The notes beneath the pieces are model-generated. The model was not told the DNA's origin and ran no database searches. It worked only from the letters and a program-made list of their open reading frames with translations. The translations under genes and the position numbers were made by a program. A DNA stretch of 44,804 bases from Deltaproteobacteria bacterium. GTDB lineage: Bacteria > Desulfobacterota > Desulfobacteria > Desulfobacterales > B30-G6. Of the stretch, positions 1 to 44,804 are shown one piece after another. Location: assembly GCA_022340465.1 (NCBI GenBank), contig JAJDNW010000051.1:1-44804 (forward strand), written 5' to 3'. The number at the start of each line of letters is the position of its first letter. Positions within the stretch are counted from its first letter, which is position 1.

Positions 1-264
1 CCCGACAAAGGCAAGGTCAAGGTGATCGATCCGCGCATTCTGAAAAAAGAGAAGAGAAACGATTTCAAGATCACCCGGGCCAGCCGGTTGCGGTATCGCA
101 CACGCTATTTCACGGACTCGGGCATCATCGGATCCAGGGAGTTCGTAACCAGACACTACCAGCAGTTCAAGCATCATTTTCAGTCGAAAAACGAGAAAGT
201 ACCCAAACCGATCCAGGGTCTTTCGGGGATCTACTCCCTGAAACGGCCTTCGGAATTGATCTGA
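1..264 (+). CDS. REP-associated tyrosine transposase (Y1_Tnp, RAYT), C-terminal part
   Basis: The frame is open from the first base, so the gene enters from the left and only its last 87 codons are present. Residues reading RYFTDSGIIGSREFV, then a lysine-rich stretch and the ending GIYSLKR, match the tail that follows the catalytic domain in single-domain Y1 (HUH) transposases associated with REP palindromes. Such enzymes nick single-stranded palindromes. The HUH motif and catalytic tyrosine would lie outside the window, so activity cannot be judged. REP-like hairpins follow directly (296-327), which fits the family. Family call is from remembered motif similarity, not a search. Confidence 0.7.
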   Translation, partial: PDKGKVKVIDPRILKKEKRNDFKITRASRLRYRTRYFTDSGIIGSREFVTRHYQQFKHHFQSKNEKVPKPIQGLSGIYSLKRPSELI

Positions 265-863
265 TCAGACAACCTCCCCTATTACAGTGTTTTCAGCCGG
301 TTTAAAGGGCCGGCGTGCGCCCGCACGATAAAATCCCACCTTGAAGCATCCGCCCATCACTATGTTTCCGGCGATTGTTTTATCAGGCTGGACAAATACC
401 AAGACCGAAAAGTTTTTTTAGGGCAAAGATAAGTGTAAAAATTACTAAGAACCTGTCCCCTATGATTTATTTTCAAAAAACTTGACAGCATCTTGTTTAC
501 GGACTACTAGACCTACCTCTACCAATAAGATGTTGATGAGGTTTTTTTGTTAAAGAAATTAATGGATATTGTGTCAATCGTTGCTGACAAGGGATCTACC
601 CCTTCGGTGACGGATTGATCATAGTTCTGCAATAAGCAAAACAAGCTTTTCAGCTTTATAATGGATCTGTTTCGCCAGATCTGTTCCTTAGCAGACTCCT
701 ATCTGAGATTGCGCCGTCACGGCTGTTTCCTTTGTAAGCAACGATTCAACCTTTGTTTTACCAATAGATTATAACAATTAGCGGTAGGCTGTTTATCTGC
801 CTTTGGTATCCTAGGCCAAGATACATGGTTGTGGATAAAGGTAACAAATAGAGGAGTTAAACA
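265..863. other. 599-bp AT-rich intergenic region before rsgA
   Basis: No convincing reading frame was found. Besides the hairpins at 296-327 it holds a motif ACCTGTCCCCTAT near 451-463 of a kind I remember from intergenic DNA near RAYT genes, a hairpin GATCTG/CAGATC (664-669 with 676-681), and a TATAAT at 657-662 without a good -35 box. A TTGACA (482-487) lies 17 bp before a poor -10 (505-510). One of these may drive rsgA, but none is compelling. Confidence 0.4.
296..327. repeat. REP-like double hairpin downstream of the RAYT gene
   Basis: Two adjacent inverted repeats: GCCGG (296-300) with CCGGC (310-314), and CGTGCG (314-319) with CGCACG (322-327). Paired GC-rich hairpins directly after a RAYT gene are typical substrates or relics of these transposases. 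They could also act as the transposase gene's terminator, although there is no T-run. Confidence 0.4.
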
Positions 864-1976
864 ATGATTACAAAGCAATATAAAGACAGAATAGCAACAA
901 GCAACAATCAGCATCTTTTACAGCTGGGGTGGACTTCCCATTTTGAGGCACAGCTGGGAAACGTCCGCAGAGACGAATTCATCCCGGCCAGAGTTGTCGG
1001 GGTAATGAAAAATACCTTTCGTATCAATAATGGAAAAGGCGAATGGCTCGCTACCGCATCCGGAAGGCTCAAGCGCCAATCTGATTGCGTGTATCCGGTT
1101 ACAGGGGATTGGGTCCTGATGGCCGATACCGTGATTTCCAAGGTCTTAGCGCGGAAAAATACGCTGTCACGTGGCGCTGCAGGCACACATGGCAAACAAA
1201 ATGGGCTACCGCAGAAAGAACAGATAATTGCGGCAAACCTCGATACCGTGTTTGTCGTTTGCGGACTGGACCGTGATTTTAACCTGCGCCGTATCGAACG
1301 ATACCTGACCCTGGTATACAACTGTGGCCTGAATCCCGTCATCATTCTGACAAAAGCAGATCTTCACCAGAACCCGGAGCGTTTCGTCACTGCAGTGGAA
1401 CCGGTTGCCTTCGGGGTTCCGACGCACCTGGTTTCGGCGCTGGATTGCAAAGGGCTGGCTCATCTGGAAGCATATTTAACTTCAGGACAGACCACCGTTA
1501 TGGTTGGGTCTTCCGGTGCCGGTAAATCCACCCTGGTGAATCGGCTCTACGGTAAGACATTGCAGGCTACCGATTCGATAAGCAGTCGTGTGGGGAAGGG
1601 AAAGCACACGACTACCAGCCGGGATCTGATTATGATGCCCCAGGGCGGAATGGTGATTGACAATCCCGGTATCCGTGAAATCGCTTTCTGGAATGATGAT
1701 GACGGAATCGGTGTCGCCTTTCCGGAGATTGAACATCTTGCCCGAGAATGCCGTTTTTCCAATTGCAGCCATATCCACGAACCGGGTTGCCGAATCCTTC
1801 AGGCGTTAACTGCCGGAGAGATTTCGCATGACAGAGTGGAAAATTACCAAAAGATGAAACGTGAGCTGTCCTATCTATCAAACCGGCAACGCAAGCGTTC
1901 CGACCGAGTGGAAAAGGAACGTTGGAAAGAGGTGTCGTTGAAAATTAAGGCGATGAAAAAGCGAAAACGCAATTGA
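864..1976 (+). CDS. rsgA: Ribosome small-subunit-dependent GTPase RsgA
   Basis: Circularly permuted GTPase that checks late 30S subunit maturation. The protein (370 aa) has an OB-fold region at about residues 38-105, then G4 (TKAD, near 163), then the P-loop GSSGAGKST (near 215) and the G3-like DNPGIRE, an order diagnostic for RsgA/YjeQ. A C-terminal zinc knuckle follows (Cys-x4-Cys-x-His-x5-Cys, about 296-309), then a lysine/arginine-rich tail. The ATG is preceded by GAGGAG about 8 nt upstream. It stands alone on the plus strand, back to back with no partner and convergent with the yraN end of the trmD operon. Length and motifs are complete, so it should be functional. Confidence 0.95.
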   Translation: MITKQYKDRIATSNNQHLLQLGWTSHFEAQLGNVRRDEFIPARVVGVMKNTFRINNGKGEWLATASGRLKRQSDCVYPVTGDWVLMADTVISKVLARKNTLSRGAAGTHGKQNGLPQKEQIIAANLDTVFVVCGLDRDFNLRRIERYLTLVYNCGLNPVIILTKADLHQNPERFVTAVEPVAFGVPTHLVSALDCKGLAHLEAYLTSGQTTVMVGSSGAGKSTLVNRLYGKTLQATDSISSRVGKGKHTTTSRDLIMMPQGGMVIDNPGIREIAFWNDDDGIGVAFPEIEHLARECRFSNCSHIHEPGCRILQALTAGEISHDRVENYQKMKRELSYLSNRQRKRSDRVEKERWKEVSLKIKAMKKRKRN

Positions 1977-1986
1977 TGAAATTTAA

Positions 1987-2005
1987 AAAACCGATATCTG
2001 GTTTT
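1987..2005 (+). terminator. Weak hairpin after rsgA
   Basis: AAAACC (1987-1992) pairs with GGTTTT (2000-2005) across a 7-nt loop, 11 bp after the rsgA stop and between two convergent genes. The stem is AT-rich, so termination strength is doubtful. Confidence 0.3.
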
Positions 2006-2028
2006 CAGTTGGACTGCCAGTGAATGGG

Positions 2029-2400
2029 TCAGGGGTATGCAAGGTCGAAGGCATTGCGGACAAGCTCGATCTCCGTATACCCCTCCAGATCCAGGATGCT
2101 GACGACATCGAATCTGGCACCGGCATCGCTCTGGTTGGTGAGTTTTAGATAATACAGGGCGGCCTTGGAGATGCTTCTCTGCTTTCGAGGAGTGACCGCA
2201 AATTTAGGGCTGCCGTATGATCGGGAGCGGCGGGTCTTGACTTCCACGAAAACCAGGGTCTTCTTCTCTTTGGCGATGATGTCGATCTCCCCGGATTGGG
2301 TCCGGTAGTTCTGCTCGAGAATCTTGTAACCCCGCTTTTTCAGATATCGCACGGCAACGTTTTCGCCTTTTCTGCCGACTGACTGTTTGCTATCCGTCAC
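2029..2400 (-). CDS. yraN: YraN/UPF0102 family endonuclease-like protein
   Basis: A 123-aa protein with the UPF0102 pattern: GRKGENVAVRYLKKRGY at the N terminus, then SGEIDIIA, FVEVKTR and TPRKQRSI. The Asp, Glu and Glu-x-Lys residues form the restriction-endonuclease-like (PD-D/ExK) site. Biochemical function is not settled; the family usually sits beside rnhB, as it does here. The start is GTG at 2398-2400; an ATG slightly upstream is out of frame and closes at once. It is the last gene of the trmD operon, 123 bp after rnhB. Confidence 0.9.
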   Translation of the reverse strand: MTDSKQSVGRKGENVAVRYLKKRGYKILEQNYRTQSGEIDIIAKEKKTLVFVEVKTRRSRSYGSPKFAVTPRKQRSISKAALYYLKLTNQSDAGARFDVVSILDLEGYTEIELVRNAFDLAYP

Positions 2401-2523
2401 AGATTTTTTCCCATTGTCGAGGCTTTCCTTCAGTCACGGGCGACCACTGACGAGCGCCGGATGCCCGCCGGCCTTGGATTTTACACCCATAGAACCTAAC
2501 ACCTATAACGTAAAACGATCCGT

Positions 2524-3132
2524 TTAGACATATTCCTTAACACCCTTGAAACTCCGCCGGTGAATGGGCGTGGCCCCGTATTCCGCGATAGCGGCCCGGT
2601 GGGCCTTGGTGGGGTACCCCTTGTGCCCGGCGAACCCGTACTGGGGAAATTCCCGGTCGTATCGCGCCATCATGTTGTCCCGGGTCACCTTGGCGATAAT
2701 GGATGCCGCTGCAATCGAAACGCTTTTGGCATCCCCCTTGGGAATGGGGTCTTGATGGATCTCCGCAGGAATTTCGAAGATGCCGTCGATAAGGAGGCAA
2801 TCCGGCCGCTGACCGAGGCAGGCGACCGCCATGGCCATGGATTGGAGGGAAGCTTGCAGAATGTTGATTTCGTCTATGCGGGACGGGCCAACAACGCCGA
2901 CGCCGACGGCAACGGCGCGCCGGTATATTTCGCCGAACAGGGTCCGCCGTTTTTTGTGGCTCAACTTTTTTGAATCATCCACGCCTGCAATGTCGCAAGC
3001 GGCAGGTAAAATAACGGCCGCAGACACGACGGGGCCGGCCAGGGGACCCCGGCCGGCCTCATCGACGCCGGCGATGTTTTTGAAACCCTTCTCCCGCGCG
3101 GCGTTCTCGTACGCCCACATGTCGGTCGTCAT
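2524..3132 (-). CDS. rnhB: Ribonuclease HII
   Basis: Removes RNA, including single ribonucleotides, from DNA hybrids. The 202-aa protein shows AGVDEAGRGPLAGPV near residue 22 (first catalytic Asp-Glu), DDSKKLS, LIDGIF with the third acidic residue, and SIIAKVTRD with the last metal ligand, so the D-E-D-D set is complete. The ATG at 3130-3132 lies 1 nt from the rplS stop, indicating translational coupling; a start four codons later (MWAYEN) is possible. rplS-rnhB-yraN is a common bacterial order. Confidence 0.95.
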   Translation of the reverse strand: MTTDMWAYENAAREKGFKNIAGVDEAGRGPLAGPVVSAAVILPAACDIAGVDDSKKLSHKKRRTLFGEIYRRAVAVGVGVVGPSRIDEINILQASLQSMAMAVACLGQRPDCLLIDGIFEIPAEIHQDPIPKGDAKSVSIAAASIIAKVTRDNMMARYDREFPQYGFAGHKGYPTKAHRAAIAEYGATPIHRRSFKGVKEYV

Positions 3133-3133
3133 T

Positions 3134-3481
3134 TTAGGTTAAGCGGCGTTCCCTGATCCTGGCGGCCTTGCCGCGCAGCTTGCGGAGGTAGTAAATTTTT
3201 GCCCGCCGCACCCGGCCCCGCGTAATAACCTCGATACGGTCAATAATCGGCGAATGCATGGGGAAAATACGCTCCACCCCGACACCGTAAGACACCTTGC
3301 GCACCGTAAAAGAAGCGTTGGTGGACCCCTTGCGCTTGCTGATCACCACCCCTTGAAACGCCTGAATGCGCTCCTTTTCACCTTCTTTGATTTTCACGTG
3401 CACCCTGACGGTATCGCCCGGAATGAAGTGGGGCAGGTCCAGGCGCATCATCTCCTTTTCCAACTGCTTGATCTTTTCCAT
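3134..3481 (-). CDS. rplS: 50S ribosomal protein L19
   Basis: 115-aa L19 located at the 30S-50S interface. Recognised by [31 protein letters not shown], the [13 protein letters not shown] core and the basic end [18 protein letters not shown]. Full family length. It follows the SPOUT methyltransferase gene by about 93 bp and is nearly fused to rnhB. Its position after trmD matches the classic rpsP-rimM-trmD-rplS ribosomal operon with one extra gene inserted. Confidence 0.97.
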
Positions 3482-3574
3482 CTTATCGACTCCAATGATT
3501 GTATTTCACCTGCTAGGCGGGTGAGTTTTTCCCTTTTTCCGTTTCGACTATCGATTCTTGAACCTAAGCTGGAC

Positions 3575-4150
3575 TCATCTACGCACTAACAACCGGTCCA
3601 GCATGATCGCCGCGGCCGACCGTACCGGCAGATGATTGTAGTCCGTTCCGCCGGAAAGCGGTTCGAGCACGTAATCGGCCCGCTCCATGAAGCTGTCCGC
3701 CAGCCCCCAGGCCGTACCCAGCGTCAACACCGCCGGCTTTCCGCTTTCGAGCATGGCCCGGAACTGCCCGAAACTCATATGGGGCGGTTGCGACCTGGCG
3801 CTGGTGGCCACGGTTACCGGATCGGCTTCTTCTTCCCGGCCGATATCAGCCAGAACCTCGTCGTAGGATTCTTTGACGCGAATCAGAAGCAACGCTTCGC
3901 GCCTGAGCGGGTTGTAATCCCCGCCGGCCCCGGTGACCCAGTGAGCCACAATTTTATCCACGAGGTCTATCTGGTCCTTGAGGGGCGTCACCACGTAAAA
4001 GGAACGCACGCCGTAGGTTTTGGCCGTCCTGGCAATATCGTGAAGATCCAGGTTGGTCACTGCCGAGGCGATGGTTTCCCCGTTTTTACTCACCACCGGG
4101 TGGTGAATCAACGCCACGTGCAGATTGGGCCCGGACAATGCTTTCAACAC
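3575..4150 (-). CDS. SPOUT-fold RNA methyltransferase (COG4752-like)
   Basis: Putative SAM-dependent RNA methyltransferase of the trefoil-knot class, distinct from TrmD. It begins with NLHVALIHHPVVSKNGE, and its knot region reads LTLGTAWGL...VLEPLSGG...YNHLPVRSAAAIMLDRL, the usual SAM-binding signature. Target RNA is unknown; members are regularly encoded between trmD and rplS in deltaproteobacteria and Thermotogae. The GTG start at 4148-4150 makes the gene overlap the end of trmD by 65 nt; TTG codons a little downstream are alternatives, but any start before the conserved NLHVAL still overlaps trmD. No ribosome-binding site was verified. Confidence 0.85.
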   Translation of the reverse strand: MLKALSGPNLHVALIHHPVVSKNGETIASAVTNLDLHDIARTAKTYGVRSFYVVTPLKDQIDLVDKIVAHWVTGAGGDYNPLRREALLLIRVKESYDEVLADIGREEEADPVTVATSARSQPPHMSFGQFRAMLESGKPAVLTLGTAWGLADSFMERADYVLEPLSGGTDYNHLPVRSAAAIMLDRLLVRR

Positions 4151-4874
4151 GGCGACACCATTCCTTCAACACTTGCACTTCCCGCTGCGTCAAGGCCCTT
4201 TCTTCCAGCAGATCCGGTCTTTTCAGAAACGTCCTGACGATCGAGGTCTCAAAGCGCCACTTCTCGATTTCCCGGTGGTTGCCCGAGAGAAGCACTTCCG
4301 GCACCACGTGACCGTTAAAAACCGGCGGCCGGGTAAAATGGGCGTGCTCCAGCAGGCCCCCTGAAAAGGAATCCCTTTCCGCAGAGTCATCTCCGCCGAG
4401 AACACCGGGAATCAGCCTGGTGACCGCCTCCATGACGATCATGGCCGCCAGTTCTCCGCCCATCAGCACATAATCGCCTATAGACACCTCTTGGTCGATG
4501 AAATCGTAGCAGATCCTTTCATCGATCCCCTCGTAACGGCCGCAGACCAGAATGAATCCGTCCCTCTCCGCGAACGAGCGGGCCATCTCCTGGTTGAAAG
4601 GGCGCCCCTGCGGTGTCAGCAGAATGGTTTGCGACAACGGCGACAGACGCTTTGCCTCACGGACGGCATCGGCCAGGGGCTCCGGCTTCATCACCATGCC
4701 GCTCCCCCCGCCGTAGGGCCTGTCGTCCGTCGTTCTGTGCTTGTCCGTCGAAAAATCCCTGATATTCAGGGCCGCAGCGCTGATCTGCTTCTGGGCAATG
4801 GCCTTGGCGACAATGCCATAATTCCAGAACCCCTGGAACATGTCCGGGAATATGGTTAAAACAGTGAAATCCAT
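4086..4874 (-). CDS. trmD: tRNA (guanine-37-N1)-methyltransferase
   Basis: Methylates G37 beside the anticodon to prevent frameshifting. It begins MDFTVLTIFPDMFQ, and contains GGGSGMVMKPEPL, the knot sequence CGRYEGIDERI followed by VSIGDYVLMGGELAA, and LLSGNHREIEKWR, all TrmD hallmarks. At 262 aa it is slightly longer than usual, with a variable C-terminal tail that overlaps the next gene by 65 nt. The ATG at 4872-4874 directly abuts the rimM stop. Confidence 0.97.
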   Translation of the reverse strand: MDFTVLTIFPDMFQGFWNYGIVAKAIAQKQISAAALNIRDFSTDKHRTTDDRPYGGGSGMVMKPEPLADAVREAKRLSPLSQTILLTPQGRPFNQEMARSFAERDGFILVCGRYEGIDERICYDFIDQEVSIGDYVLMGGELAAMIVMEAVTRLIPGVLGGDDSAERDSFSGGLLEHAHFTRPPVFNGHVVPEVLLSGNHREIEKWRFETSIVRTFLKRPDLLEERALTQREVQVLKEWCRRVESIVRAQSARGVDSPPGGE

Positions 4875-5402
4875 TCAAAGATCCCGCAACCCCTCCGGCA
4901 GATCGACACGCATCAATTTGCGTTTGACATCGATCTCCCTGACCACCCACTCGAGAGCCGGGACCAGTATCTCCTCAGGTTCTCCATCGATCTCGTTTTT
5001 AACCACATACACATCGTTGCTGCCGGTCTGCATGATCGAGGCCACACGACCAAGGTACTCGTTTTCGACGGTATAGACGGAAATCCCGATGATGTCCGAC
5101 CAGTAGTACTCCCCCTCCTCCAGATTCTCAAGCGATTCGCGCACGACGAAAAGATACAGGCCCTTGAGTTCCTCGGCCTGGCTGCGCGTGGTTATCCCCT
5201 CCAACGCCAACAGCAGGGTTTTATGGTGCGGTCTGACCCATTCGACAACAAACGTTTTCGAGCCTCCGCCGACGTCGATATAAACAGCGCCGCCGGGTTT
5301 GAAACTGGATGCAGATTCGGCATATGAAGAGACCTTCACAGCTCCCTTGACGCCATGGGCGCCGAGGATCCTGCCCAGTGCCAGAAAACGATCCTCATCC
5401 AC
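4875..5402 (-). CDS. rimM: Ribosome maturation factor RimM
   Basis: Assists assembly of the 30S head around S19. 175 aa with an N-terminal RimM beta-barrel (LGRILGAHGVKGAVKV, about residues 9-90) and a C-terminal PRC barrel (YYWSDIIGISVYT to VDLPEGLRDL). The start is GTG, 4 nt after the khpA stop, and the gene ends flush with the trmD start, so translation is tightly coupled along the operon. Confidence 0.95.
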   Translation of the reverse strand: MDEDRFLALGRILGAHGVKGAVKVSSYAESASSFKPGGAVYIDVGGGSKTFVVEWVRPHHKTLLLALEGITTRSQAEELKGLYLFVVRESLENLEEGEYYWSDIIGISVYTVENEYLGRVASIMQTGSNDVYVVKNEIDGEPEEILVPALEWVVREIDVKRKLMRVDLPEGLRDL

Positions 5403-5406
5403 GGAA

Positions 5407-5637
5407 CTATTCGATAATCTCCAGGACCGTCCGTTTCTTGATCTTGGCCGATGCCGCGCTCAAAATGGTCCGCATCGCCCTGGCGGTTCTGCCCTGTTTA
5501 CCGATCACTTTCCCCAGATCCTCTTTTGCCACCTTCAGTTCCAGCACGGAAGTCTGGTTTCCCTCAATCTCGTCCACAGATACCTGATCCGGATGGTCAA
5601 CTAGCGCCTTAGCAATGTAATAGATAAGATCTCTCAT
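5407..5637 (-). CDS. khpA: KH-domain RNA-binding protein KhpA
   Basis: A 76-aa single KH domain of the YlqC/KhpA family. The GxxG loop occurs as [17 protein letters not shown]. Family members bind RNA and have been linked to division and ribosome biogenesis in Gram-positives; the role here is inferred from its place between rpsP and rimM, the standard location. The ATG at 5635-5637 has GGAGCGAT just upstream. Confidence 0.92.
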
Positions 5638-5680
5638 CGCATCGCTCCTTTGTTGGCTGTTGAGAATTAGAGTAGAGGTA

Positions 5681-5935
5681 TTATGCTGGATTTACGAACA
5701 AGCCTTCCTTTTTCAATATGCTTTTTACGGTGTCCGATGGAAGCGCACCCTGGTCGATCCAATATTTTACCCTGTCGGTTTTCAGGGTCACCTCGGCCGG
5801 GTCCTGCAACGGGTTGTAGCTGCCGACGGCTTCGAGGTATCTCCCATCCCTGGGACTCTCGCTGTCGGCCACAACAATACGGTAGTAGGGTCTCTTTTTG
5901 GCACCATGTCTGGCCAGACGAATTTTAACTGACAT
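5681..5935 (-). CDS. rpsP: 30S ribosomal protein S16
   Basis: 84-aa S16, recognised by [32 protein letters not shown] and the ending [15 protein letters not shown]. The GGAGAA upstream of the ATG and the 12-bp gap to ffh place it second in the operon. Confidence 0.97.
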
Positions 5936-5947
5936 ACATTTTCTCCT

Positions 5948-7279
5948 TCAGAAAGGCAGCGCTCCACGGCCTAGTCCGCGCATGCCGCCCTTGTTGATCT
6001 TTTTCATCATTTTTAATATTTGTGCATAATTTTTCAATAACTTATTTACATCTTGTACACGAGTTCCGCTCCCCTTTGCAATCCTTTTTCGCCGGCTCCC
6101 GTTAATAATGGCGTGCTGGCGGCGCTCTAAAGGGGTCATCGAGTTGATGATGGCCTCGATGCGCACGAACTCCCCGTCGTCCACCTTGAGGTTTTTCAGC
6201 TGCTTTGCCTGGCCCATGCCGGGGATCATGTTGATCAAATCGGAAAATGACCCCATTTTCCTGATCTGAACCATCTGGTCGCGAAAATCTTCCAGGGTGA
6301 ACTGGCTTTTGCGCAGCTTCTTTTCGAGTTCGACCGCCTTTTTTTCATCCATGACGGACTGGGCTTTTTCGATCATGGTCAGCACGTCGCCCATGCCCAG
6401 TATCCTGGAGGCCATCCTTTCCGGATGAAACGGCTCGAGTTCACTCAGCTTTTCGCCCACGCCGATGAATTTGATCGGCTTCTGTGTAACGGTTTTAATG
6501 GATATGGCCGCGCCGCCGCGGGCGTCCCCGTCCATTTTGGTCAGCACCACCCCGCCGATATCCAGTTCGTCGTCAAAGGACTTGGCGATGTTGACGGCAT
6601 CCTGGCCGGTCATGGCATCGGCAATCAGCAGGATTTCCGAAGGGCTGACGGCCGCCTTGATCTGCCGCAGTTCCTCCATGAGCGCCTCGTCGATATGCAG
6701 CCTGCCTGCCGTGTCCAGCAGCAGCGTGTCGCACCCTTCCTGCTGGGCCGCCACCCTGGCCCGCTGGCATATGTCCACCGGCGCCATGCCCGTGTCAGAG
6801 GGAAATACGGGCACGCGAAGCTGATCGCCCAGTTTTTTCAGCTGATCAATGGCCGCCGGGCGATAGATGTCGACGGGCACCAGATAGGGGTTGTTCCCAT
6901 TTTTTCTTAAATATACCGACAACTTGCCTGCGGTGGTCGTTTTGCCGGATCCCTGAAGCCCCACCAGCATGACCGACACCGGCCTGGTCCCGGTCAGGGT
7001 CAATTCCTGGTGTTTCCCCCCCATGAGTTCGGTGAGTTCCTCGTTGACAATCTTGACGACCTGTTGCCCGGGCGTCAGGCTGGACATGACCTCCTGGCCC
7101 AGTGCCCGCTCCTTGATGCCGGCCACAAAGGTCTTGACCACCTTGTAATGGACGTCCGCCTCCAAAAGGGCCATCCGGACCTCTTTGAGACCGTCCATGA
7201 TATTCTTTTCTGAAAGCTTGCCGTGGCCTTTCAGTTTTTTGAATACTGTGTTAAGCTTGTCGCTCAGATTGTCAAACAT
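5948..7279 (-). CDS. ffh: Signal recognition particle protein Ffh (SRP54)
   Basis: Targets inner-membrane proteins co-translationally with 4.5S RNA and FtsY. The 443-aa protein has an N domain, a G domain with GLQGSGKTTTAGKL, DTAGRL and TKMDGDARGG, and a methionine-rich M domain ending in GMRGLGRGALPF. I set the start at the ATG 7277-7279 because the family begins MFDNLSDKL; the frame continues 20 codons upstream without homology. First gene of the operon that runs to yraN, and divergent from rlmN. Confidence 0.95.
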   Translation of the reverse strand: MFDNLSDKLNTVFKKLKGHGKLSEKNIMDGLKEVRMALLEADVHYKVVKTFVAGIKERALGQEVMSSLTPGQQVVKIVNEELTELMGGKHQELTLTGTRPVSVMLVGLQGSGKTTTAGKLSVYLRKNGNNPYLVPVDIYRPAAIDQLKKLGDQLRVPVFPSDTGMAPVDICQRARVAAQQEGCDTLLLDTAGRLHIDEALMEELRQIKAAVSPSEILLIADAMTGQDAVNIAKSFDDELDIGGVVLTKMDGDARGGAAISIKTVTQKPIKFIGVGEKLSELEPFHPERMASRILGMGDVLTMIEKAQSVMDEKKAVELEKKLRKSQFTLEDFRDQMVQIRKMGSFSDLINMIPGMGQAKQLKNLKVDDGEFVRIEAIINSMTPLERRQHAIINGSRRKRIAKGSGTRVQDVNKLLKNYAQILKMMKKINKGGMRGLGRGALPF

Positions 7280-7360
7280 GAAAACTCGCTTTTCGCCAGT
7301 TCCGCACAGCGAAGCGGACGGAGCCACACCAACCGTCAACCTGCAATCATGAAATTATTG

Positions 7361-7389
7361 AGAGTAATATTATATTGATTAGATGTCAA
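7361..7389 (-). promoter_or_regulatory. Possible promoter of the ffh operon
   Basis: The AT-rich strip between ffh and rlmN contains, on the minus strand, TTGACA (7384-7389) and TATAAT (7369-7374). Their 9-bp spacing is too short for one promoter. TTGACA would pair at 17 bp with a poor TACTCT (7361-7366). The location, 80-110 bp before the ffh start, is right for the operon promoter but the boxes are imperfect. Confidence 0.25.
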
Positions 7390-7486
7390 GCACAAAATGG
7401 ATGCATCCATCGCCGGCACACCTGGGCGAACCATCTGAATATGCTGACATTTTACAAAATAACGAGCATAGCGCCTCCCTGTCCTC

Positions 7487-8545
7487 ATGTCTCCTGGATC
7501 CCAAAAACCGGAAATTAAAAACCTGACACCCGAACAGCTGGCCACCTGGTTTCAGCAGCACGGCATGCGCACATTTCGCGCCCAACAGGTGCACAAGTGG
7601 ATATACCTGCGCCAGGCCGAAACCTTTGAACAGATGACGGACCTGTCCAAGGCCGCCCGAAAGCTCCTGTCCGATCATTTTACGCTCCGGCGCCTTGAAA
7701 TCAAGAAAACGGAAACATCCAGGGATGGGTCCAGAAAATATCTGTTTGAACTGCATGACGGCAACCTGATCGAAAGCGTGTTGATACCGGAAAAGAATCA
7801 CGACACCCTCTGCATATCCAGCCAGGTCGGCTGCGCGCAGGGATGCCGTTTCTGCCTCACGTCACGCGGCGGGTTTGTCCGCAACCTCAGCGCCGGTGAG
7901 ATCATCTCCCAGGTGAGCGATATCAGGCGCGACATTGGTCCCCAGGGCAAACTCACCAACGTCGTGCTCATGGGCATGGGGGAACCCCTGGCCAATTACG
8001 ACAACGTTGTCGCCGCCCTGAATATCATTACCGACGGCGATAGCGGCCTCAAGATCTCCACTCGCAGGGTAACGCTCTCCACCGCCGGCCTGGTACCCAA
8101 CATCCCGCGTTTAGGGAGGGACGTACAGGTCAACCTGGCCGTCTCCCTGAATGCCGCCGACAACGAAACCAGGAATGGGCTGATGCCCATCAACCGGAAG
8201 TACCCGATAGAAAAACTGCTCGCTGCCTGTAAGGCCTATCCCCTGCAAAACCGCAGAAAAATCACCTTCGAATACATCCTCATCAAGGGCGTCAATGACT
8301 CGCCTGCCGAAGCCCGGCGATTGGCCGCGCTCCTGAGACCCGTGCGCGCGAAAATCAACCTGATCCCCTTCAACGTCCATGCGGAAAGCACCTTCGAATG
8401 CCCGGATGAAGCAACGATCCTGGAATTCCAGCAGATTCTCACGAATGACAATTACACCGTCATGATCCGGCGCAGCAAAGGCGGCGACATCTCGGCCGCC
8501 TGCGGCCAGCTGCGGGCCAAGGCGAGGCTTGATGTAAGGCGTTGA
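7487..8545 (+). CDS. rlmN: Dual-specificity RNA methyltransferase RlmN
   Basis: Radical SAM enzyme methylating C2 of A2503 in 23S rRNA and of A37 in some tRNAs. 352 aa with the N-terminal RNA-binding helix region (TFRAQQVHKWIY), the cluster motif CAQGCRFC (Cys-x3-Cys-x2-Cys) near residue 118, LMGMGEPLANYDNV, SLNAADNETRNGLMP, and the C-terminal AACGQL carrying the second catalytic cysteine. The other methyl-carrying Cys is the last of the cluster region. The ATG at 7487 has only a weak upstream ribosome-binding site. It ends 19 bp from the convergent PP-loop gene. Confidence 0.95.
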   Translation: MSPGSQKPEIKNLTPEQLATWFQQHGMRTFRAQQVHKWIYLRQAETFEQMTDLSKAARKLLSDHFTLRRLEIKKTETSRDGSRKYLFELHDGNLIESVLIPEKNHDTLCISSQVGCAQGCRFCLTSRGGFVRNLSAGEIISQVSDIRRDIGPQGKLTNVVLMGMGEPLANYDNVVAALNIITDGDSGLKISTRRVTLSTAGLVPNIPRLGRDVQVNLAVSLNAADNETRNGLMPINRKYPIEKLLAACKAYPLQNRRKITFEYILIKGVNDSPAEARRLAALLRPVRAKINLIPFNVHAESTFECPDEATILEFQQILTNDNYTVMIRRSKGGDISAACGQLRAKARLDVRR

Positions 8546-8564
8546 AAACGCCCCGATGGCTCAA

Positions 8565-9560
8565 CTAGATAAGCATCTTGCTGACGCTGCCGGGTTTGAT
8601 CGGCAACACGGTGACCGTCCTGCTCCCGGATGGAGCACCCACCTTCACCTGCACCGGCCCGTCCCCGGGTGCTTTGGTGTAGCCGGCGCAGATGGCGGCC
8701 GCCAGCAAGACCGTCCCCTCGTCCCCGCCACCGGGCATCACGACCGTCGGTCCGGGGTACCCGATCGTTTTCAGGCTTGTGTCTTCCCGGGGGTTGAAGC
8801 AGCGCTGGATTCTCTCGTTGTCTGCTTTGGTGCGTCCCACCACGATCTTGGTGTGCCCGTCCAGCCGGAAGTGGCGTCCGTACTTTAAAAGCTCCAGCGC
8901 ATTTTCCGGGGTGTCCTCCTGATGCCGGAACAGGTCGCGAAGGCGGTTGGCATACCCCTTGTCCGTGAGCAGGCAGCCCCCTGCCGGAGCCGGGTAGTCG
9001 GCGATGCCGTAGTGCCTGGCCAGGCGGATCTGGTCTTTGCGCCCCCTGCCGGCGATGCCCAGAAGCTTCTTTCTGTCCACCAGCCCCTCTCTTTCGGGGA
9101 CGGATTCTTCCAGGCGCAGGGCACTCAGCGGACGGATCAGGTAACCGTCATATCCCGAATGTTTTTCCACGTACCTCAAGGACGGCCGGGTCTGGGACAT
9201 GGGGCGCTGGCCCAGCACCTCCCCGCTGAACAGAAAATTAAAGCCCTCTTTTGCCATGACTTCGCCGGCCAGCCGGAACATCAGGGCGTGGCAATCCAGG
9301 CAGGGATTCATGTGCTTGCCGTAGCCGCAGGGCGGATTTTTCAGCATCTCAAGATATACGGGAGTTATCCGCTGCACCCTTAAAGGGATTCCCGTCATGG
9401 CCGAGGCTTTCCTGGCCTTATCCGCCGCAAAGAAGGGGGTCTCGAAGCTTATCCATTCTACGTGGATGCCCTGTTCACGCAGAACCACCCCGGACAGGAT
9501 GCTGTCCAGCCCCCCGGAACACAAGCCCAGCCCTTTTATTTTTTTTCGATTGCTATTCAT
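8565..9560 (-). CDS. PP-loop thiolase-like protein with Cys cluster and NFACT-R-like tail
   Basis: Begins with the ATP pyrophosphatase loop LCSGGLDSILS, as in MnmA/ThiI/TtuA tRNA thiolation enzymes. A Cys-x9-Cys-x2-Cys patch (CGYGKHMNPCLDC) and a later AGGCLLTD could bind an iron-sulfur cluster or carry persulfide. The C-terminal third (YGRHFRLDGHTKIVVGR) resembles the NFACT-R/DUF814 RNA-binding domain. Relatives are often annotated as tRNA thiouridylases or methyltransferases, mostly without experiments. I chose the ATG 9558-9560 because AGAGG lies just upstream and the PP-loop follows; the frame extends 7 codons further to a TTG. The substrate is not known. Confidence 0.75.
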   Translation of the reverse strand: MNSNRKKIKGLGLCSGGLDSILSGVVLREQGIHVEWISFETPFFAADKARKASAMTGIPLRVQRITPVYLEMLKNPPCGYGKHMNPCLDCHALMFRLAGEVMAKEGFNFLFSGEVLGQRPMSQTRPSLRYVEKHSGYDGYLIRPLSALRLEESVPEREGLVDRKKLLGIAGRGRKDQIRLARHYGIADYPAPAGGCLLTDKGYANRLRDLFRHQEDTPENALELLKYGRHFRLDGHTKIVVGRTKADNERIQRCFNPREDTSLKTIGYPGPTVVMPGGGDEGTVLLAAAICAGYTKAPGDGPVQVKVGAPSGSRTVTVLPIKPGSVSKMLI

Positions 9561-9600
9561 GCACGCCTCTACTAATAACAAATTTTCATTCTATTAATTT

Positions 9601-9720
9601 GAACCGAGATAGCGAGCGCATTCCCTGCAGCTTGCTGCAGGGTAAGCGAGCGAATCATAATCGATAGAATTCCTTGCGGTGAAGATTCCCCTTACGCTTG
9701 CTGCGGGGAGTGTTCAATAT
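9601..9720 (+). repeat. 120-bp dispersed repeat, copy 1
   Basis: Spans GAACCGAGATAGCG at the left to GAGTGTTCAATAT at the right. Internally it has a near-perfect palindrome CCCTGCAGCTTGCTGCAGGG (9623-9642) and a degenerate second one (CCCC...GGGG, about 9688-9708). Its reverse complement recurs at 40612-40731 with about four differences, and its left 42 bp recur at 44715-44756. It fills most of the gap between the PP-loop gene and nth. No coding potential. Confidence 0.9.
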
Positions 9721-9788
9721 CAACACCAATAAGCCGCCAGGGACCGATGTTCCTCTTCCAGAGTTCGCATCGAATGTGAAAATTTGTT

Positions 9789-10427
9789 ATGAACACCGAT
9801 AAAAAAAGAACCGCCAGAATTCGTAAAATACTAAGGGCGCGCTACCCAGAAGTCAAGACGCAGCTGGACTACGAAACCCCCTTCCAGCTGCTGGTCGCCA
9901 CCATACTGTCGGCCCAGTGCACCGACAAACAGGTCAATCGCGTCACCGCCGCTCTTTTTAAAAAATTGGCCACGCCGGAGGATTTTCACAGGGCCGGACT
10001 ATCCGTCATCGAAAAACTTATCCACTCCACCGGCTTTTTTCGCAACAAGGCCCGCAATATCAAGAACTGCGCCGGCGTGCTGATGGAAAAACATGACGGA
10101 AACGTCCCGGCCGACCTCGACGAACTGGTGAAGCTTCCCGGCGTAGGGCGCAAGACCGCCAATGTCGTCCTGGGGGCGGCCTTTAACATCCCCGGGATTG
10201 TTGTGGACACGCATGTCGCCAGAATTTCCCGGCGGCTGGCGCTTACCGATAACAAGGACCCGGTAAAAATCGAGTTCGATCTCATGACACAGATCCCCAA
10301 AAAGGATTGGGACGCTTTCTCCCTGCGGTTGATTTACTTCGGCCGGGAACTCTGCAAAGCGAGGAAACCGCTCTGCCCCGACTGTCCCATGAACAGCCTC
10401 TGCACCTTCCCGGAAAAGACGACATGA
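9789..10427 (+). CDS. nth: Endonuclease III
   Basis: Bifunctional DNA glycosylase/AP lyase for oxidised pyrimidines. 212 aa with LLVATILSAQCTDKQVN, the helix-hairpin-helix LPGVGRKTANVVLG containing the catalytic lysine, VDTHVARISRRL with the catalytic aspartate, and the [4Fe-4S] loop Cys-x6-Cys-x2-Cys-x5-Cys (CKARKPLCPDCPMNSLC). Complete. The ATG lacks a strong ribosome-binding site. It follows repeat copy 1 by 68 bp and precedes the alpha/beta hydrolase by 19 bp, probably co-transcribed. Confidence 0.96.
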   Translation: MNTDKKRTARIRKILRARYPEVKTQLDYETPFQLLVATILSAQCTDKQVNRVTAALFKKLATPEDFHRAGLSVIEKLIHSTGFFRNKARNIKNCAGVLMEKHDGNVPADLDELVKLPGVGRKTANVVLGAAFNIPGIVVDTHVARISRRLALTDNKDPVKIEFDLMTQIPKKDWDAFSLRLIYFGRELCKARKPLCPDCPMNSLCTFPEKTT

Positions 10428-10446
10428 CCAACCCGGGCATGATACC

Positions 10447-11370
10447 ATGACTATTATTACAATCACCATTTTATGCCTGCTCCTGCTGGTGATCGGCATC
10501 TATTGCTTTCCGGTCCGCAGGGCTTCCTTCGACAGCCTCTACGCCGATGTACCCGAAAAGGAGCGTGATGGTCTCAGGGCCTTTCGTTCGGATTGCCAAC
10601 CGCGGCTTGTTCGGATCGAGGGCGATGAGTGGCGCTATCTGATTACCGGTGAAGGAAATCGGTCGATTGTTTTCCTGCACGGCATGGGTGGCGGCTATGA
10701 CATCTGGTGGCAGCAGGTACGTCACTTCGGTAAAAATTACCGTGTGCTTGCCATGACCTACCCGCCCATCCACAATCTGGCGGATCTTTCCAAAGGCGTT
10801 ATCGCCATCATGGACAAGGAAGGGCTGGAAAGCGTGCGTCTTGTCGGCAGTTCCCTGGGTGGTTATCTGGCGCAGTACATCGTCAGGCACTATCCTGCCA
10901 GGATCGAAAAGGCCGTTTTCGGCAACACCTTCCCGCCCAACGATATTCTGGTCAAGCAGGCAGGCCGCATGCGCTGGCTCCTTCCGATGCTCCCGGAATG
11001 GATGATCATGGCGAACCTGCGAAAAACAACGGATGCTTCGATAGTTCCCGCATCGGGCAACTCGGAGCTGGTGGGCGCCTATATGCGTGAGCAATCCCGC
11101 GGCATGATGCACAAGGCCCAGTTCGTTTCCCGCTTTCAATGCGTTCTCGACCACTTCGACCCACCGGATGTCGAAGGCCTGGGAGTTCCCGTCCATATTA
11201 TCGAGGCCGACAACGACCCGTTGGTAAACGAGGCATTGCGGGAATTACTGAAAGCCACCTACCCAACGGCAGCGGTCAAAACCTTCCACCGGAAAGGTCA
11301 CTTCCCCTACTTGAACGCCGCAGAAGCATACAACCTCACCCTGGAAGAATTCTTTAACGGCAAACAATAA
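10447..11370 (+). CDS. Membrane-anchored alpha/beta hydrolase
   Basis: 307 aa. An N-terminal hydrophobic helix (about residues 2-19, ITITILCLLLLVIGIYCF) suggests an uncleaved anchor or signal. The hydrolase fold follows: oxyanion HGMGGG near 78, the nucleophile elbow GSSLGG with Ser near 138, an acidic residue in EADNDPL near 257 and a histidine in RKGHFPYL near 285, so the Ser-Asp-His triad is complete. Esterase or lipase-like activity is likely but the substrate cannot be read. 19 bp after nth. Confidence 0.8.
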   Translation: MTIITITILCLLLLVIGIYCFPVRRASFDSLYADVPEKERDGLRAFRSDCQPRLVRIEGDEWRYLITGEGNRSIVFLHGMGGGYDIWWQQVRHFGKNYRVLAMTYPPIHNLADLSKGVIAIMDKEGLESVRLVGSSLGGYLAQYIVRHYPARIEKAVFGNTFPPNDILVKQAGRMRWLLPMLPEWMIMANLRKTTDASIVPASGNSELVGAYMREQSRGMMHKAQFVSRFQCVLDHFDPPDVEGLGVPVHIIEADNDPLVNEALRELLKATYPTAAVKTFHRKGHFPYLNAAEAYNLTLEEFFNGKQ

Positions 11371-11514
11371 TTGCCCGCCACGATTTTAACATGATCCTAA
11401 ATTGTGCAGTTGCCGGGGTTGCCGCATATACAGGGAAGATGCTTTTCCGTTATAGTGGTCTATGCGGGAGGGCATCTGACGCCGAAGATGCGGTAAGATC
11501 GGCAATCCCGCAGG

Positions 11515-11538
11515 GTTTCAAATTCTAAGAATTGAAAC
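11515..11538. terminator. Hairpin between convergent genes
   Basis: GTTTCAA pairs with TTGAAAC around a short AT-rich loop, between the ends of the hydrolase and glycosyltransferase genes. There is no clear T-run on either side, so terminator function is tentative. Confidence 0.3.
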
Positions 11539-11555
11539 GCTCAACTTAGGATAAT

Positions 11556-12980
11556 CTATATGGCGGAAATACTCCTCCGGTGACGCCGGCCGTCGAAATC
11601 CCGACTGTTGAACTGCCGGTTTTGAAACTCGGAAAACCTGTCCAGGTAAACGATGTTCGGGCGACCCGGCAACGGAACCTTTTTTCCGTACGCCGCATCA
11701 CCCGTCGCGGCCCGCATGATGGATCGCAGCCGTTCGTCAAGGATACCGTATGAAAAATTGCCGGCTGCCACGGCGTAGTTGTGCGCCGTCATCTCCCGGC
11801 GCAGCGCCGGGGACGACAGGATGGTCCTGACGTATTGAACCGTGTCCGCGGAGAGGTAACCATCCATTACCGCCAGCTTGAACCCCAACGGCTCTATGTC
11901 CCGGATAAATATCCGGTAGCGGTTGATCAGAATGGGTTTTTTTAGATAGACCGCTTCCAGAAAAGCGTTACCGAACCCCTCGTACAGGCTGGGGTAGGTA
12001 ACGAACGCCGCCTGATCGTAGATGTCCCACAAAGAATAGCCGTTGTTGCCGGCTGAAGGACCGCTCCCGTTGCCGTTCCCCTTTTCATGCGCACCCCAGG
12101 GATCCGTCAGCGCAACCGAAGCCAGTCGAAGATCCACCCCGTTGTCTCTGGCGTGGGTTTTCAGCCATTCGGCGTACTCGAAGCCCTCATCGCCCGCCTC
12201 GTGAGTGACCACCAGCTTGTAACGGGAATCGGCCAGCGCCCGGGTCAGGGCAATGGCATGTTCGATGCCCTTGCGCTGGATGACGCGTGTGGGCTGCAAA
12301 ATAATTTCTTCCTTTTCTCCGAGGCCCATGGCCCGGCGAAACGCCTCGCCGCCCTCCCTGCTGACCCTGGGGGGATGGGCAAAGTCGATAACGTTCGGAA
12401 TCACCGCGCCAACAAGGCCGCACCGCAGGGCCAGTTGTTCCTTTGCCTCCGAATTGATCACCACATGCTGTACGCTTGGGAGCTTCGGCGGGAAGGCGTT
12501 CTGAAGGTAATCGCCCACGGCATTTACCGAAAACCTGGGCCGCTCCCAGAAAAAATCGTGGTGATGGGCGATGGTGGGGAGCCCTGTTTCGGCAATTACC
12601 TCACTGATGGCCAGTCCCAGGGGAACATGCATGGGTATTGTCAGCACGTTTTCCGCCACCAGGACGTCGATGTCGAACGTTTCGATAAAATGGCGAATGC
12701 GCTGCTTCAACAGTCTCCGCAGGGCATGAATCTCTTCGGTCGTTGCGGGCGAACGCGTGGCCTTTCCCAAAATCCGCCGGTTGATCCGCTGGTTCCTTTC
12801 ATTTTTAAAATGCGCCTCGGGCACCAGGTGGCTGTTTGCATCCGGGCGGTCCAGTTCACCCGCCAGCCAGAAACAGGTATTACCTTGTTTTTCAAATACT
12901 TCCGCCCATTTACTGGCCTCTAAGGTCACGCCGTCCGCACCGCAGAACCGTGTAGAAATGAATCCGATGTGATAGCCCAT
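11556..12980 (-). CDS. Glycosyltransferase, GT4-like (GT-B fold)
   Basis: 474 aa. It begins GYHIGFISTRFCGADGVTLE, the first Rossmann strand with the glycine loop, followed by IAHHHDFFWERPRF and HVVINSEAKEQL. The C-terminal donor-binding half shows VLQPTR-like IILQPTRVIQRKGIEHAIAL and YPSLYEGFGNAFLEA, the E-x7-E region of GT4 retaining enzymes. Related desulfobacterial proteins are annotated as mannosyl/glucosyl transferases for glycerate-type solutes or glycans, but donor and acceptor cannot be told here. The ATG is at 12978-12980. It stands alone. Confidence 0.8.
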   Translation of the reverse strand: MGYHIGFISTRFCGADGVTLEASKWAEVFEKQGNTCFWLAGELDRPDANSHLVPEAHFKNERNQRINRRILGKATRSPATTEEIHALRRLLKQRIRHFIETFDIDVLVAENVLTIPMHVPLGLAISEVIAETGLPTIAHHHDFFWERPRFSVNAVGDYLQNAFPPKLPSVQHVVINSEAKEQLALRCGLVGAVIPNVIDFAHPPRVSREGGEAFRRAMGLGEKEEIILQPTRVIQRKGIEHAIALTRALADSRYKLVVTHEAGDEGFEYAEWLKTHARDNGVDLRLASVALTDPWGAHEKGNGNGSGPSAGNNGYSLWDIYDQAAFVTYPSLYEGFGNAFLEAVYLKKPILINRYRIFIRDIEPLGFKLAVMDGYLSADTVQYVRTILSSPALRREMTAHNYAVAAGNFSYGILDERLRSIMRAATGDAAYGKKVPLPGRPNIVYLDRFSEFQNRQFNSRDFDGRRHRRSISAI

Positions 12981-13468
12981 ATTGTCACCCCAATTAGCAA
13001 TGCCGTTCCGAATGTGTCCGCAATCCGCTGCCGGTTACCGCCCGACGTCTTTTGACAATCTGAAAACGCTGCAAAAAGCGTGCACAAATTTTAAATTATT
13101 ATATTTCATAAATTTTCAGTTAGTTACATATTAATATGCTGCATGACGCATGGTTATGTGTCATTTATTTCACACTGCGGGTATGGCAGGGATGTCTCAC
13201 CCGGTCCTCCCGCGGCCACCGCGCCCGTCAGGGAAACGGCAGAAAAGCCGACCTCATAGTTGCACCGCTGAAGTCAGCCCAAGTTGAGGGTCTTTATGCG
13301 AAGTCGAGGCCTTTGTCAATATGCCGCCGTCCCCTCCGAAACCGGCACCCGATTTGACCCTGAAAGGATATATCCTGGAATGAAACCGTCTTGCCGGTGA
13401 CCGGGGCATCTGCTATACAGATATGGACATCTAAATGACATCTAAGTTGAAATGAAAGGCAATCGCGC
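12981..13468. other. 488-bp divergent intergenic region
   Basis: Lies between the divergent glycosyltransferase and YchF-like genes. An AT-rich core (13085-13140) has a minus-strand TATAAT (13098-13103) that could serve the glycosyltransferase. Near the plus-strand gene the short unit GACATCTAA occurs twice (about 13426-13447). No reading frame with recognisable homology was seen. Confidence 0.35.
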
Positions 13469-14503
13469 ATGAAACTTGGCATCATCGGACTGCCCGGCAG
13501 CGGCCGGTCCACCGTTTTCGAAGCCCTGACGCACAGTTCGTCGGAGGCCTCCCAGAAGAGTGAAAGCAAAATAGGCACCGTGCGGGTGCCCGATGAACGC
13601 GTGGATGTGCTCAGCGCCATGTACCGGCCGAAAAAGACCATCTACGCCCAGATAGAATATTTCCTTCCCAGGTCCGTCGGCCATGGCCAGGACGACAAGC
13701 AGGACCAGAGCTTTTGGGCCAAGGTCAGGGAGAGCGACGCCCTTATTCACGTGGTCCGCAACTTTGCCGGTATCGGTCAAAACAAGGTGACGCCCCAGTC
13801 CGATGCCGCCGCCCTGAACGAGGAAATGATGCTGGCCGATCTGGTGGTGGCCGAAAAGCGCATCGAACGCCTGGAGCATGACAACCGGCGGGGAAAAAAG
13901 TACCATCCGGAGGAGTTTTCCCTGCTGCAGAAATGCTGCGAGAACCTGGAAAAGGAGATCCCCCTGCGCGAGGTCCCCGAACTTGCCACGGCCCAGCTGC
14001 TGCGGGGATATGCGTTTCTGTCCGCCAAGCCCGTCCTGGTGTTGGCCAACAATGGCGACGACGACGACCGGCTGCCTGCGGGTTTGGATGCGGACACCGC
14101 CGTGGAGCCGATGGTCATCCGGGGCAAACTCGAACAGGAGCTGGCGCAGATGTCGGACGAGGAAGCCGCTGAATTCCTCGCCGAGTTCAGTATCAAGTCC
14201 TCGGCCATGGACAGGGTGCTGCGCCGTTCCTACGATCTTTTGGGATTGATCTCCTTTTTCACCGTGGGGGAGGATGAAGTCCGCGCCTGGACCATCCACA
14301 GAGGAACCGCGGCGGTCGACGCCGCCGACGTGATTCACTCCGACATAAAGAAGGGCTTCATTCGCGCCGAGGTGGTATCCTACGATGACCTGATGGAAGC
14401 CGGCAGCCACGTCGAGGCCCGCAAAAAGGGGACCGTGCGGCTCGAGGGCAAAACCTACGAAGTAAAAAATGGCGACATCATCAATTTCCGCTTCAATGTC
14501 TAG
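13469..14503 (+). CDS. YchF-like P-loop protein with TGS domain and altered Walker A
   Basis: 344 aa with the overall YchF/Obg-related layout: an N-terminal G domain (GIIGLPGSGRSTVFEALT), a coiled-coil-like insertion (EEMMLADLVVAEKRIERLEHD), PVLVLANN at the G4 position, and a C-terminal TGS/DUF933 domain (DLLGLISFFTVGEDEVRAW to GDIINFRF). The Walker A lysine is an arginine (G-x4-G-R-S-T), and the NKxD/NVDE motif is reduced to NNGD. YchF proteins bind ATP and associate with ribosomes; this paralogue may bind nucleotide weakly or not at all. AAAGG lies upstream of the ATG. Not the housekeeping YchF as far as can be seen. Confidence 0.75.
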   Translation: MKLGIIGLPGSGRSTVFEALTHSSSEASQKSESKIGTVRVPDERVDVLSAMYRPKKTIYAQIEYFLPRSVGHGQDDKQDQSFWAKVRESDALIHVVRNFAGIGQNKVTPQSDAAALNEEMMLADLVVAEKRIERLEHDNRRGKKYHPEEFSLLQKCCENLEKEIPLREVPELATAQLLRGYAFLSAKPVLVLANNGDDDDRLPAGLDADTAVEPMVIRGKLEQELAQMSDEEAAEFLAEFSIKSSAMDRVLRRSYDLLGLISFFTVGEDEVRAWTIHRGTAAVDAADVIHSDIKKGFIRAEVVSYDDLMEAGSHVEARKKGTVRLEGKTYEVKNGDIINFRFNV

Positions 14504-14581
14504 CATCCAAATGCCGGGACCGGTTCGCATGAGAGCGACGAACGGCCCCACAACCCAACATCTATTCCGGGAGGAAACACC

Positions 14582-15823
14582 ATGGATTTGAAAGCGCTTC
14601 GTATCAACGGAAAACGACTTCAGCAATCCCTTGAAGAAATGGCCAAGATCGGCGCCACACCGGCTGGAGGCGTTCAGCGGCTCACCTTGACCGACGAAGA
14701 CAAAAGAGCGCGGGACCTCTTCGTCCAGTGGCTCAAGGAGCTCGATCTGGAGATCACCATCGATGAAATGGGCAACATTTTCGGCAAACGCGCGGGAAAA
14801 AACAATGCGCTCCCCCCGGTAATGAGCGGGTCGCATATCGACTCCCAGCCCAAGGGGGGCCGCTTCGACGGAATTTTGGGCGTCATGGGAACGCTGGAGG
14901 CGCTGCGTACCCTGCATGAAAACGACGTTCAGACGGAGCGCCCCATCGTCATCGTGGACTGGACCAATGAGGAGGGCAGCCGCTTCGCTCCGGCCATGGT
15001 GTCCTCGGGCGTCTGGGCCGGAGCCCTGGACCGTGACTATGCCTACGGCCTAACGGACATCAACGGCTTCAAGTTCGGCGAAGAACTGGAACGGATCGGA
15101 TACAAGGGACCGGCGCCCGCCAAAAAACATCCCCTGCACGCCTACTACGAATACCACATCGAACAGGGACCCATGCTGGAGCGGCAGGGCAAAACCATCG
15201 GCGCCCCCAAAGGCATTCTCTGCTTGCACTGGTACGACATCTATCTTACGGGCGAAGCCAACCAGGTGGGGCCGACACCCATGGAGGGCCGCCACGATGC
15301 CCTCTGTGCCGCCGCGGAAATGATTCTTAAGGTCAATCAACTGCCCGATAAAATGGGCGGCAACATGGTCGCCACCGTGGGAGAGATCCAGAACTACCCG
15401 AACTCCAGAAACATCATCCCCGACAGGATCCACTTCACGGTGGACATCCGCTCCTGGGACGATGAACACGCCATCAAGGCATGGGAGGACGTGAAGACGG
15501 ATTTCAACGCCATCGCCCGGCGCAGGGGGTGCCCGATCAAAATTGAAGAGACCTGGCGTGTGGAGCACTCGCCGTTTGATGAAAAACTGGTTCAGCGCGT
15601 CCTGAAAACCGCCGAAAACCTTGGGTACTCCGCCCTGCACATGGTCAGCGGGGCCGGCCACGATGCCAGCTACATGAACCAGATCGCGCCCACGGCCATG
15701 ATTTTCGTGCCCAGCATCGGCGGCAGGAGCCATGTGGAGGTCGAGGAGACTACCTGGGAGGATTGCGAAGCCGGTGGCAACGTGCTGCTGCACTGCCTGC
15801 TGCAGTCGGCCAACGAGCAATAA
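14582..15823 (+). CDS. M20-family amidohydrolase (N-carbamoyl-amino-acid hydrolase/allantoate amidohydrolase-like)
   Basis: 413-aa dinuclear metal hydrolase. Metal-site motifs are GSHIDSQPKGGRFDG, TNEEGSRFAPAM with the catalytic Glu pair, and YHIEQGPMLE; the dimerisation insert and C-terminal SGAGHDASYM with the last His are present. Family members cleave N-carbamoyl amino acids, allantoate or ureidoglycolate; specificity is not readable. GGGAGGAAAC precedes the ATG. The aminotransferase gene follows 54 bp downstream, suggesting an amino-acid or ureide salvage pair. Confidence 0.85.
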   Translation: MDLKALRINGKRLQQSLEEMAKIGATPAGGVQRLTLTDEDKRARDLFVQWLKELDLEITIDEMGNIFGKRAGKNNALPPVMSGSHIDSQPKGGRFDGILGVMGTLEALRTLHENDVQTERPIVIVDWTNEEGSRFAPAMVSSGVWAGALDRDYAYGLTDINGFKFGEELERIGYKGPAPAKKHPLHAYYEYHIEQGPMLERQGKTIGAPKGILCLHWYDIYLTGEANQVGPTPMEGRHDALCAAAEMILKVNQLPDKMGGNMVATVGEIQNYPNSRNIIPDRIHFTVDIRSWDDEHAIKAWEDVKTDFNAIARRRGCPIKIEETWRVEHSPFDEKLVQRVLKTAENLGYSALHMVSGAGHDASYMNQIAPTAMIFVPSIGGRSHVEVEETTWEDCEAGGNVLLHCLLQSANEQ

Positions 15824-15826
15824 ATC

Positions 15827-15850
15827 GATCCCGCCGGAGCAGGCGGGATC
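15827..15850 (+). repeat. Perfect 9-bp hairpin between the amidohydrolase and aminotransferase genes
   Basis: GATCCCGCC (15827-15835) and GGCGGGATC (15842-15850) flank a 6-nt loop. There is no T-run after it, so it may be a processing or partial attenuation site in the two-gene unit. Confidence 0.45.
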
Positions 15851-15877
15851 AATGTATTGGTTGACGTGGAGGAACCC

Positions 15878-17071
15878 ATGAACATCGACAAGCTGCTGGC
15901 GGAACGAACCCGTAAAATGAGCGTCAACACCATCCGCGAAATCCTGAAGGTCGTCTCCAGGCCGGGCATGGTTTCCCTGGCGGGAGGCATCCCCGCTCCC
16001 GAAAGCTTTCCCATGGATCTTTTGCAGGTTCTGACAAAGACCGTGCTGGAAACATATGGGCCTTCCGCCCTGCAGTACGATCCCACGGAGGGCTTCGCCC
16101 CCTTGCGCGAAGCCCTCCCCGGGTACCTCGAAAGCAAAAAGGGCCTTCGGGCGCTGCCGGAGGAAATATTAATCGCCAGCGGTTCGCAGGGGGTGCTGGA
16201 TGCCGCCGGCAAGGTGTTTATTTCCAAAGGCGACCCCGTGGCCGTGGAGGCGCCCACCTACCTCGGTGCCATTCACGCGTTTGACCCCTATGAACCCCGT
16301 TATGTCACCCTCACGTCGGACGACGACGGCCTGATCCCCGAGTCCCTCGAGGAGGTGCTGGCGCGGGAGCCGGTAAAATTCATCTATCTGGTTTCCACGT
16401 TCCAGAATCCCACCGGCAGAACGCTTACCCTGGAACGGCGCCGCCGCATCGCCGGCATCCTCCAAGCCCATGACGTGCTGCTGATCGAGGACGACCCTTA
16501 CGGGGACTTGCGGTACACGGGACAGCACCTTCCCCCGATCAAAGCCCTCGCTCCCGGCCATGTGATCTATGTCAGCACGCTTTCCAAGGTGTTCGCCCCC
16601 GGCCTGAGAATCGGGTATTACCTGGCGCCCCCGGAAATCCGGGACTGGTTTGTCACCGTCAAACAGGGGGTGGATCTGCATACCAGCACCTTCAACCAGG
16701 CCTTGGCGGCGGAATATATCCGGGGGGGCTACCTGGAAAAGCACCTTCCGGAAATTATCGATCTGTACCGGCCCAAAAAGGACGCCATGCTGGCGGCTCT
16801 CGACCGGTATTTTCCACCGGGCTTCACCTGGTCGAAGCCCGCAGGCGGCATGTTTGTCTGGGTGGAGGGTCCGCAGGGGTATGACATGCAGGCGCTTTAC
16901 CATCGCTGCGTGCGGCAGAACGTCGCCTTCGTGCCGGGTCAATTCTTCTACACCCGCCCGGAAGAGGGGCGTCACACCATGCGCCTCAACTTCACCATGG
17001 CCGACGAAGCAACGCTCGACCGCGCCATCAAAAAGCTGGCCGACTCGACAAGAATCACGCCAGACCGATGA
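15878..17071 (+). CDS. PLP-dependent aminotransferase, class I/II (2-aminoadipate/LysN-like)
   Basis: 397 aa with MVSLAGGIPAPESFP, ALQYDPTEGFAPLREAL, FQNPTGRTL, the cofactor aspartate in LLIEDDPYGDLRY and the Schiff-base lysine in VSTLSKVFAPGLRIGY. These fit the LysN/ARO8-like fold-type I group that transaminates aromatic, branched or aminoadipate substrates. The ATG at 15878 is chosen because GGAGG lies 5 nt upstream; the open frame extends 7 codons further to a TTG. Its 3' end overlaps the convergent DUF294 gene by 17 bp. Confidence 0.85.
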   Translation: MNIDKLLAERTRKMSVNTIREILKVVSRPGMVSLAGGIPAPESFPMDLLQVLTKTVLETYGPSALQYDPTEGFAPLREALPGYLESKKGLRALPEEILIASGSQGVLDAAGKVFISKGDPVAVEAPTYLGAIHAFDPYEPRYVTLTSDDDGLIPESLEEVLAREPVKFIYLVSTFQNPTGRTLTLERRRRIAGILQAHDVLLIEDDPYGDLRYTGQHLPPIKALAPGHVIYVSTLSKVFAPGLRIGYYLAPPEIRDWFVTVKQGVDLHTSTFNQALAAEYIRGGYLEKHLPEIIDLYRPKKDAMLAALDRYFPPGFTWSKPAGGMFVWVEGPQGYDMQALYHRCVRQNVAFVPGQFFYTRPEEGRHTMRLNFTMADEATLDRAIKKLADSTRITPDR

Positions 17072-19403
17072 AATCGACCTCGAGGCGGGACTGGAAATTT
17101 TCCACACGGGTGAAGATCTCCTTGAGCATCTTCTGCTCGATGCGCGTCAGGCTCTTTGGATTGATGAAGTTGTCCGGTTTGCCCTTTTCGTCCATGATGG
17201 CCGTCACCTGACGGACAAAACGGATCTGCAGGAGAAAGCTGTACGCTTTTTCCAGCTCCTCGTACTCCTTCTGCTTCAACACCTGCTTGATGCGCAGCTG
17301 TTCCAGGCGTTCGAGGGTGTTGGTTTCGCTGATGTTGTTCTTCAACGCGTAGATCCGGGCGAAATCCACGATGGGAGTCATGGCGCTCTTTATGTCGAAC
17401 TTATCCTTGTTTTCGCCCTTGTGCTCGACGACGAAATTCCCGAAAAACCCGATGGGTGGTTTGAAGTGCAGGGCGTTTTCCGAGAGGTGCCGAAAGAAAC
17501 CGGACCATCCGCCCAGTGTGAGGAACAGATGCTGCCGCAGGCTGTCGATGAGGGCCGTCTCTCCGTAACCGCCCCTGAAATCGAAAAAGATACTCGCCTT
17601 CAACAGGTTTTCGGCTTCGGCGGTATGGATCCAATTGGAAAAATAGGCCTTCCACTGGGACAGGGGCTGGCACCACTTTGGGTTCTTGGCCATGACTTCG
17701 CCGGTGCATAAATCATAGCCGGCATCGTCCAGCATCCCGCAAACCTTTTCCCCCAGTGCCAGGAAATATGTCCTGGTCGCCTTTAGATCCTCTTCAGGCA
17801 CATCTTCGAAAATAATGGCGTTGTCCTGGTCGGTTTTCAGGGTCTGTTCGTTGCGACCCTCGCTCCCCAGGATCATGAAAACAAATTTGACCGGTGGCGG
17901 TCCCATCTCCTTCAGGGCAAATTCCAGCAGTTTCTTCAGAATCGTGTCGGAAACGGTGGTGATGAAACGCGTCAGATTTTTGGCCTGGGCACCGCTGGTG
18001 ATCAGGCTGCGCACCTGTTTGGGAAGCCGGTCATGCCGGTTGATGATCTCCTCCATGCTGGCGGCATTGACCAGTTCCCTGATCAGGAACACCGGCGACT
18101 GGCCCTGAGCCGCCAGAATGTCCCGGTTGGAAAGAATGCCGACGACCTCTTCGTCGCTGTCCATGATAGCCAAATGGCGGATGCCTTCCTGCATCATTTT
18201 CATCAGGGCTTCGAAAACCAGCGCCTGGCTCGAAATGGTGTGTACCGGAAAACTCATCACCTCGGACACGGGGCGGTTGACGTCCCAGGCATACACCACG
18301 ACCTTGCGGGTCAGGTCTTTCTCGGTAAGCACGCCCACGCACTTTCCCTCATCATCCTTGATGAAAAGAGAACTGATCCTGTATTCCACCATCAGGTTGG
18401 CGGCGTCGCGGATGGTCAAGTCGACATGCCCGAAGATGGGCTTCTTGGTGTAAATATGGGCTATGGGTTGATTGAAGAACTGCAGGGCGCTCTCTTCCGG
18501 ACGGGCGGTTTTGGCGATGATGGCGGCATACGATTTTTCCAGCATGCGCTTGCCGAAAATATCGGTGAAAAATTCCGAGAAGGCCGGAAAGCGATGACAG
18601 ATGTCCAGGAACAAATCTCTGGGCAGCAGGTAAAAGTAGGAATTTTCCCCAACCGTAAGCGTTCTTACCGAGATGCCGTCGTTGAGAAGCATCGATATCC
18701 CGCCATAGCAGTCGCCCTCGCCCAGCACCGTGTACATTTTTTTTTCGCCGTTTTCCTCATAGTACCGTTCGGCCGCCCCCCGGTGAAGAATGTAGAGGTG
18801 GCCGATCCTGGATCGTCCCTGTACGAAAAGCACCTTGTTCCGGGGAAACTGCATCGGGGAAAGCTTTGCCGCAACACGGCTTATCTCCTCCCCGGGCAAA
18901 AAGGAAAACGGTTCGATCCCCTCCAGGAACACGCCTATCTGGCCCACCTCGATCAGAGATGTCAGGGATGCGTCGATGATGTTCTTGCTGAAATTTTTCA
19001 GGAAATATTCGTAGAAGGACTTGTGTCGCCGGCACAGATCCTGGAAGGTCTCCCGGGGAATGGCGTAGCCGCTGCAGTCCTCATCCACGATAACGGTGCG
19101 CAGGGAGATACCGCCGTTCATCATGATGGAGATCCCCCCGAACACCTCGCCGGCCGCAATCAGCCCCGAGTGCATGCGGGTGCCCTTTTTATCGTCCAGA
19201 AGTTCCAGCACGCCGGTGGTGACCACGTAAATGCTGTCCACAACCGTCATGTCCTGCGTGGCGAAAACGGTACCCCTGGCGTAGCTTCTTACGGTTGCAG
19301 ACTCGGCCACGCGCCGGATCTCCGCCTCCGGCAGAAAGGAAAAATGCGGCATCCGTGTAAAATACTCGAGGGCATTTGAAGGCATGATTTTTTTTGGGTT
19401 CAT
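17055..19403 (-). CDS. cNMP-binding/CBS/DUF294 nucleotidyltransferase-like signalling protein
   Basis: 782-aa cytoplasmic multidomain protein: two cyclic-nucleotide-binding domains (about residues 15-130 and 165-285, each with a GE(V/C)xGGIS-type loop), a CBS pair (about 310-435), a DUF294 nucleotidyltransferase-like domain with GSEGRNEQTLKTDQDNA (about 510-530), and a DUF294_C helical region. The GSEGR...DxD pattern is that of GlnD-like nucleotidyltransferases. Relatives are usually annotated as signal-transduction proteins with unknown targets. It lies 81 bp after the radical SAM gene on the same strand. A downstream ATG (MPSNALEYF, 19385) is an alternative start. Confidence 0.85.
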   Translation of the reverse strand: MNPKKIMPSNALEYFTRMPHFSFLPEAEIRRVAESATVRSYARGTVFATQDMTVVDSIYVVTTGVLELLDDKKGTRMHSGLIAAGEVFGGISIMMNGGISLRTVIVDEDCSGYAIPRETFQDLCRRHKSFYEYFLKNFSKNIIDASLTSLIEVGQIGVFLEGIEPFSFLPGEEISRVAAKLSPMQFPRNKVLFVQGRSRIGHLYILHRGAAERYYEENGEKKMYTVLGEGDCYGGISMLLNDGISVRTLTVGENSYFYLLPRDLFLDICHRFPAFSEFFTDIFGKRMLEKSYAAIIAKTARPEESALQFFNQPIAHIYTKKPIFGHVDLTIRDAANLMVEYRISSLFIKDDEGKCVGVLTEKDLTRKVVVYAWDVNRPVSEVMSFPVHTISSQALVFEALMKMMQEGIRHLAIMDSDEEVVGILSNRDILAAQGQSPVFLIRELVNAASMEEIINRHDRLPKQVRSLITSGAQAKNLTRFITTVSDTILKKLLEFALKEMGPPPVKFVFMILGSEGRNEQTLKTDQDNAIIFEDVPEEDLKATRTYFLALGEKVCGMLDDAGYDLCTGEVMAKNPKWCQPLSQWKAYFSNWIHTAEAENLLKASIFFDFRGGYGETALIDSLRQHLFLTLGGWSGFFRHLSENALHFKPPIGFFGNFVVEHKGENKDKFDIKSAMTPIVDFARIYALKNNISETNTLERLEQLRIKQVLKQKEYEELEKAYSFLLQIRFVRQVTAIMDEKGKPDNFINPKSLTRIEQKMLKEIFTRVENFQSRLEVDFIGLA

Positions 19404-19484
19404 CCGGAAGAGCCTTTTTTTATCATGGCCTCAACACTGCAGAAGCCTGAGGGTGATACTGCCGGGCCATCCCGGGCCGTGAGG

Positions 19485-20498
19485 TCAATCGCTGCTGATC
19501 TCCTCCTTCAGCAGACAGCAGGCAATCTTGTACCGTGGTCTGCCCTCCCGGTCGTAGGCGATGTTGCCCGGCTGGATGATCCTGTTCATGACGCACCCTT
19601 CGGGAATGGAGAGCTTGAAAAGGTCATCTTCGTTGATGGGCGGCATCTGTTTCAGGACATTGTCCTCGAAAAAAAGAGCGTGCATGGGAAAATCCTCGCA
19701 CAGCGGGCACCGGTACACACGGCCGTTGGGAAAGACGAAATAGTTGTCCGCCACGATGCCGGCGCAGGCAAAGGTCTCCCCGGGATCCAGGTACACCTTG
19801 GGATAGGTGACCGTGATGCCTCCGTCCGCAATCCTCTGGGCAACATCCGGAATGATGTCCAGCCAGTGGCGGTCGTCGACCTGCCTTATAGCGTCCTCAC
19901 CAACCGGCCCCCCGAAAGCCGAGGACTTTCCGCGCAGCCCGATCACCTGAATGAAAAAACGGTCGACGGCCAGCTCCTTTAAAAACGGCACCATCCCCTG
20001 CAGGCCGTCCAGGTTGCCGCTGCTGACCGTATAAATGAGGCTGGTGGCGAAGCCCCTTCTGCGGGCGGCCCTGATGCCGGCCACACAGGTATCGAACGAC
20101 CCTTCGCCCCGCAGGCGGTCGTTCACTTCCGCGGTAGGCCCGTCCAGGCTGAAACTGAAAAAATCCACCTCCCCGGGGTCGACTCTGTCGAGGATGTCGT
20201 TGAAGAGGTAACCGTTCGTGTCGATGGTAACGGACGCGCAGCCGCTGTCTCTGGCCGTTCTGACAATCTCGGGAAGTTCCGGGTGCAGCGTGGGCTCCCC
20301 CCCTAGAAGGACCAGGTTCGATGCGGTGCTATCGGCGGAAAGCGCCTGTATCCATCTGGAAACCGTCGCCAGCGGCAGCCTGCGTTCGCCGTGTTCTTTC
20401 CTGTTGATATAACAATGCCTGCACTTCAGGTTGCATCTGGTGAGAATGTGAAAAAAAATGTTCTTGGATTCTTTGGAAAAAGAAACGGTCCTTTTCAT
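19485..20498 (-). CDS. Radical SAM protein with C-terminal cysteine (SPASM-like) region
   Basis: 337 aa. Cys22-x3-Cys26-x2-Cys29 (RCNLKCRHC) binds the SAM cluster; LLGGEPTLHPEL and FFSFSLDGPTAEVNDRLRG are the usual barrel motifs. The C-terminal part has further cysteines (FACAG, YRCPLC, EGCVMN, IACCLL) likely to hold auxiliary clusters, as in SPASM/twitch enzymes acting on peptides or proteins. No precursor-peptide gene was seen nearby. Its start overlaps the preceding cNMP-binding gene by 4 nt (ATGA), so the two are translationally coupled. Substrate unknown. Confidence 0.85.
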   Translation of the reverse strand: MKRTVSFSKESKNIFFHILTRCNLKCRHCYINRKEHGERRLPLATVSRWIQALSADSTASNLVLLGGEPTLHPELPEIVRTARDSGCASVTIDTNGYLFNDILDRVDPGEVDFFSFSLDGPTAEVNDRLRGEGSFDTCVAGIRAARRRGFATSLIYTVSSGNLDGLQGMVPFLKELAVDRFFIQVIGLRGKSSAFGGPVGEDAIRQVDDRHWLDIIPDVAQRIADGGITVTYPKVYLDPGETFACAGIVADNYFVFPNGRVYRCPLCEDFPMHALFFEDNVLKQMPPINEDDLFKLSIPEGCVMNRIIQPGNIAYDREGRPRYKIACCLLKEEISSD

Positions 20499-21007
20499 CT
20501 GAATTTTTCTATGGGCCTGCTGATAGCCTTCTTGGCTTTGATGAGTTCCTCGTTGGTCAGACGAAGGCGGGCGGTCATGTATTCGGCAAATATCCGGTAG
20601 AGCAACAGCAGAAAATCAAGCTTTTCGTCCTTGTCCCCGTCGGAGGCGAGGCGGTCGTGAGCCGAGGTGTCCACCGCCAGACATACGGTTTTGCCCATGG
20701 CATACACGGAGGCGGACCGGCTCTGTTCGTCGATAATCCGCATTTCGCCAAAAATCTCGCCTTGTCTCTCGATGGTCCCGATGGTGACGCCCTCCTTGGT
20801 GACCTGAATCTTGCCCGAAAGCAGAAAATAGAGCCAGGGATCGTAGTCCCCTTCGATAATGATGGGTTCTCCGTCTTCATACTGTCTTATTTTGCTCAAT
20901 CGAAGCAGTTTGCTCAGATTTTTGGTTTCGAAGTTCCGCAAAGCGGAAATAGTCAAAAGCTTTTGAATATTCTCGATGTTTTGCTTGAGATATTTAGACT
21001 CAATCAT
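20495..21007 (-). CDS. Small cyclic-nucleotide-binding-domain protein
   Basis: 170 aa with one cNMP-binding domain (about residues 20-140): DGEPIIIEGDYDPWLYFLLSG and GEIFGEMRIIDEQSRSASV. The Arg-Ser/Ala pair after GEM fits the phosphate-binding cassette. No DNA-binding helix-turn-helix follows; the C terminus is a helical tail (ARLRLTNEELIKAKKAI). The ATG at 21005-21007 has GGAGGGG just upstream; a GTG 12 nt earlier would overlap that site and is less likely. Probably a regulatory partner of the overlapping radical SAM protein. Confidence 0.85.
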   Translation of the reverse strand: MIESKYLKQNIENIQKLLTISALRNFETKNLSKLLRLSKIRQYEDGEPIIIEGDYDPWLYFLLSGKIQVTKEGVTIGTIERQGEIFGEMRIIDEQSRSASVYAMGKTVCLAVDTSAHDRLASDGDKDEKLDFLLLLYRIFAEYMTARLRLTNEELIKAKKAISRPIEKFR

Positions 21008-21109
21008 GCGCCCCTCCACATTGGGAAAATGTGAAACGTCCGATTTAAGATGCTGATATTTTATGTCTTAATCTAAAAAAGCGCAAGGAAATTCTTCTAA
21101 ATCGATGGA

Positions 21110-22522
21110 TCAGAAAGCCTCCAGGCAATCTTTGGTGATGCTTTCGTCGAACGTCACCGGGTAGCAGCCGTCGAAGCAGGCCTTGCAAAAACAGTTCTCC
21201 GGCGAATCGACGCCGGTGGAGGACAGCAGGCCCTCGAGGCTGAGATAACTGAGGGAATCCAAACCGAGAATTTTGGTGAGTTCCGGAAGATCGTAATTGG
21301 CGGCGATCAATTCTCCCCGCGTTGAAAAATCGATGCCGTAATGGCATGGGAAGCGGTGCGGCGGCCCGCTTACCCGCATGTGCACCTTCTTCACGCCGAG
21401 TTCCCTCAGCGTCCTGACCCTGGTTTTGACCGTTGTTCCCCTGATGATGGAGTCTTCGATAATCACGATATCCTTGCCTCGAAGAAGCTCCTTGACGGGG
21501 TTCAGTTTGATCCTCACGCCGAAATCGCGCATGCTCTGGGTCGGCTGAATAAAGGTACGGCCGACATAATGGTTGCGGATCATACCTATTTCAAACGGCA
21601 GGCCGGATTCCTCGGCATATCCGAGGGCGGCATAGGTGCCCGAATCCGGAAAAGGCATCACCAGATCCGCTTCCACGTGCGACTCCTGCGCCAGACGGCG
21701 CCCGTGCGCCTTTCTTATCTGGTATACGTTTTTCCCGAAAAACGTGCTGTCCGGCCGGGCAAAATAGATAAACTCGAAAATGCAAAAGGAACGTTTCGCG
21801 GGCGCATTCACGTGCAGGCTTCTGATCTTGTCGCCGTGGATAATGACGATCTCGCCGGGGTCGAGTTCGCGGATGAACTCCGCCTGAACCAGGTCGAGGG
21901 CACAGGTCTCGGAAGCGAGCACATAGCTGCCGTTCAAACGGCCCAGGCACAGGGGGCGGAAACCGTTGGGATCCCTAATGCCGATGATTTCCCCCTTGCC
22001 GGTCAGCATGACGAAGGAGAAGGCGCCTTTCATGCGCGACACGGTGGCCACCAGGGAATTCTCGAAGCCCAGGTTCAGGTTTTTCACGAAAAGATGCAGC
22101 AGAATTTCACTGTCCATGGTTGTCTGGAATATCGAGCCCGCCTCTTCCAGCTCCCTTTTCAGTTCGTAGGCGTTCACGATGTTCCCGTTGTGGCCCACGG
22201 CGTACGATTTCTTGCGATGCCGGATGACAAAAGGCTGGGCATTGCTCAGGATAGAGCTGCCGGTGGTGGAATAGCGCACATGGCCGATGGCGCAGCGGCC
22301 CTCCAGAAGCTCCAGGTGCAGGGGATCGAACACATCCGGTACCAGTCCCATACCCTTGTGGGAAACGATGCCGTCCTCTTTTACGACGGCGATGCCACAA
22401 CTCTCCTGTCCCCGGTGCTGAAGGGCGTACAGGCCGAAATAGGTCATCTTGGCCGCTTCCGGATGATCGGAAATGGCGAAGATACCGCAGGCTTCTCTAG
22501 GCTTGTCAAATTCACAATTCAT
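21110..22522 (-). CDS. purF: Amidophosphoribosyltransferase
   Basis: First committed step of purine synthesis: PRPP plus glutamine to phosphoribosylamine. 470 aa. REACGIF puts the N-nucleophile at Cys12, implying removal of an 11-residue propeptide. The PRPP loop is VIIEDSIIRGTT. Cysteines in SFCIFEF, HRFPCHY and NCFCKACFDGC match the ligands of the [4Fe-4S] Bacillus-type enzyme. Its ATG is preceded by AGGAGA about 12 nt upstream. It follows carB by 77 bp. Confidence 0.95.
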   Translation of the reverse strand: MNCEFDKPREACGIFAISDHPEAAKMTYFGLYALQHRGQESCGIAVVKEDGIVSHKGMGLVPDVFDPLHLELLEGRCAIGHVRYSTTGSSILSNAQPFVIRHRKKSYAVGHNGNIVNAYELKRELEEAGSIFQTTMDSEILLHLFVKNLNLGFENSLVATVSRMKGAFSFVMLTGKGEIIGIRDPNGFRPLCLGRLNGSYVLASETCALDLVQAEFIRELDPGEIVIIHGDKIRSLHVNAPAKRSFCIFEFIYFARPDSTFFGKNVYQIRKAHGRRLAQESHVEADLVMPFPDSGTYAALGYAEESGLPFEIGMIRNHYVGRTFIQPTQSMRDFGVRIKLNPVKELLRGKDIVIIEDSIIRGTTVKTRVRTLRELGVKKVHMRVSGPPHRFPCHYGIDFSTRGELIAANYDLPELTKILGLDSLSYLSLEGLLSSTGVDSPENCFCKACFDGCYPVTFDESITKDCLEAF

Positions 22523-22599
22523 TGTTGAAATTTTCTCCTACAATTGCCCAAAACATCGTTGCCGTGCTGTATTTTCAATGGTGAAGCGGATGTTCCGCG

Positions 22600-25500
22600 T
22601 CAACCATGATAGGCCTGAATCGTCTTCACGGAAAACGCCTTGTCCCGCAGCGCCGTGACCCCCCTGCACATGGCAAGGGCGCCTGAAATCGTTGTGGCAT
22701 AGGGGATGTTGAATTTCAGAGCGGACCGCCTGATGGTGTAGCCGTCTTTCTTGGAGGTGTCCCCCACCCCGGTGTTGATGATAAACTGAATCTTGCCGTT
22801 CTTGATGGCGTCGACCACATTGGGGCGCCCCATGGAGACTTTCGTGACCCCCTCGTTGGGAATGCCGTTTCTGCTCAGGAAATCCGACGTCCCGCTTGTG
22901 GATATGATGTTGAAACCGATCTTGTGAAATTGGGAGGCCACCGACAAAACGGCCGGCTTGTCACTGTCCTTGACACTGATAAAAACCGTCCCATGGGTGG
23001 GCAGGTTCATACCGGCCCCCAGCTGAGCCTTGGCATAAGCCCCGCCGAAATGGGAATCGATGCCCATGACCTCTCCGGTGGATTTCATCTCGGGTCCCAG
23101 CAGCGTGTCCACGTCCGGAAACCGGTCGAAAGGCAGCACCGCTTCTTTTATGGAAATATAATCGGGGACCACCTCCGTGGCCACGCCCAGTTCGTCTAGG
23201 GTTTTGCCCAGCATGACCTTGGTGGCTATTTTCGCCAGGGGAACGCCGGTGGCCTTGCTCACGAAAGGGATCGTCCGGGAGGCCCGCGGATTGACTTCTA
23301 TCACGAAAAGACGGTTGTCCTTGATGGCGTACTGGACGTTCATCAGCCCGATGACATTCAGCTCATACGCCATAGCTTTGGTGGCGGCCGATATCTCTTC
23401 CAGCATGGCGGCTTTCAGCGTGTAGGGCGGCAATACGCAGGCAGAGTCCCCCGAATGGACACCGGCGGCCTCGATGTGCTCCATGATGCCGCCGATCACC
23501 GCCTTTTTGCCGTCTGAAATGGCATCCACGTCCATTTCGATGGCATCTTCCAGAAATTTGTCGATGAGAACCGGATAGCCGGGAGACGCCAGAATAGCCA
23601 GCCGGGCAAAGCTTTCCAACTCCTGCCGGTCGTACACGATCTTCATCGCCCGCCCTCCGAGCACGTAGGAAGGCCTTACAACCACCGGGAAACCGATGGC
23701 GTCCGCAACCGCTGCCGCCTCCTCGATGCTCAGCGCCGTACCGTTGGCCGGCTGAACCAGTCCGAGCTTTTTCAGCATGGTCTGGAACAGCTCCCTGTCC
23801 TCGGCCCGGTCGATGCTGTCCGGCTGGGTCCCCAGGATGGGCACCCCAGCCGCGTGGAGGGATTCGGAGAGGTTGAGCGGGGTCTGGCCGCCGAATTGAA
23901 CAATCACGCCCAAAGGTTTCTCGGTCTCGGCGATATGGAGGACGTCCTCCTTGGTCAACGGTTCGAAATAAAGCTTGTCCGACGTGTCGTAATCGGTGCT
24001 GACGGTCTCCGGATTGCTGTTCACCATGATGCTCTCCACCCCCTCCTCGCGGAGGGCGAAGGAGGCGTGCACGCAGCAGTAGTCGAATTCGATTCCCTGA
24101 CCGATGCGGTTGGGCCCGCCGCCGAGGATAATCACTTTCTTCCGATCCGAAACCCGGGCTTCGCTCTCGCTCTCGTAGGTGGAATAGTAATAGGGGGTGG
24201 CTGCCTTGAACTCGGCGGCACAGGTGTCGACCAGTTTGTAGACCGGCCGGAGACCCCTTTTTTTTCTGCAGGCGGCAATCAGGTCTTCCTCGACACCGCA
24301 AAGATGCGCCAGCTGAACGTCGGAAAACCCCCAGGATTTGGCCCTCTTGAGCAGGGCATGGCCCGCATCTGCATCCGGCCCGGTAGCCATGGGGTCCCGG
24401 GCCAGGGACCTGATATGCCCCCCCTCCTTCACCAGGCGGGATTCCATCTCGACGATCTGACGGATCTGGTAAATGAACCAGGGATCTATTTTGGTCAGGT
24501 TGAAAATCTCTTCGACGGTCAAACCGGCCTGAAGGCCCAAGCGAAGGAAAAAAATGCGCTTTGAATTGGGGATGGCCAGCTGCTGTTTGATCTCCGTTAT
24601 GCCGGGTTTCTGCCCGTCGTCTTCAATGAAGTCCTTGCCGTCCGCACCCAATCCGAAACGGCCGATTTCGAGGGACCGCAGCCCTTTCTGCAGGGCCTCC
24701 TTGAAGGTTCTGCCGATGGCCATGGTTTCCCCCACGGACTTCATGGCCGTGGTCAGGAAATCTTCGGTTTCCGGAAATTTTTCGAACGTCCAGCGCGGGA
24801 TTTTCACCACGCAGTAATCCAGGGTCGGCTCGAAGGAGGCCAGGGTCTCCCCGGTAATGTCATTGGGAATTTCGTCCAGCGTGTAGCCCACCGCCAGCTT
24901 TGCAGCGATCTTGGCGATGGGAAAGCCGGTGGCCTTTGAAGCCAGGGCCGAGCTGCGTGAAACCCGCGGGTTCATTTCCACCACCACCATCTCGCCGTCC
25001 TCGGGGTTGATGGCGAACTGAACATTGGAACCGCCCGTGTCGACGCCGATCTCGCGCATGATGTCGATGGAGGCGTCACGCATGACCTGGTACTCCCTGT
25101 CGCTCAGGGTCTGGACCGGCGCCACGGTGATGCTGTCACCGGTATGGATCCCCATGGGATCCATGTTTTCGATGGAGCAGATGATCACCACATTGTCGTT
25201 GTGGTCCCGCATCACCTCCAGTTCGTATTCTTTCCAGCCCAGGACGGACTCCTCCAACATCACCTGATTGATCAGGCTTGCATTCAGGCCCGCCCGCGCC
25301 ATGATTTCCAGGTCGTCCGCGTTGTAGGCCACCCCGCCGCCGGTGCCGCCGAGGGTAAAGCTGGGCCTGACAATGATGGGGAAGCCGATATCCGCCGCGA
25401 TCTCCCGCGCCTGATCCATGTCAGTGGCAATGCCGCTGTTGGGAATTCGCAGGCCGATGCGTGCCATGGCTTTGCGGAACCGGTCCCTGTCTTCGGCTTT

Positions 25501-25872
25501 GTTGATAGCGTCCAGGGACGCCCCGATCATCTCCACACCATATTTTTCGAGGACCCCGGTCTTGGCCACTTCCACCGCCGTGTTGAGTCCTGTCTGCCCG
25601 CCCAGGGTCGGCAGCAGCGCGTCCGGCCTTTCATTTTCGATGATTTTGACCACAGCGTCGGGTACCACCGGTTCGATATATGTGCTGTCCGCCATCTCCG
25701 GATCGGTCATGATGGTGGCGGGGTTGCTGTTGACGAGGATGACCTCGTACCCCTCCTCCTTCAGAGCCTTGCAGGCCTGGGTTCCTGAATAGTCAAACTC
25801 GCATGCCTGGCTGATAATGATGGGACCGGCCCCGATGATGAGTACCTTTTTTATGTCTGTCCGTTTGGGCAT
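22600..25872 (-). CDS. carB: Carbamoyl-phosphate synthase large subunit
   Basis: 1090 aa. Two homologous ATP-grasp halves ([20 protein letters not shown] near the start; [20 protein letters not shown] near residue 580) make carboxyphosphate and carbamoyl phosphate, joined by an oligomerisation region; a C-terminal MGS-like allosteric domain ([10 protein letters not shown] to TTISGALAM) ends the protein. The ATG 25870-25872 ([10 protein letters not shown]) is chosen because homology begins there; the open frame extends 11 codons to a TTG. Follows carA by 64 bp. Feeds arginine and pyrimidines. Confidence 0.95.
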
Positions 25873-25936
25873 TGTTCGTTTCAGTTTTACCGTTTTAGGT
25901 TGCAATGCGGCATAACGCTGGTTCTTTTACAGCAGA

Positions 25937-27082
25937 TCAGATTCGTTCTTTTTGCATCATATCCACAAATTCATCGAAAAGATAACCTGCATCGTGGGGC
26001 CCGGGAGACGCTTCTGGGTGGTACTGAACGGCCAAAAGGGGCAGCGCATTGTGGCGGAATCCCTCGAGCGTGTCGTCATTCAGGTTGACATGGGTGATGG
26101 ACACATCCTCACCGGCCAGGCTTTCGATGTTCACGGCAAAACCGTGATTCTGGGAGGTGATCTCGACTTTTCCCGTGGCCAGGTTTTTCACGGGCTGATT
26201 GCCGCCCCGGTGGCCGAATTTGAGCTTGTAGGTCTTTCCCCCCAGGGCGATCCCCAGCAGCTGGTGGCCCAGGCAGATGCCGAATATGGGCTTGTAGCCG
26301 ATCAGGTCACGAATGGTGTCGACGGCATAGCTCACCGGCTCGGGGTCCCCGGGGCCGTTGGACAAAAACACGCCGTCGGGGTTCATGCGGCGTACCTCGG
26401 CGGCAGGTGTCGACGCCGGAACGACGACGACCTCGGTGTTCCTGTTGGTAAGATTCCGGATGATGTTGTATTTGATGCCGTAATCGAAGGCCACGACGGA
26501 CAGCTTCTCTCCCCTGTACCGCCAGACCCCTTCGTCCAGAGACTGCTGCGCGTCATCGACGGGAGACGGTCTGCCGTCGATCCAACGGTAGGGCCTGGTC
26601 GAGGAGACGCCCGTTGCCAGGTCCTGGCCCACCATGCTGGGTACCCGGCGAGCCTTCTCGACCGCGGACGCGGGGTCCAGGTCGTTTGTCGTGACGAAGG
26701 CACGCAGGGCGCCGCCGTTTCTTATGTGTCGCGTGAGCGCCCGGGTGTCGAGGTCCTCGATACCGATCACGTTGTGCGCCTTGAGATAGTCCGCCAGGGT
26801 GGCGGTGGATCTGAAATTGCTGGGAAAAGCCTGATATTCACGGATCAGAAACGCGGACACGTGAATCCTGTCCGATTCGACGTCTTCGGGATTGACCCCG
26901 TAGCTGCCGATCAGGGGATAGGTCATTGTTACCATCTGACCGCTGTAGGAAGGATCGGTCAATACCTCCTGATACCCGGTCATACTGGTATTGAACACAA
27001 CCTCGCCGCCCATTTCGCCCGGTCCCGTAAAGGAGCGGCATTCAAAGGTACGGCCGTCTTCAAGCGCCAGCAATGCTTTCAT
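25937..27082 (-). CDS. carA: Carbamoyl-phosphate synthase small subunit
   Basis: 381 aa. The N-terminal CarA domain (ALLALEDGRTFECRSFTG, MTGYQEVLTDPSYSGQMV) precedes a class I glutaminase with nucleophile Cys in FGICLGHQLLGIALGG and the His-x-Glu pair in QYHPEASPGPHDAGYLF. Supplies ammonia to CarB. The ATG lies at 27080-27082 with only a weak ribosome-binding site. The upstream gap (27083-27382) holds two strong hairpins, so expression may be partly separate from the glutamate synthase genes. Confidence 0.96.
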   Translation of the reverse strand: MKALLALEDGRTFECRSFTGPGEMGGEVVFNTSMTGYQEVLTDPSYSGQMVTMTYPLIGSYGVNPEDVESDRIHVSAFLIREYQAFPSNFRSTATLADYLKAHNVIGIEDLDTRALTRHIRNGGALRAFVTTNDLDPASAVEKARRVPSMVGQDLATGVSSTRPYRWIDGRPSPVDDAQQSLDEGVWRYRGEKLSVVAFDYGIKYNIIRNLTNRNTEVVVVPASTPAAEVRRMNPDGVFLSNGPGDPEPVSYAVDTIRDLIGYKPIFGICLGHQLLGIALGGKTYKLKFGHRGGNQPVKNLATGKVEITSQNHGFAVNIESLAGEDVSITHVNLNDDTLEGFRHNALPLLAVQYHPEASPGPHDAGYLFDEFVDMMQKERI

Positions 27083-27198
27083 CGGTCAGTTCCATTCAAC
27101 ACGTCCCCTGCCATTTCAAACCGCAAAGGGGCAAGGGGAACAAAGCGTTAAGCTGCAGTGGAAACGGATAAAAAAAAATAGCGGCCAAGCCGCGTTAC

Positions 27199-27222
27199 GT
27201 AAAAAATGCGCAGCATTTTTAC
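27199..27222. terminator. Bidirectional terminator-like hairpin upstream of carA
   Basis: AAAAATGC and GCATTTTT face each other across GCA, with an A-run before and a T-run after, extended by GT/AC with one bulged A. Symmetry means it can look like an intrinsic terminator on either strand. Lies 117 bp before carA in the minus direction. Confidence 0.5.
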
Positions 27223-27315
27223 TGCTCACTTAACACATCTGGCATCCAAATCAACCGAAATCCGCCAGTTCGATTACCGACGTTCCGGTTTGTTGGTTCT
27301 AAAATAATCACAAAA

Positions 27316-27337
27316 GCACAAAGAAACACCTTTGTGC
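27316..27337 (-). terminator. Terminator-like hairpin after the glutamate synthase oxidoreductase gene
   Basis: Read on the minus strand, GCACAAAG and CTTTGTGC flank a 6-nt loop, followed by a T-rich tract (TTTTGTGATTATTTT). It lies 45 bp past the stop at 27383. It belongs to the CACAAAG-type intergenic repeats also seen near 38730 and 42304. Confidence 0.5.
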
Positions 27338-27382
27338 CCTTTGTGCCTTCGTGGTTCTTTCAATTTTTTCCCTTAAACAGTC

Positions 27383-29716
27383 TTATTCGATAGGGGTATT
27401 CTCGACCAGATTCCAGATGCCGCAGGGGCACGCGCCGGCGCAGAAACCGCACCCGATGCACCGTGACGCATCCACCACATATTCGAACGCATCCCCGCTC
27501 TTTTCCATGCGGCTGATGGCCGACTCCGGGCACATGGCCACGCATATGCCGCAATCCCTGCACTGGCCGCAGGAAGCGCACTGGCTGCCGCACTGGCTCA
27601 GGTCCTCGTAAGCCGTTATCCTGGGATCGTAGTAGGCCATGGAAACCCGTTCAATATCGATGACCTGTTTCCGGGTGGCGGACGGCCTTTTCCCTTCCAG
27701 GATGTCCCCGATGGCGGCGGCGGCCTTGCGACCGGCGCCGATGGCATCGGTCAGCAGCCCCGGGCGGACGATGTCGCCTACGGCAAACACCTTGGGGTTG
27801 GTTGTCTGAAAATACGCATCTACCTTCACATGGCCCTTTTCCACGGCCACGTCCTCGGGAAGAAATGCCAAATCGGGCACATCGCCTATGGAAACAACGA
27901 CGGTATCCGCCGGAATCAGTTCACCGCCTTCCAGGACGACTCCCTTGGCGGTGATTTTGCTGGTGAACACGGGCCATCTGAACTCGGCGCCGGCGGCTTC
28001 CGCGTCCTCGCGCTCTTTGCCGAAGGAGGCCGGCGTCTGGACATCCAGAAGGGTCAGTTTATCGGCTCCCAGCCTGGCGGCTTCGGTAGCAACGTCGCAG
28101 CCGACATTGCCGGCACCGATGACAACCACACGGGTGCCGACCTTTAGCGTTCCCTTTTTGGCATTGCTTAAAAATTCGAGAGCGCCGATCATGCGCTCCT
28201 TGCCCGGGATGTTAAGCAGCCTGGGTTTCCGGGCGCCTGCCGCTATGACCACCGCATCGAAATCCGTTATCAGCGCCTCGGTGTCTTTTGCGGTCAGCCG
28301 TTGCTGCAGATGAACATGCGGTATGACCTCCTGAATGCGTTCCAGCTCTTTTGCCACAACCGCTTTTGGAATACGGCTGTTTGGTATCACCGAAGCGACC
28401 TTTCCGCCGAGAACCGCGGTAGCGTCGTAAACGACGGCCTCGATCCCCTGAAGCCGCAGCTGCCATGCCATGGAGATGCCGGCCGGCCCACCGCCGACCA
28501 CCGCCACCCTTTTACCGTTCAATGCGGGAAATTCCGGCAGGTTGGCATCGATGCTGGCCTTTCCCAGTCCGGTTATGTCCACCGGCGTCATGAAAGCCGA
28601 CTGTTTGGTGCACGACTGCATGCAAAGATTGGGACACAGGTACCCGCAAACGGTCGCCGGAAACGGCGTGTAGGCCAGGGCCATATCCACCGCTTCGTCG
28701 ACACGGCCCTCCCGCACCATGCGCCAGCGCGCCTGCACGGGTATTCCGGTGGGGCAGGCATCCTGACAGGGCGATATATATTGGCCGTTTTCCCAGACAG
28801 GCACCTGGCGGCGCAGGTCCCCACGGGTGATCACGGGAATCGGGCTGCGGTCGACATCGGTCAGATCCCCCACCAGCCCCCCCACACCGAGGGCCCGGTC
28901 CCACACATCCTGCCTGAATTGCGCCATGGAACGCCTTTGCGCCGAGGTCTTCTCGTGGGGCAGACGGGCCCGCAGCAACTGCCACTCGTCGCGGCGACCC
29001 ATCTCCTGCTTGAGTTCGATGCGACCGATCTTTTCCAGAAACAACTGCATGTTTTCCTGAAGCCAGGACCAGTCCCCGTCCCCGATGGGGACCATCTTGG
29101 CATCCGTCTGGCTGAACCCGCCGTGTGGGCCTTTTAGAAAAACCTTGCCTCCGACCATGCCCACCAGGGGGCGGTACCCGAGAACATTCCCGGCATTCTG
29201 GGGGGCGTGACCGCAGATGACGGCTATGCCGCCGGCCATGAACTCTCCGAAGTAGTCCCCGGCAGACCCCAGCACCCACAGTTCGGGGGGAGCAAAACGG
29301 GGGTTGTGTTTGGTCATGGTCATGCCGCGGGCGCCGATATTGCCGGCCACGTAAATCTTGCCCTGGGCCATGGCATTGGCCACGCCATTGGAGGCATGAC
29401 CGTGAACGGTGATCTCGGCGCCGGTGTTGAGCCAGCCCACATCGTCCGAAGCCGGTCCCATGACCTTGATGTGGGTGTTGGGATACCCCATGGACCCCAC
29501 CCGTTGTCCGGGGTGTCCCTGGATGTTCACATGGACGGCTTCTCCGTCGCTGCACCGCAACCGCCCGCCGATACCGTGCTGCCCGAAGGCATGCACCATC
29601 AGGGAACGCTTGCCCTCCCTGACGGCCTCCTGGATATGCTCTTCCAAAACACGGGATGCGATGCGCCGGCCGTGGTGCTGACCTGAAAACACGTGTGGTT
29701 GGTCGTCGGAATTCAT
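27383..29716 (-). CDS. Glutamate synthase: GXGXG domain fused to FAD-dependent oxidoreductase and ferredoxin
   Basis: 777 aa. The N-terminal third (about 20-200) is a GXGXG beta-helix as found at the C terminus of bacterial GltB (GSMGYPNTHIKV, ITVHGHASNGVANAM, GSAGDYFGEFMAGG). Next comes the GltD-like double-cluster helical domain (CQDACPTGIPV, about 315; CGYLCPNLCMQSC), the FAD/NAD fold (VAVVGGGPAGISMAWQL, about 405; VVVIGAGNVGCDVA), and two C-terminal [4Fe-4S] sites (CGQCRDCGICVAMCP; CIGCGFCAGACPCG, 715-770). It would pass NAD(P)H or ferredoxin electrons to the FMN core encoded upstream. GGAG lies 8 nt before the ATG. Third gene of a three-gene glutamate synthase unit. Confidence 0.88.
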   Translation of the reverse strand: MNSDDQPHVFSGQHHGRRIASRVLEEHIQEAVREGKRSLMVHAFGQHGIGGRLRCSDGEAVHVNIQGHPGQRVGSMGYPNTHIKVMGPASDDVGWLNTGAEITVHGHASNGVANAMAQGKIYVAGNIGARGMTMTKHNPRFAPPELWVLGSAGDYFGEFMAGGIAVICGHAPQNAGNVLGYRPLVGMVGGKVFLKGPHGGFSQTDAKMVPIGDGDWSWLQENMQLFLEKIGRIELKQEMGRRDEWQLLRARLPHEKTSAQRRSMAQFRQDVWDRALGVGGLVGDLTDVDRSPIPVITRGDLRRQVPVWENGQYISPCQDACPTGIPVQARWRMVREGRVDEAVDMALAYTPFPATVCGYLCPNLCMQSCTKQSAFMTPVDITGLGKASIDANLPEFPALNGKRVAVVGGGPAGISMAWQLRLQGIEAVVYDATAVLGGKVASVIPNSRIPKAVVAKELERIQEVIPHVHLQQRLTAKDTEALITDFDAVVIAAGARKPRLLNIPGKERMIGALEFLSNAKKGTLKVGTRVVVIGAGNVGCDVATEAARLGADKLTLLDVQTPASFGKEREDAEAAGAEFRWPVFTSKITAKGVVLEGGELIPADTVVVSIGDVPDLAFLPEDVAVEKGHVKVDAYFQTTNPKVFAVGDIVRPGLLTDAIGAGRKAAAAIGDILEGKRPSATRKQVIDIERVSMAYYDPRITAYEDLSQCGSQCASCGQCRDCGICVAMCPESAISRMEKSGDAFEYVVDASRCIGCGFCAGACPCGIWNLVENTPIE

Positions 29717-29821
29717 TTTTAATCTCCGCCTATTCGATCCTACCGTTTACCGGTTATCCGGCGATTGCTGTCGCCCATTTGCGGCAAGCCGGAAAATATA
29801 CTAGAATACCCTTCGTGGTCT

Positions 29822-31456
29822 TTAAACAACATAGCGAATACTCAGCCTTTCTGCCGCAGCCTGGTCGGATATGCCCAAGGCATCCGACATCCCGATGGGC
29901 AGCGATGTGGACCTTCCCAGCGGTGCCACTATTTTTTTCAGTTCGGTGTCGAATCCCAGGAAAAGATCGACGACCCTCTCCGCCACCTTCTCGGTGTCCA
30001 GCCGTCGATACAGCCGGGGGTCCTGCGACGTGATGCCCTTGGGACAGTGCCCGATGTTGCAGATGTTGCAGCGGTCGGATTCGCTCCCCAGACACCCGGC
30101 GGCCGCCTGCATGACATACTTTCCAATCTGCACCCCGCTGGCTCCCAGCATGATCAGGGCTGCGGCGTTGGCGGCCAGGTTGCCGCTCTTTCCGATGCCT
30201 CCTCCGGCGAACAGGGGAATCTCGTTCTGCTTGCCAACCGTCACCAGGTTCAGATAGCTGTCCCGGATGTTGCTGGCTATGGGATGCCCCATGTGGTTCA
30301 TGGACACGTTGTAGGCCGCGCCGGTGCCGCCGTCCTCTCCGTCGATGGCCAAACCGCCGGCATACGGATTGCGGGCCAGGTTGTTCAACACCGCCAGGGC
30401 GGTGGAGGTTCCCGAAATTTTAGGATAGACCGGCACGCGAAACCCCCAGGCCATGGACATGGAGATGATCATTTTGGCCACGGACTCCTCGATGGAGTAT
30501 TTTGTCTGGTGCGTCGGCGGGCTGGGAAGGCTGACCCCGGGGGGGACGCCCCTGATGGCGGCAATCAGTTTGTTCACCTTGTGCCACATGAGGAGTCCGC
30601 CGTCGCCCGGTTTCGCCCCCTGCCCGTACTTGATCTCGATGGCGCAGGGGTCTTCCTGCATGTCCGGAATGGCCTGAATGATCTCGTCCCAGCCGAAGTA
30701 ACCGCTGGCAATCTGCAGGATCACGTACTTTAAAAAGCGCGACCGCAGCAGCCGCGGGGGGCAGCCGCCCTCACCGGTACTGATGCGCACCGGCATGCCC
30801 AGCTCCTCGTTGAGATACGCCACCCCCATCTGCAACCCTTCCCACATGTTGGGAGAAAGCGCCCCGAAGGACATGCCGCCTATGATCAACGGATAGATCT
30901 CCCTGATAGGCGGAATCCAGCCGTTTTCGCTTAAAAATTTGAGGTTCTCCTCCGGTGGCAGCACCCTTCCCAGGAGGGTTTTCAATTCGAATTCATGCCT
31001 TCCGGCATCCAGTGCCGGGTCGGTCAACATGGAAATGCGGATAAACTTCAGCTGGTCCAGGATGCCGCCGGCGACATTCCGCCGCCCCCCCCGGCGACGC
31101 GGCTGTCCGCCCCTGTTCACGTGGTAGCGCAACTTGTCGGGCTCATCGCTGCGCAGGGGCATAATGGCGTCGTTGGGGCACACCATGCTGCACATGGCGC
31201 ATCCGACACAGGCATACGCGGGCTCGGTCAGCTGCCTGATGCCGTGATACACGTCGAACGTATTCGTCGACGCCCCCGCGGGCTCCAGCGTCGTTTTCAC
31301 ACGGCGTTTTCGAAACGCCGCCAACTCGATTGCGTTGACCGGGCAGACAGCGGTACACTTGCCGCACAGCGTGCATTTGTCCTTGCTCCACTGAATCTGC
31401 CAGGGCAGATCCTTGACGCTCAATGAGGAAGGGGCAATGGGTCTGTCTGGGTACAT
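29822..31456 (-). CDS. Glutamate synthase FMN core subunit with N-terminal ferredoxin domain
   Basis: 544 aa. Two [4Fe-4S] motifs (CTLCGKCTAVCP near 30; CVGCAMCSMVCP near 85) precede the FMN/2-oxoglutarate barrel: IGGMSFGALSPNMW, STGEGGCPPRL, IKYGQGAKPGDGG, IDGEDGGTGAA, FAGGGIGKSGN, and the iron-sulfur loop CNICNIGHCPKG near 462. This is the archaeal-type arrangement in which amidotransferase and GXGXG domains are separate proteins. The ATG 31454-31456 is favoured by AGGAGGT directly upstream; the frame extends 35 codons further without homology and overlaps the amidotransferase gene. Actual overlap is 37 nt. Confidence 0.9.
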   Translation of the reverse strand: MYPDRPIAPSSLSVKDLPWQIQWSKDKCTLCGKCTAVCPVNAIELAAFRKRRVKTTLEPAGASTNTFDVYHGIRQLTEPAYACVGCAMCSMVCPNDAIMPLRSDEPDKLRYHVNRGGQPRRRGGRRNVAGGILDQLKFIRISMLTDPALDAGRHEFELKTLLGRVLPPEENLKFLSENGWIPPIREIYPLIIGGMSFGALSPNMWEGLQMGVAYLNEELGMPVRISTGEGGCPPRLLRSRFLKYVILQIASGYFGWDEIIQAIPDMQEDPCAIEIKYGQGAKPGDGGLLMWHKVNKLIAAIRGVPPGVSLPSPPTHQTKYSIEESVAKMIISMSMAWGFRVPVYPKISGTSTALAVLNNLARNPYAGGLAIDGEDGGTGAAYNVSMNHMGHPIASNIRDSYLNLVTVGKQNEIPLFAGGGIGKSGNLAANAAALIMLGASGVQIGKYVMQAAAGCLGSESDRCNICNIGHCPKGITSQDPRLYRRLDTEKVAERVVDLFLGFDTELKKIVAPLGRSTSLPIGMSDALGISDQAAAERLSIRYVV

Positions 31457-32550
31457 ATCTCGACCTCCTGTCGCTCCGGGCCCACGATGACCGTGTCCAG
31501 GTGCATGGGTTGAAAATCTTTTTCTCTGTCCCGGTCCGGGATAACGGCGTCCAGCCCGCATATTTCGGAGGAAAAGGCGTATCTGCCGGGACGCCCGCCC
31601 ACCACGCCGGGACGCAGTTTTTTCCGGTCCTGAAGCATGAACAGCGAGTGATCCGGCAGGCAGCCGATGACACAGTTGGGGCCGTCGATAATCAAGCGGC
31701 GACAGGATTGCTTCAGGTGCGTCAACAGGGGGGCATCGGGGCGGCCCGCCAGGTCACTGTCCTGCAGCGGCGTGATGATGTGCTTGTAAGCCTCGATACC
31801 CAGGCCGAGCTTGGTGGCCGCGTAGTGCAGGATATGCGTGAACACTTCCGAATCCGACTGGTAGCCGGTGTATCCTTCGAAATTGCGTGACAGCAGAAAT
31901 TCCTTGATGGGCGTAAAAGCCGTATTTTCGCCGTTGGTCATGGTGGCATAGCCTTGGATAAAGAAGGGATGGCAGGCGTAAAGGTTGATGGCATAGTTGG
32001 TGTTCTGACGCCCCTGCGCCATGATTACCCGCGCTTCCAGTTCCTTTCTGTCCAGCTTGAGGTAGTCGGCCACCGTCATAGGGTCGCCGATCTCCTTGAG
32101 CATAATCACGTCCGGCCAGAAAGAGTAGACGATCATGTCTCCCTTTTCCTCGCCCATGGCCCGGAGTTGCAGACGGATGCTCAGCAATTTTTCCTGCAGA
32201 TCCTCCCACTGGAGGTCCTCCCACTCTTCCGGGTATTCGTAGGCCCGGATCAGGTAGACGTCACGTTTGGGAATATCCAGCGGCCGTTTTTTTGGCACCT
32301 TGATGGTAATCTTGTACTTGGTCATGAATCCGATATCCATCATGAAGGCATCCAGGCGCTTCAATCCACTGTCAGTAAAAATACCGGACAGAATGGGGGC
32401 GTCCTTGATGTCCTCGAAAGGGCCGCCCAAATCTCGCAGGAAGAGACCCACGCCGGAACCGTCGTGGCCCTCCCGCATGACATCCATGGCCTGCATGGCA
32501 ACCATCGGAGAAACAGGTATTTCACTAGACATTGCAAATAAGCGGCACAT
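31420..32550 (-). CDS. Glutamate synthase amidotransferase subunit (class II GATase)
   Basis: 376 aa. It begins MCRLFAMSS, so the N-terminal nucleophile is Cys2 after methionine removal. Other Ntn-amidotransferase features are EGHDGSGVG, AQGRQNTNYAINLYACHPF and MTNGENTAF, where TNGEN stands at the usual HNGE position. It releases ammonia from glutamine for the FMN core encoded next. AAGGAG precedes the ATG. First gene of the unit; long 5' region with a hairpin (32624-32645). Confidence 0.88.
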   Translation of the reverse strand: MCRLFAMSSEIPVSPMVAMQAMDVMREGHDGSGVGLFLRDLGGPFEDIKDAPILSGIFTDSGLKRLDAFMMDIGFMTKYKITIKVPKKRPLDIPKRDVYLIRAYEYPEEWEDLQWEDLQEKLLSIRLQLRAMGEEKGDMIVYSFWPDVIMLKEIGDPMTVADYLKLDRKELEARVIMAQGRQNTNYAINLYACHPFFIQGYATMTNGENTAFTPIKEFLLSRNFEGYTGYQSDSEVFTHILHYAATKLGLGIEAYKHIITPLQDSDLAGRPDAPLLTHLKQSCRRLIIDGPNCVIGCLPDHSLFMLQDRKKLRPGVVGGRPGRYAFSSEICGLDAVIPDRDREKDFQPMHLDTVIVGPERQEVEICTQTDPLPLPH

Positions 32551-32623
32551 GCTCTATTTTTCTCCTTTCATTAGAAACCGCCCATCGTAGATGTGATCAC
32601 CTTTGACGCGTCGAGGGAGGACA

Positions 32624-32645
32624 TTTGAATGAAAACCCATTCAAA
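32624..32645 (-). promoter_or_regulatory. Leader hairpin upstream of the glutamate synthase operon
   Basis: TTTGAATG and CATTCAAA form a perfect 8-bp stem around a 6-nt loop, 75-95 nt before the amidotransferase start. It may lie in the 5' leader or be a dyad operator. No known riboswitch consensus was recognised. Confidence 0.35.
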
Positions 32646-32818
32646 AAATGTTTCTAATTTTAGCAAATCCGGAACGTTCTGGGGGGCAATGGCTCTCCGT
32701 CGCACGGTATGTAAGAGCAAAAACCATACCAGATCACAAACATCGCGTGCGGTTCGCGACATGCCAGGGATCCAATGGTGTCGGCCAGGAAGAACACCCC
32801 TGGTTTTTCGGGCGGCAA

Positions 32819-32834
32819 ATTACATATTTGTAAT
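32819..32834. promoter_or_regulatory. Operator-like palindrome
   Basis: ATTACA-TATT-TGTAAT, a 6-bp dyad with a 4-bp centre in the AT-rich middle of the divergent gap. Shape fits a dimeric repressor site, but no regulator can be named. Confidence 0.3.
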
Positions 32835-32938
32835 GAAAATGCGATTTTATACACAAAATTGTCATTTTATCTTTTCCGATAGGCTCGCCGCCCCGGGCCA
32901 AGCTGCGGGAGGATTCCATCCGAATTGTCATTATGCTG

Positions 32939-32967
32939 TTGCCATTTGGGAAATTACCGTGTAAATA
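32939..32967 (+). promoter_or_regulatory. Candidate promoter of mscS
   Basis: TTGCCA (32939-32944), 17-bp spacer, TAAATA (32962-32967). The -35 fits well, the -10 moderately. Transcription would start about 30 bp before the ATG at 33005. Confidence 0.35.
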
Positions 32968-33004
32968 CCTAACAAACTGAAAACCTTGGGTTAAAGGAGA
33001 CGTC

Positions 33005-33913
33005 ATGCAAAACGAAATTGCGTCGAAAGTAGAACGCCTGGGGCACGTGTTGACCGAGTACGGCGCCGATATGGTGCAGGCCATGGTGGTTCTCGTGGTG
33101 GGGCTGCTCCTGCTTCAATTTGTCATGCGCAAGCTTAAGGCTTTTGTGGACAAAAAGGCCAAAGACCGCGTGCGCGCCACCACCATTTTCGGCATCGTCT
33201 ATATCCTGTCACTGGTCTTTATCCTTTCAGCGGCTCTGATCACGATCGGCTTCGACAGCCGCAACATTTTCCGCCTGATTGTCCTGGTGGCCCTGGGAGT
33301 CATCGTTGTCCTTCTGGTCCTACGTCCCTACCTGCCCACGCTGCCCTTCAAGGTGGGCAACACGGTCAAGGTGGGCGCCCTCCTGGGAAAGATCGAAGCC
33401 ACCACCATGGTGCACACGCGCATGCGGACCTTCGACGGCAAGACGGTGTTCATTCCCAACTCGAAAATCTTCAATGACTTTGTCATCAACTACCATTTCA
33501 CCCCCACCCGCAGGTTGAAAATCGACATCCCCATCCGTCACGCCAGGGACATTCTCAGAACCAAGCAGCTCATGGAGGCCATCATGATCGAAGACCCCCG
33601 CGCGCTGCTGAAACCCGCCAGGCCCGTTGTTTACGTACTGAACCTGGTGGACGGCTGCGTCAAGATAGGGGCCCGCTGTTGGGTTGAAAACGCCAAGTTC
33701 TGGGTGACCCAGTGCGACCTGCTGGAAAAGTTTTTGGCAGCCATGGACAGGGAAAAAATAACCTTGGCCGGCCGGCGCCAGGCCATCCGTGTATTCCACG
33801 AAACCCCTCTGCAGCTGATCGACGCAGATCCGGAAACAGCTCCCGGTGAGCCGACCGGGCCAAACGCCGTGGAAGCGTCTTTCAGCGCTGTCAGCGACGC
33901 CGATGAGATATAA
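33005..33913 (+). CDS. Small-conductance mechanosensitive channel (MscS family)
   Basis: 302-aa inner-membrane channel that opens under membrane tension. Three hydrophobic segments (about 24-42, 59-82, 88-106) precede the MscS beta domain (LPFKVGNTVKVGALLGKIEATTM-type sequence split by R/T, then FIPNSKIFNDFVINY). The C terminus beyond residue 275 is polar and poorly conserved. AAAGGAG lies upstream of the ATG. The small unknown gene follows after 11 bp. Confidence 0.9.
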   Translation: MQNEIASKVERLGHVLTEYGADMVQAMVVLVVGLLLLQFVMRKLKAFVDKKAKDRVRATTIFGIVYILSLVFILSAALITIGFDSRNIFRLIVLVALGVIVVLLVLRPYLPTLPFKVGNTVKVGALLGKIEATTMVHTRMRTFDGKTVFIPNSKIFNDFVINYHFTPTRRLKIDIPIRHARDILRTKQLMEAIMIEDPRALLKPARPVVYVLNLVDGCVKIGARCWVENAKFWVTQCDLLEKFLAAMDREKITLAGRRQAIRVFHETPLQLIDADPETAPGEPTGPNAVEASFSAVSDADEI

Positions 33914-33924
33914 AGGAGGACCCC

Positions 33925-34245
33925 ATGAAAATAACCGAAGCCATGCAACTGATCGATGAAAACTGGGTGCAAAAGAAAAAGGGGTTCCGTGTCTGCCTGC
34001 AGCGGCGTGAGGGATCGGATTGGATTACCGAGTACTCCCCGGGTGAAAAGGCCGCCCCCCTGGATTCGGACGTCACCACCTGGCGTCTTGCCTGGAAGCT
34101 GGCGCAAAGCACACCGCTGCGAACGGACGGCCCCCGGGAAGGCGACATGGTCAACGTCTTCGTCGTTGACCAGGACAACGCGCCGATCACCTACTATTCC
34201 ACGGGAGAAAAAGCCGTTTTCAACGCCTGCTCCGACCTGAGCTGA
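33925..34245 (+). CDS. Hypothetical 106-aa protein downstream of mscS
   Basis: No family recognised. Soluble, mixed charge, no signal or membrane segment. It begins MKITEAMQLIDENWVQKKKG, has a central WRLAWKLAQST helix and ends in a VNVFVVDQDNAPITYYSTG strand region. An excellent AAGGAGGA site precedes the ATG, and 11 bp separate it from mscS, so it is very likely translated with the channel. Confidence 0.75.
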   Translation: MKITEAMQLIDENWVQKKKGFRVCLQRREGSDWITEYSPGEKAAPLDSDVTTWRLAWKLAQSTPLRTDGPREGDMVNVFVVDQDNAPITYYSTGEKAVFNACSDLS

Positions 34246-34258
34246 GCGGTCTGTAAAA

Positions 34259-34771
34259 TTGGGGCCAACCAATGTGAAGGTACGACCAGCCACCGATTTG
34301 GACCTGCCGGGAATTGCGAAAATCCACGTGCAAAGCTGGAGGGACGCCTATCGCCATATGCTACCGGCGGTGTTCCTGGGCGACCCCATCGAGCGGGTGC
34401 TGAGCCGGCACTGGCAAAAGACCGACCTTAGAGACAACGGTCTGGTCTTGGTGGCGGAGGCGGATGAACTGGCCGGCTTCATTGCGGTCTGGTGCCGGCC
34501 GGCCCCCTACATAGACAACCTCCACGTCAGGCCGCTTTCGAGGTCGAAAAAGATCGGTTCACGCCTGATGAAAAAGGCTGCCGAAGCATTACTGCGGAAG
34601 GGGCATCGAACCGCCTATCTCTGGGTCTTCGAAAGCAATTGGAAGGCGATTCGATTTTACGAACGTCTGGGAGGCGTCCCGGCCGAAAAGACCACCCAGG
34701 ACATCTTCGGCTACAAGATTCCCAGTTTGAAGATTGAATGGAAGGACATCTCCACGCTTGTCTCGGTGTAG
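34259..34771 (+). CDS. GNAT-family N-acetyltransferase
   Basis: About 170 aa. VRPATDLDLPGIAKIHVQSW is the first strand-helix of the GNAT fold; IDNLHVRPLSRSKKIGSRLM is the acetyl-CoA loop (R/K-x-x-I-G-x-x-L), and AYLWVFESNWKAIRFYERLG is the last conserved motif. Substrate unknown. The start is uncertain: TTG at 34259 or GTG at 34274 (MKVRPAT-type start) are both possible and neither has a strong ribosome-binding site. 13 bp after the preceding gene. Confidence 0.8.
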   Translation: MGPTNVKVRPATDLDLPGIAKIHVQSWRDAYRHMLPAVFLGDPIERVLSRHWQKTDLRDNGLVLVAEADELAGFIAVWCRPAPYIDNLHVRPLSRSKKIGSRLMKKAAEALLRKGHRTAYLWVFESNWKAIRFYERLGGVPAEKTTQDIFGYKIPSLKIEWKDISTLVSV

Positions 34772-34905
34772 CGTGATTACGTGTTACGTCGTGAAATAAG
34801 GTAAAAAAGAATCGGACCTATAACCGATAACAAGGTAAAAGCCTGCCGGCCGAGGGGGGATGCCGCCCCGGCAACCGTTGTGCCTTATTCTGGCTCTCCG
34901 ACCGG

Positions 34906-35661
34906 TCACGCCCCCTTTTTCTCATAACCCTTATCCGCCGGCAATCGTTTCTTAGCAGCTTCCATATTGGCCAACTGATCACACCGCTCATTGCCCATAT
35001 TCCCGGCATGCCCTTTCACCCACTCGAACCTGACATCGTGCTTTTCACAAAGCTCGAGCAATTTTTTCCACAAATCCGGATTTACAGCGGCCTCTCTTTT
35101 ATTTTTCATCCAGCCATTAGCCCTCCACCTCTCGGCCCACCCTTTGGTGATCCCATTGACGACATATTTCGAATCGCTGTGGAGGATGACGTTAGACGGC
35201 CTTTTAAGGAAACCCAGCCCCACAATACAAGCCATCAATTCCATCCGGTTATTGGTTGTGAACCGGTAGCCGCCCGAGAGTTCCTTCACTTTTTTCTTCC
35301 CTCTCATAATAACGACACCATATCCACCGGGGCCGGGATTGCTTGGCGAGCAGCCGCCGTCGGTGTAGATAACGATACCGCCGTCCCCGGAGGCTGTCTT
35401 TGGTTTTGTTGCGGGTTTGCTGGTAGAAGATGCCCTCGGTTTGGTGGGGGACGCCTTCGGTTTCACCTTGTTCGATTTCTTGCCCTCATTTTCCCTAAAG
35501 AAATCTTCCGCTTCTTTCCTGGTCGTGAATCCTTTGAAAACAGCCCCTGAAAATCCACGGACTTGAATTTCGGCACCGTTATCTCCATACCATTCGGTAT
35601 AGATGCCCGGGGTGTTGCCGACAGCGACCGCGTAGAATTTTTTCTTTTTATTACGAGGCAT
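34906..35661 (-). CDS. rnhA: Ribonuclease HI with N-terminal hybrid-binding domain
   Basis: 251 aa. An N-terminal RHBD (KKKFYAVAVGNTPGIYTEW, about 4-50, with FKGFTTRKEAEDFF) grips RNA-DNA hybrids; a Lys/Pro/Ser/Thr-rich linker of about 35 residues follows; then the catalytic domain with YTDGGCSPSNPGPGGYG, NRMELMACIVGL, LHSDSKYVVNGI and the final Asp in GNERCDQLA (D-E-D-D). The ATG at 35659-35661 starts at the RHBD; the frame runs 17 codons further upstream and MAINRN (35691) is an alternative. It is convergent with the GNAT gene. Confidence 0.92.
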   Translation of the reverse strand: MPRNKKKKFYAVAVGNTPGIYTEWYGDNGAEIQVRGFSGAVFKGFTTRKEAEDFFRENEGKKSNKVKPKASPTKPRASSTSKPATKPKTASGDGGIVIYTDGGCSPSNPGPGGYGVVIMRGKKKVKELSGGYRFTTNNRMELMACIVGLGFLKRPSNVILHSDSKYVVNGITKGWAERWRANGWMKNKREAAVNPDLWKKLLELCEKHDVRFEWVKGHAGNMGNERCDQLANMEAAKKRLPADKGYEKKGA

Positions 35662-35746
35662 GCATGGGTGTCCGTTACGATTTATGGCCATTCTCAGCGT
35701 TGCGGATATCATCTATCTTGAAATTTTGCAAAAAAAAGGGAAAATC

Positions 35747-35977
35747 TCAAAAACGGTAGGTATAACGAAAACCGATCGTGTCGAGCCCTTCATTGGGAGA
35801 GGCTAAATACGCGTTGGATACATGATCCAACATGATCGACAGGCCGTGATGGTCGGTAATAAACAGCCCGAGTTCTACAGGGATGCGAAATAACAGCCTC
35901 GATCCCAGCGCTTTCTTATCTTCACCATTTGTTTCTAATTCGCCGTCGTGAAGTGCCAGTCCGAGACCGAGGTTAAA
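35747..35977 (-). pseudogene. Decayed PagL-like lipid A deacylase (acyloxyacyl hydrolase) fragment
   Basis: Reading the minus strand back from a TGA at 35747-35749 gives 76 codons with no start codon in a suitable place: FNLGLGLALHDG, then LGSRLLFRIPVELGL, then DHVSNAYLASPNEGLDTIG and the ending RYTYRF. The His-x-Ser-Asn and NEGLDT order and the aromatic C terminus are typical of outer-membrane PagL-family beta-barrels. A TAG (35978-35980) interrupts the frame, while similar residues (PLGAHGHPG) continue upstream of it, and there is no room for the N-terminal half before the gene ending at 36023. It looks like a truncated relic. Confidence 0.65.
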
Positions 35978-36022
35978 CTAGCCCGGATGGCCGTGTGCTC
36001 CCAAAGGAAACCGGAATAAACC

Positions 36023-38686
36023 CTACTCGTGTCTCCCTGGCTGCCAATCCTCGCCGTACTCTTCGACTTCCGTGGAAGCGGCGGCCAACACCGCCATGCC
36101 CGCCGGCTGAACCTTGCGGTAGACCCGGCTGTAATCCAGCCTCGTGCCGTTGACCGTCAAGAGGTCCTTTTCGATGGAAATGCCGAAAAGCCTTTCGTTT
36201 TCCTCAAGGTAGGGAAGAATCAGCGCCCAGTCCTCCGGCGACAGGTCCACGATTTCTCCTCCGTTGAGCTGTTCGTCCACCACCTGTTGCCGGGGGTCCC
36301 GAATATAAATGGCTCCGCCGGATGCCAGGGAAAACAGGTTGGAGCCCGGGTAGGGGGTCGCCTGCTCGACACACCCGCCGCCGTTGTCGAAGGAAAGCCC
36401 ATTGAGCACCACGAATCCACCGTTGTCCAGAGGATTCCCGGCCATGAAGCTTTCCGCCAGGTAGTCCAGGCAGGTGCCGTTGATCACTACCTTGGGACGC
36501 CCCACCGCGTTGATCAGCGGGCGGCCGGCGGCGTTGCCCATGACGTATACCTCCCCGCCCTTGGCCCCGTACATGAAGGTCTGGCCCACGTCGCCGTAGA
36601 TGACCAGTTTTCCCTGTTTCAAGATCTGTCCCACCTGGTCCTGGGCGTTGCCGTGGACGAAAAGCTGCAGGCCGTCGATGCCGGAGGCCAGGTAATCGCC
36701 GGAGCTGTCGTACACGTCGATGCGCACATCCCGGGTGTCCTTGGACAACCCGCAGCCGGTAAAACGCTGTCCCCTGTAGCCGAAGCAGATGAACTCCCGC
36801 CACCCGAGTCCGTAGGCGTCGCAGATCAACCGCGCGTCGCATGCGTCCCCTTCGGGGGGAAAGGCCCCGGCGTTCAGCACCAGCGTACGCTCTTCGCTCT
36901 GCGGTCCGCGCAGGTCATCCCGCAACGCCCGATTTATGTAAGCGTACCTGCCGGCAGGTGCCCCGCCGATGCCCGGCGTGGCCTCGAAGATCCCGGTCAG
37001 CGCTTCCCTGATCAGGTGAAGAACCGAACTGCGCTTTTTCGACCCCGTGCCGTAGCGGCGGTCGTTCAGGCAGGTCAGCACCTCGATGGCGTTGGCCTTG
37101 GCTCTGTCGTTTTTCACCGCGCCCGCCCCCAGCACATCGCAAAAGTGATGCAGCGCGTTGAAATCCCAGGCCGGCATGTGCTGTAAAGCGACGTCTCGGA
37201 CCGTTTCCCACTCGTTCTCCAGGCTTTCCTGGATGAGGGCTTCGATTGCGTCCGCAGCGTCGGATGCGCCGGCGTCGATGGCGGGATTGTAATGCCGCTG
37301 CCCGGCCGGAACGGTCACGACCTTGCCGAACTTGTCCGTGCACGACAGCACCTTGCCGCCTCTGCCGTCGGGATGGTCCTGCACCGAAAAAATAAACGCC
37401 CCCCCGTCGGAGGCACTGCCTCCCCGTGCATTCCAGTAGACGTCCGCCACCGGGCAGAAGCGGCTGTCTTCGGCCGCCAGACTCTGCAGCGTGGCGTCGA
37501 TGGCCTGTTTTTCAGAACACACCAGGCCGATCTGCACCTCGCCCTCCTGCAGGGCGAAAACCTGGGGGCGCAGCATGGAGGTGTCGGTGATGCCCAGCAA
37601 CTGGAAGCAGTTCTCGTAGGGATTGTTGCGGGCGATGATAAACAGCCAGGGGCCGTCCGGCGATGCCTGGATGTGGGCCGACTGCAGGTAGCGGTAGATC
37701 TGCCGCTTCTCCGGAGGCAGAAGGTCGAAATCATGCTCGGTCGTGGGCGCCATGGCCTCGATAATGTACTCCAAGGGGTATTCGAAGGTGCGGTTCCACA
37801 GGTCGAACAGCTGGATGGAGACTTCCGTGTCCGTGAGAAACTGGGGGTATATGCGGTACTGCTTCAGATACTCGCTGACGGCATGGTAGTTGGCGAAATC
37901 GCCGTTGTGGACCAGGGCTTCGTCCAGCCCGCTGAACGGGTGCGCTCCGCCCGGGTGCCAGACGCGCCCCTTGGTCGGATAACGCTGGTGCGCTATCCAG
38001 CCGTGTGCCCTGAAATCCTCCAGCCGGTAGTACTGGACCACCTTTTCGGCATAGCCCACGATTTTAAGAATCATCAGGTTCCGCGCATGGGAGAGCACGA
38101 AGGCCTGCTGTTCGCCGAGAGAGGCATAGAATGTCTGGTTGAGGTCGGCGGAGTTGCGGTAGATGAATTCGTCCTCCGCCCGTTCCCGTGTCAGGTACTG
38201 CAGGCGGTTGTCCGCGGCGAAACGGTCGAGGACGGCCGGTTTCACCCGGACGAAATAGCGCCAGACATCCGGCGGGCGCACGTCGAGGCCCTCAATGTCC
38301 CGGTAGTCATCGACGGTCGGCAGGGGTTCAGCCTTGTGGATGTCGAGAAAGGGCGCGATGTTCCGCTCCTCGACGGCCTTCCTGCATTCGGGGTTCAACA
38401 GCGCCACCTGCAGCATGTAGTGACTGTCCAGGACTTCCTGACTCACCCCCAAATCGTCTGCCGACAGCCCGACCGCTGCAATGCCGCCGCCCTTCCCGTT
38501 GCCGCGATTGTGCATCTGGATGGAAGGTTCGTAAATGTGGCGGCCTTTTATCGGTATCGAACTGATGAACCCGGTTACGCCGCACCCCCCCTCCTCGGCC
38601 TGCTTTTTCCGGGCGCCACTGCCGGAGGCCTGTCTGGGTCTCGAAGCGACGATGCTGTCGATTAAACTTTTCCTAGTTGTTGGCAT
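36023..38686 (-). CDS. Glutamate-synthase-type amidotransferase fused to GXGXG domain, no FMN core
   Basis: 887 aa. GGCGVTGF sets the Ntn nucleophile at Cys35, implying a 34-residue propeptide. Further class II glutaminase motifs are WIAHQRYPTKGRVW (Arg), LVHNGDFANYH and LTDTEVSIQLFDLW, so the glutaminase looks intact. After a long middle region comes a GXGXG beta-helix (VHGNAQDQVGQIL, YGDVGQTFMYGAKGG, ESFMAGNPLDNGG). The FMN barrel normally between these parts is missing and is encoded by the upstream genes. The start at 38684-38686 (MPTTRKSL) has a GGAAAAAAAG upstream; the frame extends 20 codons more. Last gene of the mvhD-metVF cluster. Confidence 0.85.
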   Translation of the reverse strand: MPTTRKSLIDSIVASRPRQASGSGARKKQAEEGGCGVTGFISSIPIKGRHIYEPSIQMHNRGNGKGGGIAAVGLSADDLGVSQEVLDSHYMLQVALLNPECRKAVEERNIAPFLDIHKAEPLPTVDDYRDIEGLDVRPPDVWRYFVRVKPAVLDRFAADNRLQYLTRERAEDEFIYRNSADLNQTFYASLGEQQAFVLSHARNLMILKIVGYAEKVVQYYRLEDFRAHGWIAHQRYPTKGRVWHPGGAHPFSGLDEALVHNGDFANYHAVSEYLKQYRIYPQFLTDTEVSIQLFDLWNRTFEYPLEYIIEAMAPTTEHDFDLLPPEKRQIYRYLQSAHIQASPDGPWLFIIARNNPYENCFQLLGITDTSMLRPQVFALQEGEVQIGLVCSEKQAIDATLQSLAAEDSRFCPVADVYWNARGGSASDGGAFIFSVQDHPDGRGGKVLSCTDKFGKVVTVPAGQRHYNPAIDAGASDAADAIEALIQESLENEWETVRDVALQHMPAWDFNALHHFCDVLGAGAVKNDRAKANAIEVLTCLNDRRYGTGSKKRSSVLHLIREALTGIFEATPGIGGAPAGRYAYINRALRDDLRGPQSEERTLVLNAGAFPPEGDACDARLICDAYGLGWREFICFGYRGQRFTGCGLSKDTRDVRIDVYDSSGDYLASGIDGLQLFVHGNAQDQVGQILKQGKLVIYGDVGQTFMYGAKGGEVYVMGNAAGRPLINAVGRPKVVINGTCLDYLAESFMAGNPLDNGGFVVLNGLSFDNGGGCVEQATPYPGSNLFSLASGGAIYIRDPRQQVVDEQLNGGEIVDLSPEDWALILPYLEENERLFGISIEKDLLTVNGTRLDYSRVYRKVQPAGMAVLAAASTEVEEYGEDWQPGRHE

Positions 38687-38728
38687 CTTTTTTTCCGGAC
38701 ACAAGGATGAATGTTTATCTGAAACACC

Positions 38729-38872
38729 AAACCACAAAGGCACCAAGAGGCACCAAGATTAATTCTTCCTGAGTTCAATTCAGGTTTTTAATCACGAAAG
38801 CACGAAAGGGCAAAAACACGAAAAACAGCCATGATCGTTTCGTGCTTTCAGCATTTCGTGTTTTCGTGAATT
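38729..38872. repeat. CACAAAG/CACGAAA repeats with long imperfect inverted repeat
   Basis: The gap 38687-39002 holds ACAAAGGCACCAAGAGGCACC (about 38736-38756 region), a CCTGA/TCAGG hairpin followed by TTTTT on the plus strand (38768-38789), and two facing arms built of CACGAAA units (about 38791-38826 and 38835-38871). The arms can pair over some 30 bp with mismatches. No coding frame was found here. Confidence 0.6.
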
Positions 38873-39002
38873 ATTGAAGCATTTTTCCCTTTACCCAAAG
38901 CATACGATAAATGCCAGCGAATCGAATGGCACGAAGTAAATGACCATTGAATTTTAAACGATAATGTCACAGTATGGCCAGCCTAGTAGGTATTGTCTTT
39001 TC

Positions 39003-40556
39003 TTAAATTATCGTATTCCCGGTTGGCGCCGGCTGATAGGTGGTCCTTTCTTCCGCTTCGAGATAATCGAGGTGGACCAGAAGATCCGATCGCCCGGTCA
39101 GTTCGCGCATGCTGCGCATGCCCAGGCACCGCAGCAGTTCGCACCATTGCTTGCGCCAGGCCATGTACATGTTGACCAGCCGCTGCTCGGCGTACGCCTC
39201 GGATATCATCTGCCCCAGTTCGTGGTCTGTCGAGGCAATCCCCCGGGCACATCCCCGGCCGCTCTCGCAATTGCCGCAGCGCACGCACTCGAGAGCCACC
39301 AGGTCGGCCGTGCCGATGACCACACCGTCCGCCCCCAGGGCCATAGCCTTGGCCGTGTCCATGGCGTTGCGGATGCCGCCGCTGGCGATGAGGCACACCT
39401 TCTCCCGAACCCCTTCCGCCTTTAAGAAATTGTGCACTTTGGGGATGGCGTACTCGATGGGCATGGCGATGTTTTTCTTGGCGATGTCCGGCGCCGCGCC
39501 GGTTCCCCCGTAGCTGCCGTCGATGTGCACGATGTGGGCGCCCGCGTAGTAGCTGCCCACGGCAACCATGTCGACATCGGTGGGTGTGGACACCTTCACC
39601 GATATGAGCCCCCTGGGGTTGATCTCCTTGATCCAGTCCACGTGTTTCTTGTGATCCTCCACCGAGTAGACGCTGTGGAACGGAAAGGGGGAAAACAGGG
39701 AATTCCCCACAACCGTCTCGCGCATGGCCGCCACTTCCGGCGTGACCTTGTCGCCCAAAAGGTGCCCGCCAAGGCCCGGCTTGGCCCCCTGGGCATACTT
39801 GAACTCTATTACCGGTGCATGCAGGATGGTTTCTTCGCGCACGCCGAACAGGCCAGTGGCCACCTGGGTGATCACGTGATCCTTGTAGGGAACGAACGCT
39901 TCGGGATACCCGCCCTCGCCCGTGCAGGTCAGGGAGTTCAGCGTCCTGGCGGCCCTGGCCCTTCCCACCAGCGCGTTGAGCGCCATGGACCCGTAGGACA
40001 TGCCGCCGCCGTAGCATGGCAGGGAAAGCGTTTTCGCAGGCCGCCCGTCTCCCCTCTTGTTGAGGGTCAGGCGCGTGTCGATAGCCGCGTCGTCGATATC
40101 GAGATACGCCCCGGGATCGAAGTGCCTGAAGCGGATCTTGTCGAAGCCCCCGCCGGAATTGCCCACATTGTATTCGAGGTCCACCAGCGGCAGGCTGCCG
40201 GTTTCGGCCATTTCCCAGTGGGCGATGAGCATCTCGTCGGTCCAGCGGTAGTCGCCCAGGGTTTCGAGAACGGGATTGAGGCGCAGGGTCAGGGCCCCCT
40301 CCGGGCAGCGGTCGATGCAGTAGTAGTCGTTCTTTCTGCACGCAAATCCGATGCACTTGTGTTCACGGGGGCGCAGGGTCCTGTTGTAGACCTCATACCT
40401 GGGATGCACGCCATAGGGACACAATTCCGCGCACAGGCCGCAGGAAACGCACTTGGCGAGGCTGCGCCGGATGCTGTACTTGCCGATGGTGTTCCTGAAC
40501 CTGGACGGCGCTTCGATAACCTCCGGAAGGGCTGTTTCGTGATTCTGATTGTTCAT
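39003..40556 (-). CDS. Glutamate synthase FMN core protein with ferredoxin domain
   Basis: 517 aa. The N terminus has CVSCGLCAELCP (about 37-48) and a second cysteine set (CIGFACRKNDYYCIDRCPEG, about 73-92), then the FMN barrel: GGGMSYGSMALNALVG, TGEGGYPEAF, FKYAQGAKPGLGGHL (about 259), VHIDGSYGGTGAAP (about 350), IASGGIRNAMDTAKAM, and CVRCGNCESGRGC (about 423-435) for the inner cluster. All FMN and substrate motifs are present, so it should be a working core. It lies between its eroded paralogue and the amidotransferase-GXGXG fusion. The ribosome-binding site is weak. Confidence 0.88.
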   Translation of the reverse strand: MNNQNHETALPEVIEAPSRFRNTIGKYSIRRSLAKCVSCGLCAELCPYGVHPRYEVYNRTLRPREHKCIGFACRKNDYYCIDRCPEGALTLRLNPVLETLGDYRWTDEMLIAHWEMAETGSLPLVDLEYNVGNSGGGFDKIRFRHFDPGAYLDIDDAAIDTRLTLNKRGDGRPAKTLSLPCYGGGMSYGSMALNALVGRARAARTLNSLTCTGEGGYPEAFVPYKDHVITQVATGLFGVREETILHAPVIEFKYAQGAKPGLGGHLLGDKVTPEVAAMRETVVGNSLFSPFPFHSVYSVEDHKKHVDWIKEINPRGLISVKVSTPTDVDMVAVGSYYAGAHIVHIDGSYGGTGAAPDIAKKNIAMPIEYAIPKVHNFLKAEGVREKVCLIASGGIRNAMDTAKAMALGADGVVIGTADLVALECVRCGNCESGRGCARGIASTDHELGQMISEAYAEQRLVNMYMAWRKQWCELLRCLGMRSMRELTGRSDLLVHLDYLEAEERTTYQPAPTGNTII

Positions 40557-40611
40557 TTGCTATTCCGCTGTGAAACAACTTTCATCAATATTAACCATTC
40601 ACGTCTTCCAA

Positions 40612-40731
40612 ATATTGAACACTCCCCGCATCAAGCTTAAGGGGAATCTTCACCGTAAGGAATTCTATCAATTATGATTCGCTCGCTTACCCTGCAGCAA
40701 GCTGCAGGGAATGCGCTCGCTATCTCGGTTC
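40612..40731 (-). repeat. 120-bp dispersed repeat, copy 2 (inverted)
   Basis: Reverse complement of 9601-9720 with about four substitutions over 120 bp. Ends match exactly (ATATTGAACACTC at left, ATCTCGGTTC at right). It contains the CCCTGCAG...CTGCAGGG palindrome. It sits between the two FMN-core paralogue genes. Confidence 0.9.
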
Positions 40732-40768
40732 AACAATCAATATCCGAGGCCCAGTGATCACGCTTTCA

Positions 40769-40784
40769 CAGGGCTAAAGCCCTG
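40769..40784. repeat. REP-like palindrome CAGGGC-TAAA-GCCCTG
   Basis: A perfect 6-bp stem with a TAAA loop, followed by GGCTACAC. I remember this motif as a common dispersed intergenic palindrome in many bacteria; identification with a named family would need a search. Confidence 0.55.
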
Positions 40785-40832
40785 GGCTACACACAGCGCC
40801 AGCGACCCGGACATTGGCTATTAGTCGTTCAA

Positions 40833-40864
40833 TATGGGTCATTCTCCTTATGGGTCATTCTCCT
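40833..40864. repeat. Exact 16-bp tandem duplication carrying a Shine-Dalgarno-like sequence
   Basis: TATGGGTCATTCTCCT occurs twice back to back. On the minus strand each unit reads AAGGAGAATGACC, a ribosome-binding site with an ATG, placed right after the stop of the gene ending at 40867. It may be the former start region of the next gene, now separated by the inserted repeats. Confidence 0.7.
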
Positions 40865-40866
40865 TT

Positions 40867-42276
40867 TCACGGGCCCGGGACGACACGCTCGCCGAAGATG
40901 GGCCCGAAATTTTCCTTTTCCAGATCCTCGAACCACATGGAGCGTCCGATTTCACCCCGAAGCCGCCTGGCTTCGCGGATGCCCATGGCCCCCATCATCT
41001 CGATGATCTGACTGTGCCACGCCCCGATGAGGTTGACGATGCGCTGGCTGCCCCAGTCCCGATCCACGCCGGGTTCCAGGGCGACGGGACACGGCAGCTC
41101 CTCCCGACAGCGCCCGCACAGGCGGCACTCCAGGGCCAGCATCAGAACGACATCCGCTTCCACCGCGTCGGCACCGCACAGCATGGCCTTGACCACATGT
41201 TCGGCCATGGAGATGCCTCCCGAGAAAACCAGGTTGACCTGCTGGCGCAGGCAGTCGTCCACCAGCTTCAGATGGACTTCCCTGATCAGGTCTTTGAGGA
41301 ATCTCGGATGGTCCGCATGAATCTCCCGGCCGTGATCATCGGCAAAAAGGGTGATGCTGTCGATGCCGGCACGCGTCAGGCTTACCGCCCTCTCGGCTGC
41401 GCCGGCGTCCAGAGGAAGCCTGGCAAGCACCGTTATGTCCGGATTGAGGCGCCGTATATCTGTTAAAACGGTTTCCTTGCCCGGTCTTATCGCTATCTCG
41501 ACGGCCCGGCTGCGGCGGATGACCGCTTCAAACAGTGCCATTTTTTCAGCCTCGAAGGAAGGGATCAGAAAATCCGCGTAAGGCATCAGTGCCGGCGTCA
41601 CGTCATCCGCCGCCACGAACATGAGGGTGCCGAGACGTTCGGCCGCCGCCGCGGCGGCCAGACGGATGGACTCGTTCTGAACGAGATCTGCGGGCAGCCG
41701 CAGCAAAAGGGGCAGCGGCACCTCCAGGATTGTGGGCAGTTCGGACGCAATCGTGAGATCGTCGTTGAACGTCAAGGGGGTCACCCGCCTGGAAAGCTCG
41801 ACGCAGGTGTTGATGTACTCCCGGCCGTGGATCCCGTCCCTGGTCGGACGCACGATTTCGGACATGTCCGTCCACATGGCGTCGAACCCGGGTGCCGCAA
41901 AGGGGCCCCGGTATCCTGCGCCGGATACGGGAATACTCCCGGTGTGCGCCTGATACCACAGGCGATGAATGAGCTCCGCCCGCCAGTACGCGTCTCCCAG
42001 GGTCCTGTACTCCGGATTGATCGCCCGCGAAAAAATACCCCGCGTACACTCCTGAATACACCGGAAGCAGCTTTGGCAGGTGTACAGGTACTCGGGCTCC
42101 TCCATGGCGGCCATGTGCAGCACGTTTTCCTTGAAGATGTTGTAAACACACCGTTTCTTCACGCATTGACGGCAGCTTCCGGCGCAGTCCTCCCGAAATT
42201 CCACCGTGGCGTATTTGCCGATGGGATGAAACCGCGGCTCGGTCTTTTGAACGGATATGTGGTATTTTTTGGGCAT
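40867..42276 (-). CDS. Degenerate glutamate-synthase-like iron-sulfur protein
   Basis: 469 aa, paralogous to the neighbour at 39003-40556. The N terminus holds two cysteine groups (CAGSCRQCVKKRC, about 30-42; CQSCFRCIQEC, about 68-78). The barrel half retains LVFSGGISMAEHVVKAMLCGADAV and a C-terminal LECRLCGRCREELPC. The tail after it, IVNLIGAWHSQIIEMMGAMG, parallels the neighbour's. However, the GAKPG-GG and GGTGAAP motifs that hold FMN and substrate are absent. Likely a structural or electron-relay subunit, not an independent enzyme. It follows metF by about 97 bp; the ribosome-binding site is weak. Confidence 0.75.
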   Translation of the reverse strand: MPKKYHISVQKTEPRFHPIGKYATVEFREDCAGSCRQCVKKRCVYNIFKENVLHMAAMEEPEYLYTCQSCFRCIQECTRGIFSRAINPEYRTLGDAYWRAELIHRLWYQAHTGSIPVSGAGYRGPFAAPGFDAMWTDMSEIVRPTRDGIHGREYINTCVELSRRVTPLTFNDDLTIASELPTILEVPLPLLLRLPADLVQNESIRLAAAAAAERLGTLMFVAADDVTPALMPYADFLIPSFEAEKMALFEAVIRRSRAVEIAIRPGKETVLTDIRRLNPDITVLARLPLDAGAAERAVSLTRAGIDSITLFADDHGREIHADHPRFLKDLIREVHLKLVDDCLRQQVNLVFSGGISMAEHVVKAMLCGADAVEADVVLMLALECRLCGRCREELPCPVALEPGVDRDWGSQRIVNLIGAWHSQIIEMMGAMGIREARRLRGEIGRSMWFEDLEKENFGPIFGERVVPGP

Positions 42277-42303
42277 GATCTATTCCATGGTTTTTAATCT
42301 CAA

Positions 42304-42361
42304 CCACAAGAGCACAAAGGCAGATAATTTTCGACACGGATTGCACGAATTACGCGGATTT
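42304..42361. repeat. Short imperfect repeats (ACACGGATT type) between metF and the next gene
   Basis: CCACAAGAGCACAAAGGCAG (42304-42323) is followed by CACGGATT-GCACGAATT-ACGCGGATT, three imperfect 9-bp units (42335-42360). Same style as the repeats near 27316 and 38729. Confidence 0.5.
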
Positions 42362-42373
42362 CTATCAAAAAAT

Positions 42374-43300
42374 CTATGCAGGTCTCGGTAATAGACCCGC
42401 TTTTTCGACAATCTCGGCGACGATTTCCTCCCACTCGATGGCCATGATGTGGATGCCGTGAACCCCCTCTGTTTCCCTCAGTTCGGCGATGGTCTCGAGA
42501 CAGATCTTCACGCCTTCGGCGGGGGCTTCCTTTTTGGGCACGCCGGCCATGCGCCGGATGACCGCTTCCGGGATATCCATCCCCGCCACCCGCTCGTTCA
42601 TGTAGGTGGCCATACCGGCCGACTTCAGCGGCGTGACCCCGGCCAGGATGTGAACCCTCTCGGTCAGGCCCTCCTCCCGGGCCAGTCCGATCCACTCTTT
42701 GAAACGGTCGAGGTTGTAAACGCACTGCGTCTGGACGAAATCAGCACCGGCATCGATTTTCTTGGCCAGCCGGATCACCCGGTATTCGAACGGGTCAGCG
42801 AAAGGGTTGGCGGCGGCGCCAATGAACATATCGGGTGCTTCGTCGAGTTCGAAACCACTCATGTCACGGCCGGTGTCGCGCATCTCCCTCACCGCCCTCG
42901 CCAGGTGCATGGAGTCGATGTCGAACACGTTCAGGGCGTCCGGCTGACTGCCGAAGGACTGGTGGTCCCCGCTCAGGCAGAGAATGTTCCTGATCCCCAA
43001 GGAGTAGGCGCCCATAATGTCAGACTGCAAGGCGATACGGTTGCGGTCGCGCGTCACCATCTGCACGACCGGCTCCAACCCCATGTTCAAAAGATGTGTA
43101 CAGGCGGCGATACTGGACATGCGCACAATAGCGGTCTGGTTGTCGGTCACGTTCAGGGCGTCCACCGCATCCTGCAGCAGTCCCCCTTTTTGGACGATGA
43201 CCTCGCGGTTGCCTCCGCGGGGGGGGCCGCACTCGGCTGTGACCGCAAATTCACCGGCCCTGAGCAGCCGCTCCAACCTGCTTGCGGGTTCCGTTTTCAT
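42374..43300 (-). CDS. metF: Methylenetetrahydrofolate reductase
   Basis: 308-aa FAD barrel enzyme interconverting 5,10-methylene- and 5-methyl-tetrahydrofolate, used in methionine synthesis and in the methyl branch of the Wood-Ljungdahl pathway. Motifs: FAVTAECGPPRGGN at the N terminus with the catalytic Glu, DALNVTDNQTAIVRMSS, HLLNMGLEPVVQMVTRDRN, NILCLSGDHQ, and GADFVQTQCVYNL. It resembles the short form that works with MetV. Its ATG overlaps the metV stop by 4 nt. Confidence 0.93.
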   Translation of the reverse strand: MKTEPASRLERLLRAGEFAVTAECGPPRGGNREVIVQKGGLLQDAVDALNVTDNQTAIVRMSSIAACTHLLNMGLEPVVQMVTRDRNRIALQSDIMGAYSLGIRNILCLSGDHQSFGSQPDALNVFDIDSMHLARAVREMRDTGRDMSGFELDEAPDMFIGAAANPFADPFEYRVIRLAKKIDAGADFVQTQCVYNLDRFKEWIGLAREEGLTERVHILAGVTPLKSAGMATYMNERVAGMDIPEAVIRRMAGVPKKEAPAEGVKICLETIAELRETEGVHGIHIMAIEWEEIVAEIVEKAGLLPRPA

Positions 43301-43965
43301 ATGACGTGATCCTCTCTGACCAGTTTTCGGGGTCCCCCGGAAGTGCTTGTGGACCAGTTTTTAGGCGGCACATAGGCGCGCAGATTGTCCAGCTGCCCCA
43401 GAATTTTCAAGCGTTCGATAATCATCTGCCAGGCACAGTCGGTATCGGGGTTTACCTCGCACTTGCCCCCCTGAGATCCACCGCAGGGGCCGTTAAGCAG
43501 CTTTTTTGCACACCGCGTTACCGGGCAAACGGCCCCGAACAGGGCCAGTTTGCAGTTTCCGCAACCCGAACATTCTTCGGTAAAAAGCCCCTGCTTTTCC
43601 AGAACGCCGATAAAGGTCGTGTTGACGCCGGGCAATACCGGGCTGGTCACGAACCTGCGGGCAATGGCCTGCACCCCGGCACCGCAGGCCAGGGAAAGCA
43701 CCGCCTCGCATCGTGAGATGGCTTGCGCCGCCTCCTGGATGAACTCGTCCTCGCACTGTCTTTCCACGGTCAGCTCTTCCACCTCGATTTCCCGTCCCTC
43801 CTTGCGCGATGCCAGCCTGAGGGCCGATGCCAGAACCGCCGTTTCGTCTTCACCGCCGGCAAAGCAGGTCTTCACGCACGTCCCGCACCCGAGAACCAGC
43901 AGTTTTTTGTACGGCGCGACCATCGTCTTGATCTCTTGGATGGGTTTTTGTTCTCCTACAATCAT
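43297..43965 (-). CDS. metV: MetV-like iron-sulfur/zinc partner of MetF (MTHFR C-terminal family)
   Basis: 222 aa. The N-terminal half (KKLLVLGCGTCVKTCFAGG) contains a cysteine trio; the C-terminal half carries CSGCGNCKLALFGAVCPVTRC and LNGPCGGSQGGKCEVN, the signature of the MTHFR_C/MetV family. MetV binds the clusters that deliver electrons to MetF in acetogens. The 4-nt overlap with metF and the order metV-metF support a complex. The ATG is at 43963-43965 with GGAGA upstream. Confidence 0.9.
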   Translation of the reverse strand: MIVGEQKPIQEIKTMVAPYKKLLVLGCGTCVKTCFAGGEDETAVLASALRLASRKEGREIEVEELTVERQCEDEFIQEAAQAISRCEAVLSLACGAGVQAIARRFVTSPVLPGVNTTFIGVLEKQGLFTEECSGCGNCKLALFGAVCPVTRCAKKLLNGPCGGSQGGKCEVNPDTDCAWQMIIERLKILGQLDNLRAYVPPKNWSTSTSGGPRKLVREDHVI

Positions 43966-43982
43966 GGGCTGTCTCCACGTAG

Positions 43983-44008
43983 ATGCCCGGTCCCATGGGG
44001 CCCGGCAT
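43983..44008. promoter_or_regulatory. Strong hairpin between mvhD and metV
   Basis: ATGCCCGGTCCCA and TGGGGCCCGGCAT fold back over 26 nt with a single mismatch and one G-T pair. It ends 18 nt before the metV start, in the 168-bp gap; it may be a processing or stabilising element setting the mvhD to metVF ratio. No T-run. Confidence 0.45.
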
Positions 44009-44133
44009 TGGTCTCACCCTGGAAGGGTGTTGTTCAGGATTTCGGATTTGGTGCTTGGAATTTTATTCCCCCTATTACCGGCCCAGCCAAATTTCTCTGG
44101 CCCGGCCCGCCGAAGCAGGATTTCAATAGGCTG

Positions 44134-44550
44134 TTAAACCGCCGCCGACCTGGCCGGACTCGGGCCCAGCTCCTTCAAGCCGGACACCACTTTCTCGACA
44201 ATCTCCATCACCAGGTCTTCATCGCCGGGTTTGACGTTGAACAACCCCAGGCGCCGCCCGTCCAGACCGATGTCGTCCAGCAGGTTGCGCACAAAGGCTG
44301 CGCGCTTCTTAGCCCGGATGTTCCCCTCGATGAAGCGGCATTGCCCTTCGGGACACACCAGAACGGCCACGCCATCAGCATCCGCTTCGAAGGCACGCAG
44401 CAGAAAAACGTCCTTAACCATGCTGGAACAGGGCATTTTTACAAAAGATACGTCCGCCAGCGGTTTGATGCGTCCTAGGAAGGCATTGGTTTCGACAAAA
44501 CTGTTGATACAGTAAAAAACGGTGAGTTTGGGCGTAAAGACCGTCTGCAT
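44134..44550 (-). CDS. mvhD: MvhD-like [2Fe-2S] electron-transfer subunit
   Basis: 138 aa. Members link HdrA-type flavoproteins to hydrogenase, formate dehydrogenase or MetFV. Visible are LTVFYCINSF, VKMPCSSMV, FLLRAFEADADGVAVLVC, CPEGQCRFIEGN and the helix KKRAAFVRNLLDDIGLDGRRL, in MvhD order. The usual second cysteine of the YCxNC motif is Ser here, while the P-C and C-x4-C residues remain. The ATG 44548-44550 is preceded by GAGGTG with 7-nt spacing; a TTG 21 nt upstream is less likely. No hdr genes are visible in the window; what lies to the right is unknown. Confidence 0.85.
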   Translation of the reverse strand: MQTVFTPKLTVFYCINSFVETNAFLGRIKPLADVSFVKMPCSSMVKDVFLLRAFEADADGVAVLVCPEGQCRFIEGNIRAKKRAAFVRNLLDDIGLDGRRLGLFNVKPGDEDLVMEIVEKVVSGLKELGPSPARSAAV

Positions 44551-44634
44551 TTCCGGACACCTCGATGGCAAGGAATGATCTGCACGTTTTCACCTCCCGG
44601 AAGCGCCGTGCTTCACCGGGCAGGTTTAAAAATG

Positions 44635-44663
44635 CGTATACAGGATCGGCACTGGTTTGTCCA
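44635..44663 (-). promoter_or_regulatory. Candidate promoter of the mvhD-metVF unit
   Basis: On the minus strand TGGACA (44658-44663), 17-bp spacer, TATACG (44635-44640). Four to five of six positions match in each box. A start about 80 bp before the mvhD ATG is implied, which would make mvhD the first gene of the unit. Confidence 0.4.
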
Positions 44664-44714
44664 CCTTAATCCCCCCCCGTACCGCTTGTCGATATCGTGC
44701 CCCGATTGACGCTT

Positions 44715-44756
44715 CCCTGCAGCAAGCTGCGGGGAATGCGCTCGTTATCTCGGTTC
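44715..44756 (-). repeat. Partial copy 3 of the dispersed repeat
   Basis: 42 bp matching 40690-40731 with few changes (CAGCAAGCTGC, ATGCGCTCG, TATCTCGGTTC). The other 78 bp of the element are absent. It lies upstream of the mvhD promoter candidate. Confidence 0.8.
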
Positions 44757-44804
44757 GATCAGGGGAAAGAGGGTATTGGCCTGTGGCCGCCGTGTCGCCG
44801 GCCA

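Follow-up and report, generated by a model that had tools for sequence, protein, structure and literature searches.

A six-gene unit of many anaerobes that seems to join a MetVF-type methylene-THF reductase to a glutamate synthase

The window, the whole stretch of DNA that was analysed, is the entire contig C51 of 44,804 nucleotides. Positions 36023-44550 were filled by six genes, all on the minus strand, in the order mvhD-metV-metF-gltX-gltB2-(GATase+GXGXG) (Table 1). The ORF list and the Pfam matches bore out the six-gene, same-strand order given in a preliminary description of this DNA, as well as the 4-nt overlap of metV and metF noted there. The genes are abbreviated below as D (mvhD), V (metV), F (metF), X (gltX), B (gltB2) and G (the GATase-GXGXG fusion). 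The start of mvhD was taken at an ATG, the mechanical ORF beginning at a TTG (44571), and that of G at an internal ATG of an ORF that runs to 38746. MvhD cysteines 14, 41, 66 and 71 were kept in all 21 aligned orthologues and would be enough for one cluster, presumably of the [2Fe-2S] type.

Table 1. Features of the six-gene region, in window coordinates.
Feature	Position	Strand	Evidence
mvhD (FlpD family), Fe-S adapter subunit	44134..44550	-	Pfam FlpD/MvhD 2e-25
metV, Fe-S subunit of MetVF-type methylene-THF reductase	43297..43965	-	Pfam DUF5981 (MetV) 2e-36
metF, FAD subunit of MetVF-type methylene-THF reductase	42374..43300	-	Pfam MTHFR 5.2e-39
gltX, FMN-barrel paralogue of the synthase core	40867..42276	-	Pfam Glu_synthase 1.3e-12, residues 331-433 only
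Dispersed ~120-bp repeat between gltX and gltB2, not an enzyme part	40614..40733	-	
gltB2, ferredoxin domain and intact FMN/2-oxoglutarate synthase core	39003..40556	-	Pfam Glu_synthase 4.3e-87 and Fer4
Class II amidotransferase fused to GXGXG beta-helix	36023..38686	-	Pfam GXGXG 5.5e-14, GATase_6 6.5e-7

Where metF ends, a sequence scan found a terminator-like hairpin, and a promoter-like pair immediately precedes gltX; the two halves could therefore be transcribed separately in this genome. The promoter-like pair that had been proposed upstream of mvhD was not recovered, the promoter scan giving no sigma-70-like pair there; mvhD lies only 254 bp from the window end, and its own upstream side is beyond the window. 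No Rfam match was obtained within 36000-44804. The repeat between gltX and gltB2 belongs to a family of at least 40 copies in the same genome, this one included, each of at least 84 bases and 85-100% identical. A further split glutamate synthase, of the NAD(P)H type, is encoded elsewhere in the window, with a GltD domain in its set (27383-29716); among the six proteins of the unit there was no GltD-type NAD(P)H subunit.

The gltX product had been described as an eroded GltS-like protein. This holds for the FMN motifs, which are lost, but the gene itself is intact: its product belongs to a conserved family roughly 470 residues long, an FMN barrel lacking the catalytic motifs that has kept its Fe-S cysteines. 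Orthologues spanning 444-469 of the 469 residues were found in 22 of 96 genomes, including its own, which rules out a pseudogene, and matches at E <= 1e-40 were present in 103 of 395 genomes of the phylum. The GltX profile matched the GltB2 profile across 408 columns, each protein has eight invariant N-terminal cysteines, and among the variant loci natural gltX-gltB2 fusions were found in eight frames of 973-1069 aa. The predicted structure of GltX (pLDDT 82.3), built from 61 sequences in place of a weak first model (pLDDT 66.4), had GltS synthase domains as its best structural matches. The top match was to residues 788-1183 of 1ea0_A, the FMN/synthase region (Z 25.1, rmsd 3.3, 307 aligned). 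Other FMN barrels followed at Z 21-22, so that it is the sequence profiles and not the fold alone that single out GltS. The idea that GltX is the counterpart of the alpha-GltS central domain was unsupported, as the top structure matches fell on the FMN/synthase region.

In a profile match, GltB2 residues 182-495 aligned with residues 855-1171 of alpha-GltS (E 1.4e-58), and K259, R279, E300 and the cluster cysteines were invariant in 33 sequences. In GltS this lysine and this arginine bind 2-oxoglutarate, and the invariant His265 stands at a position that is glutamine in GltS. C424, C430 and C436 aligned with C1102, C1108 and C1113 of alpha-GltS, and a fourth cysteine, C427, was likewise invariant. 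The amidotransferase has a cysteine nucleophile following a propeptide, and across 82 orthologues the glutaminase motifs GCG (80/82, the nucleophile motif), RYPT (80/82), HNG(D/E) (82/82), TDTE (81/82) and (A/S)HPF (78/82) were preserved. The GXGXG domain scored 52.6 bits against a Pfam cut-off of 32.5. In the broad sense, the predicted class II glutaminase, FMN core, post-barrel cluster cysteines and GXGXG domain together mark a probable glutamate synthase. The central domain PF04898 gave no match in the same genome; in other genomes its hits at the X-B positions were scattered, at about 20-23 bits, one lying just above the 22.8-bit cut-off. Five genomes (G002, G040, G049, G053, G067) had no Glu_synthase hit other than X and B. 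Glutamate dehydrogenase was present in 18 of 22 genomes with X and the window holds the second glutamate synthase, so cells may not depend on the enzyme.

A test set beforehand, whether metVF-mvhD and the two FMN-core paralogues consistently occur together, came out clearly positive. Of 62 loci that remained after deduplication and had sufficient flanking sequence, 45 contained all six genes in the order D-V-F-X-B-G, and the two halves were not found apart in most relatives. Carriers belong to Desulfobacterota and include records of several other phyla, and one of them, Desulfospira joergensenii DSM 10085 (L119), is in culture and has the full cluster. The arrangement is more than chance, for it is seen again in many families and in the records of several phyla.

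Among the 81 loci with upstream DNA, mvhD was upstream in 75. Twelve of the 81 kept mvhD without metVF or metF upstream of gltX: six read D-V-X with no metF between, four read D-X-B-G, and two had V or V-F downstream. Two of the tested genomes with D before X (L140 and L142) gave no MetV match at all; MvhD must therefore at times serve another donor. In all six loci lacking mvhD its place was occupied by a dehydrogenase of the FAD_binding_4 plus 4Fe-4S type, 46-55 bp upstream in L165, L173, L175 and L177 and in a single chain with X-B-G in L158 and L159. A dehydrogenase in the mvhD slot argues that MetVF likewise donates electrons. Nitrogen-assimilation genes flanked 36 of 110 X loci and 0 of 17 HdrA-linked loci, the query genes for this comparison having been chosen post hoc.

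HdrA-MvhD-MetVF clusters distinct from this unit occur in relatives as well. Of 20 further MetV loci retrieved from those relatives, 13 had hdrA directly before mvhD, and in the same genome as the window hdrA-linked metF paralogues lie on contigs C127 and C113. Same-strand upstream hdrA was seen in only two of the 62 loci with enough flank (L161 and L171). Relatives had 1-7 MetV copies, and the cluster MetV is thus not their sole C1 route. In a quick tree of concatenated MetV and MetF, a single clade took in 62 of the 71 linked pairs. A quick tree of MetF alone, which carried a long-branch warning, did not recover that clade and drew L138, L164, L167, L168, L174 and L176 nearer to Hdr-linked rows, with weak support.

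The explanation that fits best, and that we judge evenly balanced between right and wrong, is a genuine glutamate synthase with an MvhD-MetV-MetF input arm and methyl-THF as the likely donor. GltX, GltB2 and the GATase-GXGXG protein would constitute a self-contained glutamate synthase in which the amidotransferase domain hydrolyses glutamine, the ammonia joins 2-oxoglutarate at the FMN site of GltB2, and reduced FMN yields glutamate, as in known GltS. The input arm would stand in for GltD/NADPH or ferredoxin. Within a putative physical complex, electrons would pass through Fe-S clusters from the FAD of MetF to MetV, MvhD, GltX and the GltB2 clusters and on to FMN, the dead FMN barrel of GltX being retained as relay and scaffold. 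The glutamate couple has a potential of about -0.13 V. Available excerpts put the methylene/methyl-THF couple at about -200 mV, too positive for NAD+ reduction by methyl-THF (PMC9430772), and describe the MetF of MetVF enzymes as having no predicted NADH site (PMC8760232). Methyl-tetrahydrofolate, too weak for NAD+ and adequate for glutamate synthesis, would be the likeliest donor, in the predicted net reaction CH3-H4F + Gln + 2-oxoglutarate -> CH2=H4F + 2 Glu. A more ambitious reading, to which we give somewhat less than even credence, is that the unit represents a fifth type of MetVF complex and at once a new type of glutamate synthase, with methyl-THF in place of NAD(P)H, ferredoxin or F420H2 as direct reductant, GltX as built-in relay and an exchangeable arm; if so, X-B-G would be a general glutamate synthase core for different dehydrogenases.

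Electrons might instead come from a donor common to both halves. Hydrogenase, formate dehydrogenase or ferredoxin would feed MetVF and the glutamate synthase alike, possibly by bifurcation, entering at MvhD or at the ferredoxin domains of GltX/GltB2, and MetVF would then reduce methylene-THF. MvhD is a known adapter from hydrogenase or formate dehydrogenase to Hdr (excerpts of PMC6085437) and persists where metVF does not adjoin it, the N-terminal cysteines of GltX and GltB2, eight invariant in each, could receive such electrons, and anaerobes show both C1 directions. However, no hydrogenase or formate dehydrogenase gene was prominent among the recurrent neighbour clusters, inspected through representatives, a second bifurcating flavin is not apparent, and the exchangeable arm of the variants is a dehydrogenase; we regard a common donor as unlikely, though a serious contender. 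It is quite unlikely that the genes are merely co-expressed, a complete, ferredoxin-using glutamate synthase lying in one operon with MetVF-MvhD so that C1 units and nitrogen stay balanced, and exchanging no electrons with it. Nitrogen genes close by, the ferredoxin-type domains of GltB2 and GltX and a metVF that is sometimes absent or downstream would suit that arrangement, but the genes stay contiguous in different phyla, their metVF forming a separate MetVF lineage (the clade of 62 linked pairs among 71), MvhD, a pure electron adapter, is kept in 75 of 81 loci, and the variants put another redox arm in the identical place, twice within one chain.

The preliminary description had offered two interpretations, an electron link between C1 and glutamate metabolism and a GltS-like module serving MetVF as a flavin hub in place of HdrA. 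The link is favoured. For the hub, in which X-B-G would have lost glutamate formation and would act as the flavin/Fe-S centre for C1 reduction, the support is positional: X-B-G adjoins mvhD-metV-metF, next to which hdrA is found in the 13 of 20 MetV loci elsewhere. Yet the residues of glutaminase and synthase are conserved from phylum to phylum, nitrogen-assimilation genes recur next to the unit, X-B-G persists without metVF and is the sole Glu_synthase-domain set of five genomes, and an FAD/Fe-S dehydrogenase can replace the input arm, all of which makes the hub very improbable.

If the favoured electron link between C1 and glutamate metabolism is correct, one-carbon and nitrogen metabolism would be joined in one complex, one-carbon chemistry would send electrons straight to nitrogen assimilation, and NADPH or ferredoxin would be saved in energy-limited cells. 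Which partner exchanges electrons with MetVF enzymes is a matter of debate (excerpts of PMC8760232), and a dedicated glutamate synthase would be the answer for one branch. The existence of a cultivated bearer, D. joergensenii, makes the idea directly testable. No description of a link between MetVF and a GltS core was found in open-licence PubMed Central papers as far as their excerpts extend, including those of PMC9012536, PMC2702500, PMC5736913, PMC7325909, PMC6085437, PMC7117923, PMC8097209, PMC9430772, PMC8760232 and PMC12054007.

Like GltBD and the ferredoxin-dependent GltS, the unit combines a glutaminase, an FMN core with cluster cysteines and a GXGXG beta-helix. Unlike them, its genes are split and re-partitioned, it has no GltD and its genome no PF04898, a dead FMN-barrel paralogue is added, and MvhD-MetVF takes the input position. 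N-methylglutamate synthase (MgsABC / GlxBCD) has its GATase, GXGXG and FMN-core parts as separate genes, and the Mgs genes adjoin those of N-methylglutamate dehydrogenase; here GATase and GXGXG are fused and GltX is added, differences drawn from the description of the Mgs set only. Archaeal F420-dependent glutamate synthases, with an FrhB-type subunit, are a precedent for another redox subunit on a split synthase (excerpts of PMC9012536), although the input subunit differs, and no FrhB appeared among the neighbour clusters that were inspected. HdrL and type III HdrA with a GltD domain also tie an Hdr/MvhD system to a glutamate synthase part, but, as far as the excerpts tell, that part is the NAD(P)H subunit GltD and not the glutamate-forming core (PMC2702500, PMC12054007). 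None of the four listed MetVF/MTHFR types matches the unit. The type IV MTHFR HdrCBA-MvhD-MetVF of Moorella thermoacetica and Sporomusa ovata likewise has MvhD, MetV and MetF encoded together, with electrons presumably moving between them and a flavin/Fe-S module (excerpts of PMC9430772, PMC8760232). In contrast to that enzyme, HdrA-linked clusters are separate here, in the same genome and in relatives, and the glutamate synthase formed by GltX, GltB2 and the GATase-GXGXG protein stands in place of the Hdr part.

The six genes share the minus strand in the order of the preliminary description, which also correctly gave a 4-nt overlap between metV and metF. The window is the whole of contig C51 (one of 162 in this 4.39 Mb genome), whose sequence upstream of mvhD ends at 44804. 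In the mvhD-metV gap, a stretch of about 55 bp (43979-44034) recurs in diverged form at two other genomic sites, one on contig C2 and one on C70 (82%).

Features of the contig, with the gene letters used in the text
Feature	Coordinates	Strand	Remark
mvhD (D)	44134-44550	minus	1st in transcription order
metV (V)	43297-43965	minus	2nd in transcription order
metF (F)	42374-43300	minus	3rd in transcription order
gltX, GltS-like Fe-S protein (X)	40867-42276	minus	4th in transcription order
gltB2, FMN/synthase core (B)	39003-40556	minus	5th in transcription order
Amidotransferase-GXGXG fusion (G)	36023-38686	minus	6th in transcription order
Second split glutamate synthase with GltD domain	27383-31561, possibly to 32550
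Second synthase, FMN core with ferredoxin domain	29822-31561
Second synthase, GXGXG-GltD fusion	27383-29716
Dispersed element, about 120 bp	40614-40733 and 9599-9720		also at loci L004-L008 and L203-L216

The 122 X loci fetched represented 109 distinct X sequences, 62 of them with at least 2.6 kb upstream and at least 4.2 kb downstream. Same-strand D-V-F-X-B-G was found in 45 of these 62, bearing out the proposed co-occurrence of metVF-mvhD with both FMN-core paralogues. Among the 81 loci with 2.6 kb upstream, D-V-F-X was found in 60 and D in 75; the remaining 21, in a scan to which an absent and a strongly diverged gene look alike, comprised D-V-X without metF in between (6), D-X-B-G (4), D-F-X-B (1), D-X-B-G followed by V or V-F (2), V-F-D-X-B-G with upstream hdrA (2) and X-B-G without D (6). 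Unrelated genes separated V and X in two of the four D-V-X loci read. Eight frames (973-1069 aa) encoded X and B as one fused protein, and one of these was read whole (L162:5559-8483). In three Omnitrophota and Armatimonadota records (L142, L143, L147), a diverged metF (37-40%) lies immediately upstream of gltX, and metV was not detected beside it.

GltX had been described as eroded. The regions surrounding the FMN and 2-oxoglutarate motifs of its barrel are deleted or altered, but the gene is not decaying: GltX is a conserved family. Orthologues spanning 444-469 of the 469 residues were found in 22 of 96 genomes, this one included (any match, 31 of 96). Matches at E <= 1e-40 occurred in 103 of 395 genomes sampled from the same phylum, and matches at E <= 1e-60 in only 6 of 251, two of them partial, from the phylum of a Chloroflexota record (L146). 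A scan of named genomes gave at least 558 confirmed relatives among at least 588 stretches. The best 80 of these relatives were mostly MAGs, with record titles, the source of the taxonomy and liable to error for MAGs, naming Desulfobacterales or Deltaproteobacteria, Chloroflexi/Dehalococcoidia, Nitrospiria, Omnitrophota, Armatimonadota, Latescibacterota and Poribacteria. Across 61 sequences, eight N-terminal cysteines were invariant and C384, C387, C390 and C396 were conserved at 90% or more. GltX and GltB2 profiles aligned across 408 columns, and the top structural matches of the predicted GltX model (pLDDT 82.3, pTM 0.84) were to the synthase barrel of glutamate synthase (ranks 1-7, Z 22.5-25.1).

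The X-B-G core has the appearance of a functional glutamate synthase. Of 82 G proteins, 78 to 82 retained the glutaminase motifs, and an alignment of 33 GltB2 sequences showed K259, R279, E300 and the cluster cysteines in every one. Nitrogen-assimilation or glutamine-use genes (glnA, GSIII, glnB, glnD, glnE, amtB, carA, carB, guaA, nadE; each type verified by Pfam on one representative) lay near 36 of 110 X loci, whereas none of the 17 Hdr-linked loci had one nearby (Fisher p = 0.003). With long stretches only, the counts were 22 of 48 and 0 of 9 (p = 0.009). The comparison leans toward X in that the query genes were chosen among recurrent X neighbours and the X stretches were longer, the window counting with its full 44.8 kb. 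In five genomes (G002, G040, G049, G053, G067), X and B were the only Glu_synthase-domain matches. The X-B-G enzyme need not be essential, since 18 of 22 X genomes also have glutamate dehydrogenase and the window holds another split glutamate synthase, with carA and carB after it. ORF 31420-32550, for which a Pfam match was not found, might at a guess be the amidotransferase of this second set.

Transcription of the unit as a single message is not assured in this genome, because the transcript could be split by a terminator-like hairpin that spans the metF stop (42400-42378) and by a promoter-like pair directly before gltX (42303-42275). In addition, gltX and gltB2 are parted here by a dispersed repeat, whereas the gap at this junction is 11-62 bp in most relatives of the same order. 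The scan returned 7 promoter-like sites (3.0 +/- 1.9 in shuffles) and 12 terminator-like sites (8.7 +/- 3.6). The repeat is MITE-like, with sharp ends, short terminal inverted repeats (TTGAAC/GTTCAA), a stable predicted fold (z -3.4) and at least 40 genomic copies of at least 84 bases at 85-100% identity; an Rfam search of 36000-44804, this element included, gave no matches. By eye, a stretch just upstream of mvhD (~44752-44695) resembles part of it.

Genomes with X also have parallel clusters that carry hdrA. Among 20 other MetV places chosen from a longer list, hdrA was present in 15, directly before mvhD-metV in 13 and after metV-metF in 2; this genome itself has two hdrA-type clusters (L009, L010). 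A quick tree built from 88 MetV+MetF pairs (71 GltS-linked, 15 Hdr-linked) placed 62 of the GltS-linked and none of the Hdr-linked pairs in one clade (SH-aLRT 97), and the remaining nine GltS-linked pairs split over two groups. Given this scatter, and a MetF-only tree in which long branches meet and the 62-pair clade was not recovered, MetVF may have been recruited repeatedly.

MvhD and MetVF would occupy the electron-input position of the X-B-G synthase. Known glutamate synthases receive electrons through GltD from NADPH, or from ferredoxin (PMC8097209), and F420-dependent forms are proposed for archaea (PMC9012536). Wherever mvhD is missing, in six loci altogether, an FAD-linked dehydrogenase that has a 4Fe-4S domain takes its place, which argues that MvhD-MetVF likewise acts as an electron-donor arm. 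Four loci (L165, L173, L175, L177) encode it separately, as a protein of 615-630 aa, with 46-55 bp between the end of its gene and the downstream X. The L165 and L173 proteins contain FAD_binding_4, FAD-oxidase_C and Fer4_8 by Pfam, and the L165 protein shares 86% identity with that of L175 and 67% with that of L177. In NCBIfam, the L173 protein was nearest to glycolate oxidase GlcD/GlcF, with scores far under the cut-offs. In L158 and L159 the dehydrogenase stands at the N-terminus of one long chain (2528 or 2536 aa), in which 4Fe-4S, Glu_synthase, GATase_6 and GXGXG domains follow.

The glutamate couple lies at about -0.13 V. The methylene/methyl-THF couple is placed at -200 mV (PMC9430772). 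Electrons would run downhill from methyl-THF into the formation of glutamate, and the opposite reaction, methylene-THF reduction by glutamate, would not be expected. Because of this direction, and because MetF of MetVF enzymes is described as lacking a predicted NADH site (PMC8760232), methyl-THF is the favoured reductant. The main rival is a shared-donor hub, in which MvhD or the ferredoxin domains would feed both MetVF and the glutamate synthase from another donor. A strict methyl-THF role is weakened by loci that keep mvhD without upstream metVF, and by the L140 and L142 genomes, which gave no MetV matches.

No description of a MetVF-glutamate synthase cluster was found in searches of open-licence PubMed Central papers. 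The unit differs from GltBD, since it is without GltD and PF04898 has no match in the genome. Nor does it match any of the four acetogen MTHFR types listed in PMC8760232, because here a glutamate synthase stands in for the Hdr part.
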